50,581 nt of DNA. Origin: Vicinamibacteraceae bacterium (lineage in GTDB: Bacteria > Planctomycetota > Phycisphaerae > Phycisphaerales > UBA5793). Position 1 is the first letter of the stretch. Every line of letters starts with the position of its first letter. Under the pieces are notes generated by a model. That model had not been told where the DNA came from and searched no databases. It saw only the letters and a list, made by a program, of their open reading frames with translations. The stretch is taken from positions 1-50,581 of the forward strand of contig WYBR01000113.1 in the NCBI GenBank assembly GCA_011525805.1. The letters run 5' to 3'. A program made the position numbers and the translations under genes. Positions 1 through 50,581 of this stretch are shown one piece after another.

Positions 1-60
1 CAGATGTTCGTCGTCGACGGCAGCCCCTGCGACGCGAGCAACGTCGTGCAGATTCCGTGA
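1..60 (+). CDS. C-terminal fragment of a secreted protein (truncated by window edge)
   Basis: Frame 1 is open from the first base and stops with TGA at 58-60, so the last 19 codons of a gene are present. The visible tail ends in SNVVQIP after a cysteine. Two other secreted proteins in this window end almost the same way: SNVAQVP (gene at 12599-13600) and SNVARVE (gene at 7726-9429). In all three a cysteine sits two or three residues before the SNV. By that resemblance this is the end of the same C-terminal module, so the missing gene is probably another exported protein. A hairpin terminator follows directly. Function cannot be stated from 19 residues. Confidence 0.7.
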   Translation, partial: QMFVVDGSPCDASNVVQIP

Positions 61-97
61 TCGGCTGATCGATCGGCGATTCTCGCGATTGCATCCC

Positions 98-127
98 AAA
101 GCCCAGGCATTGCCATGCCTGGGCTTT
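98..127 (+). terminator. Rho-independent terminator
   Basis: A perfect 12-bp stem (98-109 with 116-127) closes a 6-base loop and is followed by a T-rich stretch. It lies 38 bases after the stop of the truncated gene and ends before the transporter start at 171, so it separates the two units. Confidence 0.8.
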
Positions 128-170
128 GGTGCTTTTCCTCCTCATTCGGCGCGACTACAACACTGGCGCC

Positions 171-1052
171 ATGAGGCGAAGCGGGCAGATCAACGCGTGG
201 GGGTACCTGGCCTTTCCACTCACGATCGTCGTGCTCTTCACCGCCCTGCCCTCGCTCGCGGGCGTCGCCCTCTCCTTCTTTGAGTGGTCCGGCGGCGGCT
301 CGCCGCGCTTCGTCGGGCTGGAGAACTACCGCGCCCTCTTCACCGCCGGCCCCTTCCTCCCCGCGCTGCGCAACACGCTGATCTTCGCGCTCGTCACCGT
401 GCCGATCACCATCGGCGGGTCCTTCCTCGCCGCCGCGGCCCTCAACGCCGAGTGGTTTCGCGGCCGCACGATGGTCCGCACCATCCTCTTCGTGCCCACC
501 ATCATCTCGATCGTGGCGATCGGCTTCATCTGGCGCTGGGTGCTCGATCCCTCGCCGGGCGGGCTGCTCAACACGGCCCTGACGTCGCTGGGCGTCGATC
601 GCGCCGATCTGCCCGACTGGCTCGGAAGTTCGCCGTGGGCGCTGGTCACGATCATCTTCGTTTCGATCTGGCGCGGGCTGGGCTTCGCGGTCGTTCTCTA
701 CCTCGCGGCGCTGGGCGGCGTGCCGCGATCGCTCTACGACGCCGCGGCCGTCGACGGCGCCACGGCCTGGCAGACGCTCCGCCACATCACCTGGCCGAGC
801 GTGCGGCCGATGACCTTCTTCCTCCTGATCACCGGCATGATCGGGGCGCTGCAGGTCTTCGACGTTGTGCTCGTGATGATCGGCACCAGCGCGCAGGGTT
901 GGGCCGATGTCCTCAACCTCTACCTCTATCGCGAGTTCACGCTCAATCGTCTCGGCTACGCCTCGACGATCGGCGTCGTCATTCTCATTCTGACCATTCT
1001 CATTACGGCACTTCAGTGGCGCGCGATGGCGAGCCGCGCGGAGGTCGCATGA
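171..1052 (+). CDS. Sugar ABC transporter permease, MalF/UgpA type
   Basis: A 293-residue inner-membrane permease of the carbohydrate-uptake (CUT1) ABC family. About six hydrophobic segments are visible, the first near residues 9-30. The cytoplasmic EAA loop that docks on the ATPase is seen near residues 190-206 as DAAAVDGATAWQTLRHI. An in-frame ATG at 126 overlaps the terminator hairpin and would add a stretch unlike the family, so the ATG at 171 is preferred. The stop overlaps the next start in an ATGA (1049-1052), which indicates translational coupling with the second permease. Substrate is not readable from the permease; the neighbouring solute-binding protein and a glycosidase gene nearby suggest an oligosaccharide or sugar. 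Confidence 0.9.
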   Translation: MRRSGQINAWGYLAFPLTIVVLFTALPSLAGVALSFFEWSGGGSPRFVGLENYRALFTAGPFLPALRNTLIFALVTVPITIGGSFLAAAALNAEWFRGRTMVRTILFVPTIISIVAIGFIWRWVLDPSPGGLLNTALTSLGVDRADLPDWLGSSPWALVTIIFVSIWRGLGFAVVLYLAALGGVPRSLYDAAAVDGATAWQTLRHITWPSVRPMTFFLLITGMIGALQVFDVVLVMIGTSAQGWADVLNLYLYREFTLNRLGYASTIGVVILILTILITALQWRAMASRAEVA

Positions 1053-1909
1053 ACAGCCGCAGCCGCCATCTTCAGCCGGGCGCGCTTTCGCGCTGGAGCA
1101 TCCACCTCGCGCTCTACGCCCTGGCGCTGACGATGCTGCTGCCCTTCTCGTGGATGATTTCAACCTCGCTCAAGACGCGCGGCGAGGCGATCAACCCGTC
1201 GCCGACGCTCCTGCCCAGCGGCTGGCCGTGGGATTGGCAATGGGGCAACTACGCGCAGGCGTGGGAGACGGCCAGCCTCGGCCGCTATTACCTCAACAGC
1301 CTCCTTGTGGCGCTCGTTGTCACGCTGCTCGCCGGCGTGCACAACGCGCTCGCGGGCTACGCGCTGGCGAAGATGCGCTTCGCCGGTCGCCGCGCCGCGC
1401 TAACGCTGATGCTGCTCGTGATGATGCTTCCCGCGCAGGTCTCGTTCATCTTCGCCTACGTGATCTGCGGCTGGATCGGCTACGTGGACAACTACCAGGC
1501 GCTGATCGTCCCCTTCCTCGCCAGCGCGTTCGGCATCTTCTACATGCGGCAGGCGATCTCGACCGTGCCTGACGATCTGCTTGACGCCGGCCGCCTGGAT
1601 GGCTTGCGCGACTTCGAGATCTTCCTGCACCTCATCGTGCCTTCGATCAGGCCGGCGCTGGCGGCGCTGGCGATCTTCACCTTCATCGGTTCGTGGAACT
1701 CCTTCTTCTGGCCGCTCATCGTCATCGACAGCAACGACCTCGCGACGCTGCCGCTCGCGGTGGCGGCCCTCTCGAGCCAGTACTACACCGACTCGTGGCC
1801 GGTGCAGATGGCCGCGGCGACGATCATAACGCTTCCGCTCATCGTCGTCTTTCTTCTCTTCCAGCGCGCCTTCGTCGAAGGCGTCACACTCACGGGAATC
1901 AAGGGCTAG
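1049..1909 (+). CDS. Sugar ABC transporter permease, MalG/UgpE type
   Basis: A 286-residue permease, the usual second half of a CUT1 transporter channel. The N terminus has a membrane segment near residues 14-33 followed by a periplasmic stretch typical of MalG-like proteins. The EAA loop is visible near residue 180 as DAGRLDGLRDFEIFLHL, followed by the P-x-x-R-P turn. The start is the ATG of the ATGA overlap with the upstream permease; the reading frame is open much further upstream, but only from here does it match the family. The solute-binding gene follows after about 220 bases that hold an inverted-repeat element. No ATPase gene is in the window, so a shared MsmX/UgpC-like ATPase elsewhere is inferred. 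Confidence 0.9.
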   Translation: MNSRSRHLQPGALSRWSIHLALYALALTMLLPFSWMISTSLKTRGEAINPSPTLLPSGWPWDWQWGNYAQAWETASLGRYYLNSLLVALVVTLLAGVHNALAGYALAKMRFAGRRAALTLMLLVMMLPAQVSFIFAYVICGWIGYVDNYQALIVPFLASAFGIFYMRQAISTVPDDLLDAGRLDGLRDFEIFLHLIVPSIRPALAALAIFTFIGSWNSFFWPLIVIDSNDLATLPLAVAALSSQYYTDSWPVQMAAATIITLPLIVVFLLFQRAFVEGVTLTGIKG

Positions 1910-1936
1910 CCATTCGCGCCGTCGGACGCCATACGA

Positions 1937-2102
1937 TCACCACCAAGGACACAAAGGCACAGAGGAAGCACAAAGAGTTGGCAAGGATGAGCATCCGGGT
2001 TTTTTCATACTCCCAATCTGCTTCCGACGTTGACTCACTTCAACCCCATCCTTGATCGACCTTATCGTGCCCCCTTCGTGTCTTTGTGTCCTTTGTGGTG
2101 AG
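1937..2102. repeat. Palindromic intergenic element, CACAAAG type
   Basis: Imperfect inverted repeats of about 28 bases (1937-1964 and about 2074-2102) flank roughly 110 bases of non-coding sequence. The arms are built from short purine-rich units such as AAGGACACAAAG. No frame inside looks like a gene. It separates the second permease from the solute-binding protein. The look is that of dispersed, non-autonomous repeats common between genes in planctomycetes and some other phyla; mobility is an inference. Confidence 0.6.
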
Positions 2103-2128
2103 CGTTGGGCCTGCGAAAGCACTGACAC

Positions 2129-3544
2129 ATGAAAGCCGCAGCCTGGATCATCCTCGGCATCATGCTGCTCACGGCCGCGGTCCTCGTGCCGCCGGCGACG
2201 CTGCCCGTCGGCTCGCAGCAACTCACCATGGCCGTGTGGGGCATGCCCTTTGAGGATCAACTCTTCCGCGACGGCTACGCGCGCGGCTTTGAGAGCCTCC
2301 ACCCCGGCTGGATTGTCCGCTATCAGCGCCACTCGCAGATCGTCGAGAAGTACAACGCCTGGCACGTGCAGGGGCGCGGCGCTGATGTCATGCGCCTGGG
2401 CATCGACTACTACCACGCCTTCGTCGACAAGGGTATGCTCACGCCGCTCAATCAGTTCATCCGCGATCCCGAGATCGGCCTGAGCAATGCGGAGATCGCC
2501 GACTACTTCCCGGAGATCTGGGAGAAACTCATCGTCGGCGAAGAGATTTACGCCCTCCCAGCCGACAACGCGCAGTACGGCCTGTATTACAATCGCGCCC
2601 TCTTTGACGCATGGAACGCCGCGCATCCCGACGAGCGCATTGACGACCCGACGAGCGATTGGACGTGGGATGACCTCGCGCGGGCCGCGCGGCTGCTGAC
2701 GATCCGCGACGCCCGGGGTCGAACGGTGCAGTACGGCATCATGTTCGACCTCTGGGCCTGGCCTTTCATGGCATTTCTGCGCCAGGCCGGCGGGACGCTT
2801 TGGGACGAGGACGCGACGACCACGCTCATCGACTCGCCCGAGGGCGTCGAGGCGCTCGAGTATCTCGTCTCGATCATCTCCGAGGATGCGCCGATCAAGG
2901 CGATTGGGCTCGCGGAGTCCGCGGCCAGCCCGGCCCAACTCTTCAAGGTGGGTTCGCTGGCGATGATGCTCGACGGCTCGTGGCGGGCGCCGAATCTCGA
3001 ACTCGACAATCCTGATCTCGATTACGCGGTGGCGCCGCTGCCGCGGCACCGCCGCCGCGCCGTCGTCAGCGGCAGCGTCCTCTGGGGCGTGAGCAGCCAC
3101 AGCGCCAACCCGCGCCAGGCGTGGGAGATGATCCGGTGGATGACGAACCAAGAGCAGTCGCTGCGCTACTGGGACAACCTGCGCGTCGCGCCGCCGGCGC
3201 GGCTGAGCGTGGTGCAATCCGAGGCGTTTCGCTCGACGACGGGATTGATCACCCCCGACGGCGTGGTGCGCATCCCCCCGCTGCGGCGCGAACACTACGC
3301 CGACCGTGCGGCCTGGCTCGAATACGCCGTGACGCCCGATCCCCAGACGGGCGAAGTCCCCGGCTTCGTCGAGGCGTCGCGCTATCAACTCGACCTTCAG
3401 ACCGCGATCACCGCGGCACTCGTCGACGCGGTGCGCGACGGCAGGCCGGCGCAGCATGCGCTGAGCAACGCCGCCGCCGCCGTTCACCAGATCATCGACC
3501 GCGACCGCGCGGCGAAGGGTTTGCCGCGCATCGTGCGCGAGTGA
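2129..3544 (+). CDS. Extracellular sugar-binding protein of the ABC transporter (SBP family 1)
   Basis: A 471-residue periplasmic solute-binding protein. The N terminus is a hydrophobic signal or anchor (residues 5-22) without a lipobox cysteine, so it is either cleaved or stays anchored by that segment. The mature part follows the MalE/UgpB pattern: an early strand TMAVWGMPFE, FESLHPGW, a GADVMRLG stretch, the YALPADNAQYGLYYN strand, then WTWDDLARAARLLT. Alignment by eye is only at family level, so the ligand is not assigned. It lies downstream of the two permeases on the same strand and completes the import module apart from the ATPase. A purine-rich Shine-Dalgarno site is not obvious before the ATG. 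Confidence 0.85.
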   Translation: MKAAAWIILGIMLLTAAVLVPPATLPVGSQQLTMAVWGMPFEDQLFRDGYARGFESLHPGWIVRYQRHSQIVEKYNAWHVQGRGADVMRLGIDYYHAFVDKGMLTPLNQFIRDPEIGLSNAEIADYFPEIWEKLIVGEEIYALPADNAQYGLYYNRALFDAWNAAHPDERIDDPTSDWTWDDLARAARLLTIRDARGRTVQYGIMFDLWAWPFMAFLRQAGGTLWDEDATTTLIDSPEGVEALEYLVSIISEDAPIKAIGLAESAASPAQLFKVGSLAMMLDGSWRAPNLELDNPDLDYAVAPLPRHRRRAVVSGSVLWGVSSHSANPRQAWEMIRWMTNQEQSLRYWDNLRVAPPARLSVVQSEAFRSTTGLITPDGVVRIPPLRREHYADRAAWLEYAVTPDPQTGEVPGFVEASRYQLDLQTAITAALVDAVRDGRPAQHALSNAAAAVHQIIDRDRAAKGLPRIVRE

Positions 3545-3560
3545 GCGTGTGGAGGTTGCA

Positions 3561-3696
3561 GGGTGCCGTGGTCAAGCGAGGCTCTGCGAGCGCAGGCCAC
3601 GCGGGCATGTGATTCGCGGTCGAGTTACTGCGATCATCCGTCCGCGCCAAGGCGTGGCCCTCCGGTCGCAAAGCCTCCCTCCGGACCACGGCACCC
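3561..3696. repeat. Long palindromic intergenic element (GGGTGCCGTGGTC ends)
   Basis: Perfect 13-bp terminal inverted repeats at 3561-3573 and 3684-3696, with a further inner pair (GGCCACGC near 3595 against GCGTGGCC near 3653), give a hairpin-forming element of about 136 bp. It sits between the convergent ends of the solute-binding gene and the gene at 3700-4632, reaching within three bases of the latter's stop. It may also act as a bidirectional terminator. A related sequence style (GTGGCA... ends) recurs at the right edge of the window. Confidence 0.65.
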
Positions 3697-3699
3697 GGC

Positions 3700-4632
3700 T
3701 TACAAGGAGAGTTCCGGCCGCGGATGCGGGTGGTTCCACCGCTGCCAGAGGGCTCGAAATTCACTTGTCGCTGCGCCATCGACGCTCAATGAAACCTGAC
3801 CGGCAGGGCCGACGACAACCATACTCAGGGGGCCACGACCGCCTCGTGTGCAAATGAACATCGTCGCTTCATCCGACACCCACCTGCGCCCGCGCTGATC
3901 ATCCAGTACTCCTGGAGACGCGATGAGCGCCAGCGGCCGCCCCACGCCCCGGCCAGCCGCGATCAGAACGCGACGTATCCGGGTCGCTAACGCAACTGCG
4001 GCGATGATGAGGATCACAAATGCCGGTCCCGTGAACAGCGATACAACCAGCGGCCAAAGGCCAATTAGACTTGCAGCGCCAACGGCCGCAATTACTAGAA
4101 TTGTCACTACGCTCAGTGTCTGTTCGGAATCCAGGATCGGGATCTCCTCCGGTTCCAGAAAGTGATGCGGGACATCGTCTGACAGATGCAACCGGCGGCT
4201 GACTCTCGACTCGATCACGGTCCGCGGCGGTTGAAAAGAACTCCGCTCCATGTGGTTTCGAAAGGCCTCCCATTGGAGCCGCTTTCGTGTGCGGCTCCCT
4301 GCCAGGTCATACACGCTGTAAATGTGCAGGTACTGCTCAACAGCAGTGCAAATTGAGTGTGAGGTTTCCAGTTGACCTTGGATGCGGAGAATCTGATTCC
4401 GCCATTGTGAACGAGTCCACAGAGTTGCGATGACAAAACCCGCTGCGGTCACTGCGGCAACGATCGCCCAAGCGCCAAAGAATCGTCGATCGACATGTGG
4501 CCATAAAGCGGGAAGAAAGTACGCAGCCAGAGAGAAGCAGGCCAAGAAGCCGAACAGGGTTGCCAGCAAGAGCCTGCCCGTCGGCCAAGGATTCACCGGC
4601 CATTCAACCGCAACGATTCTGTGATCTGACAT
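3700..4632 (-). CDS. Hypothetical membrane protein with four predicted membrane segments
   Basis: A 310-residue protein that I do not recognise. Two hydrophobic hairpins are visible: residues about 20-45 and 54-70, then about 176-196 and 200-220. A soluble stretch between them and a C-terminal soluble domain of about 80 residues complete it. The ATG at 4632 is preceded by GAGGAG at a good distance, and that site overlaps the stop of the upstream glycosidase gene, so the two are translationally coupled. Base composition is clearly lower in G+C than the neighbours (30 of 60 in 4081-4140 by hand count), with codon use to match, which suggests a later arrival. No enzymatic motif is evident. Confidence 0.75.
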   Translation of the reverse strand: MSDHRIVAVEWPVNPWPTGRLLLATLFGFLACFSLAAYFLPALWPHVDRRFFGAWAIVAAVTAAGFVIATLWTRSQWRNQILRIQGQLETSHSICTAVEQYLHIYSVYDLAGSRTRKRLQWEAFRNHMERSSFQPPRTVIESRVSRRLHLSDDVPHHFLEPEEIPILDSEQTLSVVTILVIAAVGAASLIGLWPLVVSLFTGPAFVILIIAAVALATRIRRVLIAAGRGVGRPLALIASPGVLDDQRGRRWVSDEATMFICTRGGRGPLSMVVVGPAGQVSLSVDGAATSEFRALWQRWNHPHPRPELSL

Positions 4633-4641
4633 GCCGGCTCC

Positions 4642-7428
4642 TCAGACGACAAATCGATGCAGCGCCTCGGCCGCGAGCGAAACGCGACATTCCGCTTCTC
4701 CACCCGTGATCAACCGCTCCAGCAGGTATCGTCCCGCCGGATCGCTGTGGTCGAGACTGCTCACCGTCAGCATCCCCTTCCCGACGCGCGTGTGCAGGAG
4801 CATATCCAAGAGGCGCGGGCGGCGCTGGTCGTGGGTGTAGACGCAGCGCACCAGCGGATCGATGCAATCGACGAGGCCGAGGTCGTCCACCGGGATCAGC
4901 CTCGCGTACGTGCGCGTCAGGTCCATGCCGAGGAGATCGACGATCCATTCGCTGTCGCCCTCAGTCAGCGGCGGCTCTTCGATGACCAGCGGGCACTGGC
5001 CGAAGAACCACTCGTAGCACGTGCCGAGTCCGCCGCGCGCCTTTGACGCAAGCAGCACGACGCGCCCGCCGCCGGTCATGAAGTCGATGAGCGCGTGCGT
5101 GAGGCGATGAGTCAGGATGGTGTGCGCCCGCGACGGGATCGGCTCATCGAGGCGCCACGCGGGCAGATGCGGGGCGAGTCGGGCGGGATCGGGCAGGCGG
5201 CTCTTCCAGCGCTTGACCGGCAGGCCGAAGCCGCGCGAGTAGCCGCGCTCGAGTTCATCCGGCTCGGCGTCGGCGGGTTCAAAGGGCAGGCCTTCGAGAC
5301 GGTAGACGCCCTGCGGCGGGTCATTTGGTGTGGCGGGGAAGAGCCAGAGGTCCCACGCATTGGGTTCGAGGCTCGGTGCCTGCGCGGAGATCCGCACGCG
5401 CTGCGGGCGCGGTCCCTCCGCGGCGGGCCAGTGCACGTCAAACTCGACGCGCGCAACTTCTCCAGGCGCGCACCGAAGCCCACGTTCAATGAACGTGGGC
5501 TTCGGCGCCCGAGGATCCTCAATGCTCAATCGCACTTCGCCATCGAACGCGCTGCGCCCAAAGTTCGACAGCAGCACCTCGACGCGGTCAGCCGTGCCCG
5601 CGACGAACGACCGCCGATGCCCGGGAGTGCGGAGAATGAGCGGCGCATCGGCCAGCCAGCCGCGCATCTGCTCCGGCGTGAAGCGCCAGCGGTCGAGATC
5701 ATCCTTGAAGCCGCAGATGCACGCCGGGACATCGCGCAGGTGGTTCATCACAATTCCGGCGTGATTCGGATACTCGCGGAAACGCTCGATCTGAAACTTG
5801 CGGCCGAGCAGATGATGGCGGATGCTCTGCGCGCGGAAGCTCTCGACGACCTCGCGCCCGTACCGCTCCGTCAACTCGCGCTCGAAGCGCCGCCCGCTCT
5901 CGAAGATCGCCGGCAGCCACCACGGCCGCTTGCCCCCCACCGCTTGCGCCATCGCCTCAAAGTCAGGCCAGGAGGAGAACGCGATCGTCTCGCCCATCAC
6001 GAAGGGCTTGACGGGCAGTGCCGCGAGCGTGTCCTGAAGGTCGGCGAGATAGGTTACCCACCGGTCGTTGTTGTCATAGGTGTGCTCATCGTGCAGGTCG
6101 GTGCGCTCGTGGTCGGCCCAGGCGAAACTGGCCGTCTGCACCTGGAGCAGTTTGCCCGGCAGCATCGCCCGCGCCTGCTCCCACCACCACTGCGCCAGGC
6201 GCGGATGAAAGCACGGATGCTCGCACGTGGCGCTGACGATGACGACGCTGGGATGATTGCGGTCACGGCGGAGAAAGGCGCTGTAGAGGCGCTGATACTC
6301 GGGCAGAAGTTCATCCTCCATCGGCGCGTGCCAGTTCGGATGCTCCTGCCAGATCATCATGCCCGTCTCGTCCGCGAGGTCGAAGTACCACCGCGGCGGA
6401 TACCACATGCACAGGCAGATGCAGTTGAATCCCATGGCGCGGAGCGTCTCGAACTCTTCTCGCGCCTGTTCGGGGGTCGGCGCGGGGGCCATGTGCTGCG
6501 GCTCGTGCCCCCAGTGCAGCACGCCGCGCAAGTGAATGGGCGAGTCGTTCAGGAGAATGCGCGTGCCGTCGATGCGCAGTGAGCGGAAGCCAAAGCGGAG
6601 CGTGTGCGACTCGACCTGCCCCGCGGCGTCGATGAGTTGGATGTGCGCTTCGTAAAGCGCGGGATCATTGGGCGACCACGGCGCGGGCGAATCGATTCGC
6701 AGCACGGCCGCGGCGCCACGCCCCCCGCGCTCGATTGACGCGGCTGTCTGCGCCAACGTCTGCTCGCTTCCGCAGCGTCGAATCTCGAAGATCGCGCGAC
6801 CGTCTCCCTCTGCCGGCCGATCGAGTTCGATCGCGGTGCGCACTTCGCCCGTTGCGGCGTCGGCGACAATGGCGACGCCGTCCGGCCGCGCGTGCAACGC
6901 GCCGCAGCCAAGCAAACGCAGCGGCTGCCAGAGGCCGCCGTGGTGCAGGCTGAGCATGTCGTGAAAGCCCTTGGTGATGTGGCCGGGCATTTCATCGACG
7001 CGGATGACGAGTTCGAGTTCGCTACCGGGCGCGGCCTGCGCTGAGAGATCGAACTCGAAGGGGATGTAGTCGCCGCAGTGAGAGCCGATTCGCCGGCCGT
7101 TGACCCACGCCGCCGCGTGCGTGGCGACGGCTTCGAAGTGCAGCAGCGTGCGACTCCAGCGCCACTCTTCCGGGAGCGTAATCCGCCGGCGGTACCACGC
7201 GATGGTGTGAAACTCAGTGCCGAGGTCGCGCTGCCACGCGCCGGACACTTCAACCGCGCGCCACGGCGGCTCGCGCAGCGGCTCGCTGAACCACGTCTCC
7301 GCCAGCCCGACGTTGCCGGGATCAGAACGAATGTGCCAGCAGCCGCAGAGGTCGATGGTCGAATCGCCGGGCCGTCTCGAAGGGGATGAAGGGTGTTCGC
7401 TGGTCAAGGGGAGAGCCCGGCAGGTCAC
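4642..7428 (-). CDS. GH2-like glycoside hydrolase with additional C-terminal domains
   Basis: About 928 residues. The N-terminal jelly-roll sugar-binding region of GH2 (beta-galactosidase/glucuronidase/mannosidase clan) is clear: WYRRRITLP, LHFEAVATHAAAWVNG, HHGGLWQPLRLL. A TIM barrel follows with IHLRGVLHWG, FNCICLCMWYPP and DETGMMIWQEHP. The expected acid/base glutamate lies in VSATCEHP, preceded by Cys rather than the usual Asn. A nucleophile candidate is the Glu in VMGETIAF. The C-terminal 350 residues hold a beta-sandwich and a region resembling a Rossmann or amidotransferase-like fold. The start is uncertain: similarity begins near 7360 and no ATG fits, so the GTG at 7428 is taken; upstream ATGs to 7713 give unconvincing sequence. 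No export signal is visible with this start. It is coupled to the membrane protein gene downstream. Confidence 0.75.
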   Translation of the reverse strand: MTCRALPLTSEHPSSPSRRPGDSTIDLCGCWHIRSDPGNVGLAETWFSEPLREPPWRAVEVSGAWQRDLGTEFHTIAWYRRRITLPEEWRWSRTLLHFEAVATHAAAWVNGRRIGSHCGDYIPFEFDLSAQAAPGSELELVIRVDEMPGHITKGFHDMLSLHHGGLWQPLRLLGCGALHARPDGVAIVADAATGEVRTAIELDRPAEGDGRAIFEIRRCGSEQTLAQTAASIERGGRGAAAVLRIDSPAPWSPNDPALYEAHIQLIDAAGQVESHTLRFGFRSLRIDGTRILLNDSPIHLRGVLHWGHEPQHMAPAPTPEQAREEFETLRAMGFNCICLCMWYPPRWYFDLADETGMMIWQEHPNWHAPMEDELLPEYQRLYSAFLRRDRNHPSVVIVSATCEHPCFHPRLAQWWWEQARAMLPGKLLQVQTASFAWADHERTDLHDEHTYDNNDRWVTYLADLQDTLAALPVKPFVMGETIAFSSWPDFEAMAQAVGGKRPWWLPAIFESGRRFERELTERYGREVVESFRAQSIRHHLLGRKFQIERFREYPNHAGIVMNHLRDVPACICGFKDDLDRWRFTPEQMRGWLADAPLILRTPGHRRSFVAGTADRVEVLLSNFGRSAFDGEVRLSIEDPRAPKPTFIERGLRCAPGEVARVEFDVHWPAAEGPRPQRVRISAQAPSLEPNAWDLWLFPATPNDPPQGVYRLEGLPFEPADAEPDELERGYSRGFGLPVKRWKSRLPDPARLAPHLPAWRLDEPIPSRAHTILTHRLTHALIDFMTGGGRVVLLASKARGGLGTCYEWFFGQCPLVIEEPPLTEGDSEWIVDLLGMDLTRTYARLIPVDDLGLVDCIDPLVRCVYTHDQRRPRLLDMLLHTRVGKGMLTVSSLDHSDPAGRYLLERLITGGEAECRVSLAAEALHRFVV
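5473..5505. repeat. Perfect palindrome inside the GH2-like coding sequence
   Basis: A perfect 15-bp stem (5473-5487 with 5491-5505) closes a 3-base loop. It lies inside the glycosidase gene, stays in frame, and encodes PKPTFIERGLR in a beta-sandwich domain. This has the form of the REP-like elements otherwise found between genes. Either it is an in-frame insertion or a chance palindrome kept by coding constraint; a 15-bp perfect stem favours insertion. Confidence 0.7.
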
Positions 7429-7725
7429 GCGGATGGCGAAAGCGTAGTCCGCACGCGAACCCACGCCGCCGGTTGGTGGATGGCCAAATCTTTGGCCTGA
7501 TTTCGCCACTTGCCGGCCCGTCGGCCCGACTCCCAGCGCAAACCACCAATTCGCCGACCCTTTTGCGGACGCGCAGACGCCGCCCATACGGGGAAACGAC
7601 CCTGAAATGCGCGCGTTCTGGTGGCTGCTCGCCATCTGGAACGTACCTTGCATCTCTGTGATTGAGGCACCAAACCGATTCGGCGGGGGCGCGGTCGGAC
7701 TCATCATCAGCAAGGGAGAAGCGAG

Positions 7726-9429
7726 ATGCTCAGGAACTCAAATCGTCATCTGACCGTTGGAACCGCTGCGGCCGTTCTGCTCGCGACGGGCGGAATGCTC
7801 CGGGCCGAACTCACACCCGAGTGGATCAGCCGCCTGCCGGTCGGCACGTCGCTGACGGCCGGCCTCAAGCACATGGTCATCGATGACGCCGGCGTCGTCT
7901 ACATCACCGGTATCCACGGCTCGTCGTCGAACACGGACATCATCACGGCCGCGTACCGTCCCGATGGAACTCCCCTCTGGCAGCGCTCCTGGAACGGGCC
8001 GGGCAACTGGCACGACCAGGCGCGCGGCGTTGCCCTCGGGCCCGGCGGCGTGCTCTACGTCTGCGGCAACACGCCCGGGTCCGGCTCCTACGCCAACGTC
8101 CTGCTGCTCAAGTACGACGCCGCCACGGGCAATCTGCTCAACACGATCCAGTACAGCAGCGGACCGGGTCTCTCCGAGCACGCCGGCTCGGTCGCGGTGG
8201 ACGCAGCGGGCAACGTCTACCTGGCGGGCGGCACGGTCGGCGACGGGCCGGATGCGATGATCCTCAAGTTCAGCGCCGCCGGCGCGTTCCAGTGGAAGCG
8301 CGTGTGGGACGGCCCGGCGCAGGCGCCTTACTCGCTCGACAACGCGCTTCAGATCCTCGTCGAGCAGGCAGGCAATCCCGTCGTGCTCATCCACGGCGTC
8401 ATGGGCTCGAACCAACCTGACTACGTCCTGCTCAAGTTGAACCCGGCCAGCGGGCAGAACCTCTGGGAGATGCGCTGGGGCGGCAATGGCGGCGACTACC
8501 CCCTCGAAATGCTCCTCGACGCCTCGGGCGATCTCTTCGTCACCGGTTCATCCATCATCACCGGCTTCAACCGCTACGGCACGATCCGGGTGCGCGGCGG
8601 CGACGGGTTTGTCCTGTGGCAGTCGTCGGAGGGGATTCTCAACCACAACTCGGCGCGCGGCCTGGCGATCGACGGCGCCGGCGGCGTCTACGTCACCGGC
8701 AGCGTCGATCCTGACACCGACCGCAGCAACTCGAACGACAACTTCTACAGCGTGAAACTCGATGCCGCGACGGGCGCGCTGCGCTGGTCGCACTCCTACG
8801 GCGCCAACTGCGTCTACTGCCTCGACTTCCCCACGAGCGTAATCGCCGATTCCGCAGCGCACGTCTTCATCGCGGGCTACACGGTCTCGGCGCCCTACAG
8901 CGGCGACATGATCCTCTTCCAACTCGATGCGGCCACGGGGCTGGAGCAGAACCGCGGCATCGTTGCGGGCAACCTCCAGGAGGAAGTCGTCTACTCGCGC
9001 CTCATGCGATTCGACCGCTCCGAGAGCCTGCACATCGGCGCCGACTTCTACAACGCGAACACCGGCGTGTACGACATGTCGATCATCAAGTACGCGAGCC
9101 TCGCGGCCCGGCTCGCGCTGGCCGTGGATGCGACGTGCCCCGGCGGCGGGCCGATCCGCATCGAGTGGTCCGGCGCGACCGGCGGCGGACAGGCGGCGCT
9201 GATTTTCGCCCGCAACACCGGCTCGTTCCGCATTCCCGACGGCAATCCCTGCGCCGGCACAGCGCTCGGCCTCGGCTCGAATCAGATTCAACTCGCCTGG
9301 CAAGGCGGCGCGGGCGGCAACGGCTCGCGCGTACTCAACGCCACCGCCGGCCCGGGCGCCTGCGGCGGATACCTGCAATTACTCGACATTACTCGATGCG
9401 CTGTAAGCAACGTCGCACGAGTGGAGTGA
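7726..9429 (+). CDS. Secreted beta-propeller-like protein with shared C-terminal module
   Basis: A 567-residue exported protein. The start at 7726 follows AGGGAGAA (7713-7720). A signal peptide spans residues 1-27 (ending near LRA-E). Residues about 30-460 are a run of degenerate repeats of the SBBP/PQQ-like propeller kind, with recurring units such as AVDAAGNVYLAG, AIDGAGGVYVTG and KYDAATGNLL. Residues about 465-567 form a separate cysteine-containing module (ALIFARNTGSFRI, CAGTALGLGSNQIQL, final SNVARVE). That module closely matches the end of the protein at 12599-13600 and the fragment at 1-60. The tail may mediate surface retention or sorting; this is inferred from its reuse. No catalytic motif is visible. 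Confidence 0.8.
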   Translation: MLRNSNRHLTVGTAAAVLLATGGMLRAELTPEWISRLPVGTSLTAGLKHMVIDDAGVVYITGIHGSSSNTDIITAAYRPDGTPLWQRSWNGPGNWHDQARGVALGPGGVLYVCGNTPGSGSYANVLLLKYDAATGNLLNTIQYSSGPGLSEHAGSVAVDAAGNVYLAGGTVGDGPDAMILKFSAAGAFQWKRVWDGPAQAPYSLDNALQILVEQAGNPVVLIHGVMGSNQPDYVLLKLNPASGQNLWEMRWGGNGGDYPLEMLLDASGDLFVTGSSIITGFNRYGTIRVRGGDGFVLWQSSEGILNHNSARGLAIDGAGGVYVTGSVDPDTDRSNSNDNFYSVKLDAATGALRWSHSYGANCVYCLDFPTSVIADSAAHVFIAGYTVSAPYSGDMILFQLDAATGLEQNRGIVAGNLQEEVVYSRLMRFDRSESLHIGADFYNANTGVYDMSIIKYASLAARLALAVDATCPGGGPIRIEWSGATGGGQAALIFARNTGSFRIPDGNPCAGTALGLGSNQIQLAWQGGAGGNGSRVLNATAGPGACGGYLQLLDITRCAVSNVARVE

Positions 9430-9492
9430 ACTCAACATCAACGCATCGCCCTGCCCTTTCGGACGGGACGAGTTTGACCCGGAGGTGTCATC

Positions 9493-10833
9493 GTGATCGT
9501 TCGAACGAGTGTGCGTTCTCTGTGCGCGCGCGGCGTCTTTGCCGCGTGCCTTTGCGGCTTTGCGGCGGCGGCATCGGCCCAGCCGCGCTACGAGGCGAGG
9601 TTTCTCGGCGGAGCCGGAGGCGTCGCGGCCATGAACGAATCGGCCGTCGTCGTCGGCACGTCCACGACCAGCGGCCAGCGCGCCTGGGTGGCCGACCCCG
9701 ACTTTCGCCTGCTTCCCATGCCGCCGGGAATGCGCACCAGCGTGGCGACCGACGTGAACGAACTCGGGCAGATCGTCGGCGCCATCGGGCCATCCGACTA
9801 CTCCGTCGAGTTCGGCGGCAAGGCCGCGCTCTGGACACCGGATGGACAAGGCGGGTACGACGTCGAGATCCTCCGCGGCTTGCCGGGTGAGTCGGTCACG
9901 CTCGCCACGGCCCTGAACAACCTCGGCGACATCGTCGGCTACTCGCAGGTGGGAATGTACCGGTACCCCACGCTCTTTCGCAGCGGGAACAGCCCCATCG
10001 ACCTGACCCCGACCGGCGTCTTCGACCCCTCGGACGTGAATGACCGGCGCATGGTCGTCGATCACTCCTTCACCGTCAAGCGGCTCAATCTCAACACGAT
10101 GACGGCGGAGGATCTCGGCGTGCCGCCGGGCAACTACCTCGCCACTACGGCGGAGGCCATCAACGAGAGCAATCAGGTCGCGGGCCTGGCCATTCTCACC
10201 AGCGGCGGCAACTGCGACCGCGTCGCCGCCCGCTACACCGACGGCGTCGGCTGGGAGATCTTCTCATCGTGCGGACAGTGGAACGGCGCTAACGACCTCA
10301 ACGACCTCGGCGACGTGGTCATGCGCCTCAACGTCGCCCCTCACGTGCGCTTCGAGGGGCTTGGCACCTTCCAGATTGAGACGCTCATCAACGACCCGCC
10401 CATCGGGCACTGGTACGTCATCAACTCCTTCGGCCAGGCCATCAACAACCGGCGCCAGATGGCGGTCTTCGCTAACAATCAGCAGACCGGCGAGGCGGGG
10501 GCGGTGCTGCTCACCCCCGTCGATCTCTACTCGCTCAGGGTTGACAACCTCGTCGGCGGCGCCGACGCGGTGTTCAGCATCCAAGGCGCGACTCCAATGG
10601 TCAATCAGTACGTCGTCTACAGCCTGCGCGGCCCCGGCTCGACGTATGTTCGGCAACTCAACGTCACGTTCGACCTCGCGCAGCCGGTGCTCTTCGCCTC
10701 CGGCCGCGCGGACCCGAACGGCGGACTCGAAGCCACCGTGCGCATCCCCCGCGCCGCGACAGGCCGCACCGTCTGGTTTCAGGGCGCCGAGATGAATCGA
10801 ACCACGAACGTCGTGGTGGAGGCCGTGCGCTGA
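9493..10833 (+). CDS. Secreted HAF-repeat-like protein with shared tail domain (copy 1)
   Basis: A 446-residue exported protein beginning at a GTG, supported by GGAGGTG at 9481-9487. Residues 1-29 are a signal peptide ending in ASA. The body has recurrent motifs of the HAF-repeat type, in which an A-[IL/M]-N-x-x-G/S core is followed by a short V-G strand: AMNESAVVVG, DVNELGQIVGA, ALNNLGDIVGYS, AINESNQVAG. Residues about 345-446 carry a tail domain (YSLRGPGSTYVRQLNV, final TNVVVEAVR) shared with the next gene and with the subtilase at 40016-41818. It is a tandem paralogue of the gene at 10934. The function is unknown; a surface or matrix role is plausible. Confidence 0.8.
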   Translation: MIVRTSVRSLCARGVFAACLCGFAAAASAQPRYEARFLGGAGGVAAMNESAVVVGTSTTSGQRAWVADPDFRLLPMPPGMRTSVATDVNELGQIVGAIGPSDYSVEFGGKAALWTPDGQGGYDVEILRGLPGESVTLATALNNLGDIVGYSQVGMYRYPTLFRSGNSPIDLTPTGVFDPSDVNDRRMVVDHSFTVKRLNLNTMTAEDLGVPPGNYLATTAEAINESNQVAGLAILTSGGNCDRVAARYTDGVGWEIFSSCGQWNGANDLNDLGDVVMRLNVAPHVRFEGLGTFQIETLINDPPIGHWYVINSFGQAINNRRQMAVFANNQQTGEAGAVLLTPVDLYSLRVDNLVGGADAVFSIQGATPMVNQYVVYSLRGPGSTYVRQLNVTFDLAQPVLFASGRADPNGGLEATVRIPRAATGRTVWFQGAEMNRTTNVVVEAVR

Positions 10834-10933
10834 TCCGGCCGGCGGCGCCGTGCGCGGTCTCGCAACGGATCAGGATTGGATTCTCGTGGTCGAGGCGCCT
10901 CGGCCCGACCACGATCAGACAAAGGAGTCTGTG

Positions 10934-12244
10934 ATGTTCTCGCCCAAGTCTGCTTGCGTCACAAGCGCGATTCTCTTCGCGGCCTCCATCGTCCGCGCCG
11001 CGCCCCCTTCCTACGAGGTCCAGTTCCTCGGAGAGGGATACACCGGCACGGCCATCAACGAAGCGGGTTCGGTCGTCGGCAACCTCAACGTGGATGGAAC
11101 GCGCCTGCGGGCCGCGGTCTCGCAAGGCGGGCAGCCGTTCGATCTGCTCCCCCTTCCCCCGGGCATGGAGACTTCGCGCGCCAACGACATCAATGACGAC
11201 GGCGTGATCGTCGGCGCGGTGTGCCCCAACCAGTACGTCATCACGCAGCCGCTCGCGGCGCGATGGCGGCCCGTCGGTCAGGGGTACGAGATCGACCTCC
11301 TCGGCACGCTGCCGGGCGACCCCTACAGCAACGCCTACGCCGTCAACAACCTCGGCGACATCATCGGCGGCTCGGGCTTCTTCGGCTGGAACCTCACCAA
11401 CCCCGTCCTCTTCACGGACGGCGGACCAATGCGCTTGCCGCACATCGGCCAGGCCGCCGATGTGAACGACCGCCGCCGCGTCGTCTCCGGCCCGCAACTT
11501 CTCGATCTCAACACGATGGACGTGCAGACCATCGCGCTGCCGCCGGGCAACTGGCAGGGAGTCGTCAGCGCCGCACTCAACAACAACGACGACTTCGCGG
11601 GCTACATCCTCGGCTACTCCGGGTGCAGCACCTTCCCCATCCGCTACCGCCAGGGCAGCGGATGGCACTTCCTCGGCGGCTGCGCCACCACCACGAGCGC
11701 CACGGCAATAAACGACCGCGGCGATGCGCTCTTCTACTACTACTTCACCTCCTGCGGAGCCTACTTCGAGGGCGAGGGTTCGTTCGGCCTGGGCGAACTC
11801 ATCGATCCTTCGCAAGGCCCTTGGCTCATCGAGTGGTTCGGCGCCAATGACATCAACGAGTCGCGCCAGATCGTGGCCTACGCGCTCAACCTCTCGACCA
11901 ACGTGCGCGGAGCCGTGCGGCTCACCCCCATCCGCACGTACGCGCTGAGCGTGGCGAACCTCGTCGGAGGCGAGACCGCCGTGTTCTCCGTGCAGGGGGG
12001 GACCCCGCTTGCCGGCCAGTACCTGGTCTACAGCCTGCGCGGCCCCGGCTCCACGTACGTTCGCCAACTCAACGTCACGCTCGATCTCGCACAGCCGGTG
12101 CTGCTCGCCTCGGGGCCGGCCGACGCCTCGGGCCGTTTCGAGAGGTCGATCCGCGTGCCGAACGCCGCCAGCGGAAGAAGCGTCTGGTTCCAGGCGGCGG
12201 AACGGGACAGGACGACGAACATCGTCGACCGCGTCGTCCGGTGA
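10934..12244 (+). CDS. Secreted HAF-repeat-like protein with shared tail domain (copy 2)
   Basis: A 436-residue exported protein and tandem paralogue of the preceding gene. The ATG at 10934 follows AAAGGAG (10921-10927); upstream in-frame codons do not code for a plausible signal peptide. Signal peptide residues 1-23 end in VRA. HAF-like repeats include AINEAGSVVG, DINDDGVIVGA, AVNNLGDIIGG and DINESRQIVAY. The tail domain from about residue 335 repeats YSLRGPGSTYVRQLNV and ends TNIVDRVVR. DNA identity with copy 1 is very high around this tail (10618-10672 against 12028-12082), more than in the body. That fits a duplication with the tail kept similar by selection or gene conversion. Confidence 0.8.
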   Translation: MFSPKSACVTSAILFAASIVRAAPPSYEVQFLGEGYTGTAINEAGSVVGNLNVDGTRLRAAVSQGGQPFDLLPLPPGMETSRANDINDDGVIVGAVCPNQYVITQPLAARWRPVGQGYEIDLLGTLPGDPYSNAYAVNNLGDIIGGSGFFGWNLTNPVLFTDGGPMRLPHIGQAADVNDRRRVVSGPQLLDLNTMDVQTIALPPGNWQGVVSAALNNNDDFAGYILGYSGCSTFPIRYRQGSGWHFLGGCATTTSATAINDRGDALFYYYFTSCGAYFEGEGSFGLGELIDPSQGPWLIEWFGANDINESRQIVAYALNLSTNVRGAVRLTPIRTYALSVANLVGGETAVFSVQGGTPLAGQYLVYSLRGPGSTYVRQLNVTLDLAQPVLLASGPADASGRFERSIRVPNAASGRSVWFQAAERDRTTNIVDRVVR

Positions 12245-12300
12245 GCGATCTTCCCTGAACCGGGAGCATGCCGCGCCGCACCCACGCGTCGGAGCAGAGT

Positions 12301-12402
12301 CTCACCGCAGAGAGCGCGGAGAACGCAGCAGGATTCAGAGATCGGCGTGGCTCCGAACTCCACCCGGCTTCTCTCGGCGCTCTCTGCGATCTCCGCGGTG
12401 AG
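12301..12402. repeat. Palindromic intergenic element, CTCACCGC[AG]GAGA type
   Basis: Arms starting CTCACCGCAGAGAGCGC (12301 on) and ending CTCTGCGATCTCCGCGGTGAG (to 12402) are inverted repeats of about 28 bases around a 45-base centre. It lies between two convergent genes. The purine-rich GAGAGCGC-type arms resemble a dispersed intergenic repeat class seen in several bacterial phyla, and its design is like that of the element at 1937-2102. Confidence 0.6.
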
Positions 12403-12541
12403 AAGTGTTCGTCGACCGGCCTGATCGCCGGACCGCGCGAAGGTCAAAGAGAAAGCGTGTGAAGCCCGCGTAGCCGTCTGCGGCCGAATCCCAAGCCCGA
12501 GGTTCCGACAATCACGCCCAAGTCGATCAAGCCCAAAAGGA

Positions 12542-12570
12542 ACGGGAGCGCGGCTGGGCCGCGCTCCCGT
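12542..12570 (-). terminator. Rho-independent terminator of the gene at 12599-13600
   Basis: A perfect 12-bp GC-rich stem (12542-12553 with 12559-12570) and 5-base loop, followed on the minus strand by TTCCTTTTGG. It lies about 30 bases beyond the stop of the minus-strand gene. Confidence 0.8.
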
Positions 12571-12598
12571 CAAGAATCACGACTGCGAGTCGGTCAGA

Positions 12599-13600
12599 TT
12601 ACGGAACCTGAGCGACGTTGCTGGTCTGGCAGCCGGGGACCTGGATCAGCTGAACGTAGCCACGGCAAGCGCCGCTGCCGGCCTGGGCGTTGACGCTGCC
12701 CGCGCCGTTGCCGGTGCCGATGGTGTTGTAGAGCTGAAGTTGGTTGGTGCCGAGTCCGAGCTGGGTGCCCGCGCAGGTGCCGGAACCGATGGTGTAGTTG
12801 CCGGTGTTGCGAGCGAAGAGGATGCCCTGCTGACGGTTGGGCTGGGCGCCGCTCCAGGCAAGGCGGACGGTGCCGGGGCACACGCCGGTGATCGCGAGGG
12901 TGTAGCCGCCGCCCTGCGTGCAGTCCAGGCCGTAGGAGACGTCCCACGTGCCGGGGCCGACGAGGTTCTGCCAGTTGGTCGGGTTCGGATAGCCGAAGTA
13001 GTTCGACTGGAGGAACGTGTTGCCGTCATTGCCCGGAGGCGTGCCGACGGCGTTGAGGCCGCTGGTCACGACGACGAAGGCCTGGCCGGCGCCGGTGCCG
13101 ACCATGCGGATGCCGACATGATACGAGCCGGCGGGGAGGTTGAACGACGAACCGCCGAGGGTCGCCACGAGGAGGTACTCGTCGCGGCCGAACGCGTTGT
13201 TGCCCGTGAGGGTGAACGTGTAGGTGGTCACGTCATTGACGGCGGCGATCTGCGTGCCGAAGTTGCCTTCGCTCAGACCCGAGTAAACGACGATGTCGCA
13301 CGCCCCGAAGGTCGTGCCCGGGTTGATGATGAAGTTGCCGCGGAAGCCGGTGACGGTCCCGCCGGTCCACGTCACGTTGTCGAACGTCCACGAATCGGAG
13401 ACGGCCGTGTTGCGCTCGCTCGTGAAGCCGTTGCGGAAGTCGAGATCGCCGTTGTACCAGCAGACGGCGGCGGGGCTCTGATTCCCGTCAGCCTTCCGAT
13501 GAGTGCCGCCCGTTTCCGCCGCGGTGAGCGTCGGATTCTGGGCCAGCGCGGCGCCCGCCGTAAGCACGAGGGCCGAAGCAGAGAACAAAATGCGATTCAT
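12599..13600 (-). CDS. Secreted protein with shared C-terminal module
   Basis: A 333-residue exported protein. The ATG at 13600 is preceded by AAGGAG at a good distance, and codes for a signal peptide MNRILFSASALVLTAGA ending in ALAQ. The N-terminal 220 residues look like an all-beta domain (GGTVTGFRGNFII, TYTFTLTGNNAF, GSYHVGIRM) of the sort found in pre-peptidase or PPC-like extracellular proteins; this is a loose impression. The last 95 residues repeat the module of the gene at 7726: GILFARNTGNYTI, CAGTQLGLGTNQLQL, and the final SNVAQVP. It is a single-gene unit with its own terminator at 12542-12570. The function is not known. Confidence 0.8.
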   Translation of the reverse strand: MNRILFSASALVLTAGAALAQNPTLTAAETGGTHRKADGNQSPAAVCWYNGDLDFRNGFTSERNTAVSDSWTFDNVTWTGGTVTGFRGNFIINPGTTFGACDIVVYSGLSEGNFGTQIAAVNDVTTYTFTLTGNNAFGRDEYLLVATLGGSSFNLPAGSYHVGIRMVGTGAGQAFVVVTSGLNAVGTPPGNDGNTFLQSNYFGYPNPTNWQNLVGPGTWDVSYGLDCTQGGGYTLAITGVCPGTVRLAWSGAQPNRQQGILFARNTGNYTIGSGTCAGTQLGLGTNQLQLYNTIGTGNGAGSVNAQAGSGACRGYVQLIQVPGCQTSNVAQVP

Positions 13601-14525
13601 CTGATACTCCTTCTCTTTGCGAGAAACCCGCCACCGACCGCGGCCCCGCGCACTGCGGGCGCCCGCTGGTGGCACACTCCAAGTCTTGTCCCCCTCCGGA
13701 ACACCCGGAGACCGGACCGATTCAACGCTTCAGGACGATCCACCCAGGACGACGAAGGCGATGAGCAAGGCGCTCCGCTTCGCACCGACCGATGGTCGGG
13801 GCGCACATCCACCACAGGCTACGACCTCGCTCAAACGAGACGCAACAAAACAGCAAGTATGGATCATGCAGGATAGGACTCCCCAGCCCCCGCGGCGGTC
13901 CACAGAATCCGCCGCGTCCTAGATACTATACATCAGCCGCCGTCAAATGCAAGAGCGTCTACCCCGGGGCCGAACATTTTTCTACAAACGCCCTCCCCTC
14001 CCTGGCCCACCCTTCGGACCGGCCCTGGGACGGCCAAAAGAGGAGGTTCCGGGCCGATCTTCGCCCGCTCGCCCACCTTCCGAGGCGGGCCAGGCACTCC
14101 CAGCCTGCCAGCCGTTTGCGCCGTCGGAGTGTCGCGGCTGAGAGAAGCCATGCCGCTTTGAGGGGCAGGGTTGCGCGGGTCGCCGTGGGCCCGATGCCGT
14201 CGGGCCGGACGGAGTGGCCCGTTCGCCACGCCGGCGGGCGACGCGCCCCTGGGCGGGCGGGCGAGCGCTCACCGCGCTGGGCCGCAGGCGCCGGCTCCGA
14301 CCCAAGCACGAGTGCGCACGGGCCTTTGGCGCGGGCGACCCATCGTCGCTTCCCTCCCGCCGCGCCGATTATCGCACCAGCCGGCATTCACGCTCGACCT
14401 GCTCCGCTTCTGCGCCTCCCCGCTCATGGTGACCCCCGGAATCGCCGACCTGAGACCATGCGCGCCCGGCGTCGGCTGGGCTGGATGGGACCCATCAGGT
14501 TTGACTCAATAACTGGAGGTCAGCG
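13601..14525. other. Long non-coding stretch between divergent genes
   Basis: About 925 bases between the minus-strand secreted protein and the plus-strand coiled-coil lipoprotein. Open frames here are Arg/Pro/Gly-rich translations of GC-rich DNA without starts, Shine-Dalgarno sites or recognisable motifs. Apart from the possible minus-strand promoter at 13925-13952 and a small GGGCCCGAT...TCGGGCC hairpin near 14188, I see nothing assignable. Confidence 0.5.
13925..13952 (-). promoter_or_regulatory. Possible sigma-70-like promoter for the gene at 12599-13600
   Basis: On the minus strand, TTGCAT (13947-13952) and TATAGT (13925-13930) are separated by 16 bases. It lies in an AT-richer patch of an otherwise GC-rich intergenic region. 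Its use would give a leader of about 320 bases, which is long, so the assignment is tentative. Confidence 0.35.
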
Positions 14526-17297
14526 ATGTCGCAAGGACGCATGAATCAGGTTGTGGGCGCCGGACGCACGCTCGTGACGGCCGCCCTCGTCGCCGTCGTC
14601 GGAATCACGATGCCCACGGGCTGCTCGACGACGGACTCCGCCGCGCGCAAGCCGGCGATCAACGTGGGCACGGGCAGCAGCCGCGTGCAGGAGACGCGCA
14701 CCTACATCAGCAGCGCGTCGAAGCAGTACCAACTGCCCGACACCTACGTGAGCGAGGCGAAGGTCGGCATGGCGAACGTCGAGCGCACGCTCGCGGACGC
14801 CGAAGCCACGGCGGTGGCGCAGGAGGCGTCGCAGCGCGAGGGCACGGCCCGCCTTCAGGCGCGCAAGCAGGAAGCGGTGACGCGCGAGCAGATCGCGCTG
14901 GCCGAGGCCGACCGCCTCAAGCAGCAGTACGACGCCGAGCAGAACCGCATCTTCGCCGACATGGCTGCCCGGCAGCGCGAGATCGAGGCCGCCGCCGCCC
15001 GCGACGAGGCCCTCGTTCAGGCCCTGCTCAAGGAGCGCCAGACGATCCAGGAGGAACTCCTCTCCCGCGCCAACACCGAGTTCAGCGAGGCCAACGCCCG
15101 CATCGAGAAACTCCGCAATGTGCGCGAGACGACCAAGACCGAGTCCCTCGCCGCGATCGAAGACATGCGCGAGACCGCCAAGGCCACCCGCAGCCGCGCC
15201 GAGGCGACCGTCAACGCCATGCGCGTCGAGGCCAACGCCGTCTCCGACCAGACCAAGGCCCAGGCGGATGAACTGAAGATCCGCATCGAGACCGTCGTTC
15301 AGCAGTCCAACGCCGAGTCCAAGCGCCTCGCCGCCAAGTCCGCTTCGCTCCTTCAGGAAGCGACGGCCCAGTCCGCCGAACTCAACGCCCGCGCCGACGC
15401 GCTCACCGCGCAGGCCTCGCAGGAGGAGTACGACGTCAAGATCAAGGCCGCCGACTCGCTCTGGGCCCAGGCCCAGTTCAACCACGAGCGCGCCATCGTC
15501 CAGTCCCAGTCGGACTACGCCCGCGCCGAGGCGAAAATCGCCCGCTTGCGCGGCGACGCCGAGGTCATCTCCCAGCAGGGCGAGACCGACTTCAAGCACG
15601 GCATGGATGAACTCGAGTCGTGGACCAAGGACGCCCGCGCCGAGATCAACAAGATCCGCATCCAGGCGGACCGACACGAGTCCGTCGCACGCAGCCAGTT
15701 CGTCAAGGCCGAGGCCGAGGCCCGCGCCAATGCCCTCCGCGAGACCGCCGCGCACCAGCGCGAACTCGCCGAGGAAGAGATGAAGACGATCATCGCCGCG
15801 GCGAAGGAAGAGGCCGCACGCGTCCGCGCCATGATCATCGACGACCTCGCCAAGCAGCAGGCCAAGGGCAGCGTCGAGACGACCGGCAAGACTGATCCCG
15901 CCCAGCCGCTTCCCGAGAACCTCCACAACGTGCCGCCGGCCCCGGGCGTGACGCCTGTGACCCCGCGCGTCGAGCCCGAGCACATCGCCGCCTTCCGCAC
16001 CGCGCTCGCCGAGGTGATGAAGGACCGGGCGACGGCCGACGCCCACTCGCTGGCCCTCGAAGCGTCCTACGCCGAGACCAAGACGAACCTCGAGGCGGCC
16101 CGCAGCCAGCAACTCGCCGTCGCCGCCGAGCAGCAGGCCATCGCCTCGGCCCTCGAAACGCAGGCGCAGGCGAAACTGGCGGAAGTGACGGCGCTGGCGA
16201 CGGCGGAACTCGCCTTCGCCCAGAGCCGCCACCAGCGCGCCATCGTCGAAGCAGGCGCCTTCCGCAAGGAGGCCCTCGCCCAGGCGACCGACCTCCGTGC
16301 CCAGGCCAAGACGACCTACGACGTGGCCGTGGCCCAGTCAAACCAGTTGAAGGCCGAGTCGGAGATGACGGCTCGCAACGGCCAGACCGAGGCGACCGCC
16401 CTCCAGGCCCAACTCGACGCCATCAACCGCCGCGGCAACGCCGAGTACAGCCGCCTCGTCGCCGAGGCCGACAGCGTGCACCAGAGCCAGACCGCCCTGG
16501 CCACCCAGTTCGACGCCCAGATCGACGCCGCCCAGCGCACCTTGACGGCCGAACTCGCCAAACTCGATCGCTCGATCGAGTCGCAGACGATCGTCGCCCA
16601 GGCGAACTACGACGAATCCCTCGTCCGCGCCGAAGTCGTCGGCAAGCAGACCGAGGTCGAGATCGCCCGCATCCGCGCCCGCAACGCGCTCGACCAGTCG
16701 CTGGCCGAGGCGGAACTCGACCGCTCGCGCACGCTTGTCTACACGAACCGCGTGAAAGGCGAGGCGGATGTTGAGCGCCTCGTCGCCAACGCCCGGGCCG
16801 AGAGCGAGCAGGCCGAAGCCCTCACCGAGGCCGAGTTCGCCCACCTCCGCGCCGAGCGCGACATCGTGATGGCGCACGTCGAGGCGAACCGCAAGTCGGC
16901 CCTCGCGCAGGAAGAGGCCGTCCGCGCCCAGTTCGGCGCCCGCCTCGTGCAGGTGGATGCGGAGCGCGTGAAGAGCGCGGCGGATGAGTTCCGCACCGAG
17001 ACCTTCCGCCAGAAGAACCTCGAGACGACCATCGCCCAGGCCGAAGCGATGCGGGCCGAGACGCAGCAGCGCCTCGCCGCACTCCGGGCGCAGCAGCAGG
17101 AACTCCAACTGGCTGCGACGAAGAACTGGGATCAGCGCCTCGCGGAACTGCGCAAGTCGACGAGGACGTTCCAGACCGAGTTCCGCGTTCCGCTCCCCTC
17201 GGTGACGCCCCTCCAGGCGACGCGCGAGACCGTCAAGACCGGCGACAAGGAGCAGAACGTCGTCCAGATCGCCGATGTCCCGACGGACAAGGAGTGA
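14526..17297 (+). CDS. Large Ala/Glu-rich coiled-coil lipoprotein
   Basis: A 923-residue protein starting at 14526 after GGAGG (14516-14520). The N terminus (residues 1-33) is a signal peptide ending MPTGC-S, which suggests lipidation at the Cys near residue 33, though -3 is Pro rather than Leu. The rest is almost unbroken predicted coiled coil, dominated by Ala, Glu, Arg and Gln (KQEAVTREQIALAEADRL, NAESKRLAAKSASLLQEA). One proline-rich break lies near residues 455-480 (PENLHNVPPAPGVTPVTP), giving two long helical halves. There are no catalytic motifs. A structural, envelope-spanning or cell-shape role is conceivable but is only inferred. It is a stand-alone unit closed by a strong terminator at 17338. 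Confidence 0.85.
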   Translation: MSQGRMNQVVGAGRTLVTAALVAVVGITMPTGCSTTDSAARKPAINVGTGSSRVQETRTYISSASKQYQLPDTYVSEAKVGMANVERTLADAEATAVAQEASQREGTARLQARKQEAVTREQIALAEADRLKQQYDAEQNRIFADMAARQREIEAAAARDEALVQALLKERQTIQEELLSRANTEFSEANARIEKLRNVRETTKTESLAAIEDMRETAKATRSRAEATVNAMRVEANAVSDQTKAQADELKIRIETVVQQSNAESKRLAAKSASLLQEATAQSAELNARADALTAQASQEEYDVKIKAADSLWAQAQFNHERAIVQSQSDYARAEAKIARLRGDAEVISQQGETDFKHGMDELESWTKDARAEINKIRIQADRHESVARSQFVKAEAEARANALRETAAHQRELAEEEMKTIIAAAKEEAARVRAMIIDDLAKQQAKGSVETTGKTDPAQPLPENLHNVPPAPGVTPVTPRVEPEHIAAFRTALAEVMKDRATADAHSLALEASYAETKTNLEAARSQQLAVAAEQQAIASALETQAQAKLAEVTALATAELAFAQSRHQRAIVEAGAFRKEALAQATDLRAQAKTTYDVAVAQSNQLKAESEMTARNGQTEATALQAQLDAINRRGNAEYSRLVAEADSVHQSQTALATQFDAQIDAAQRTLTAELAKLDRSIESQTIVAQANYDESLVRAEVVGKQTEVEIARIRARNALDQSLAEAELDRSRTLVYTNRVKGEADVERLVANARAESEQAEALTEAEFAHLRAERDIVMAHVEANRKSALAQEEAVRAQFGARLVQVDAERVKSAADEFRTETFRQKNLETTIAQAEAMRAETQQRLAALRAQQQELQLAATKNWDQRLAELRKSTRTFQTEFRVPLPSVTPLQATRETVKTGDKEQNVVQIADVPTDKE

Positions 17298-17337
17298 TCG
17301 CCGAAGTCGGCCCTCACTCACCCACCGCCGACCTCAC

Positions 17338-17369
17338 GCCGGCCGGGAGCCTCCTCCCGGCCGGCTTTT
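17338..17369 (+). terminator. Rho-independent terminator after the coiled-coil lipoprotein
   Basis: A perfect 12-bp stem (17338-17349 with 17354-17365), 4-base loop and TTTT, 40 bases past the stop codon. Confidence 0.9.
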
Positions 17370-17433
17370 CGTTTGCGCTCGCATCTTGCTTGGCCAATCG
17401 TGGCTATCCGCCGACGTCGACCTCTCTGCATCG

Positions 17434-17745
17434 CTATTCGTGGTCTCGCCACCACTCGCTCTCAGGTGGTGTCGCGATCTCGGGCGAAGCGGGAACATGC
17501 TTTGATTCGGAACGCGATCGCGCATCGACCCTCGTTGTGCCCGGTGGGCGACGTGTGACGGACCTCCGGAGGTACTTGATACAATATAATCCTGTTCCGG
17601 GGATTCCGATGGAGATGTACGGCTGCCCATTGGGAGATCGGCCGTACCGCAGTCCCGGCACTCCAACGCTCCAACCGACGCCACCCTTGGAGAGTGTGAC
17701 CCTGAACGGGCCTCGACCGAAGACTCTTCGCCAACGCCAACCCAT
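17434..17745 (-). CDS. DUF4236-domain protein, last gene of the vWA/PP2C/kinase operon
   Basis: A 103-residue protein. Residues 1-60 match the DUF4236 pattern: an N-terminal MGWRWRRVFGRGPFRVTLSK, then a Gly/Ser-rich strand GVGWSVGVPG, and the closing SIGIPGTGL before a tyrosine. DUF4236 is a small domain of unknown function found at the start of diverse bacterial proteins. The ATG at 17745 lies 11 bases after the stop of the kinase gene and has AGAGG upstream, so it is probably co-transcribed. The C-terminal 40 residues are Arg/Ser/Pro-rich and look unstructured. Its composition matches the lower-GC operon. Assignment rests on the N-terminal motif only. Confidence 0.7.
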   Translation of the reverse strand: MGWRWRRVFGRGPFRVTLSKGGVGWSVGVPGLRYGRSPNGQPYISIGIPGTGLYCIKYLRRSVTRRPPGTTRVDARSRSESKHVPASPEIATPPESEWWRDHE

Positions 17746-17756
17746 GAACGGCCTCT

Positions 17757-19985
17757 CTACGGCTTGCCGGCGTACTGATTCTCCCAGAGCGCGACCGAGT
17801 TGCCGCCGCAGGTCGCCATGCGCCGGCCCTTCTGATCGAGCGCCATTGACGTGAGCCCTCGCTGCTGAGCATTGTGTTCGCTAATGACCTTGCCAGAACG
17901 CGCATCCCAGCACCGCACGCGACCATCGCTCCCTGCTGTGATGACCGCGCGGGAGTCAGGTGAAAAGGCGACGCCCGTCACTGACTCCGATTTTGCGGCA
18001 ATACGCATTGCCTGCGACCCGGTCGCAAGATCCCACAGGAACAAGTACCCGTCCATGCCACCCGAAGCGGCCAGCCTGTCGTTCGGAGCGACCGCGACAC
18101 ACTTCACCGGTGCAGTGTGCCCGTAGAGCGTGTGGCGGCAACGCTCGTTTCTCACGTCCCAGACCTTCACACTCATGTCCTCTGAACCCGAGACGAGCAG
18201 CGCATGCGTTGAGCCGAATGCGGCGCAGAGGACTTTCCGCTTGTGTGCCTTCAGTCGTGCGACCTGCCGCTTCGCAGCCACGTCCCAGACATAGAGCTCC
18301 AGCACGCCCAGAGCGCCTGCGATGAATCGGCCATCGGGGCTCGCGGCAACTCCGTTGACGTTGCTGTTCCGGCGATTGGTGAATGTGTGAACATCAAGGC
18401 CAGCAACGCTCCACAGCCGCACGGACTTCCCGCCAGACGCGGCAACCTGACCTGCACCCACTCCAGTGACGCCGGTGACCGGCCCCCGAAACGCCTGCAG
18501 GGTCTTGACGCGAGAGCCGTCTTTGGCCCTCCACAGGATGACGAGCCCGAGATCGTCACCGGAGGCGATGTACTCGGCATCACGCGTCATGCCGACAGCA
18601 CGCACCGTCGTGTTGTGCCCCTGCTGAGGCTCATTCACGGTTTCAATGACATCCCGAAAGCCAGTCTGTTCCTTGTAGGTTCCGTCTGGCACGTCCCGCG
18701 TGCCAGTTTGCTCTTGGTACTGCTCGGCAACTTGACGCGTCCCCACTTGCACCTGGTACTGCTCCTGACGTTGCACCTCCACCGTCTGCGACAAACCGAA
18801 GAGAGATCGCAGCGCCCTTCCCACGGCCCCCTTCGCCGCAGGCACAGTCTGCGTGATGGTGCGCGTCCGCTGCTCAAAGACCGGCTCCGTCTTGTAGCGC
18901 GTTCTCACCTCGTACACCGGCTCGGTGCGATAGCGGGTTCGTGTGACGAATACTGGGTCCTTCCTCACGCGCTGGAGTTGTGAATGGCCGGGGCGCTGCC
19001 ACACCGGCGCAAAGCTAAACACGAACGTGACGATAGCGGGGTTTCTCCCTGGCGTCATGCCACGGACATGATCAAACAGCCACGAGTCTCCGCCGATGGG
19101 CGTCGGCGACGGCCCTGTGACGATCTGAATCCTGTCTGGATCGCATCCGCACACGCGGATGAGTCCGCGCACTCGCGACGTTATGTCGTTGTCGGAAAGC
19201 GACAGCAGCGAGCCGAAAACTCGGGAGGACCTGGGATCGAGGTAGTCGTCCTTGCGGAACAGCAGGTTGTCGCCGTTGTTGAACTCATCCCACAGTTCGG
19301 GTCGTTTTGATGTGGCGAGGATCGCCACGAGGATTACCTGGCCAGCAAACTCGTCCACGTCGCGGTGGAAGTCTCGCTCAGTGCGCTTGGGGTCCTGATA
19401 CGCAGGATGCCCCGTCTCATGGCTACCGCGGCCGGCAAGCGCTGGCACCCACATTCCGTCATAGTCGATCAACTTTAGGGAACCGTCTGGAGCCACCAGT
19501 ACGTTTCCATGCTGCAGGTCGCCGTGCGCGACTTCCTTCGCCTTGAGGTCCACGAGCATTCGCTGCCAGCGCTGAGCAAGGGATCCAAGCACTCCAGGTG
19601 AATAACGAGACCTTTCAATAAAGTCGTTTAGGGGTGTGCCCTCGACCCAGCCCATCTTCAGTATCGGAAACCTCTGTCCCTTAACAAGAATGCCCTGGGG
19701 TTGGAAGTCAAAGTGAATCGTATACGGCAGAGCGACCGCTCCGAGGTGTCCACCGATCCTCTGGTATCGCTCAGCCTGATCCTTGAAGTCTCTGAGGAAG
19801 CAACGGACAGCCCAGCGACGACCGCCGCTCGTGATTTCGTAAACACTCGCGAACCCGCCCGTAATTGGCCGCGGCAATCCAAGCCGATTGAGCGATGGAC
19901 TACCACGGCGCAAATCGGCGTCGGTGAAGCACAGGTGCGGCGCCTGAATCGCCTCCTGGTAATCTGACATCGTCGGCCAGAACAT
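17757..19985 (-). CDS. Protein kinase fused to a C-terminal WD40 propeller (TerY-P-type kinase)
   Basis: About 742 residues. Residues about 35-270 are a Ser/Thr-kinase-like domain: glycine loop GGFASVYEI, catalytic loop HGDLQHGN (His154 on) and metal-binding DYDG (Asp174 on), where canonical kinases have HRD and DFG. The usual VAIK lysine position reads AVR. These HGDLxxGN and DYDGM forms are the ones I associate with kinases of vWA/PP2C/kinase triads. A linker (about 345-450) has repeated Tyr/Thr/Glu/Arg motifs. Residues about 456-740 hold some seven WD40 repeats (SEDMSVKVWD, GMDGYLFLWD, GSDGRVRCWD). The ATG at 19985 fits the upstream GGAGG better than the GTG at 19994. It sits 16 bases after the PP2C gene. 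The likely role is phosphorylation signalling opposed by that phosphatase. Confidence 0.85.
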   Translation of the reverse strand: MFWPTMSDYQEAIQAPHLCFTDADLRRGSPSLNRLGLPRPITGGFASVYEITSGGRRWAVRCFLRDFKDQAERYQRIGGHLGAVALPYTIHFDFQPQGILVKGQRFPILKMGWVEGTPLNDFIERSRYSPGVLGSLAQRWQRMLVDLKAKEVAHGDLQHGNVLVAPDGSLKLIDYDGMWVPALAGRGSHETGHPAYQDPKRTERDFHRDVDEFAGQVILVAILATSKRPELWDEFNNGDNLLFRKDDYLDPRSSRVFGSLLSLSDNDITSRVRGLIRVCGCDPDRIQIVTGPSPTPIGGDSWLFDHVRGMTPGRNPAIVTFVFSFAPVWQRPGHSQLQRVRKDPVFVTRTRYRTEPVYEVRTRYKTEPVFEQRTRTITQTVPAAKGAVGRALRSLFGLSQTVEVQRQEQYQVQVGTRQVAEQYQEQTGTRDVPDGTYKEQTGFRDVIETVNEPQQGHNTTVRAVGMTRDAEYIASGDDLGLVILWRAKDGSRVKTLQAFRGPVTGVTGVGAGQVAASGGKSVRLWSVAGLDVHTFTNRRNSNVNGVAASPDGRFIAGALGVLELYVWDVAAKRQVARLKAHKRKVLCAAFGSTHALLVSGSEDMSVKVWDVRNERCRHTLYGHTAPVKCVAVAPNDRLAASGGMDGYLFLWDLATGSQAMRIAAKSESVTGVAFSPDSRAVITAGSDGRVRCWDARSGKVISEHNAQQRGLTSMALDQKGRRMATCGGNSVALWENQYAGKP

Positions 19986-20001
19986 TGCCCCCACACCTCC
20001 A

Positions 20002-20763
20002 TCATCCGATCACGTTCACCCGAACAAGAGTGGTGTCATCATTGCGGATCTTCTTCTCCAGCCGCAGTGAATCGATGATCTCGCGGAATGACCGCGGTTC
20101 CCCATCCGTATCTAGGTCGCGCAGCACACTCCAAGGTTTACGACCGGCCTCGTATTCTGTGAGGAACCACTGCGCCAGCGCGTCTGTGGTGAGGTAGAAA
20201 TCATCATCGAGATGCCAGGTGCCGCGCGCCTTGCGCATGGCCGCATACTCGCTCGGCCACCTGTTGCGCTGCGTGGACAGGAGATATGGACGACTGTTGA
20301 AAGCTCCAGAGGAGTCGAGGGGGAACGCCTTGTGCAGGCGGTCCTCTCTGACGAGGAAGAGGCATGCGTCACCCAGTGCGATCGCGCACCACTCCATCGG
20401 GTTATTCTCATTGCAGGTGCGGCGCATCGACATGCCCAGGAATGCGGCGAAAGCCCCGCGGGACGCCGCCTCCTCGGCAAACCACGGCAGCGGCCGACGA
20501 GCGACCTGGCGTTGCCACCGCTCCTGGAGTTTCGGAATCACTTCATGGAACGTCGGGAAAGTCAGCGTTCCCACGCCGAAGTGTCGGACAAGCCGCCTCG
20601 CCCACTCCCGTGCGAACGAGGACTCGGTGGCACCATCTGCAATGGCGCATCGGAACTTTCCATTGCGTGAGTCATGAGGCCATGCCGGATACGCTGCATC
20701 CTCGTAGTCGCGTTCACTCGTACCCGCTTTGGGCACGTGGTATGTGCGAGAAATGACGTGCAT
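20002..20763 (-). CDS. PP2C-family protein phosphatase of the triad
   Basis: A 253-residue protein of the PPM/PP2C metal-dependent Ser/Thr phosphatase superfamily. Metal-binding and core motifs are visible in order: an N-terminal ERDYEDAA (acidic residue pair), CAIADGATESSFA (motif DG-x-x-x), ALGDACLFLV, TTDALAQWF (the TDG position carries TDA), and the final NDDTTLVRV. The short length and the ADGATE version of the DGxxG motif resemble phosphatases of TerY-P triads. It starts 14 bases after the vWA stop and ends 16 bases before the kinase ATG, so it is in the same transcript. It probably reverses phosphorylation by the adjacent kinase; the natural substrate is unknown and could be the vWA protein or DUF4236 protein. 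Confidence 0.85.
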   Translation of the reverse strand: MHVISRTYHVPKAGTSERDYEDAAYPAWPHDSRNGKFRCAIADGATESSFAREWARRLVRHFGVGTLTFPTFHEVIPKLQERWQRQVARRPLPWFAEEAASRGAFAAFLGMSMRRTCNENNPMEWCAIALGDACLFLVREDRLHKAFPLDSSGAFNSRPYLLSTQRNRWPSEYAAMRKARGTWHLDDDFYLTTDALAQWFLTEYEAGRKPWSVLRDLDTDGEPRSFREIIDSLRLEKKIRNDDTTLVRVNVIG

Positions 20764-20777
20764 GGGGGGACACAGAG

Positions 20778-21617
20778 CTAGCGGAGGTTGCTGGGTCGTG
20801 TCCCGATGTCGAGAGCTTCGATCAGCGTCACGAGGTCAGCATTCAGTACGAATCCACGGGACTCTTCGCCCACGTTAAACCCACGCTCCTGTGCCACTTT
20901 CTGCATGAAGGGAGTCAGTTGAGATGCGGTGTCGAACAGCATCAAGGAATAGGAGTCCTTCAGGCTGGCCGACGAGGCGGGAAAGGAGACCGTCGCAGAG
21001 TCTTTGCTGGAAAGGTGGATATTGAAAAGGAGTGCGTTGCCGTCGGTCGACGCCAGGTTGCGGAGTTTCTGCATGGCGCCGGTAGGATCGCCATCCGTCG
21101 ACTCGCCGTCCGTGATGTGAACGATCACAGGGGGGAAGCAGTTCGGGTGCGATTGAAGCCATCCTGACATCACTCGCTCCGCCTCGCTCATGGCCTGGCA
21201 CATCGGCGTCCCGCCATTTGAATGCGGTTCAAACCACACGGGAAACCGAACCGGCTGGTCCACGAGTCCGCCAGCCCCGTCATCCACCTTCTTCATCCGC
21301 TGTTCAACCCGCGCGGGGTTGTTCGCCAGTTCAGAAATGGGGACGAGCTCGCGACCGGAAAGGGGTCCAGTGAACGCGGGACCAACCGATGCGCCGTATC
21401 CGATGACTCCAACGTGGTAGTAGTCTCGCACCCCCTCCGACTTGGCGCACTTGATGACCAGGTTCGACAGAAGTTTGTTCAGTGCGTCAGCGACGCCCTG
21501 TGCCTTCGGCTTGGATGACTCTCCGGTGCCGAAGGCGTCCGTCATCGAGCCTGACTGATCGACGACGAACAGAAAACACGAGGGGTTGACGCGGCTGATC
21601 TCGGCGGTGTAGGTCAT
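20778..21617 (-). CDS. TerY-like von Willebrand A domain protein
   Basis: A 279-residue cytosolic vWA protein, first gene of the operon. The metal-ion-dependent adhesion site is complete: DQSGS (Asp20, Ser22, Ser24), the Thr in NGGTPMCQ, and the Asp in HITDGES. TerY-type features include LNKLLSNL and DYYHVGVIGYG following the first helix. The ATG at 21617 is chosen because the vWA fold begins at once (ISRVNPSCFLFVVD) and GGAG precedes it; upstream in-frame sequence is not convincing. In triads of this type the vWA protein is thought to assemble or be regulated by kinase and phosphatase. No tellurite-resistance terC/terD gene is in the window, so a canonical Ter cluster is not shown. Confidence 0.85.
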   Translation of the reverse strand: MTYTAEISRVNPSCFLFVVDQSGSMTDAFGTGESSKPKAQGVADALNKLLSNLVIKCAKSEGVRDYYHVGVIGYGASVGPAFTGPLSGRELVPISELANNPARVEQRMKKVDDGAGGLVDQPVRFPVWFEPHSNGGTPMCQAMSEAERVMSGWLQSHPNCFPPVIVHITDGESTDGDPTGAMQKLRNLASTDGNALLFNIHLSSKDSATVSFPASSASLKDSYSLMLFDTASQLTPFMQKVAQERGFNVGEESRGFVLNADLVTLIEALDIGTRPSNLR

Positions 21618-21884
21618 GAATCTGCTCCATCCTCGATGGCATATGCGAAGGCGCGCCAACCGACAACCGGCATCTGATCGGCGGATGCTGCCCATGCGGA
21701 CCCGAACTGGCCCAAGTCTATGCTCGTTACCCTACTGGGGGGGGAGTGCGTGTTCAGTCAACTTGTGTCACCGTCTCAGGACTATCAATGGTTATAGGAC
21801 TTTAGACCAGCCGGCAGCGTATGCCGCTGCATCACGCGTGGCCCGTAGATGTCGCCGCCCTTTCGCCGATGACACTCTCGGCCC

Positions 21885-23114
21885 ATGAATCGCTATCCGC
21901 TGCAACCGAAGCCGCGGCGCTGGGAGGCGCGGCTGAGTCCGCTGGTCATCCGCCTCACGCGAGCGCTGCGCCGGCGGCGGGCGGCGACGCGCGAGCGGCT
22001 CATCGGCGTCGAGGTGTGCGGTGCGGAGATCGTCCGCGACGCGGTCAACGCCGGCCAAGGCGTGCTCATCACGCCCAACCATCCCGGCCACGCCGACGCC
22101 TACATCATGTTCGACGCCGCCGACGCCGCGGGGCTCCCCTTCTACTTCATGTCCGCCTGGCAGGTCTTCGCCTTGCAGGACCCGATCGGCCGATGGCTGC
22201 TCACGCGGCACGGCTGCTTCAGCGTCGATCGCGAAGGGGCCGACAAGGAGGCCTTCCGCACCGCCGTCGAGATTGTCCGCGACCAGCGTGAGCCGCTGGT
22301 CGTCTTCCCCGAGGGGGAGGTCTATCACCAGAACGACCGGGTGACGCCCTTTCGCGACGGGGCGGCGGCGATCGCCTTGTCGGCCGCGAAAAAGGCGCAG
22401 CGCGAGATCGTCGCCATCCCGTGCGCGATCCGCTATCGATATGCGGCGGACCCGATGCCGCAACTGCTCGACCTGATGTCGCGCCTTGAGGAGAAGGTGC
22501 TCTGGCGGCCGCGGCCGGACCTGCCGCTGCCCCAGCGCCTCTACCGATTCGCGGAGGCGCTGCTCGCGCTCAAGGAGATCGAGCACGTCGGTCAGACGCA
22601 GGAAGGCACGCTGCCGCTGCGGACCACAATGCTCGCGGACCACATCCTGCGCCGCATCGAGGGGCGCTACTCCTTGGCGTCGCCGTCGGGCGCGAGCGAC
22701 CTCGGCGCCACGATCCCGGTGCGCGTCAAGGAGGCGCGGGCGGCGGCGCTCAAGCGCTTTGCGGAACTCGATGGAGAAGGCGCTGAACCTCGCCAAGCCG
22801 CAAGCGGCTGGTCGCGCATCGAGATCGCCAACGATTTCGACGACCTCTTCCTCGTCCTCCAGGCCTTCAGTTACCCCGGCGACTACGTGGATGAGCGGCC
22901 GACGGTCGAGCGCCTTGCCGAGACGCTCGACAAGTTCGAGGAGGACGTGCTGGGGGCGGCGAGCGCGACCGTCCGCGCCGACCGCCGGGCGACCGTGACT
23001 TTCGGCAGGCCAATCGCCTGCGGGGGCGGCGGGGCCGAGGGCCGCCTGCGAGCCGCAGACCTGACGGCCGCCCTGGAGTCCGCGGTCCAGGCCTTGCTCG
23101 ACGGGCATGCGTGA
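21885..23114 (+). CDS. PlsC-like 1-acyl-glycerol-phosphate acyltransferase family protein
   Basis: A 409-residue acyltransferase of the PlsC superfamily. The catalytic block is [11 protein letters not shown] near residues 63-73, a form of the NHxxxxD motif. The substrate-binding block VVFPEGEVY lies near 140, and GAAAIAL fits the third block. The protein is longer than typical PlsC (about 240 residues); residues 250-409 are a helical extension of unknown role. It has no clear membrane segment beyond amphipathic stretches. It probably transfers acyl chains in phospholipid or related lipid synthesis at the inner face of the membrane; the acceptor is not known. It lies 270 bases from the divergent vWA operon and reads toward the pseudopilin genes. 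Confidence 0.8.
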
Positions 23115-23144
23115 AAAAACTCGACTTTTTGCCGCAAGCCGCCA

Positions 23145-23173
23145 TTGCGGAAGCGGACATTTTCCGGTATGCT
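23145..23173 (+). promoter_or_regulatory. Probable sigma-70-like promoter for the pseudopilin gene at 23300
   Basis: TTGCGG (23145-23150) and TATGCT (23168-23173) are 17 bases apart, in a patch richer in A+T than its surroundings (AAAAAAC and CTTTTT nearby). It would give a leader of about 120 bases before the pseudopilin ATG. Confidence 0.45.
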
Positions 23174-23299
23174 CATAGGGCTGATCCCCGAGACCGGGCG
23201 CGGATCCCGGCCGGAGTGAGCCGGCATCGCACATCGCGCAGCCGTGGCCGCCGCTTCGACGGCGAGATTCGGCGAAGGCAGAGAGAGGAACCGACGCTC

Positions 23300-24100
23300 A
23301 TGCACAAGACAAACCGCCGCGGCTTCACGCTCATCGAACTGCTGGTGGTGATTTCGATCATCTCGCTGCTCATCGCGCTGCTGATGCCGGCGCTCTCGTC
23401 GGCGCGGCACGCGGGGCGGAAGATCCAGTGCGGCTCGAACATGAAGCAGATCGCCGCGGCCCTTCAGACCTACGCCACGGAGAACAACAGTTACGTCCCG
23501 CGCGAAGGTGACCAGAGCATCGGCAATGACCCGCCCTTCAACGGGCCGCGATTCTCCAAGGCCAATTGGGCGCTGGTCTTCCGCCGCTACGTGGACTCGA
23601 AGTACCGCAACAACGGCTACAACCCGCCGCGCGAGTTGTGGGACGAGTTCAAGCCCGTGCTCGTCTACAAGTGCCCCTCCCATCCCAACAAGAAGCACCA
23701 GATTCAGTACGTGAACAACGGCCTGGACTTCGCCAGCCCCAGCCGCGTGCGCGAAGACCGTGACGGCCGCGTCGCCACGATGGTCGAGCACATCCGCAAC
23801 CCGTCGGGCATGGTCTACCTCTCCGACTTCACCGATGACGCGAACAACGCCTTTGCGAACATGCTCTACGGCGTGAACCAGAGCGACCGCTTCATCGCCT
23901 CGTGGTACGACGTCTGGCGGGCCGTGCACGTCACCGGCCAGGACGGCAACACCGGCGTCGGCCGGCGCGTCGATCGCCTCCGCCACCAGACGGGATCGAA
24001 CGTCATGTACGTGGACGGCCACGTCGAGTTCCGCCAGGACGAGTACATCTACGACGTCAAGAGTTGGGACGACGGCATCTACAACCTTCAGCGGAACTGA
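23300..24100 (+). CDS. Type II secretion/type IV pilin-like pseudopilin with H-X9-DG motif (1)
   Basis: A 266-residue protein. The N terminus [17 protein letters not shown] is a class III prepilin signal cut by a prepilin peptidase between Gly8 and Phe9; the membrane helix follows, with Glu at +5. The C terminus has [12 protein letters not shown], the H-X9-DG motif characteristic of a pseudopilin family expanded in planctomycetes. The ATG at 23300 follows GAGAGAGG; the longer open frame upstream is not pilin-like. Central sequence YKCPSHPN is shared with the next gene. Whether it builds a secretion pseudopilus or another fibre is not shown. It probably forms a small operon with the next gene. 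Confidence 0.9.
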
Positions 24101-24148
24101 CCGCGACCTCCCATCGCGGCTGATTCCGGCGTGAGAGGAGCAGTGGTG

Positions 24149-24985
24149 ATGAATCATCGGCACACTCGAGGCTTCACCCTGATCGAACTGCTCGTTGTGA
24201 TTTCGATCATTTCGCTGCTCATCGCCCTGCTCCTGCCGGGCCTGGCGTCGGCGCGGAACGCGGGTCGCCGCGCGCAGTGCATCTCCAACTTCCGCAACAT
24301 CGGCCAGGCGACACACATGTACGCCGGCGACTGGAAGGGCTTTGTGCCGCGCGAAGGCAATGAGAACTACCTTGAAGAGCGCGGCAACGGGGCCTACTGG
24401 ACGGTCTCCCACGTTCCCTGGGCCATGGCGTGCCGCAAGTACGTTGCCCCGCGGCCCGAATACCGGAACAACTATCACAATCCGCCTAGGGAGTACGGCG
24501 ACAAGTTCGTCAACGCGAAGATCTACAAGTGCCCCTCCCATCCCAATCCCGGGCACAATGTCTCCTACATCATCAACGGCCTGCGCTTCGATCGCGCCGG
24601 CATCGTCAACGAGGGCAACTTCCGACACGGCAGCGGACGCTACGCCCACCAGATCGAGCGCGTCGTCACCAGCAGCACGATGGTCTACATCACCGAGTTT
24701 GAGTCCGACCCCACCAACTACTTCGTCAACCAGATGTACAACACGTCGTGGAACGCCTACGGCGACCGCGGACCGGCGGGCTGGATGGACACATGGCGCG
24801 CCGTCCACGTCATCGGCCAGTACCAGGGCACCAGCGGACGCCGCACCGAGCACAAGCGCCACCAGACCGGCTCCAACGTCCTCTACCTCGACGGCCACGC
24901 CGAATACCGCACCGACGATTACATCCTCGACCTCAAGAACTGGGACGACAAACTCTACCACCTCCAGCGCGACACCGATCGCTGA
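24149..24985 (+). CDS. Pseudopilin with H-X9-DG motif (2)
   Basis: A 278-residue paralogue of the preceding gene, 48 bases downstream. The ATG at 24149 follows GAGAGGAG (24133-24140), so it is preferred to the in-frame GTG at 24131. The N terminus [17 protein letters not shown] has the prepilin peptidase cut between Gly8 and Phe9 and the Glu at +5. The C terminus again has [12 protein letters not shown] (H-X9-DG), and YKCPSHPN occurs in the middle. The two proteins share large segments, so they arose by tandem duplication. Cysteines in the middle may form a disulfide; this is only a guess. Confidence 0.9.
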
Positions 24986-25033
24986 ACGCGCCCGCCGCGC
25001 TTGACACCGCCGTTCCGGCGACGATCATCCCGC

Positions 25034-25513
<480 letters not shown>

Positions 25514-25552
25514 AGTCAGCCGCGCCGCGAGCAGGCCGCGCCGCGATCCGTC

Positions 25553-26539
25553 TTAGAACGGCCTCACCCGGGCGTGCGCTTCGCGGATGATGCGGATGCT
25601 CTCGCTCAGTCCCGCGCGCTCCGCGTCGTTCATCGGCACTTCGCGCACGACGCGCGCCACGCCGCCACGGCCGACCACGCTGGGCAGCGAGAAGCACGCC
25701 GGGCCCTCCATCACGACGCCCGGCGGCGCCTGCTCTTGAACGCTTCCGACCGTCAGCACCGCGCGCTCATCGCGCAGGATCGCCCGGCACAATCGCGCCA
25801 CCGTCAGGCCGATCGCCGAGTCCGTCGCCCCTTTGCCCGCGATGATCTCCTGCGCTGCGCCGCGGACGGACTCGAAAATCGCGACGCGGTCGCGCACCGT
25901 CAGCGCCCGCTTGCCGCGCGGCTCAAAGAAGTGCAGCGGCGTGTGGCCGACCGTGGCCGAGGACCAGAGCGGCAGGCTCGAGTCGCCGTGCTCGCCGACG
26001 ATCGAGGCGTGGACGCTGCTCACCGCCACGTCCAGGCGCCGCGCCAGCAGCGCCCGGAAGCGCGACGAATCGAGCAGCGTGCCGGTCGTGAGCAGGCGCG
26101 ACGGCGGGAAACCCAGAGGCGCGGCAAGATCGTGCGCGACCAACGTCATCACGTCCACCGGGTTGGTGACCATCACGATCACCGCGTGCGGCGCGATCGC
26201 AACCAGGCGCGGCATCATCTCGCGCAGGATCGCAGCGTTGGTCTCGGCGAGATCGAGGCGGCTTTGGCCCTTCTTCTGCTTGGCGCCGGCGGTGATGACG
26301 ATCACGTCGCTGCCCGCCGCGGCGTCGAGATCGCCCTCGCACACCTCGCAGTTCGGAACGAAGGTCAGTCCGTGCATCAGGTCGAGCGCCTCAGCGTGGC
26401 GCTTGGGCGCATCGATGTCGATGAGCGCGAGGCGATCGGCGAGGCCCTGGATCAGCATGGCGTAGGCGGAGGCGACGCCCACGCGGCCCATGCCGATCAC
26501 CGCCACGCGATTCAATCGGGAACTGGATTCGCTGGTCAC
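25553..26539 (-). CDS. ldh: L-lactate dehydrogenase
   Basis: A 328-residue NAD-dependent enzyme of the LDH/MDH family interconverting pyruvate and L-lactate in the cytosol. The NAD-binding GMGRVG is near residues 17-22, and the active-site His lies in VGEHGDSSLPLWS. The substrate-loop segment GAKQKKGQSRLDL has Gln where malate dehydrogenases have Arg, which favours lactate over malate specificity. The GTG at 26539 is chosen because AGGAG precedes it at 8 bases; the frame stays open further upstream to 26728 but reads as non-family sequence. It lies 160 bases after the ppc gene on the same strand, so the two may be one transcript. The MDH alternative is judged less likely. Confidence 0.85.
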   Translation of the reverse strand: MTSESSSRLNRVAVIGMGRVGVASAYAMLIQGLADRLALIDIDAPKRHAEALDLMHGLTFVPNCEVCEGDLDAAAGSDVIVITAGAKQKKGQSRLDLAETNAAILREMMPRLVAIAPHAVIVMVTNPVDVMTLVAHDLAAPLGFPPSRLLTTGTLLDSSRFRALLARRLDVAVSSVHASIVGEHGDSSLPLWSSATVGHTPLHFFEPRGKRALTVRDRVAIFESVRGAAQEIIAGKGATDSAIGLTVARLCRAILRDERAVLTVGSVQEQAPPGVVMEGPACFSLPSVVGRGGVARVVREVPMNDAERAGLSESIRIIREAHARVRPF

Positions 26540-26699
26540 GGCAATCACTCCTGTGCGAGGGCCGACAATCGTAGGATCAGCCGTGAAAGGCGCGCAAGAA
26601 CTCGCGCCGGCGATGCATGCGGCCGGCGGCATGCGCGTCAACACGCCGCCATGGCGACTCACCGCCGCGCAGCCGCGGGGAGGTCGCTCTGACCCGCGC

Positions 26700-29360
26700 T
26701 CACCCTGTGCTCTGCATCGCCGCGGCAAGGGCGTTGACGCTCAGCAGGATCAGGCGGCGCAGGTCGACCGGCTCGTCGGGCCGGACGAACCGCCACCGGC
26801 GCAGCAACTCGACCTGCAGCGCGTTGATCGCGTCGGTGTCGCTGTTGCGCTCGCGAATGGACTGCTGGATCACCGGGTTGTTGTCGAGGAGGGCCTGCTG
26901 GCCGGTGACGGCGAGAATGGCCTGCCGAGCGAGGGCGAACTCGGCGGCGAGACGATCGTGGAAGGCGTCGCCTTCCTCGCCGGCATACCACCGCGCGACC
27001 GGAAGCCGGGCCCGGGCCATCTCCTGCTGGGCGTTGTCGATGAAGGCGCGGAAGCAGCCCCCGGCTGCGTAGGCGGCGCGGCATCGCACCAGACGATGCT
27101 CGTCGTTCAGGACGTGCTGCGCAAAGGCGGCGCCAAGCCCGTACCACCCCGGCGCGTTGTAGCGCATCTGCGTCCACGCAAAGACCCAGGGAATGGCGCG
27201 GAGGTTCTCAAACCGGATCTCACCGCCCGTGCGCGACACCGGACGCGAGGCGATGGGCAGCTCGCCGATGTGCAGCACCGGCGAACGCCGGACGAACCAG
27301 GGCCAGAAGGCCGGATCGCTGATGAGGTCCCAATAGGCCGCCCGCGATCGATCCGCCAGATCGCTCATTAGTTCATCAAGTCCATCTCCATGGTCGGCCG
27401 TCTGATTCGGCGCCGTGGCGAGGATCATGGCATTGGTGATCTGCTCGAGGTGGCGGTGCGCGATGGCCGGCATGGAGTAGCGGAACGAGATAACTTCGCC
27501 CTGCTCGGTGAAGCGGATGCGGCCGTTGCGGCTGGCGGCGGGACTGGCGAGGATGGCGCGGTGGGCGCGGCCTCCGCCTCGGGCGACCGTGCCGCCCCGG
27601 CCGTGGAAGAAGCGAAAAGCCACGCCGGCGCCGATGCAGGCGCGGGCGAGGTCATCCTGGGCTCGATGGAGGCGCCAGTTCGCGGCCCAGTAACCCCCGT
27701 CCTTGTTGCTGTCGCTGTATCCCAGCATGATCTCCTGGAAGCCGCCCCGCGCTTCGAGTTGCCCCGCATACGCGGGCTCCTCGAAAAGCGCGCGCAGCAC
27801 GACCGCCGCGCCCGCGAGGTCATCCACGGTCTCGAAGAGCGGCGCGACGTCGATCGGGCACTGCACCCGCCCCTGATCAATGCGCCATAGCCCCACCTCG
27901 CGCAAGAGCAACAGCACCTCGAGCAGATCGCTCACGTCGTGCGTCATGCTGACGATGTACGAGCCGATCGACTGCGGCTCGGCGCGCACCGCCTCGGCGA
28001 CCACCTCCAGCGTGTCGAGCACTTCGCGCGTCTCGGCCGAGAGACCGGCGCCGCGCGCCAGCAGCGGACGGGCGGTGCGCAACTCGCGGCGGAGCAGTTC
28101 GGCGCGGGCGGCCTCATCGAGCGAGGCGTAACCGGACTCGACCCCCGCGAGGGCGAGCAACTCGTCGAGCGCCGACTCGTGCACGCGGCTGTGCTGCCGC
28201 ACGTCCAGGGAAGCGAGGTGGAAGCCGAAGGTCCGCGCGCGGATGATCGCCTCGGCGAGCGGCCCGCGCCGGGCGACTTCTTCCAGCCCGGCGTGAACCA
28301 CCGCCCGCTCGATGAGCCCAAGGTCTTCAATGAACCGCTCTGCGGAATACTCCGCGCTCCCCAGCCGCGCCTGCATGTGCCTGATCTTCACCCGCACCGG
28401 TTCATGCCGCAGGTGCCGAACCAGCGAAGGATCGAGGGGGCGATCGGCCTGGTCGCGCTCGATCGACTCGACGAGTTCCGGCAGGATCGGCACGCGGCGC
28501 TCCGAGAGGCTCAGTTCCAGGCGCAGCCGTTCCAGCGCCTCGGCATGGCGGGCAATCGCCGCGGTGCGCATCTCGCTCAGCGCCCGGCGCGTCACGTCGG
28601 CGGTCACATTCGGATTGCCGTCGCGGTCCCCGCCGATCCACGTGCGGTAGCGCAGGAAGACGGGCAGATCGGGCGACCGGCCGTAGCGCGCCTCGATCGC
28701 TTCGCGGAGGTCGTGGTAGAGCGCGGGCACGGCGTCCCAGATCGCGCCGGCGAGATACCCGATGCCGTTGCGCACCTCGTCAATCACGTCGAGGCGGCGC
28801 GAACGCACTTCATCCGTCGCCAGCAGCAGAGCCAGCGTCTGCCGCACGCCGCTCTCCGCCCGCGCCCGCTCCACGGGCGTGGCGTCGGGCGAGTCATTGA
28901 CGGCGAGGAGGTCGGCGATGCGCTGCTGCTTGAGCATCACGCTCCGTCGGCGCGACTCCGTCGGATGCGCGGTGAGCGTCGGTTGAATGTCGAGCGCTTC
29001 GAGCGCGCCGACGAGTCGATCCAGCGGCACGCCCTCGCCGGCAAGGGCGCCGACGGCCTCGGCGAGCGATTCGGGACGGGCCTGCCCCGCCGCGGCTTCG
29101 CGCTGACGCCGCCGGTTGACGCGCGCGATGTGCACCTGCTCGGCCTTGTTGCGCAGGTGGAATCGGATGGTGAGGAGTTTGAGCGCGGCGTGAATCTCCT
29201 CGCCGCTGAGCCTCGCCAGAGACTCATCGAGACGGCCGGAGTTGAGCATGACCCGCGCCGCTTCCGCGACGCGCTCCAGCACCGCCGGGGCGCCATGTTG
29301 CTCGACTTCATCGAGCCGCGCCCCCAGCCACGCAATGTCCCGAGCCAGCGGCGATGTCAT
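26700..29360 (-). CDS. ppc: Phosphoenolpyruvate carboxylase
   Basis: An 886-residue enzyme that carboxylates PEP to oxaloacetate, replenishing the TCA cycle. Full-length for the bacterial-type family. The catalytic TAHPTE is at residues 130-135 (His132). GYSDSNKDGGYWAANW and FFHGRGGTVARGGG, the glycine loops that close on the substrate, are present in the second half. The C terminus ends MQSTG, a divergent version of the usual MRNTG. The start at 29360 is the first ATG matching family length. It is followed 160 bases later by lactate dehydrogenase; together they would tune the PEP/pyruvate/lactate node. There is no sign of horizontal origin. Confidence 0.95.
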   Translation of the reverse strand: MTSPLARDIAWLGARLDEVEQHGAPAVLERVAEAARVMLNSGRLDESLARLSGEEIHAALKLLTIRFHLRNKAEQVHIARVNRRRQREAAAGQARPESLAEAVGALAGEGVPLDRLVGALEALDIQPTLTAHPTESRRRSVMLKQQRIADLLAVNDSPDATPVERARAESGVRQTLALLLATDEVRSRRLDVIDEVRNGIGYLAGAIWDAVPALYHDLREAIEARYGRSPDLPVFLRYRTWIGGDRDGNPNVTADVTRRALSEMRTAAIARHAEALERLRLELSLSERRVPILPELVESIERDQADRPLDPSLVRHLRHEPVRVKIRHMQARLGSAEYSAERFIEDLGLIERAVVHAGLEEVARRGPLAEAIIRARTFGFHLASLDVRQHSRVHESALDELLALAGVESGYASLDEAARAELLRRELRTARPLLARGAGLSAETREVLDTLEVVAEAVRAEPQSIGSYIVSMTHDVSDLLEVLLLLREVGLWRIDQGRVQCPIDVAPLFETVDDLAGAAVVLRALFEEPAYAGQLEARGGFQEIMLGYSDSNKDGGYWAANWRLHRAQDDLARACIGAGVAFRFFHGRGGTVARGGGRAHRAILASPAASRNGRIRFTEQGEVISFRYSMPAIAHRHLEQITNAMILATAPNQTADHGDGLDELMSDLADRSRAAYWDLISDPAFWPWFVRRSPVLHIGELPIASRPVSRTGGEIRFENLRAIPWVFAWTQMRYNAPGWYGLGAAFAQHVLNDEHRLVRCRAAYAAGGCFRAFIDNAQQEMARARLPVARWYAGEEGDAFHDRLAAEFALARQAILAVTGQQALLDNNPVIQQSIRERNSDTDAINALQVELLRRWRFVRPDEPVDLRRLILLSVNALAAAMQSTG

Positions 29361-29430
29361 GTCAGACGGTAGGAATCCACCGCCCGCCTGTCCGATCCGC
29401 CTCGTCGCACGCGACGCTCAAGCGCCGCGG

Positions 29431-32400
29431 CTACCGTCGCCGGTTGTCGCGGCTGGCCTTCACCGGCTTGGCGGGGGGCGGCGGAACTTCAACCGGCTCC
29501 TGCGCAAGGCGCTCAAGCAGGTGCGCGATGGCGGCGTCGAGTTGGGCGTCGGCGCCGTTGAATGTCGCGTGCGGGAGGTTGTCCACCACGATGTCGGGAT
29601 CGAAGCCGTGGCCTTCGATGAGCCACTCACCCTCGGGTCCGTAGACGCCGAACTCGGCCGCGGTGGCGATGCCGCCGTCGACGAGGACGTTGCTGCTGGA
29701 GAGCCAGATCTCGCCTCCCCAGGTGCGGGCGCCGATGACCTTGCCCAGGCCGAGTCGCCGGAAGCCGTCGCAGAACGCTTCGCCGTCCGAGCCGGTGTTC
29801 TGATCGCAGAGGACGACGAGGTGGCCGCGGAAGGCGTACTGCATGTTCCATGCCGGCTCGCCGAACCGGCCGTGCCAGTACATCCACGCGCGCCGAAGAA
29901 GTTGGCCGAGGATCCACGAGTCGATGTTGCCCCCGCCGTTGTGGCGGACGTCGATGATGAGGCCTTGCCGGTCGAAGACGGGGAAGAAGTCGCGCGTCCA
30001 CTGGCTGATGTCGCCCCCGCCCATGGCGCGGAGGTGGACGTAGCCGAGCCGCCCTTCGCCCTTGTCCTCGACGGCGAGTCGGCGGGTGTACTCCCACTCG
30101 TCGTAGCGCAGGTTGCGCTCGGCGCCGGCGGAGATGGGGGTGACGATCACGTCGCGTTCGCTCGCGGCTTCGCCCTCTCCCGTGCGCAGGCGCAAACGGA
30201 CCTGCCGCCCCGCCTTGTGCCGCAGCAGGGCGCTGAGATGCGTGTCGCCTTCGAGACTCACGCCGTCGATCATCACAATGAGATCGCCGGCGGCCGCGCT
30301 CACGGTCGGATCGGCGAGCGGGCTGCGTGCAGTCGGCTCGTCGGGGTCGCTGCGGTAGATGTGCTCGATGCGCCAGCCGCCCGCGGTCGCGTCGCGCGTG
30401 AGGCGGGCGCCGAGCGCGGCGATGCCGATGGAGTCGTCACCGCCGCGGTGGTCTCCGCCGGAGACGAAGATGTGCAGGGCGGAGAGTTCGGCGACCATCT
30501 GGCTGATGAGGTCGCTCAACTCGCCGCGCGTCGTCACGCGATCGACGAGGGGGAGGTACTTGGCGAGCATCGCATCCCAGTCCACGCCGTGCATCGCGGG
30601 GTCGTAGAAGTAGTCGCGTTCGAGGCGCCACGCCTCGACGAACATCTGCCGCCACTCGATCTTCGGATCGAAGTTGAGCGCCCAACCCGTGGTGTTGACC
30701 ATGTTCTCGGGCTTGAGCGCGGCGCCGGCGCCGACGTCCACGACGTGCAGCGCTGATCCCTTGCGCAGCAGGATCTTCTTTCCGTCCCCGCTCAGTTCGG
30801 CCAGCGAAACGCCCTCGGCGAAGGTCTCGACCTTGTTGCCGGGCTTGTTGGTGATCGCCAGCGTCTGCACCTTCGTCGCGCCGCCGGGGCCGCTGTCGCG
30901 GCTCATCCAGAAGAGGCGCTCGCCCGCGAGGAAGAGGCCGGAGTAGTTGCCGGCGCCGACCGGCGCTTCGTAGAGGCGCTCGCGCAGTCCATCCCACGTG
31001 ATCTTCACGATCGCCTCGGACTTCTTTTCTTCGGGTTTGTCTTCCGCATCCTCGGGCTTGCCCGCTTCGGGCGGCGGCTGCTTTTCGGCGCCATTCTCGG
31101 CATCGCCCTGCTCCGGCGCTTCGTCATCACCGGCGTCGGCATCCTCCTTCTCTTCCTCCTTCGCTTCCTCCTCCTGCTCCTCCTTCTCTTTCTTCGCCTT
31201 CTCCTCCTCCTTCTTCTTCTCGAGGATCAGTTCATCATCGGGCAGGAACGGCGAGCGCTGATCGAGGCCCAGCGCGAGGTAGTAGACCTTGGTCGTCTCG
31301 GGGAAGTACGGCTGCGGCGCCCGCGGCCCCCAGGGCGAGCCCGTCCACGAGCGGAACGTGCGGTCGGAGAGGAAGTAGAGCCACTTGCCGTCGCCGCTCC
31401 ACGCCGGACTGTAACTGTCGTAGCGGTCCGTCGTGACGGCGTGCACCTGCCGGCTCTCCAGGTCGTAGATGCACACCTGCCGGAAGGTGTTGGGCGCGAG
31501 CGACGTGTAGGCGAGAAAGAGGCTGTCGGGCGACCAGGTCAGGTCGCCGAACTGGTCCCACGAACTCTCGGAGATCTCGTCGATGACGCGGTCCTCGCCG
31601 GACTCGATCTCATAGAGCCAGAGGCGCTGCTTCTTGTCGTGGTGGGCGATGTGCTTGCCGTCGGGCGAAGGGACGCCCTCCCAGCGGATGATCTCGCCGC
31701 CGGATGTGAGTTGCTCCCCGTCGCCGATGCCGCTGGCGGGATAAGTCCAGAACTCGACTTCGCCCGTGCGGTCGCTCAGCGCCAGAATCTTCTCGCCGTC
31801 GGGCAGGAATCGGGCGTCGCGGTAGCGGGTAGTCTTGTCGCGCGTGACGTTGATGAGGCGTCCAGGTCCGACGGGGGCGACGAAGACCTCGCCGCGGGCT
31901 GTGAGCGCGACGCGATCACCCTCGGGCGAGACGTGCGCGGCGGTGAGGTAGTCCATCGGCGAGGTCTGCCACCGCTCGCGCTGCTGGTCGAAGTCAGAGG
32001 CGAGGCCGATCGCCAGCGCCCGGTCGCTGCCGTCGCGCGTGTCGAAGAGGCGCAGATCAGCGCCAAGTTGATAGACGATGCGCGTGCCGTCGCTCTCCGG
32101 CTCCTTGACGTCCCAGCCGGCGTGATGCGTGTGCTGCCGCAGGTCGGAGGCGTCGGGCTTCATCGACCAGAGGTTCATGGTGTCGTCGCGGTCGGAGGCG
32201 AAATAGAGGCGTCCGTCGGCCCACATCGGGTCGCGGCTGGTTCCGGCGTAGTCGGCGGTGAGGGGTGCGGCCTCCTCGCCGCCTCGCAGGTTGAAGCGCC
32301 AGAGGTTCTGCGCTGTGCCGCCCTTGTAGCGCTTGGTGTGGCTGCCCTGGAAGTTGAGGCGCGTGAACAAGAGCGCTGCGCCGCCCTCGTCAAAGGCCCC

Positions 32401-32964
32401 CTGCGCGCCCTGCGCCAGGGCGATGAGCGACACTTCCAGCGATTGCGGATCGACGAGCGCGAGTTGATAGTTGGGGAGCGTGGAGTGAACGGTGCTGCGG
32501 TAGAGCACGCGGCCGTCGTGCGACCAGCCGCAGACGAAGTTGCGCATGCCGTCGTAGGTGAGGCGGCGCGGCCGCCCCCCCGCCGCGGGAATCACGTAGA
32601 CCTCCGCCGGGCCTTCGTATTGCGCGGTGTAGGCGATCCACTCGCCGTCGGGCGAGATCGAGGGATGCGACTCCTCGGCCGGGTGGGTCGTGAGCCGCTG
32701 CGCCCGCCCGCCCTCGGCGGCGACGGACCAGAGATCGCCCTCGGCGCAGAAGACGAGGCGCTCGCCGCGGATCGCGGGGAACTGGTAGTAGCCGACCGGC
32801 GCGCCTTCGACGGCCTGCGGCGCGGAGGTGACCGCCTCCGTCGTCGCGGCCACGCGCTCGAGCACGGGATCCTGGGAAGCGCCAAGGCGGGCGCAGGCGA
32901 CGTTGAGGACGAGCAGGACAAGGCAGGCCGCGCGTCGTGCGGCGCGAGTCTCAAGACTGGTCAT
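29431..32964 (-). CDS. Tricorn-like serine protease (S41 family) with beta-propellers, PDZ and core domain
   Basis: A 1177-residue exported protease. A hydrophobic signal (residues 9-24) ends near LVLNVACARLGAS; a lipobox-like C at that site is possible but weak. The N-terminal half carries repeats of the TolB/Tricorn propeller type (SISPDGEWIAYTA, SPDGKHIAHHDKKQ, WSPDSLFLAYT). The central part has a Lys/Glu-rich low-complexity insert, then the C-terminal part has a PDZ domain (DLIVMIDGVSLEGD) and the catalytic core with NTGSDGEAF (nucleophile Ser). This follows the Tricorn order. Such proteases trim peptides in a closed chamber. It is divergent from panB with 115 bases between starts. Confidence 0.9.
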   Translation of the reverse strand: MTSLETRAARRAACLVLLVLNVACARLGASQDPVLERVAATTEAVTSAPQAVEGAPVGYYQFPAIRGERLVFCAEGDLWSVAAEGGRAQRLTTHPAEESHPSISPDGEWIAYTAQYEGPAEVYVIPAAGGRPRRLTYDGMRNFVCGWSHDGRVLYRSTVHSTLPNYQLALVDPQSLEVSLIALAQGAQGAFDEGGAALLFTRLNFQGSHTKRYKGGTAQNLWRFNLRGGEEAAPLTADYAGTSRDPMWADGRLYFASDRDDTMNLWSMKPDASDLRQHTHHAGWDVKEPESDGTRIVYQLGADLRLFDTRDGSDRALAIGLASDFDQQRERWQTSPMDYLTAAHVSPEGDRVALTARGEVFVAPVGPGRLINVTRDKTTRYRDARFLPDGEKILALSDRTGEVEFWTYPASGIGDGEQLTSGGEIIRWEGVPSPDGKHIAHHDKKQRLWLYEIESGEDRVIDEISESSWDQFGDLTWSPDSLFLAYTSLAPNTFRQVCIYDLESRQVHAVTTDRYDSYSPAWSGDGKWLYFLSDRTFRSWTGSPWGPRAPQPYFPETTKVYYLALGLDQRSPFLPDDELILEKKKEEEKAKKEKEEQEEEAKEEEKEDADAGDDEAPEQGDAENGAEKQPPPEAGKPEDAEDKPEEKKSEAIVKITWDGLRERLYEAPVGAGNYSGLFLAGERLFWMSRDSGPGGATKVQTLAITNKPGNKVETFAEGVSLAELSGDGKKILLRKGSALHVVDVGAGAALKPENMVNTTGWALNFDPKIEWRQMFVEAWRLERDYFYDPAMHGVDWDAMLAKYLPLVDRVTTRGELSDLISQMVAELSALHIFVSGGDHRGGDDSIGIAALGARLTRDATAGGWRIEHIYRSDPDEPTARSPLADPTVSAAAGDLIVMIDGVSLEGDTHLSALLRHKAGRQVRLRLRTGEGEAASERDVIVTPISAGAERNLRYDEWEYTRRLAVEDKGEGRLGYVHLRAMGGGDISQWTRDFFPVFDRQGLIIDVRHNGGGNIDSWILGQLLRRAWMYWHGRFGEPAWNMQYAFRGHLVVLCDQNTGSDGEAFCDGFRRLGLGKVIGARTWGGEIWLSSSNVLVDGGIATAAEFGVYGPEGEWLIEGHGFDPDIVVDNLPHATFNGADAQLDAAIAHLLERLAQEPVEVPPPPAKPVKASRDNRRR

Positions 32965-33079
32965 GGTCAGGCGGTCTCCCGAGGGGTGCTCAACAGAATC
33001 TCCGACTTGAGGCCGGTCGCAGCCACAGTAGCCGCGATGAAGCCGTTCCGCGAGGCCGGCGACTAGAATCCCCCGTCTG

Positions 33080-33955
33080 ATGAACGCCCCTGCGCCCACC
33101 CCGCCGCCCCGCATCACGCTGCGGACCATTCGCAAGATGGTCGCGCAGGGACAGCGCTTCGCCTGCCTGACGTGCTACGACGCGACGACGGCGCGGTGGC
33201 TGGAGCGGGCCGGCCTGCCGATGCTCCTCGTCGGTGACACCCTCGCCGAGACCGTGCTCGGCTACGACCAGACGATCTACGCGACGATGGACGCGATGGT
33301 GCTGCTCACCGCCGCGGTGCGGCGCGGGGCGCCGAGCGCGATGCTGATGGCCGACATGCCGTTCATGAGTTACCAGGCCGAGGACGCCGAGGCGCTGCGC
33401 AACGCCGCGCGCTTCATGAGCGAGGCCGGGGCCGATCTCGTCAAACTCGAAGTCGATCGATCGTTCGCGCCCCTCGTTGAAAAGATGGCCCGCGCGGGCG
33501 TTCCCGTCGTGGCGCACATCGGCTCGCGGCCCCAGCAGACGAAGATCGCCGGCGGGTATCGCTCCGTCGGCCGCACGCGCGAAGAGGCGATGCGCCTGGT
33601 CGCCGACGCTCGCGCGCTGGAGGCCGCCGGAGCGGTGATGCTGCTCATCGAGGCCACTCCCGCCGAGGTCGCCGAGGAGATCGTCCGCGGCGCGACGGTT
33701 CCCGTCATCGGCTGCGGGGCCGGACCCGCCTGCCACGGCCAGGTCATCGTCCTCAACGACCTGCTGGGTCTGAGCGACTGGCAGCCGCGATTCGCCCAGC
33801 CGGTCGCGGACTTCGGCGGCGAACTCGTCAAGGCCGTCAAGAAGTGGATCGAGAAAGTCGATCGCAACGAATTGGGCGAGCACCCCTACACGATGGAGGA
33901 AGGCGAGGCGATTCGCCGGCCCGGCGGCCGGATCGCCACGCCGGCGCCCCAGTGA
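33080..33955 (+). CDS. panB: 3-methyl-2-oxobutanoate hydroxymethyltransferase
   Basis: A 291-residue enzyme, first step of pantothenate synthesis: 5,10-methylene-THF-dependent hydroxymethylation of ketoisovalerate to ketopantoate. The decisive segments are CLTCYDATTARWLE, GDTLAETVLGYDQT (substrate-binding GDS-like loop), MADMPFMSY, VKLEVDRS, GRTREEAMRL and HGQVIVLNDLLGL, all in family order. The start at 33080 lacks a good Shine-Dalgarno site but gives the expected length. It is divergent from the Tricorn gene and followed 28 bases downstream by an HtrA-like protease. No panC is in the window. Confidence 0.95.
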   Translation: MNAPAPTPPPRITLRTIRKMVAQGQRFACLTCYDATTARWLERAGLPMLLVGDTLAETVLGYDQTIYATMDAMVLLTAAVRRGAPSAMLMADMPFMSYQAEDAEALRNAARFMSEAGADLVKLEVDRSFAPLVEKMARAGVPVVAHIGSRPQQTKIAGGYRSVGRTREEAMRLVADARALEAAGAVMLLIEATPAEVAEEIVRGATVPVIGCGAGPACHGQVIVLNDLLGLSDWQPRFAQPVADFGGELVKAVKKWIEKVDRNELGEHPYTMEEGEAIRRPGGRIATPAPQ

Positions 33956-33983
33956 ATCCACCGGCGGCAGGAGGAACGATCGC

Positions 33984-35411
33984 GTGCGCGGACTGAATCG
34001 ATATGGCCCGAGCGTGGTCGTGCTCATCGCCGCGTGCGTCGTACTGCTCGCGGGGCCGATGCTCGTGGACCGGCTGCGATTCGCGCAGGAGCAGGCGTCG
34101 GTTCAACTGGCGCGCCTCGAACTGAAGAACTCGCCCCTGCTCACGCAACTGAACAATTCCTTCCAGAGCATCGCGCGGGCCGTCGAGCCGAGCGTCGTTC
34201 ACATCACCATCGACCGCGAGCGCACGACGGGGATCTTCGGCCTGCAGAGCCGGCCTTCGCAGGGCAGCGGGTGGGTGTTCGACGACCGCGGGCACGTCGT
34301 CACGAATTTCCACGTGATCGACGGGGCGAGCCGCATCGAGGTGCGTTTCGCCGACGGCCTGCCGCACAAGGCGGTGCTCGTGGGCGGCGACGAGAGCACC
34401 GACATCGCCGTCATCCGCGTCGACAGCCGCCGCGTCGTGCCCATCTCGCGCGCCACCGGGATGCGCGTGCGGCAGGGCGATCTCGTCTTCGCCTTCGGCT
34501 CGCCCTTCGGCTTCGAGTTCTCGATGTCCTCGGGGATCGTCTCAGGCCACGGACGCCAGGCGCACCTCACCGGCGACGGGTATGAGAACTACATCCAGAC
34601 CGACGCGGCCATCAACCCCGGCAACTCAGGCGGGCCGCTCACCAACGTCTATGGCGAACTTGTCGGCATGAACATGGCCATCGCCGTCGATCCGAAAGAC
34701 CCGGTGCGCAGCGGCCGCTTCACGGGCGTGGGTCTGGCCATTCCCCTCGACATCATCGAGTTTGTCGTCGAGCAGGTCATCGCGGGACAGCCGATCCAGC
34801 GCGGCGGACTGGGCGTCGACCTGCGCGACCTCGGTGAGGGCGATGAGGCCCTCATCCGCGAACTGGGCGTTCCCGAGTCGGGCGTGCTTATCACGGCCGT
34901 GCTTCCCGGCTCGCCGGCCCAGGCCGCGGGCCTGCGCAGCGGCGACGTCATCCTCCAGGTCTCGGGCGAGTCCGTCGTCAAGACGGAGACATTCCGGACC
35001 ATGATCCACAACCTCCGCCCCGGGTCCGTCGTCCGCATGGCCGTGTGGCGCGACCGAGGGCTTCAGACCGTTGACGTCGTGCTGGGAGAGTGGTCGTCGA
35101 TCGCGGCGCGCAACACCTTTGACGACCTCGGCGCCTCGGTGCAGGCGATGACGGTCGAGGAGTTGCGCCGCGCCGGACTCTCCGTAATGTCCGGCGTCAG
35201 GATCTCCTCCGTGCAGGCGGGTTCGACCGCCGACCGCATCGGCCTCGTGGCGGATGCGATCGTCCTTTCGATCGACGGCGCCAGCGTCACCTCGCCGGAC
35301 GAGATGCTCCGCGCGCTTCGGCCGCTGGACCTCGGCCGCGAGGTCGTGCTGGAGTATCTCGACGCCGCGGGAACCCGGCGCACCTGCACGCTTTCGACGC
35401 AGCGCAACTGA
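33984..35411 (+). CDS. HtrA/DegP-like serine protease with two PDZ domains
   Basis: A 475-residue membrane-anchored periplasmic protease. The GTG at 33984 is supported by AGGAGG upstream. The N terminus has a hydrophobic segment at residues 10-27, best read as an uncleaved anchor. The chymotrypsin-like domain has the full triad: His110 (TNFHVID), Asp140 (STDIAVIRV) and Ser215 (NPGNSGGP). Two PDZ domains follow, about 265-355 (PGSPAQAAGLRSGDVIL) and 370-465 (AGSTADRIGLVADAIVLSID). The architecture is that of DegP/DegQ family enzymes that degrade or refold damaged exported proteins. It sits between panB and a glycerate kinase, all on one strand with short gaps, so they may share a transcript. 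Confidence 0.9.
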   Translation: MRGLNRYGPSVVVLIAACVVLLAGPMLVDRLRFAQEQASVQLARLELKNSPLLTQLNNSFQSIARAVEPSVVHITIDRERTTGIFGLQSRPSQGSGWVFDDRGHVVTNFHVIDGASRIEVRFADGLPHKAVLVGGDESTDIAVIRVDSRRVVPISRATGMRVRQGDLVFAFGSPFGFEFSMSSGIVSGHGRQAHLTGDGYENYIQTDAAINPGNSGGPLTNVYGELVGMNMAIAVDPKDPVRSGRFTGVGLAIPLDIIEFVVEQVIAGQPIQRGGLGVDLRDLGEGDEALIRELGVPESGVLITAVLPGSPAQAAGLRSGDVILQVSGESVVKTETFRTMIHNLRPGSVVRMAVWRDRGLQTVDVVLGEWSSIAARNTFDDLGASVQAMTVEELRRAGLSVMSGVRISSVQAGSTADRIGLVADAIVLSIDGASVTSPDEMLRALRPLDLGREVVLEYLDAAGTRRTCTLSTQRN

Positions 35412-35465
35412 CCGCCGGAGCCGGCGCGTCGCCGCACGCCGGCAACCGGAACCCACCTGCCGACC

Positions 35466-36620
35466 ATGCGGATCATCTGCGCGCCCGACAGTTTCAAGGA
35501 GTCGATGAGCGCCGCTCAGGCGGCCGCGGCCATGGCCGCGGGGGCGAGGCGTGTCTTCCCGAACGCCGCCCTCGACCTCTGCCCGATCGCCGACGGGGGT
35601 GAGGGGACCGTTCACGCGATCCTCCAGGCCTGCGGCGGCGCGGAGAGAACCACGGCGGTGCGCGGCCCCCTCAGCGGGATGTTCGTCGAGGCGACGTGGG
35701 GACGCCTGCCCGACGGCCGCACTGCGATCGTCGAACTTCCCGCCGCCGCCGGACTCGCCCTCGTTCCGCGAGACCGCCGCAATCCGCTTCATGCGACGAC
35801 TTTCGGCCTGGGCCAACTCGTCCGCGCCGCCATCGAAGAGGGATGCACCAGCATCATCATCGGCCTGGGCGGATCCGCCACTTGCGACGGCGGATGCGGC
35901 ATGGCGCAGGCCCTGGGAGTGCGCTTCGCGCTCAACGACGGCCGCGTCCTCGATGAGCGCAGCGGCGAGTCAATGACCGGCGCGCACCTCCCCGCGATCC
36001 GCGCCATCGACCGCGCGGCGGCCGCAGCGATGGCGTCGCGCGGCATTCGCATGATCGCGGCGAACGACGTGACGAACCCCCTGCACGGCCCGCGCGGATC
36101 AGCGCACGTCTTCGCGCCGCAGAAGGGCGCTTCGCCGGCCGATGTCGAACAACTCGATGCAGGGCTGCGGCATCTCGCCTCGCTCCTGCCCGAGATTGAC
36201 GCGCAGGCGCCTGGGATGGGCGCGGCGGGCGGGTGCGGCTACGGCATCGTCGCCCTGCTTGGCGGATCGCTGCGGCGCGGCATCGAACTCGTGCTCGAGG
36301 CCGTCGGCTTCGACCAGCGCCTCAGCGGCGCTGACCTCGTGCTCACCGGCGAAGGACGACTCGACGAGCAATCTCTCAGCGGCAAGGCCGTCAGCGGCGT
36401 CGCGAGCGCCGCGGCGAAGCGCGGCGTGCCCGTCATCGCGCTCGTCGGCGACGCTTCGCCCGCCGCGCGGCGATGGACCGAATCGCACAGCCCCATGCCC
36501 CTCGTCGCCCTGCACGCACTCTCCGATTCGGGCGCCGCGATCGAGACGCTCATGGCCGAAGGCCCGCGGCGCCTCGCCGACCTCGCCGAGCAGGCGATTG
36601 CCGCTTGGCTGAAGCGATGA
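35466..36620 (+). CDS. Glycerate kinase (GarK/GlxK family)
   Basis: A 384-residue kinase of the type I glycerate kinase family, phosphorylating D-glycerate to a phosphoglycerate. The N terminus MRIICAPDSFKESMSA is the classical start of the family; PIADGGEGTVHA (near residue 40) and the glycine-rich GLGGSATCDGGCGMAQALG (near 135) are the nucleotide- and substrate-binding parts. VLTGEGRLDEQSLSGKA (near 295) is another conserved block. Length is as expected. Whether the product is 2- or 3-phosphoglycerate is not decided here. It stands 54 bases after the HtrA gene and 47 bases before a lipoprotein gene. Confidence 0.95.
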   Translation: MRIICAPDSFKESMSAAQAAAAMAAGARRVFPNAALDLCPIADGGEGTVHAILQACGGAERTTAVRGPLSGMFVEATWGRLPDGRTAIVELPAAAGLALVPRDRRNPLHATTFGLGQLVRAAIEEGCTSIIIGLGGSATCDGGCGMAQALGVRFALNDGRVLDERSGESMTGAHLPAIRAIDRAAAAAMASRGIRMIAANDVTNPLHGPRGSAHVFAPQKGASPADVEQLDAGLRHLASLLPEIDAQAPGMGAAGGCGYGIVALLGGSLRRGIELVLEAVGFDQRLSGADLVLTGEGRLDEQSLSGKAVSGVASAAAKRGVPVIALVGDASPAARRWTESHSPMPLVALHALSDSGAAIETLMAEGPRRLADLAEQAIAAWLKR

Positions 36621-36667
36621 GAGCCTCAGCGCGATGCGGCCGCACCGATCGCCGTTATCATCCCGTC

Positions 36668-38755
36668 ATGAAACCGACCCGGCCATTTCGCCGCAGAGGG
36701 ACCCTCAGGAGCATCGCCTGGTGCGCGGCACTGCTCGGCGCTGCGTGTGGCCGGCCGGGCGCGACTGGGCAATCGCCGCCCTCTCAGGACGCCCCGGCCG
36801 GAACCGCGGCGCCGCCCGCCTCACCACCGGCGACCACCCCTCCGGGCCCGCCCGACGAACCGGGCAAGGGGCAGCCTCCTCCCCGGCAGGTCAATCTCGC
36901 CGACGTGCCATGGGCGGTGCGGCCGGGTCTCAGAATCGCCTCGCTCCGCGCGCGGGTGCCGACGGTGGACCGCGTCGTGCTCGTGCCCGACGAGTTGACC
37001 TACCTCGAAGCGATCTCGGAGTGGAGTCTCGCGGGCCGCTGGCCGGTGCTCTTCGAAGATGACGTGTATGCGCCGATGTTCATTCGCCGCTTCGCGCCCG
37101 CGGAAGTGATCCGCAAGCCCGCCTCGGAGGCGACGATGCCCGAAGGCGCCGAACTCGAGGCGGCGCTGCTCAACATCGTCGCGGCTGCGTGGTGGTCGGG
37201 GCAGATCGACGACCGTTCACTGGACTCCTCGAAGGCGTCCCCCGAGGCGCCGGCGGCCTTCGCGGCGGCGGAGTGGACGCCCCCGGGCGTGGTCATCACG
37301 TCCATCCGCGACGCCGCCTGGCCAGCCGCCCTCGCTCTCGCCGCTGATCGCGGTCAGCCGCTGGCCTTTCTCGACGATCGCTTCGGCACGCCCAACGGCT
37401 CGGTCTCGCTCGAAGACTGGCCGCGGCTGCGAACCGCCGTCGAGTCGCTCGTGGCCGCCGCGGGCTACCCCTACCGCGACCTCGGCGACGCGATCGACAC
37501 CGTAACGATCGTGCGCGACCTGCCGGTCAAATACGTCACGACGGACGATCCGAACGGCAACTCGCGAAACGCGACGACCGACGGCCTGGGCCGGCATGCG
37601 GACGACTCGCGCTGGGCAATCGTCGGCTCGATCTTCGGCGACGGTCCGCGCGCGGTGTACATGTCGATGTGCTCGATCTTCCTCCAGCCGCAATCGGCGC
37701 TGCTGTTTGACACGTATCCCGACCTGGCGGTGTGGTCGCGCTACTCGATGGACAAGCCGGCTGCGCGCTTCCGCGAGGTCGGCTTTGACGTGATCCACAC
37801 CGCCGCGCCGGCGAGCACCGCCGCCGCGTGGGAGTACCTGGCGCCCGGCGGCCTGGAGCGCGACCTCATCTTCGTCAACACGAAGGGCAACCAGAACTGG
37901 TTCGACGCCGCCGACGAGCGGCGCGTCTTCGTGCATGACGTGCCGATCCTCAACTCCCCCGCCGTCGTTCACTTCATCCACAGTTGGTCGTGCATCGCGC
38001 CGGCCAACCGCAACACGCTCGCGGGGCGCTGGCTCGAGCGCGGCGCCTACGCCTACGTCGGCAGCGTCCACGAGCCGACGCTCGCCGCCTTCATCGCGCC
38101 GGAACTGCTGACCGAGCGCCTCCTCTCCAGCGTGCCCTACCTCGTCGCGGCGCGGGTCTGGGAACTCAAGCCGTGGCGCGTGGCGACGATCGGCGACCCG
38201 CTGATGACGCTGCTGCGGCCGGCGCCGCGCGCGTCGCGCGAGTCGCGCCCGACCACCGGCGAAGACCTGCGCGACGCCCTGCGGCGCGAGACGCCCCTCG
38301 CCGAAGCGAGCGGCGACTGGTCGAAAGTGCTGCGCCTCATCAATCTCCTCGGCCTTGACGCGCTCGCCGCGGACCTCTACGACCAGCGCCTCGCCAACCA
38401 CGCGCCCGGCGAGACGATCGCCGAAGCGCTCGGGCCGCTGTTTCGCACGCGCGACGCGGCGACGCTCTTCGCGGCCGTCGAGCAGATCCCCGCGGCGCAA
38501 CTCTCGCCGGCGCGGAAGGACCTGCTCTGGCTCAAGTGGCTGCCCGCCCTCGGTTCGATCGACGATCCCGCGCGCCTCCATCTCCTTCGCGCACACATCC
38601 GCGAGCCGCTCGGATACGTCGACGCCTGCCGCCTCGCGGCGGTAATGAAGCGCCTCGGCCGGCGCGACGAGATCGACGCGATGCTCAACCAATACGAAGC
38701 GGACGTGAAGGACGGCTACTCGCGCCAACTCGTCCGGCGCGCGCGGCCGCAGTGA
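36668..38755 (+). CDS. Lipoprotein of unknown function, possible clan CD (C25-like) relation
   Basis: A 695-residue exported protein. The ATG at 36668 gives a signal segment ending LLGAAC near residue 27, a likely lipidated Cys, then a Pro/Gln-rich linker to about residue 75. A middle region (about 95-310) resembles a cell-wall-binding-2-like pattern: RVVLVPDELTYLEAISEWS, ALALAADRGQPLAFL. A later region carries HSWSCIAPANRNTLAG followed by GAYAYVGSVHEP and ATIGDPLM. The His-x-x-Ser-Cys with a later GDP segment recalls gingipain-like (C25) or TIGR03790-style proteins, but the usual His-Gly-His motif is missing. The link is tentative. The C-terminal 150 residues are helical. The role is unknown. 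Confidence 0.55.
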   Translation: MKPTRPFRRRGTLRSIAWCAALLGAACGRPGATGQSPPSQDAPAGTAAPPASPPATTPPGPPDEPGKGQPPPRQVNLADVPWAVRPGLRIASLRARVPTVDRVVLVPDELTYLEAISEWSLAGRWPVLFEDDVYAPMFIRRFAPAEVIRKPASEATMPEGAELEAALLNIVAAAWWSGQIDDRSLDSSKASPEAPAAFAAAEWTPPGVVITSIRDAAWPAALALAADRGQPLAFLDDRFGTPNGSVSLEDWPRLRTAVESLVAAAGYPYRDLGDAIDTVTIVRDLPVKYVTTDDPNGNSRNATTDGLGRHADDSRWAIVGSIFGDGPRAVYMSMCSIFLQPQSALLFDTYPDLAVWSRYSMDKPAARFREVGFDVIHTAAPASTAAAWEYLAPGGLERDLIFVNTKGNQNWFDAADERRVFVHDVPILNSPAVVHFIHSWSCIAPANRNTLAGRWLERGAYAYVGSVHEPTLAAFIAPELLTERLLSSVPYLVAARVWELKPWRVATIGDPLMTLLRPAPRASRESRPTTGEDLRDALRRETPLAEASGDWSKVLRLINLLGLDALAADLYDQRLANHAPGETIAEALGPLFRTRDAATLFAAVEQIPAAQLSPARKDLLWLKWLPALGSIDDPARLHLLRAHIREPLGYVDACRLAAVMKRLGRRDEIDAMLNQYEADVKDGYSRQLVRRARPQ

Positions 38756-38793
38756 GGCGCACGCCGCGCCCCTCGACGCTACCATCGCCCGCG

Positions 38794-39609
38794 ATGCTCC
38801 GCCCGGATGACATCCCCCACGCGACGCGGGCCGCCGAACTCGTCGTCGAGACGCACCACATCGTCGCCCCGGCCCTCCGCGCCGGCATCACACTCGCCTG
38901 GATCGACCGCCTCGTCGCGCAGACGCTCGACCGGTTCGGCGTCAGCAGCGCCTTTCTCCACTACTCCACCGGGCGCTACCCGGCCTTCCCTTCGCACGCA
39001 TGCCTGAGCGTCAACGACGTCGTGGTTCACGGAACGGCCGGCATGAGCACGCAGCCTCTCAAGCGCGGCGACGTCATCTCCATCGACATCGGCGTGCGCT
39101 ACCGCGGCTGGAACGGCGACGCCGCGTGGACCTACATCATCCAGGAGCCGAGCGCTGAGAGCCGGCGACTGTGCGAATGCGGCATCGAGGCGCTGCGCCG
39201 CGGCGTGGCGCAACTGCTGCCGGGCGCGCCGTTGCTCGACTGGGCCCGAACCGTTCAGCAGTGCGTCGAGGTCGAATACGGCTACCACTGCGTCGAGCGC
39301 CTCGGCGGGCACGGCCTCGGGTGCGGCCGCGACCACCTCCACGATCCGCCGCACCTGGCCAACTCCGTTCCGGCCTACCTCGGCGACTGGCCCGACGCGC
39401 AATTCCGGCTCACGCCGGGGCTCCTCCTCGCCGTCGAACCGATCATCGCCGTCGGCACGAGCAAGGTCATTCAGAAACCGCGGCAGTGGCCGATCCGCAC
39501 CGCCGACGGCAGCCTGAGCGTCCACTACGAGCACGACGTGCTCATCACCGAGCAGGGGCCGCGCGTCCTCACCGCCGGACTCGAGGACCTCCCCATGATC
39601 GTCGGCTGA
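38794..39609 (+). CDS. map: Methionine aminopeptidase type I
   Basis: A 271-residue metalloenzyme removing N-terminal Met from nascent proteins. The five metal ligands fit the family: the two Asp in SIDIGVRYRGWNGDAAW, His in GGHGLGCGRDHLHDPP, Glu in LAVEPI and Glu in VHYEHDV. The substrate His of the VVHG motif (NDVVVHGTAG) is also present. The ATG at 38794 gives the usual length without an N-terminal zinc-finger extension. Upstream, the lipoprotein gene ends 38 bases before, so co-transcription is possible. The selenoprotein gene starts 101 bases after the stop. It is a housekeeping gene. Confidence 0.95.
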   Translation: MLRPDDIPHATRAAELVVETHHIVAPALRAGITLAWIDRLVAQTLDRFGVSSAFLHYSTGRYPAFPSHACLSVNDVVVHGTAGMSTQPLKRGDVISIDIGVRYRGWNGDAAWTYIIQEPSAESRRLCECGIEALRRGVAQLLPGAPLLDWARTVQQCVEVEYGYHCVERLGGHGLGCGRDHLHDPPHLANSVPAYLGDWPDAQFRLTPGLLLAVEPIIAVGTSKVIQKPRQWPIRTADGSLSVHYEHDVLITEQGPRVLTAGLEDLPMIVG

Positions 39610-39710
39610 ACTGGCCGCCCCGCGCGCGCCGACGTACCCTTGCGCGGCGGCGCCCTTCCGACGCCGCTCGCCCCTGCCTATCGCCGTGCCATCTGCAAGG
39701 AGGTTTGTCC

Positions 39711-39935
39711 ATGAAGGTGTCGATCAAGTACTGCGGCATGTGAAACTACCTGCCGCGAGCCGCCGGTCTGGCGGACGAGATCAAGAAGCGATTCAAGGTG
39801 AACGCGGAGTTGATTGAGAGTTCGGGCGGAGTCTTCGAGGTGACGGTCAACGGCCGGCTGGTCTACAGCAAGGCGAAGACCGGCGAGTTTCCCGACAACG
39901 CCAAACTCCTCAAGGAACTCGAAGCGCACAAGTGA
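39711..39935 (+). CDS. selW: Selenoprotein W-like (Rdx family) protein with in-frame TGA as Sec
   Basis: A 74-residue protein if the TGA at 39741-39743 (codon 11) is read as selenocysteine. The start ATG at 39711 has AAGGAGG at 39697-39703. The translated N terminus is MKVSIKYCGM-U-NYLPRA, and animal SelW has YCGA-U-GY at the same place: a CxxU redox motif in the thioredoxin-like Rdx fold. After the TGA the frame stays open for 63 codons and keeps family features (LIESSGGVFEVTVNG, LVYSKAKTGEFPD), ending TGA at 39933-39935. A SECIS-like hairpin lies at 39760-39774. The gene is flanked by map and a terminator. The likely function is redox, with unknown partner. Because of the TGA an ordinary caller would miss it or report fragments. 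A pseudogene reading is unlikely. Confidence 0.92.
39760..39774 (+). promoter_or_regulatory. Candidate bacterial SECIS hairpin
   Basis: CCGCC (39760-39764) pairs with GGCGG (39770-39774) around loop GGUCU (39765-39769). The loop lies 24 nucleotides from the UGA first base, within the 16-37 range reported for bacterial SECIS elements, and it begins with G and contains GU, as expected. The stem is short (5 bp), so a lower stem with mismatches is assumed. Confidence 0.65.
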
Positions 39936-39953
39936 TCGCGGAAGAAACCAGAA

Positions 39954-39988
39954 CGCCCCCGCCGGCGAGCCGGCGGGGGCGATTCGTT
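39954..39988 (+). terminator. Rho-independent terminator after the selenoprotein gene
   Basis: A perfect 12-bp stem (39954-39965 with 39970-39981), 4-base loop, then ATTCGTTTT. It lies 18 bases past the selenoprotein stop and may also serve the convergent subtilase gene. Confidence 0.9.
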
Positions 39989-40015
39989 TTCTGCGTTCGC
40001 GACGTCGAGGAGAGG

Positions 40016-41818
40016 CTACTCGATCACCTGCTCGACGACGTTGCTCTTGCGCTGGAACTCGGCCGCCTGCATCCAGACGCGCACGCCCTGCGTGCCGGGC
40101 GGAACGCGCTTGCGAAGCAGCGCGTAGCCATCCACGTCGGCCGTGCGGATTCCCGCCAGCGCCGGGCTGGCGAGGTCGATGGTCACGTCGAGTTGCGGGA
40201 TGTAGGTGCTGCCCAGGCCGCGCGTGCTGTAGATGAACGCGACGGTCTGGCCGGGAGTGGCGCGGAAGACTTCCGCATCGCCGTTGACGCCCGCGACGAA
40301 GCGCGAGGTCTGGAGGCGCATGGGAATGCCGCCGCCCAGCGCCGCGGCGACGGCCTCATAGGCGTCGACGCGGCCGGCGCCGAAGAAGTTGTCGCGCCCC
40401 GGCTCGCCCAGATCGAGCGCCGTCGCCTGGAGAATGTCCTTGACGGCGAAGTGGTCAAGGCTGGGATCGGCTTCGAGCATGAGCGCCACCGCGCCGGCGA
40501 CGTGCGGCGTCGCCATCGACGTGCCGCTGAGGTTGATGTAGCCCGAGCAGTTGTTCGACGTGGACTTGGTGTTCACGCCCGGCGCCGAAATCGTGGGCTT
40601 GGGCTTTCCGGGCGGATAGGGCCAGTCGTTGTAGGGCGGGATGTTGCTCCACGTCACCGGGCCCACGCTCGAAAAACTCGCCAGATTGTCGTTGCAGTCC
40701 GTCGCGCCGACGGTGATCATGTCCGGCACGTCGCCGGGCGTGCGCACCGCGTCGGTCGGGCGGCAGCAGTTGCCCTCGTTGCCCGCGGCGAAGATCACCA
40801 CCACGCCCGCGGCCATCGCGTTCTCGCAGATCGACCGCCACATCGGCCGGTTCGGATTCGTCGAGTGCGGCCAGCCGAGGCTCGCGGAGAGCACGTGAGC
40901 GCCGTTGTCCACGCCGTACTGGATGCTGTCCCACACCGTCTGTTCGCCGGAGAAGGAGTTCCAGAACTTGAGGGTCATGATGGAGGCGTCCGGGGCCATG
41001 CCGGTCTGCGTGCCGTTCGTCCCGTCGCCCGCGACGGTGCCGGAGGTGTGCGTGCCGTGCCCGTTGAGGTCGCTGATGTTGCCGTTGCCGTTCTCGAAGT
41101 TCCAGCCGTTGACGTCGTCGACGTAACCGTTGTTGTCGTCGTCGATGTTGTTGTTGGGGATCTCGCCGGTGTTGACCCAGACCTGGTTGCGCAGATCGGG
41201 GTGGGTGGCGCACATGCCGGTGTCGATCATGCCGACGACGACGCCGCGGCCGGTGATGCCGAACTCGCTCCAGACGCGCGGCGCGCCCATCAGATCGACG
41301 CCGCACTCGATTTCCGCGATGGCGCCGCCCTCAGCCGGAAGAACGGGCAGCACTTCCACTCCGCGCGGCGGATCGTGCGCGACGTACGCCACGTCCTCGC
41401 GCTGCGCCAGCCCGACAATCACCTCCGCCGTGGCGCGAACGCCGATGAGATTGTGAAGCCACAGCGGCCGGATTGACTCCACCGCGCCGCTTGACGCGGC
41501 CTGGTTGAGCAGGGTGAGCACGTCCGCCTGCGAGCGCGCCGCCAGCGGCTTGAGCAGGTCGCGCATCGCCTGGCGCTGCGCCTCCTTATTGCCCAGCCGG
41601 GCGATCCGCCCGATCTCATCGCGCGACGCCTGCTCGCGCATCACGACGTACACCTGCACGAGTTGCTCGGGCTTGGCGTCGCGCAGCACCTGGGCGAGGT
41701 CGCCCCGGAGTTTCGACGCGGCCGGCTCGATCGCCTGCCCCATCACGCCCGCACTCGCGCCGGTCACTCCCAGCGCCGCCGCCAGCGCGAGCATCGCCCA
41801 CCTGTTGTTCATCCGCAT
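40016..41818 (-). CDS. Secreted subtilisin-like serine protease with shared tail domain
   Basis: A 600-residue exported peptidase S8. The ATG at 41818 follows AGGAGG. The signal peptide ends in ASAG near residue 23. An I9-like inhibitory propeptide region (about 30-150: QVYVVMREQASRDEI) precedes the catalytic domain with Asp199 (VGMIDTGM), His254 (NGHGTHTSG), the oxyanion Asn347 (FAAGNEG) and Ser434 (LSGTSMATPHV). A Ca-binding-like insert NNNIDDDNNGYVDD is near 222-236. The last 95 residues form the tail module seen in the genes at 9493 and 10934 (STRGLGSTYIPQLDV, final SNVVEQVIE). It likely degrades extracellular protein for nutrition. Confidence 0.92.
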   Translation of the reverse strand: MRMNNRWAMLALAAALGVTGASAGVMGQAIEPAASKLRGDLAQVLRDAKPEQLVQVYVVMREQASRDEIGRIARLGNKEAQRQAMRDLLKPLAARSQADVLTLLNQAASSGAVESIRPLWLHNLIGVRATAEVIVGLAQREDVAYVAHDPPRGVEVLPVLPAEGGAIAEIECGVDLMGAPRVWSEFGITGRGVVVGMIDTGMCATHPDLRNQVWVNTGEIPNNNIDDDNNGYVDDVNGWNFENGNGNISDLNGHGTHTSGTVAGDGTNGTQTGMAPDASIMTLKFWNSFSGEQTVWDSIQYGVDNGAHVLSASLGWPHSTNPNRPMWRSICENAMAAGVVVIFAAGNEGNCCRPTDAVRTPGDVPDMITVGATDCNDNLASFSSVGPVTWSNIPPYNDWPYPPGKPKPTISAPGVNTKSTSNNCSGYINLSGTSMATPHVAGAVALMLEADPSLDHFAVKDILQATALDLGEPGRDNFFGAGRVDAYEAVAAALGGGIPMRLQTSRFVAGVNGDAEVFRATPGQTVAFIYSTRGLGSTYIPQLDVTIDLASPALAGIRTADVDGYALLRKRVPPGTQGVRVWMQAAEFQRKSNVVEQVIE

Positions 41819-42109
41819 GATCTGCTCCTCCTGTTGAGTTTCGAGCGCGGAAGCGCCCGCTGAACCAGAACCGTCGAACGCGCCGGGATATTGCCCCGAC
41901 CGCCTGATGTTGCCGCGTCGGCCGGACCTGACAGCCGTTTTCAGTATCGCCCCTCCCCCCGTTCCGGCCGGCGATCGCCTTCGGGGAGCGGTCCTGAAGA
42001 TGCTAGCCCCGTCCGCCGCCCGGGCGGAGCCCGCGCCGGAGTTTGTTTCCTCCGATAACGCGGCGGTCCCGGCGCGGCGCCTCTCGTCGCTGCTGCCGAG
42101 CGGCGCGGA

Positions 42110-43297
42110 TCAGAAGTGATCCGCGAGCCACGGCGCCGGGCCGACGAACGCGCCCGCGAGGCCGTCGAGCGCGTCGTCATCGCCCTCCAGCCAGCCGGCG
42201 GCCCGCGCCTGCCACGGCGAGAGGAAGCCCGAGTAGAGCGCCGCCAGGCCGCGAATGTGAACGCGCACGTCTCCCCGGCCCTGCCCGCGCCGCGCTTCGG
42301 CGCGGCCGCGGGCGATGCGCAACAGCAGCCGGCCGTTGTTGATGTGCGGGAGCACTTCATCTCCATGCACTTCGAGATGCGTCTCGACCGACGCGCCCGG
42401 CCAGTAGCCGCGCGCTTCGATCGCCGCCGCCGCGTCGAGCAGCCGGAGCATCCACTGGTCCTTCACTTCATCGCGGATCGACTGCTCGCGCAGATTGAGA
42501 TGGATCGCGTCGGAGGGATGGCCGTGCCAGACGACTTCGCCCGCCATCGATCGGTGGTCGGCGAAGAAGGCGAGAAGCCGCTCGGCGGCCGCGCTGGTGA
42601 TCGCGACGAGATCAGTGCAGTAGAGGTTGTAAGGGCGGGAGGGCGAGTCCTCCTGGACGATCCATGCATAGCCCTCCAGCCCGTTCGCGCCTTGCACGAG
42701 AAACCCGCTCGCTTCCGCGCCGCGGTGGCGGCGCACGCGCGACCAGACGTACTCCTTCCGGTCGAGATGGCCGTTACACGCCCGCGCGCGGGCGAGGTAG
42801 CACCTCTCGACGGCCGACTGGTCCGCGCCGGTCATCGGGCGGATCGCCAGGTCGCGGCGGCGCGAGTCGATGCTCGCCGTCGGGAGGACGCAGCGGTAGA
42901 ACGTGCCCGCCTGCTCATAGCCGACGCGGCGGTAGAGCGGCTGCGTCGCCGGATAGAGGGAAGAGATCGGGTAGCCCATGGCGTGCATCTCGTTCACCGC
43001 TTCGCGCATCAGCGCGCTGGCGGCGCCGAGTCCGCGCGCGTGTGGATCGATGCCGACGGCGGCGATCCCCGCCATCTTGACCGCGCGGCCGCCGAAGAAC
43101 TGGCCCATGTGAACGATGACCAGGCCGCCGACCACCGCGCCCCCCTGCCGCAGCACGCGGAGGTTCTCCCGCCCCGCCGTGTCGAAGAACCGGGGGACGC
43201 GCTCGGTCGGGAAGTGAAACGTGCGCCCGAGAATCTCGCCCAGCGCGGCGCACTCTGCTTCGCCCGCCGCCGCGCCGTACTCGAACTGCTCACCCAT
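42110..43297 (-). CDS. Eis-like GNAT N-acetyltransferase
   Basis: A 395-residue protein. The N-terminal GNAT domain has the acetyl-CoA-binding stretch GIAAVGIDPHARGLGAAS and the YPISSLYPATQPLYRRVGYE segment, typical of Eis and related proteins; a second GNAT-like domain and a C-terminal SCP2-like domain fit the length of about 400. The N terminus starts at ATG 43297 with GGAG upstream; the in-frame ATG at 43336 would add a stretch unlike the family. Eis proteins acetylate amines such as aminoglycosides or lysines, but homologues are broad in substrate. It is read toward the subtilase, and divergent from the signal peptidase gene. Confidence 0.85.
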   Translation of the reverse strand: MGEQFEYGAAAGEAECAALGEILGRTFHFPTERVPRFFDTAGRENLRVLRQGGAVVGGLVIVHMGQFFGGRAVKMAGIAAVGIDPHARGLGAASALMREAVNEMHAMGYPISSLYPATQPLYRRVGYEQAGTFYRCVLPTASIDSRRRDLAIRPMTGADQSAVERCYLARARACNGHLDRKEYVWSRVRRHRGAEASGFLVQGANGLEGYAWIVQEDSPSRPYNLYCTDLVAITSAAAERLLAFFADHRSMAGEVVWHGHPSDAIHLNLREQSIRDEVKDQWMLRLLDAAAAIEARGYWPGASVETHLEVHGDEVLPHINNGRLLLRIARGRAEARRGQGRGDVRVHIRGLAALYSGFLSPWQARAAGWLEGDDDALDGLAGAFVGPAPWLADHF

Positions 43298-43404
43298 GAA
43301 CCGCTCCGCTTCTCGAAGGTTTCCACGCCGCCGCACCGGTCGGGTCGATATGATCCGGGGCGTTCATGCTAGCCGCCGCCGCCGGGCGCCAGGAGACTCT
43401 CATC

Positions 43405-45012
43405 GTGGGCTACATTGACCAGACCGCTCAGCAAGTCGAGTCGCGCGGCCATGAGGGCCTGTCGATCATCGACACGCTCCAGTCGCTGCTCATCGCCTTC
43501 ATTCTCGCCTTTACCTTCCGCGGCTTCGTCGTCGAGGCGTTCGTGATCCCGACCGGCTCGATGGCGCCGACGCTCCTCGGGGCGCACGCGATGGTCCGCT
43601 CGCCGCAGACCGGCTACGTCTACCCCGCCGGACCGGCAAACAGCGACACCGACGGCAATCAGGCCCGCAGCCTGCTCGGGCGCGGCGCGGGATACCGGCT
43701 CATCGACCCGATGCTCATGAGCCAGCGCGCCGACGACGTCATCGTTGCCAACCACCGCACGCGCATGGGCGACCGCATCCTCGTGCTCAAGTACCTCTAT
43801 TGCCTCGTCGAGCCGCAGCGCTTCGACGTCGTCGTCTTCAAGAACCCGACGAAGCCCGCGGAAAACTACATCAAGCGGCTCCTCGGACTGCCCGGAGAAG
43901 CCGTCTGGCTCGCCGACGGCGACGTGTTCGCACGCTCCAACGGCTCCGAGAGCCTCGAAGGCTTTCGCGTCCAGCGCAAGCCCGATCACGTGCAGCGAGC
44001 GGTCTGGCAGCCGGTCTACCACAGCGAGTACATTCCCATCGATCCCTCGAGGATCCGAGGGGGCTGGCTGCCTCCGTGGTCCGGAGAGGGCTGGCAGGTG
44101 GCCGATCGCCGCTCCTACCGACGCGACTCCCCGGCGCCGGGCGCGCTGCGCTTCAATCCCGACCGGCCCGTCAACGACCGCCATCCCTACAACGAACCCT
44201 ACGACGACGAGAAGGATCCCGCGAGCCTCCAGCACTACAACATCTCGGACATCCGCCTCGCCGCCGCCGTCCAGCCCGATGAGGCCGGACTCGCCACCAC
44301 CATTCACCTCGAGTGCCGCAACCACGAGTTCGAGGCCGTGCTCGAAGGCGGGCGCGCGATGATCCGCATGCGCCCCCTCGGCGCGCCGGAGTGGACGACG
44401 CTCGACGATCAGCCGATGGGCGAGTTTGCGCCAGCCGGCCGCGCGACGGAGGTCGAGTTCTGGCACGTCGACCAGTCCCTTTGCCTCTGGATCGACGGGC
44501 GCGAGGCCGCGCGAGGCGAGTACGACTGGACGCCCGAGCAGCGCCTCGAATGGGCCACCGGTCTGGCGCCGCGCGATGCGCTGAACTCCGCCGAGACCAA
44601 TCCGTACATCGATCAGCGCAACCTGCCCCGGCCGATGCGCCTCGCCTGGCACTTCGCCAACTCCCCCGTCACACTCCATCGCGTCGAACTTGACCGCGAC
44701 CTGTACTACCGACCGGCCAACGACATCTATGGGGCAGGGCCGGCGCTGGGAACGCATCCCGAGCGCCTCGTCCACCTCGACGGGAACCAGTTCTTCGTCT
44801 GCGGCGACAACAACCCCGCCAGCCTTGACGGCCGGCTGTGGGGACATCCGGATCCCTGGGTTGCGAAGGAGATTGACCCGGCGCCGGGCATCGTGAACCG
44901 TTCGCTCCTGCTCGGCAAGGCGTTCTTCGTTTACTTCCCATCACCCGAGGGAGTGCGCGAAGGGGCGCGGCGGTTCGTTCCGAACTTCGGACAGATGAGG
45001 TTCATTCACTGA
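43405..45012 (+). CDS. lepB: Signal peptidase I with a large inserted domain
   Basis: A 535-residue membrane-bound signal peptidase. The start is the GTG at 43405 with AGGAG at 43391-43395; the ATG at 43366 would add 13 residues without a Shine-Dalgarno site. One membrane segment (residues 22-45) precedes the nucleophile Ser52 in IPTGSMAPTL. The general base Lys157 lies in NYIKRLLGLPGE. The closing motif GDNNPASLDGRLWG is only at about residues 466-479. The usual gap between these boxes is far shorter; here about 285 residues intervene, with beta-strand-rich sequence (VEFWHVDQSLCLWIDGR) like a lectin or LamG sandwich. It cleaves signal peptides of the many exported proteins nearby. The fold of the insert is inferred. 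Confidence 0.9.
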   Translation: MGYIDQTAQQVESRGHEGLSIIDTLQSLLIAFILAFTFRGFVVEAFVIPTGSMAPTLLGAHAMVRSPQTGYVYPAGPANSDTDGNQARSLLGRGAGYRLIDPMLMSQRADDVIVANHRTRMGDRILVLKYLYCLVEPQRFDVVVFKNPTKPAENYIKRLLGLPGEAVWLADGDVFARSNGSESLEGFRVQRKPDHVQRAVWQPVYHSEYIPIDPSRIRGGWLPPWSGEGWQVADRRSYRRDSPAPGALRFNPDRPVNDRHPYNEPYDDEKDPASLQHYNISDIRLAAAVQPDEAGLATTIHLECRNHEFEAVLEGGRAMIRMRPLGAPEWTTLDDQPMGEFAPAGRATEVEFWHVDQSLCLWIDGREAARGEYDWTPEQRLEWATGLAPRDALNSAETNPYIDQRNLPRPMRLAWHFANSPVTLHRVELDRDLYYRPANDIYGAGPALGTHPERLVHLDGNQFFVCGDNNPASLDGRLWGHPDPWVAKEIDPAPGIVNRSLLLGKAFFVYFPSPEGVREGARRFVPNFGQMRFIH

Positions 45013-45080
45013 CCCGCGGCGCCGCAGCGCCCGGTCGACCCGTCGGTCCGGGACTTCGTTCTGCTCTCACCCGCGCCACC

Positions 45081-45719
45081 ATGCCTGCGCCCCTCATTGG
45101 AATCACGGCTGATGGGGATGAACGCACGTACAAGTGCGCCCGCGCCTACAGCGAGATGGTGGCCGAGTCGGGCGGCACGCCGATCATCCTCCCCCATCGC
45201 CTCGACCGTCTGGACGAGTACCTGAAACTCTGCGCCGGATTCATCCTCACGGGCGGGGACGATCCTCGAATGGAGGAGTTCGGAGCCGCCACCCACGCCA
45301 AGGCCACGCCGCTGGACCCGCAGCGGCAGGCCTTCGAGGTTGCCCTTCTCCGCGCTGCGCCCGCAGATCTTCCGCTGCTTGGCGTTTGCCTCGGGATGCA
45401 GATGATGGCGCTGGTCGCGGGGGGAACGCTTGATCAGCATCTGCCCGACACGCTGCCCAGCCACGACTCCCATTGGGGGCAGAAGACACATGCCGTGGAA
45501 GGCGAGATCGGCCGAGGTCTGGTCTTGAGCCACCATCGCCAGGCGGTCGCCGACCCCGGGCGCCTGGTCGTGGTCGCCCGCGCCCCCGACGGGGTGATTG
45601 AGGCGGTGGCCGATCCCGCCTGCCGGTTCCGCCTCGGCGTGCAGTGGCACCCCGAGCGGACCGCCGACCCCCACCTCGGTCGGTCCCTGTTTGCACGCCT
45701 CGTCAAATCGTGCGGTTGA
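45081..45719 (+). CDS. Class I glutamine amidotransferase-like protein (C26, PuuD-type)
   Basis: A 212-residue soluble hydrolase of the gamma-glutamyl hydrolase (C26) family. The nucleophile Cys is in LLGVCLGMQMM, and the His and Glu of the triad are in VQWHPER. GFILTGGDDP is the other class I amidotransferase hallmark. The N terminus IGITADGDERTYK with an early AYSEMVAESGGTPIILP fits PuuD-type proteins that hydrolyse gamma-glutamyl-GABA or related amides. The substrate is not decided. The start at 45081 is an ATG 68 bases after lepB stops. The putative promoter at 45810 and the next gene are downstream. Confidence 0.85.
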   Translation: MPAPLIGITADGDERTYKCARAYSEMVAESGGTPIILPHRLDRLDEYLKLCAGFILTGGDDPRMEEFGAATHAKATPLDPQRQAFEVALLRAAPADLPLLGVCLGMQMMALVAGGTLDQHLPDTLPSHDSHWGQKTHAVEGEIGRGLVLSHHRQAVADPGRLVVVARAPDGVIEAVADPACRFRLGVQWHPERTADPHLGRSLFARLVKSCG

Positions 45720-45809
45720 TGTACGGAGGCAGGGCCGCCCGCCGGGGGGACGGCCGGGGGGGTTTCCTGCCCCGATCGAGCCATTTTCCGACTTTTCTTG
45801 GAATGGCCC

Positions 45810-45838
45810 TTGCAATCGTCACAGTTTGCTGGTATTGT
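45810..45838 (+). promoter_or_regulatory. Sigma-70-like promoter for the PEP-CTERM-like gene
   Basis: TTGCAA (45810-45815) and TATTGT (45833-45838) lie 17 bases apart in locally AT-richer sequence. It would start transcription near 45845, about 75 bases before the ATG at 45920. Confidence 0.55.
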
Positions 45839-45919
45839 TACGCTGGAAGAAACTCTGGCGCCGGGTTTCCGGGGTCCAAGGGGAGAGACACTGCACAGCC
45901 AGGAATGGAGTCGAGAGAG

Positions 45920-46648
45920 ATGAGAGCCTCAAAACTGAGCGTTGTTCTTGTCGGTTCCGCAGTTTCGCTTGGCCTGTTGGCCGGCGCGGCTCAGGCCGAC
46001 GTCGTCAATGGCGGCTTCGAGATCATGACCGTGACCACGGGCACGCTGCCCGACGGTGCCGGTTATTGGCGCGGAGACCGCTCCAACATCGTCGAGGCGG
46101 AGAACGACATCACGCCTTGGGAAGGCGTCCAGATGCTCCGGTTCCAGAACACGCACCGCAACGGCGCCAGTTCAGCCGTCGGCGGCGAACTCTGGCAGGT
46201 GATCGACGTCTCATCCTTCCAGCAGGCGATCCGGTCGGGCATCGGCTCCGTCTCCGCCAGCGCGTTCTTCAACCGCGTGAGCAGCGATCTCGGCCCGGTT
46301 GACACGATGTTCTCGCTGGGGATGTATGCCTACTCCGGCGACGCCTCGACCTTCCCCACCCAGTGGGGCTCGGGCGAACTCGCCTCCAGGCAATCCACGA
46401 TCTTCACCGACGGCAGCGCCGAGACGTGGGAGCAGGCGCTGGTTGAGATGCTTCTCCCGACCGCGACGGACTTCGTGGTCATCCGCATCAGCGCGACCGA
46501 GAACATCTTCAACGACCTGAGCGGCAGCGAGTTCCACGGCCACTATGCGGACGGCGTGGAGTTCCAGATCATCCCGGCGCCCTCCGCCCTCGTGTGCCTC
46601 CTGCCCGTCGCCCTGATGGGTATTGGACGTCGCCGTCGCGCCGCCTGA
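45920..46648 (+). CDS. Exported protein with PEP-CTERM-like sorting tail
   Basis: A 242-residue exported protein. The start is the ATG at 45920 with GGAG upstream. The signal peptide (residues 1-25) ends AQA-D, and the mature part begins VVNGGFEIM, followed by a beta-rich domain. The C terminus is a tripartite sorting tail: a Pro-rich motif IPAPSALV, a hydrophobic segment and a basic RRRR end, a variant of PEP-CTERM. Such tails are processed by exosortase (EpsH) in known cases, but no exosortase is in the window. The function of the body is unknown. It is a single-gene unit with its own promoter and terminator. Confidence 0.8.
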   Translation: MRASKLSVVLVGSAVSLGLLAGAAQADVVNGGFEIMTVTTGTLPDGAGYWRGDRSNIVEAENDITPWEGVQMLRFQNTHRNGASSAVGGELWQVIDVSSFQQAIRSGIGSVSASAFFNRVSSDLGPVDTMFSLGMYAYSGDASTFPTQWGSGELASRQSTIFTDGSAETWEQALVEMLLPTATDFVVIRISATENIFNDLSGSEFHGHYADGVEFQIIPAPSALVCLLPVALMGIGRRRRAA

Positions 46649-46679
46649 CTCTCGTCTCGATCAGTATCCGACTTTCACG

Positions 46680-46712
46680 CGACCCGGCCCCTCAAGGCCG
46701 GGTCGTTTGCTT
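46680..46712 (+). terminator. Rho-independent terminator after the PEP-CTERM-like gene
   Basis: A perfect 10-bp stem (46680-46689 with 46696-46705) with a 6-base loop, followed by TTTGCTT, 31 bases past the stop. Confidence 0.85.
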
Positions 46713-46784
46713 ACTGTTGGCTCCGGGCGAGGAAATCTGCAAGAAAAGGCCGCGCTGGCCGACATTGCTGGAGTGAACACGAAG

Positions 46785-47456
46785 ATGGCCGGCTCCGGAA
46801 CCCAACGCGATCAGGCGCGTGGCGACGCGCCGGCCGGGGGCGGGGCGCCGGCTCAGGCCGCGGGCATCACTCCGGCTGAGTTCTCCTCGCTCTTCGAGCA
46901 GTCATTCAGGATTCTCTGGTACATCGCCCTTGGGCTCGTTCACGACCGAAACCTCGCAGAGGATGTGGTGCAGGAAGCCGCCATCGTGGCCCTGGGCAAA
47001 CTCGACCAGTTTCAGCGCGGCACCAACTTCAACGCCTGGATGGGTCAGACCGTGCGCTACGCCGCCCTCAATCTCGCACGCCGCAACCGCCGCCATCTCA
47101 GCGCCGCGACCGATCCCATCCTCCTCGATGCCCGGGCCGGCCGAGCCGGAACCGCGGCGACGTCCTCACCCGCCCGGCCGGTGCGCCTCACCTCCGAAGC
47201 CTCCATCCCCGCCGGGCAAGCCGCCTTTGATGATCGCCTCGTCCGCGCCCTCGAATCACTCAACGAAACCGCCCGCACCTGCCTGCTTCTGCGCACCCTC
47301 GAAGGCATGGAGTACCGCGAGATCGCCCGCACTCTCGACATCGCCGAGGGCACCGCGATGAGCCACGTTCACCGCGCGCGGATGGCATTGCGCGAGCGGC
47401 TCATGCCGGAGGGTCCGTCGGATCGGCTCGCCGCGGAAGGGAGGCAGTCGCCATGA
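46785..47456 (+). CDS. ECF-type RNA polymerase sigma factor
   Basis: A 223-residue sigma-70 family factor of the extracytoplasmic-function group. Region 2 is at about residues 25-105 (SLFEQSFRILWYIALG, DVVQEAAIVAL, NFNAWMGQTVRYAALN). Region 4 is at about 150-210 (RALESLNETARTCLLL, GMEYREIARTLDIAEG, SHVHRARMALRERL). The linker between is long and Pro/Ala-rich. The ATG at 46785 has GGAG 11 bases before; the GTG at 46773 would overlap it. The stop overlaps the next start by four bases (ATGA at 47453-47456). It probably directs transcription in response to a signal held by the downstream anti-sigma factor. No target promoter motif can be named. Confidence 0.9.
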   Translation: MAGSGTQRDQARGDAPAGGGAPAQAAGITPAEFSSLFEQSFRILWYIALGLVHDRNLAEDVVQEAAIVALGKLDQFQRGTNFNAWMGQTVRYAALNLARRNRRHLSAATDPILLDARAGRAGTAATSSPARPVRLTSEASIPAGQAAFDDRLVRALESLNETARTCLLLRTLEGMEYREIARTLDIAEGTAMSHVHRARMALRERLMPEGPSDRLAAEGRQSP

Positions 47457-48328
47457 CGACTCCCTCGCCGCACTCGCGCGATGACGACATCCGCCTTCTG
47501 GACGCCTACTTCGACGGCTCGCTCAGCGCCGAGGAGCGAGCGGCCGTTGACGCCCGCTGCGCGATCGAGCCCGACCTGGCCGCGCAGGTCCGCATTCAGC
47601 GTGAGATCGACGCCTCGCTGCGGCGATACTCCCAGCCGCCCGACGCCAGTCGACTTCTTGTCGAGGCACAGCGCCGCTTCGCCGAGCAGGACGGCGCGAC
47701 GACCTCGACGGCCGGCCACGCGCGATCGCACGCCCCTGTCGCGGGATCGATGGCGCCGCTGGGCGGCCCGTGGCGAATCTCGCGCTGGAAGCCTTGGGCG
47801 ATCGCCGCCGTCCTCCTGCTGGGCCTGCTCGGGTCCTGGCAGATCTACCGCTTCCTGACCGCCGGGCCGACGGGGCGATACGACCCCGGCCCGCCGCGCA
47901 GCCTCGCCGACGCCTACCAGCACACGCTCGAAGAGGGATTCGAGGCGAAGTGGGTCTGCCGGGACGATCGCGAGTTCGCCCTCGTCTTCCTCGATCACCT
48001 CGGCGACATGCTCTCAATGAATCCCCCGCTGCCGACGGGCATCGAGGCGCTGGGCCTCAAGTACCTCAACGTCGTTTCGCCCAGGACGATTTCAATGCTC
48101 GCGCGGGTGAACGGGACGCCGATCATGGTCTTCATCGACCGCATCGAGCGCGATCGCGACACGGACCGCGAGGCCCCGCCGGGCTTGAACTTCTTCCGCC
48201 GCGAACTCGGATCGCTGGTGCTCTATGAGGTCACACCCCTCGACGAGCCCGCGCTGGTGACCCACCTCCGCCGGCCGGAGACGCTGCCGGAGCCCGGAGA
48301 GCCTCCGCTTGAGCCGCCCGGGAATTGA
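47453..48328 (+). CDS. Membrane-anchored anti-sigma factor
   Basis: A 291-residue protein translationally coupled to the sigma gene. The N-terminal DDDIRLLDAYFDGSLSAEE is the style of anti-sigma domains, but it has no HxxxCxxC zinc motif. A single membrane segment spans about residues 116-137 (AIAAVLLLGLLGSWQIYRF). The extracytoplasmic part (140-280) starts with DAYQHTLEEGFEAKWVCRD and is a mixed alpha/beta domain. Such partners sequester the sigma at the membrane until a signal is received outside the cytoplasm. This is inferred from gene order and the topology. The C terminus is Pro/Glu-rich. Confidence 0.8.
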   Translation: MTTPSPHSRDDDIRLLDAYFDGSLSAEERAAVDARCAIEPDLAAQVRIQREIDASLRRYSQPPDASRLLVEAQRRFAEQDGATTSTAGHARSHAPVAGSMAPLGGPWRISRWKPWAIAAVLLLGLLGSWQIYRFLTAGPTGRYDPGPPRSLADAYQHTLEEGFEAKWVCRDDREFALVFLDHLGDMLSMNPPLPTGIEALGLKYLNVVSPRTISMLARVNGTPIMVFIDRIERDRDTDREAPPGLNFFRRELGSLVLYEVTPLDEPALVTHLRRPETLPEPGEPPLEPPGN

Positions 48329-48449
48329 TCGACCGCCACGGATCGGACCGGCCTTCCGACCACGCTCGGAAAAGTTGCTGCAAGACGCCGCGCCCGGCGG
48401 GACATGTGTTGGCGAAACGACGCAAGGAGGGGCTGCTCTCGACAAGTCC

Positions 48450-48495
48450 TCAGTCATCAGTCGAATCCAACAGCCCCCGGGTGGCTGATGACTGA
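48450..48495. repeat. Small inverted repeat between convergent genes
   Basis: Perfect 11-bp arms TCAGTCATCAG (48450-48460) and CTGATGACTGA (48485-48495) around a 24-base centre. It is followed at once by a terminator hairpin. The style resembles dispersed short repeats; it could also be a regulatory palindrome. Confidence 0.55.
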
Positions 48496-48507
48496 TACTT
48501 CCCAATC

Positions 48508-48545
48508 GTCCCGCGGCTCGAGAGGGCCGCGGGACGTTGGTCTTT
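48508..48545. terminator. Probable bidirectional terminator between the anti-sigma gene and the gene at 48546
   Basis: A perfect 10-bp stem (48508-48517 with 48526-48535), 8-base loop and then GTTGGTCTTTT. The T-run supports the plus strand (anti-sigma operon). The minus-strand gene ends at 48546, so the hairpin could act on it as well. Confidence 0.75.
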
Positions 48546-50165
48546 TCACCGCCCGCCCTCGTCACTCCCGGCGGCCGGCGCCGGCTCGACCGGGACCGTC
48601 GCCGGCGACTCAGCCGGCGACTCAGCCGGCGACTCGGCCGGCTCATTCGGCTCTTCCGCGGGCGGGCGGAGCCGGTTGAAGACGTAGTCAAACCCCTGCG
48701 CGCCGGTTTCGACGTCGAGCGCGTCATAGGCGTCGTCGGGGTCCGGCGTTTCAGCGCCGCCGTTGTCCTGGCCGTCCGCGCCGATGCTGTAGAGCAGCCA
48801 CTCGCGCGGGTCGGCCGCCGTTGCCTCGCGCCGGGCCAGCACGAAGGCTTGCCCGGAGACCGGGTCGATCGGAATCGAGGGGAGGAACTCCGGCGCCAGG
48901 TCCGCCAGCGCCTCGGGCGGCCGGCCATGCCGCGCCTCAAACGCTTCGATGGCGAGCGTGAGGCGCAGCGCCTCGCGCACGGCGCGGGCCTTGCGATCGG
49001 CCCCGCCGCCGCGCGACAGCGCCGGCAGAAGCATCTTCAGGAAGAAGTGTCCGCGCGGCAGGTTGTCCACAAACGTCTCAAGATCGACGGGATGGGCCTG
49101 CTGCTGCGCTCCGGTCAGGACCGATTGCTCAATCGCCGTCGCGAAGTACTCGTCGAGCAGCCGCGTCGTCTCCGCCCGGCCGGGCAGAAAAAGCCCGGCG
49201 ACGTTCATGACGGGATGCCCGCCCCCCACCGGCGGACCGCCGCCGAGCATGTTGCCCATCTCCACCGACTTGGACATCAGCAGAATCCCATCTCCCTTCC
49301 CGTCGTCGGAGTAGAGGCGCTGGATCGCGTCCAGTTGGCAGAGGCGCTCCGCTTCGAGCGCGAGACTCATGGGCGGCAGGACGTGTCGATCGAGCAACGC
49401 CAGCAGCCGCCGGCACGTCGCTTCATCCAGTTCGCGCTCGACCAGCGCGTGGCCGATCTCGCTGAATGCGAGGTTCGACACCGCCAGGCCGACGAGGCGG
49501 CTGATGTAGAACGGATCGTGCGCCATGACGCGACCGAGCGCCAGGCCGTGCTCCGCCGAGCGGAGGAACTGCTCCGAGTCGCCGCGCTCCAGCGCCACGC
49601 GCATCCGCGCTGCGCACATCTTCGCCAGGCTCCGCGCCGGGGAGAGTTCCGGAAGAAGGGTGAAGACGATTCCCGGGCCGTCGAGACCGATCGACTCGCG
49701 CACCGCGCGGGGCGCGGCCGACATCGCGTCGAGGCGCTCCAGCACGCCCGAGGACTCTATGTGCTCCAGAAGAGCCAACTCGAAGCGCAGCCGCTGAGCG
49801 TCGAACTCGCCGTCGAGGATGCGCGTGAGCGACTCGATCTCCGCGGCCTCCACCGCGTCCGTGGGCCAGTCGGGCGGATCGGGCGCTTCGATCGAGTCGC
49901 GGATCGCGATGGCGTCGAGCAGCGCCGGCCAGCCGTTCTCTCCCTCCGGTTGCGCGGCGGCGGACAGGTCGAGCAGTTGACGGCCGTAGTCCACCAGCGG
50001 GCCGGGTTTGGCGTTGATGGCCCCCGCGATTACCCACCCGAGCCAGCCGAGCAGCAGCGCGAAGAGCAGGAGAATGACGTATCGCTTGCGAATCCGCCCG
50101 AGCCGCTGCGGCGGCGAAAAACGGGGGCGACCGGTTGAAGCAGTTCCGCAGTGATGGTGGTCCAT
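48546..50165 (-). CDS. Membrane-anchored protein of unknown function
   Basis: A 539-residue protein anchored by one membrane segment (residues about 30-51: YVILLLFALLLGWLGWV). The rest is an extracytoplasmic helical region: EFDAQRLRFELALLEHI, GIVFTLLPELSPARSLAKMC. A later stretch has FEARHGRPPEALADLAPEFLPSIPIDP and EWLLYSIGADGQDNGG, the latter resembling ends of pseudopilin G-like or related planctomycete proteins. The C terminus is Pro/Glu/Ala-rich with a tandem repeat. The start at ATG 50165 is uncertain (another in-frame start is at 50225); neither has a clear Shine-Dalgarno site. I do not recognise the family. A structural or envelope role is likely. Confidence 0.6.
   Translation of the reverse strand: MDHHHCGTASTGRPRFSPPQRLGRIRKRYVILLLFALLLGWLGWVIAGAINAKPGPLVDYGRQLLDLSAAAQPEGENGWPALLDAIAIRDSIEAPDPPDWPTDAVEAAEIESLTRILDGEFDAQRLRFELALLEHIESSGVLERLDAMSAAPRAVRESIGLDGPGIVFTLLPELSPARSLAKMCAARMRVALERGDSEQFLRSAEHGLALGRVMAHDPFYISRLVGLAVSNLAFSEIGHALVERELDEATCRRLLALLDRHVLPPMSLALEAERLCQLDAIQRLYSDDGKGDGILLMSKSVEMGNMLGGGPPVGGGHPVMNVAGLFLPGRAETTRLLDEYFATAIEQSVLTGAQQQAHPVDLETFVDNLPRGHFFLKMLLPALSRGGGADRKARAVREALRLTLAIEAFEARHGRPPEALADLAPEFLPSIPIDPVSGQAFVLARREATAADPREWLLYSIGADGQDNGGAETPDPDDAYDALDVETGAQGFDYVFNRLRPPAEEPNEPAESPAESPAESPATVPVEPAPAAGSDEGGR
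48601..48641. repeat. 12-bp tandem repeat within coding sequence
   Basis: About three and a half copies of a 12-bp unit (GCCGGCGACTCA) encode the repeated Pro-Ala-Glu-Ser stretch near the C terminus of the minus-strand gene. It is in frame and so may vary in copy number without disrupting the protein. Confidence 0.8.
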
Positions 50166-50290
50166 GTACGATGATCGGCCGCGCCCCAGTCGCCGGCAAG
50201 TCCGCGACTCCAGCAATTGCGACACGCCAGAGCGCCGCGGTCACAGGTCCGGCGGCCGGGATCGCTTCCGCGTTATCCATGCCGCAGCAG

Positions 50291-50335
50291 AGTGGCATCG
50301 CTCGCCGTCGCCGCGGCGGAGATCGAAGCGAATGC
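50291..50335. repeat. Dispersed palindromic repeat, copy A
   Basis: The segment starting GTGGCATCG (50292) and running past GGCGGAGATCGAAGCG is a near-copy of that at 50521-50565, with a few substitutions and one indel. It lies upstream of the minus-strand gene at 48546-50165. Each copy can fold on itself. I see no gene in 50226-50581. Confidence 0.55.
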
Positions 50336-50520
50336 TCCGTGGCGCCCGCCGCGCGGTGCCATGCTTCGCTGCTCTGGGCGCAGCAGGGCGGACGGGCAAA
50401 CGGCGACGTATCGCATCTCTCCACCAGGCCGAAGCGCCAGCGAGGACGGCCGTCCTTGCCCTTCGCACTGCACTCTCGCTCAGAGCCGCGAGCGTGCAGT
50501 GGCACCCATTTCAGAACGGG

Positions 50521-50565
50521 GGTGGCATCGATCGCCGCCGCTCCGGGCGGAGATCGATGCGAACG
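50521..50565. repeat. Dispersed palindromic repeat, copy B (near window end)
   Basis: Second copy of the repeat at 50291. It is an imperfect palindrome: GCATCGATCGCCGCC folds on GGCGGAGATCGATGC with one mismatch. Just before it is another small inverted repeat (CACTGCACTCTCGCT near 50466 against AGCGTGCAGTG near 50490). The window ends 16 bases later, so the element may continue. Confidence 0.55.
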
Positions 50566-50581
50566 TGCAGGTGAGAACGAG

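Follow-up and report, generated by a model that had tools for sequence, protein, structure and literature searches.

A TerY-P-type triad with a WD40-tailed kinase and an adjoining DUF4236 gene on an acquired segment

Four open reading frames were located at 17434-21617 of contig WYBR01000113.1 of a Vicinamibacteraceae bacterium, within the window (the whole stretch analysed, 50,581 nucleotides). All of them were on the minus strand and were separated by gaps of 14, 16 and 11 bases (Table 1), as an earlier note on this DNA had described. For the kinase-WD40 gene an alternative start, GTG at 19994, is possible. VWA, WD40 and DUF4236 domains were matched in Pfam, and all three core proteins matched the PADLOC models of TerY-P, the kinase over its kinase half only. 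These matches agreed with the previous description of a TerY-P-like triad in which the kinase bears WD40 and a DUF4236 gene is appended. TerY-P was described through comparative genomics (PMC7699616, PMC11090510), and its kinase-OB version acts against T7-like phages according to Gao et al. 2020, as cited in PMC11090510 and PMC7699616. Since TerY-P already has PADLOC models and its OB-fold version is a demonstrated antiphage system, the locus is a variant of a known system, and the suggestion of the earlier note that it could be a module not yet described in this form was overstated.

Table 1. Features of the four-gene locus and of the segment that carries it (window positions)
Feature	Position	Strand	Details
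TerY-type vWA protein	20778..21617	-	279 aa; MIDAS intact; PADLOC TerY 1.3e-110, model 1-277/277
PP2C-like phosphatase	20002..20763	-	253 aa; PADLOC PP2C 1.3e-31; metal-site acidic residues kept in 68 homologues
Kinase (1-285), disordered repeat linker (290-454) and seven-bladed WD40 propeller (455-737)	17757..19985	-	742 aa; PADLOC STK_OB 5.9e-79; Pfam WD40 1.6e-42
DUF4236 protein	17434..17745	-	103 aa; six-strand domain joined by a disordered linker to a C-terminal WW tail (EWWRDHE); PF14020 1.2e-14
Acquired 4.5-kb segment	17365..21883	.	No homology in two genus-mates; lower GC and GC3
Intrinsic-terminator-like hairpin of upstream plus-strand gene	17338..17365	+	Left edge of segment; genus-mate homology ends there

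The TerY-like vWA protein with an intact MIDAS was borne out by the full-length PADLOC match, and the MIDAS residues D20, S22, S24, T137 and D170 were invariant in 65 vWA sequences. For the compact PP2C protein, the acidic residues E21/D22, D43, D132, D194 and D242/D243 were 96-100% conserved in 68 PP2C sequences. A Pfam match was not obtained, and a search for a PDB structure by sequence profile was tried and gave none, so the phosphatase label is drawn from the PADLOC model together with the conserved acidic residues.

The STK_OB match of the kinase covered only positions 1-282 of the 562 in the model. The C-terminal OB fold of the Gao-type TerY-P is absent, and its place is taken by seven WD40 blades that follow a disordered linker. 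Compared with Pfam Pkinase, the kinase half scored 7.7e-6, which is below the Pfam cut-off, and a profile built from three kinases matched the structures of WNK3, PknA and StkP. The motifs HxDLQHGN and DYDG were nearly invariant in 89 kinase sequences, in line with the HGDL and DYDG motifs reported before. The VAIK lysine was replaced by Arg in 60 of the 89, the window kinase among them, and given this Arg the activity of the window kinase is not certain from its sequence. In E. coli, YegI is active without conserved motifs, according to the title of a cited paper. The repeat-rich linker (residues about 330-455) was predicted to be disordered, and its repeats were visible only in the protein, with no tandem repeats in the linker at the DNA level. 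The AlphaFold2 model contained a folded kinase domain, a disordered middle (290-454) and a propeller of 28 strands, so that the seven blades claimed previously were found in both sequence and model. In Foldseek, the propeller was matched best by the WD40 domain 5yzv of a Thermomonospora protein (TM 0.90), which we take to be the kinase PkwA.

A profile search of genome contigs with an alignment of three kinases returned 78 loci from many phyla; as these were picked by likeness to three kinases of which two bear WD40, the WD40 frequencies among them are biased upwards. Complete triads numbered 64, including the window and two plasmid loci. In 57 of the 64 triads, from many phyla, the three genes followed one another as vWA>PP2C>kinase on the same strand, less than 400 bases apart; scattered genes had been named beforehand as a result that would speak against a module. 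The pairwise identity matrices of the vWA, PP2C and kinase proteins correlated with r of 0.82-0.89, values reached in 0 of 2000 permutations, and the three proteins co-evolve. Triads were carried by plasmids of Calothrix (L093:4872-8950) and Acaryochloris (L094:4754-9394). On a Planctomycetales contig (L057:170-16843), five TerY-P-type kinase paralogues with differing C-terminal tails, one of them WD40, stood in a row, and no vWA or PP2C was found within its 16.8 kb; duplicated kinases were also present in L053, L070, L080 and L087. At L018:7959-13419, genes for a coiled-coil protein and a ClpB-type AAA ATPase came after a triad whose kinase had a short tail.

The C-termini of the kinases differed between near relatives. 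Apparent transmembrane segments formed the tail in L015 and L016, the tails of L017 and L018 were very short, that of L022 consisted of a zinc ribbon and HhH (weak Pfam matches), and the L081 kinase was of the full OB type. WD40 tails were present in the window, in Planctomycetales L039 (on the same contig as L013), in Eisenbacteria L019, in Thiotrichaceae L036 and L044 (with PEGA), in Myxococcota L052, L056 and L078 and the related L079, and in the planctomycete paralogues L053, L057 and L083. Seven changes were needed to place the WD40 label on the kinase tree. The tree test rejected the hypothesis that all WD40 kinases go back to one origin (p-AU 5.4e-12) and was compatible with a clade of the window, L019 and L039 (p 0.18). 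WD40 tails arose several times, and the triad order is conserved while the kinase tail is freely swapped. Besides the kinases, a second protein with HEAT and WD40 repeats was encoded 3' of the PEGA-WD40 kinase (L036:3278-6394), a similar-looking gene lay downstream of the kinase in L044, and the genome of the window encoded a second, separate WD40 protein (G000:C20:29229-30851).

Because planctomycetes are well known to have WD40-tailed kinases (PMC5587647, PMC11032199), the new point is limited to the use of WD40 tails in the TerY-P slot. In the literature searched, which left the original TerY-P papers outside, no mention of WD40 or DUF4236 together with TerY-P was found. WD40-kinase fusions are frequent in planctomycetes, and the tail could simply reflect how readily planctomycete kinases acquire such repeats, with no system-specific role. 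This explanation is improbable in our estimate, since WD40 triads also occurred in Thiotrichaceae, Myxococcota and Eisenbacteria, and the tail sits there where other triads have OB, zinc-ribbon or transmembrane tails, which suggests a shared functional slot.

In 9 of the 64 triads the DUF4236 gene came immediately after the kinase gene, and four of the nine overlapped it; within about 1.0 Mb of loci and window sequence, none was found away from the kinase. The domain was present in only 6 of 149 genomes of the phylum. Seven triad-linked DUF4236 proteins (window, L022, L025, L065, L069, L081 and L089), from Planctomycetota, Myxococcota, Bacteroidota and Chlorobiota and one unassigned, had in common a C-terminal WW tail in which two Trp are invariant and which usually reads PWWxQKnL in the alignment of triad-linked proteins; the frame of the L025 copy was broken by a stop codon. 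Among the DUF4236 proteins examined that stand alone, from planctomycetes, Bacteroidota and viral contigs, none had the tail, and some ended in a hydrophobic segment; the two longer, triad-linked DUF4236 proteins of Paenibacillus (L064, L073) lacked it too. A larger DUF4236-WW family in Bacteroidota was sought among 395 genomes, and a full-length match was obtained only in the triad-linked case. The six-strand model gave no significant PDB match from which a function could be guessed by fold.

An operon of vWA, PP2C, kinase and DUF4236 was also found at L081, with its OB-type kinase, and at L065 and L089. The search of other genomes for the same four genes was thus answered in part: triad with DUF4236 and triad with WD40 recurred separately, but among the loci found, the window was the only one in which triad, WD40 kinase and DUF4236 stood together. 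That DUF4236 is a passenger gene outside the system seems quite unlikely. Its occurrence in a minority of triads, the existence of stand-alone DUF4236 genes and its absence from the nearest kinase relatives (L015-L018) would fit a passenger, whereas the invariable position directly downstream of the kinase and the WW tail unseen in stand-alone forms argue against it. DUF4236 recurs beside TerY-P in distant phyla, and it is a candidate that merits testing as a part of the system.

By blastn against two genus-mates, homology stopped at 17364 and resumed at 21884, at the start of an acyltransferase gene. The GC of the segment between was about 0.60 against 0.68, and its GC3 was 0.71 against about 0.87. 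In the genus-mates the two flanking genes were on different contigs, so that a simple empty site was not seen and the difference coincides with a rearrangement. The kinase family was found in 3 of 392 genomes of the phylum (about 1%) and in 2 of 397 of the class. The lower GC, the absence from two genus-mates and the occurrence in about 1% of the phylum indicated a segment like a horizontally acquired, lineage-specific cassette. Carriage by phages or viruses was considered, and viral contigs and phage records gave no match to the kinase; two cyanobacterial plasmids carried a triad. The earlier note had proposed to look for a defence island, and in the window genes that were scanned no defence gene other than the cassette turned up. 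In the same window, 14526-17297 encoded a 923-aa Ala/Glu-rich coiled-coil-like protein without Pfam match, 79% identical in the two genus-mates, and 23111-24985 contained two adjoining, apparently duplicated genes with type IV pilin-like N-termini.

Compared with the Gao-type antiphage TerY-P (TerY, PP2C, STK_OB), the window encodes the same three families, with full-length matches for TerY and PP2C and a match for the kinase half. Differently, the Gao-type kinase has an OB fold, and the window has a linker and a WD40 propeller plus the DUF4236 gene. CoCoNuT systems carry TerY-P with a kinase-zinc-ribbon version (PMC11090510). The triad of vWA, PP2C and kinase is common to the window and to type II and III-A CoCoNuTs (PMC11090510), in which a zinc ribbon forms the C-terminus of the kinase and McrBC-type and HEPN genes are associated with it. 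The window triad stands alone. Its kinase has no zinc ribbon, and a scan of its neighbours for genes such as CnuB, CnuC, CnuH and CnuE gave no defence or helicase genes. The Ter stress-response system has TerD and TerC neighbours, and the window triad has neither nearby. TerD was absent from the whole genome and the one TerC was on another contig; the statement that terC and terD are not nearby was correct, but their absence is not distinctive. PkwA and planctomycete Ser/Thr kinases likewise join a kinase to a C-terminal WD40 propeller, the top Foldseek match included, but by family the window kinase is a TerY-P kinase. To our knowledge, no WD40-tailed bacterial Ser/Thr kinase has been described in a vWA-PP2C triad.

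E. coli YegL-PphC-YegI also encodes vWA, PP2C and kinase together on one strand, and PphC dephosphorylates the autokinase YegI (PMC13232886). It differs from the window in having neither WD40 nor a PADLOC match. Such a system bears on the main rival explanation, that the locus is a TerY-P-like stress- or metal-response module and not immune, with the WD40 kinase monitoring internal state as YegI-PphC-YegL and the Ter systems may do. Stress signalling is the main rival because the window lacks a defence island; the flanks are genes common to the genus-mates, E. coli K-12 has a triad of the same layout, and WD40 tails are common on planctomycete kinases generally. The comparison of the window proteins with YegI, PphC and YegL by BLAST and profiles gave only weak, non-significant matches, and a mobile accessory cassette accounts for the patchy distribution and the foreign composition better than a housekeeping pathway does. 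A stress role is a possible but less favoured explanation.

We consider it somewhat probable (about 0.55) that the locus is a TerY-P phosphorylation switch on an acquired four-gene cassette, in which a cue sensed by the tail, likely from phage, leads to an antiphage output and DUF4236 is docked to the system. By analogy with YegI-PphC and OB-type TerY-P, the most likely mechanism would be as follows. The kinase and PP2C may act on a common set of phosphoproteins, probably including the kinase itself, with PP2C holding the switch off. The vWA protein would bind a protein ligand through its metal site and serve as a scaffold or a substrate. The kinase C-terminus could be an exchangeable sensing or docking part, and as a WD40 propeller stands where the known versions have an OB fold or a zinc ribbon, the cue is likely to be protein and not nucleic acid. 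Binding of the cue, for which a phage protein or damage induced by phage is the most likely candidate, would let kinase activity exceed that of the phosphatase, and the resulting phosphorylation would stop phage growth or the cell. DUF4236 may be a fourth component whose WW tail docks to one of the three triad proteins. As roles for the vWA protein and DUF4236, scaffold, substrate or effector may be considered. The antiphage output is suggested by the activity of the OB-type relatives and the cassette-like distribution. Against the switch model count the failure to find another defence gene among the scanned window genes or a kinase homologue in the viral and phage sequences, the single occurrence of the WD40 and DUF4236 combination, and the Arg in place of the VAIK lysine.

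More tentatively, TerY-P might be a plug-in immune platform, in which a constant core is combined with swapped sensor tails (OB, zinc ribbon, transmembrane, WD40) and DUF4236-WW serves as a phospho-controlled effector or adaptor in several phyla. That WD40 propellers have taken the place of the kinase tail several times points to the tail as the part that determines the sensed cue, and DUF4236-WW, which recurs beside the triad, is a first candidate for a missing fourth TerY-P component. Both the swappable tail and the DUF4236-WW partner are open to direct testing with small constructs, and DUF4236, a domain with almost no literature, gains a concrete context.

Follow-up and report, generated by a model that had tools for sequence, protein, structure and literature searches.

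The window analysed here, positions 1 to 50,581 of contig WYBR01000113.1 from an uncultured planctomycete, almost certainly carries at 39711-39935 a functional selenoprotein gene of the bacterial SelW-like type (Rdx, PF10262). It is an unannotated new member of the well-known SelW family, overlooked by gene finders because its internal UGA "stop" encodes selenocysteine. SelW-like proteins have long been known and are very abundant in bacteria, so the gene is in itself little new; it supplies a gene that annotations of this planctomycete lineage lack and leaves the understanding of selenocysteine decoding unchanged.

A preliminary description, made from the sequence alone, had proposed a SelW-like frame of 74 codons with one in-frame TGA at exactly these coordinates, preceded by a strong Shine-Dalgarno site that is indeed there (Table 1). 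The frame opens with the ATG at 39711, has its in-frame TGA as codon 11 and ends with a TGA of its own at 39933-39935; the product is a protein of 74 residues (MKVSIKYCGMUNYLPRAAGLADEIKKRFKVNAELIESSGGVFEVTVNGRLVYSKAKTGEFPDNAKLLKELEAHK). Near its N-terminus lies the CxxU motif C8-G-M-U11, the U being encoded by UGA. The same description had put the TGA at the position where SelW/Rdx proteins have selenocysteine or cysteine, and in the alignment of homologues the column at position 11 is always Cys or Sec, with Cys forms among the relatives (L018-L021) and Sec in the others. Scored with the TGA read as Cys, the product matches Pfam Rdx (PF10262) with an E-value of 2e-21 (76.4 bits, cut-off 22.6), NF041051 (SelT/SelW/SelH (seleno)protein) with 92 bits (curated cut-off 88) and TIGR02174 (CXXU_selWTH) with 64.5 bits (curated cut-off 34.2). 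These matches are far above chance level.

Table 1. Features of the window and loci elsewhere in its genome and in other genomes
Feature	Position	Strand	Evidence
Methionine-aminopeptidase-like M24 peptidase, upstream neighbour	38536..39609	+	PF00557 2.1e-34; conserved beside selW in genus
Shine-Dalgarno AAGGAGG	39697..39703	+	sequence; 7-nt spacer to ATG
selW-like selenoprotein gene, 74 codons + TGA stop	39711..39935	+	Pfam Rdx, NF041051, TIGR02174 matches; dN << dS 3' of UGA in genus
In-frame TGA, Sec11 of CGMU	39741..39743	+	TGA in 6/6 family genomes, 80/80 best relatives
SECIS-type hairpin CCGCC-GGUCU-GGCGG	39760..39774	+	covariation in Sec forms, broken in Cys forms
Terminator-like hairpin, 12-bp all G+C, between selW and S8 gene	39954..39981	+	T-rich tails on both strands
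S8 subtilase-family protease, downstream convergent neighbour	40016..41818	-	PF00082 1.2e-57; conserved beside selW in genus
Trx/TlpA-like TGA genes (L059-L062)	G000: C96:153-512; C127:12738-13127; C2:14599-14934; C2:15625-16011; C117:5777-6154		
Two-TGA SelW loci of Verrucomicrobiota: L092, L094, L095, L100, L101, L108, L109, L111, L123, L129	around 1460-1690 (L095 around 310-520)		

The gene is conserved together with its TGA. It is present with a single TGA in every one of the six genomes from the family, and in a collection of named genomes each of the 80 best relatives, which span planctomycetes, acidobacteria, verrucomicrobia, deltaproteobacteria and others, has TGA at the Sec column; the three closest of these (L063-L065) are members of the genus, recognised by identical sequence over 300 bases, namely uncultured planctomycete PLA5, Planctomycetota bacterium KLAP200 and Phycisphaerales bacterium UBA5793. 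When genus members are compared, the coding frame 3' of the TGA gives dN of 0.09-0.21 against dS of 0.63-0.90 (dN/dS 0.12-0.27), and this synonymous excess is absent from the other two reading frames, so that selection acts on the protein encoded beyond the UGA. A small frame that is intact but for a lone internal stop is the look expected of a pseudogene in any one genome, such as a Cys-type Rdx gene in which a point mutation had turned TGC or TGT into TGA, or of a sequencing error. Against either explanation stand the identical TGA in all members of the genus and family and in the relatives from many phyla, the purifying selection 3' of it and the selenocysteine machinery of the genome described below, which together make them highly improbable. 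The frame was also followed in close relatives for signs of decay, as the preliminary description had suggested, and is intact there with its TGA; the pseudogene reading was rejected since the TGA is conserved along with the hairpin considered next.

The SECIS-type hairpin lies 3' of the UGA, with a stem that starts 16 nt and a loop that starts 21 nt downstream; its presence had been claimed correctly, while the distance of 24 nt given for it depends on the base counted. Its small apical loop, GGUCU, holds a G and lies 3' of the UGA, as is the case for bacterial SECIS elements. Over 29 Sec forms, 135 of the 145 cells for the five stem pairs are paired, compared with 24-91 of 145 in controls in which the partner was slid by up to four positions, and most positions of the stem show multiple pair types; the homologue alignment was made without locus L023, from which no motif was obtained. 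The loop in these Sec forms is mostly GGUCU, AGUUU or AGCCU. All 70 further CxxU Sec loci retain at least four of the five stem pairs, whereas in the four Cys forms examined hardly any pairing is left at the two outer positions of the stem, and the loop is different. An isolated stretch of 19 nt folds into the SECIS hairpin (-9.5 kcal/mol), but in a context of 47 nt the ViennaRNA minimum-energy fold is an alternative pairing, and support for the hairpin is therefore taken from its conservation only. A search of the window against Rfam at the gathering threshold gave no match anywhere.

The preliminary description had further concluded that the organism makes selenocysteine, and had taken a lack of selB, selC and selD as the main thing that would refute its reading; selA, selB, selC and selD are all found in the same genome (4.54 Mb, 97% complete). 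The selC gene (G000:C59:20976-21071) encodes a selenocysteine tRNA with anticodon TCA and scores 68 bits; selA (529 bits) adjoins it and selB on contig C59, the selB product (360 bits) having the GTPase, SelB beta-barrel and SelB winged-helix domains, while selD (348 bits) is on contig C71 (L047, G000:C71:15552-16475). That the selW frame is open once TGA is taken as a residue would also agree with an alternative genetic code in which UGA has been reassigned to an amino acid other than selenocysteine. TGA, however, terminates selW itself, the upstream M24 gene (39607-39609) and selD, the genome encodes a selenocysteine tRNA together with SelA and SelB, and the other in-frame TGAs found in it sit at Cys/Sec redox positions, all of which leaves such a reassignment with a next to negligible probability. 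An alternative code was rejected on the grounds that TGA is the normal stop of these genes and that the Sec machinery is encoded.

Several further genes of this genome contain in-frame TGAs. The selD gene, too, codes for a selenoprotein, its in-frame TGA (NCAGUAGKL) lying close to the 5' end, and in five thioredoxin/TlpA-like genes TGA stands in place of the first Cys of the active site (WUGPC or WUPPC), some of these genes having hairpins downstream that carry a loop of the AGUUU type. UxxC Trx-like and Prx-like selenoproteins are of a known kind. With these five genes, the number of selenoprotein genes in the organism comes to at least seven.

Selenocysteine is presumably inserted at the selW UGA. 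Translation would start at 39711 and the ribosome would meet the UGA at 39741, where SelB with Sec-tRNA(Sec) would bind the hairpin just 3' of the codon and bring about the insertion. The outcome would be a thioredoxin-like protein of 74 residues with the CxxU pair as a selenol/thiol redox centre, a redox role suggested by membership in the family. Decoding of selenocysteine in bacteria is generally inefficient and dependent on selenium, which lends something to another view of the same elements, that the UGA serves mainly as a regulatory stop, with readthrough tied to selenium supply, termination as the main output and the hairpin there for control. This is very improbable, given that the selection downstream acts on the full-length protein and that Cys versions of the SelW-like protein exist.

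In comparison with the bacterial SelW-like selenoproteins already known (SELENOW-like, PF10262, CxxU), the planctomycete gene with its Sec-encoding UGA has the same length, the same N-terminal YCxxU and the same GGxFEV and SKxxxGxFP blocks, along with the in-frame UGA and a SECIS-type hairpin downstream of it; ordinary sequence divergence is the only difference, the host being an uncultured planctomycete. The Sec form of SelW-like protein is the most abundant selenoprotein in the Sargasso Sea and GOS marine metagenomes (PMC1088965, PMC2398784), and SelW genes of epsilonproteobacteria are reported to have escaped annotation completely (PMC4607533). Animal selenoprotein W (PDB 2NPB) is homologous by sequence (E 1e-4) and shares the CxxU redox motif, but its SECIS is of the eukaryotic kind and lies in the 3' UTR, whereas the hairpin of the window gene is in the coding region directly 3' of the UGA. 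The Cys-type Rdx proteins, represented by Atu0228 (PDB 2FA8), belong to the same family by sequence (E 1.6e-11); they have Cys at the Sec position and need no Sec hairpin. The SECIS of E. coli fdhF, the sequence of which was confirmed in 5,362 E. coli genomes, has the same GGUCU apical loop shortly 3' of the UGA, though there the loop starts at the 19th nucleotide after the UGA, as against the 22nd in the window gene, and the stem sequences differ.

The position of selW in the genus is constant, between the M24 peptidase (map) and the convergent S8 protease. The start of the M24 frame is uncertain, its homology beginning at about residue 87. The G+C hairpin that separates selW from the S8 gene is likely to be a two-way terminator for these convergent genes. 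A further SelW gene of the Sec type, more divergent than the first, occurs in one member of the genus (L054, G394:C84:43613-43822).

Where the preliminary description went astray was in taking selenocysteine to be uncommon among planctomycetes, the rest of its interpretation being supported. A selA match above the cut-off is present in 239 of the 392 genomes sampled from the phylum (about 60%), which shows selenium use to be widespread there, and a 2016 paper had already described Sec machinery and selenoproteins from planctomycetes (PMC4807772). Rdx is found in 143 of the 392, almost all of the matches listed having exactly one TGA. With a manual selA threshold, chosen by looking at the E-values listed, selA accompanies Rdx in 129 of these 143 genomes and is found in 113 of the 249 that lack Rdx (Fisher odds ratio 11, p 2e-20, a p-value that is only indicative because related genomes are not independent). 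As to the 14 Rdx-positive genomes without a strong selA match, one (G004) has a Cys form as its one Rdx match, and most of the other assemblies are fragmented or incomplete. Within the order to which the window belongs both selA and Rdx are patchy, and those Rdx carriers that are listed for it also carry selA.

In nine genomes of Verrucomicrobiota the SelW frame holds two TGAs, mostly as Y-U-G-M-U-N-Y, which makes both members of the CxxU pair UGA-encoded (UxxU). A search of viral contigs with this form found no relative. All nine of the genomes have selA, eight of them above the cut-off and one as a fragment at a contig end. Reviews of prokaryotic selenoproteins from 2022 and 2026 give SELENOW-like proteins only as CxxU (PMC9312934, PMC13188914), the later one with a single Sec (PMC13188914); UxxU SelW may for that reason be undescribed, to the extent that an incomplete coverage of the literature allows. 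Verrucomicrobiales SelW is probably a double-Sec protein, with a single hairpin perhaps serving a pair of UGAs 9 nt apart, and may possess a diselenide redox centre, which those reviews do not give for the family. Such relatives could inform Sec decoding, as a natural system in which one SECIS hairpin faces two close UGAs. The frame downstream of the double UGA is under purifying selection, and the UxxU genes have a conserved AGUUU loop whose start lies 21 nt 3' of the second UGA and 30 nt 3' of the first.
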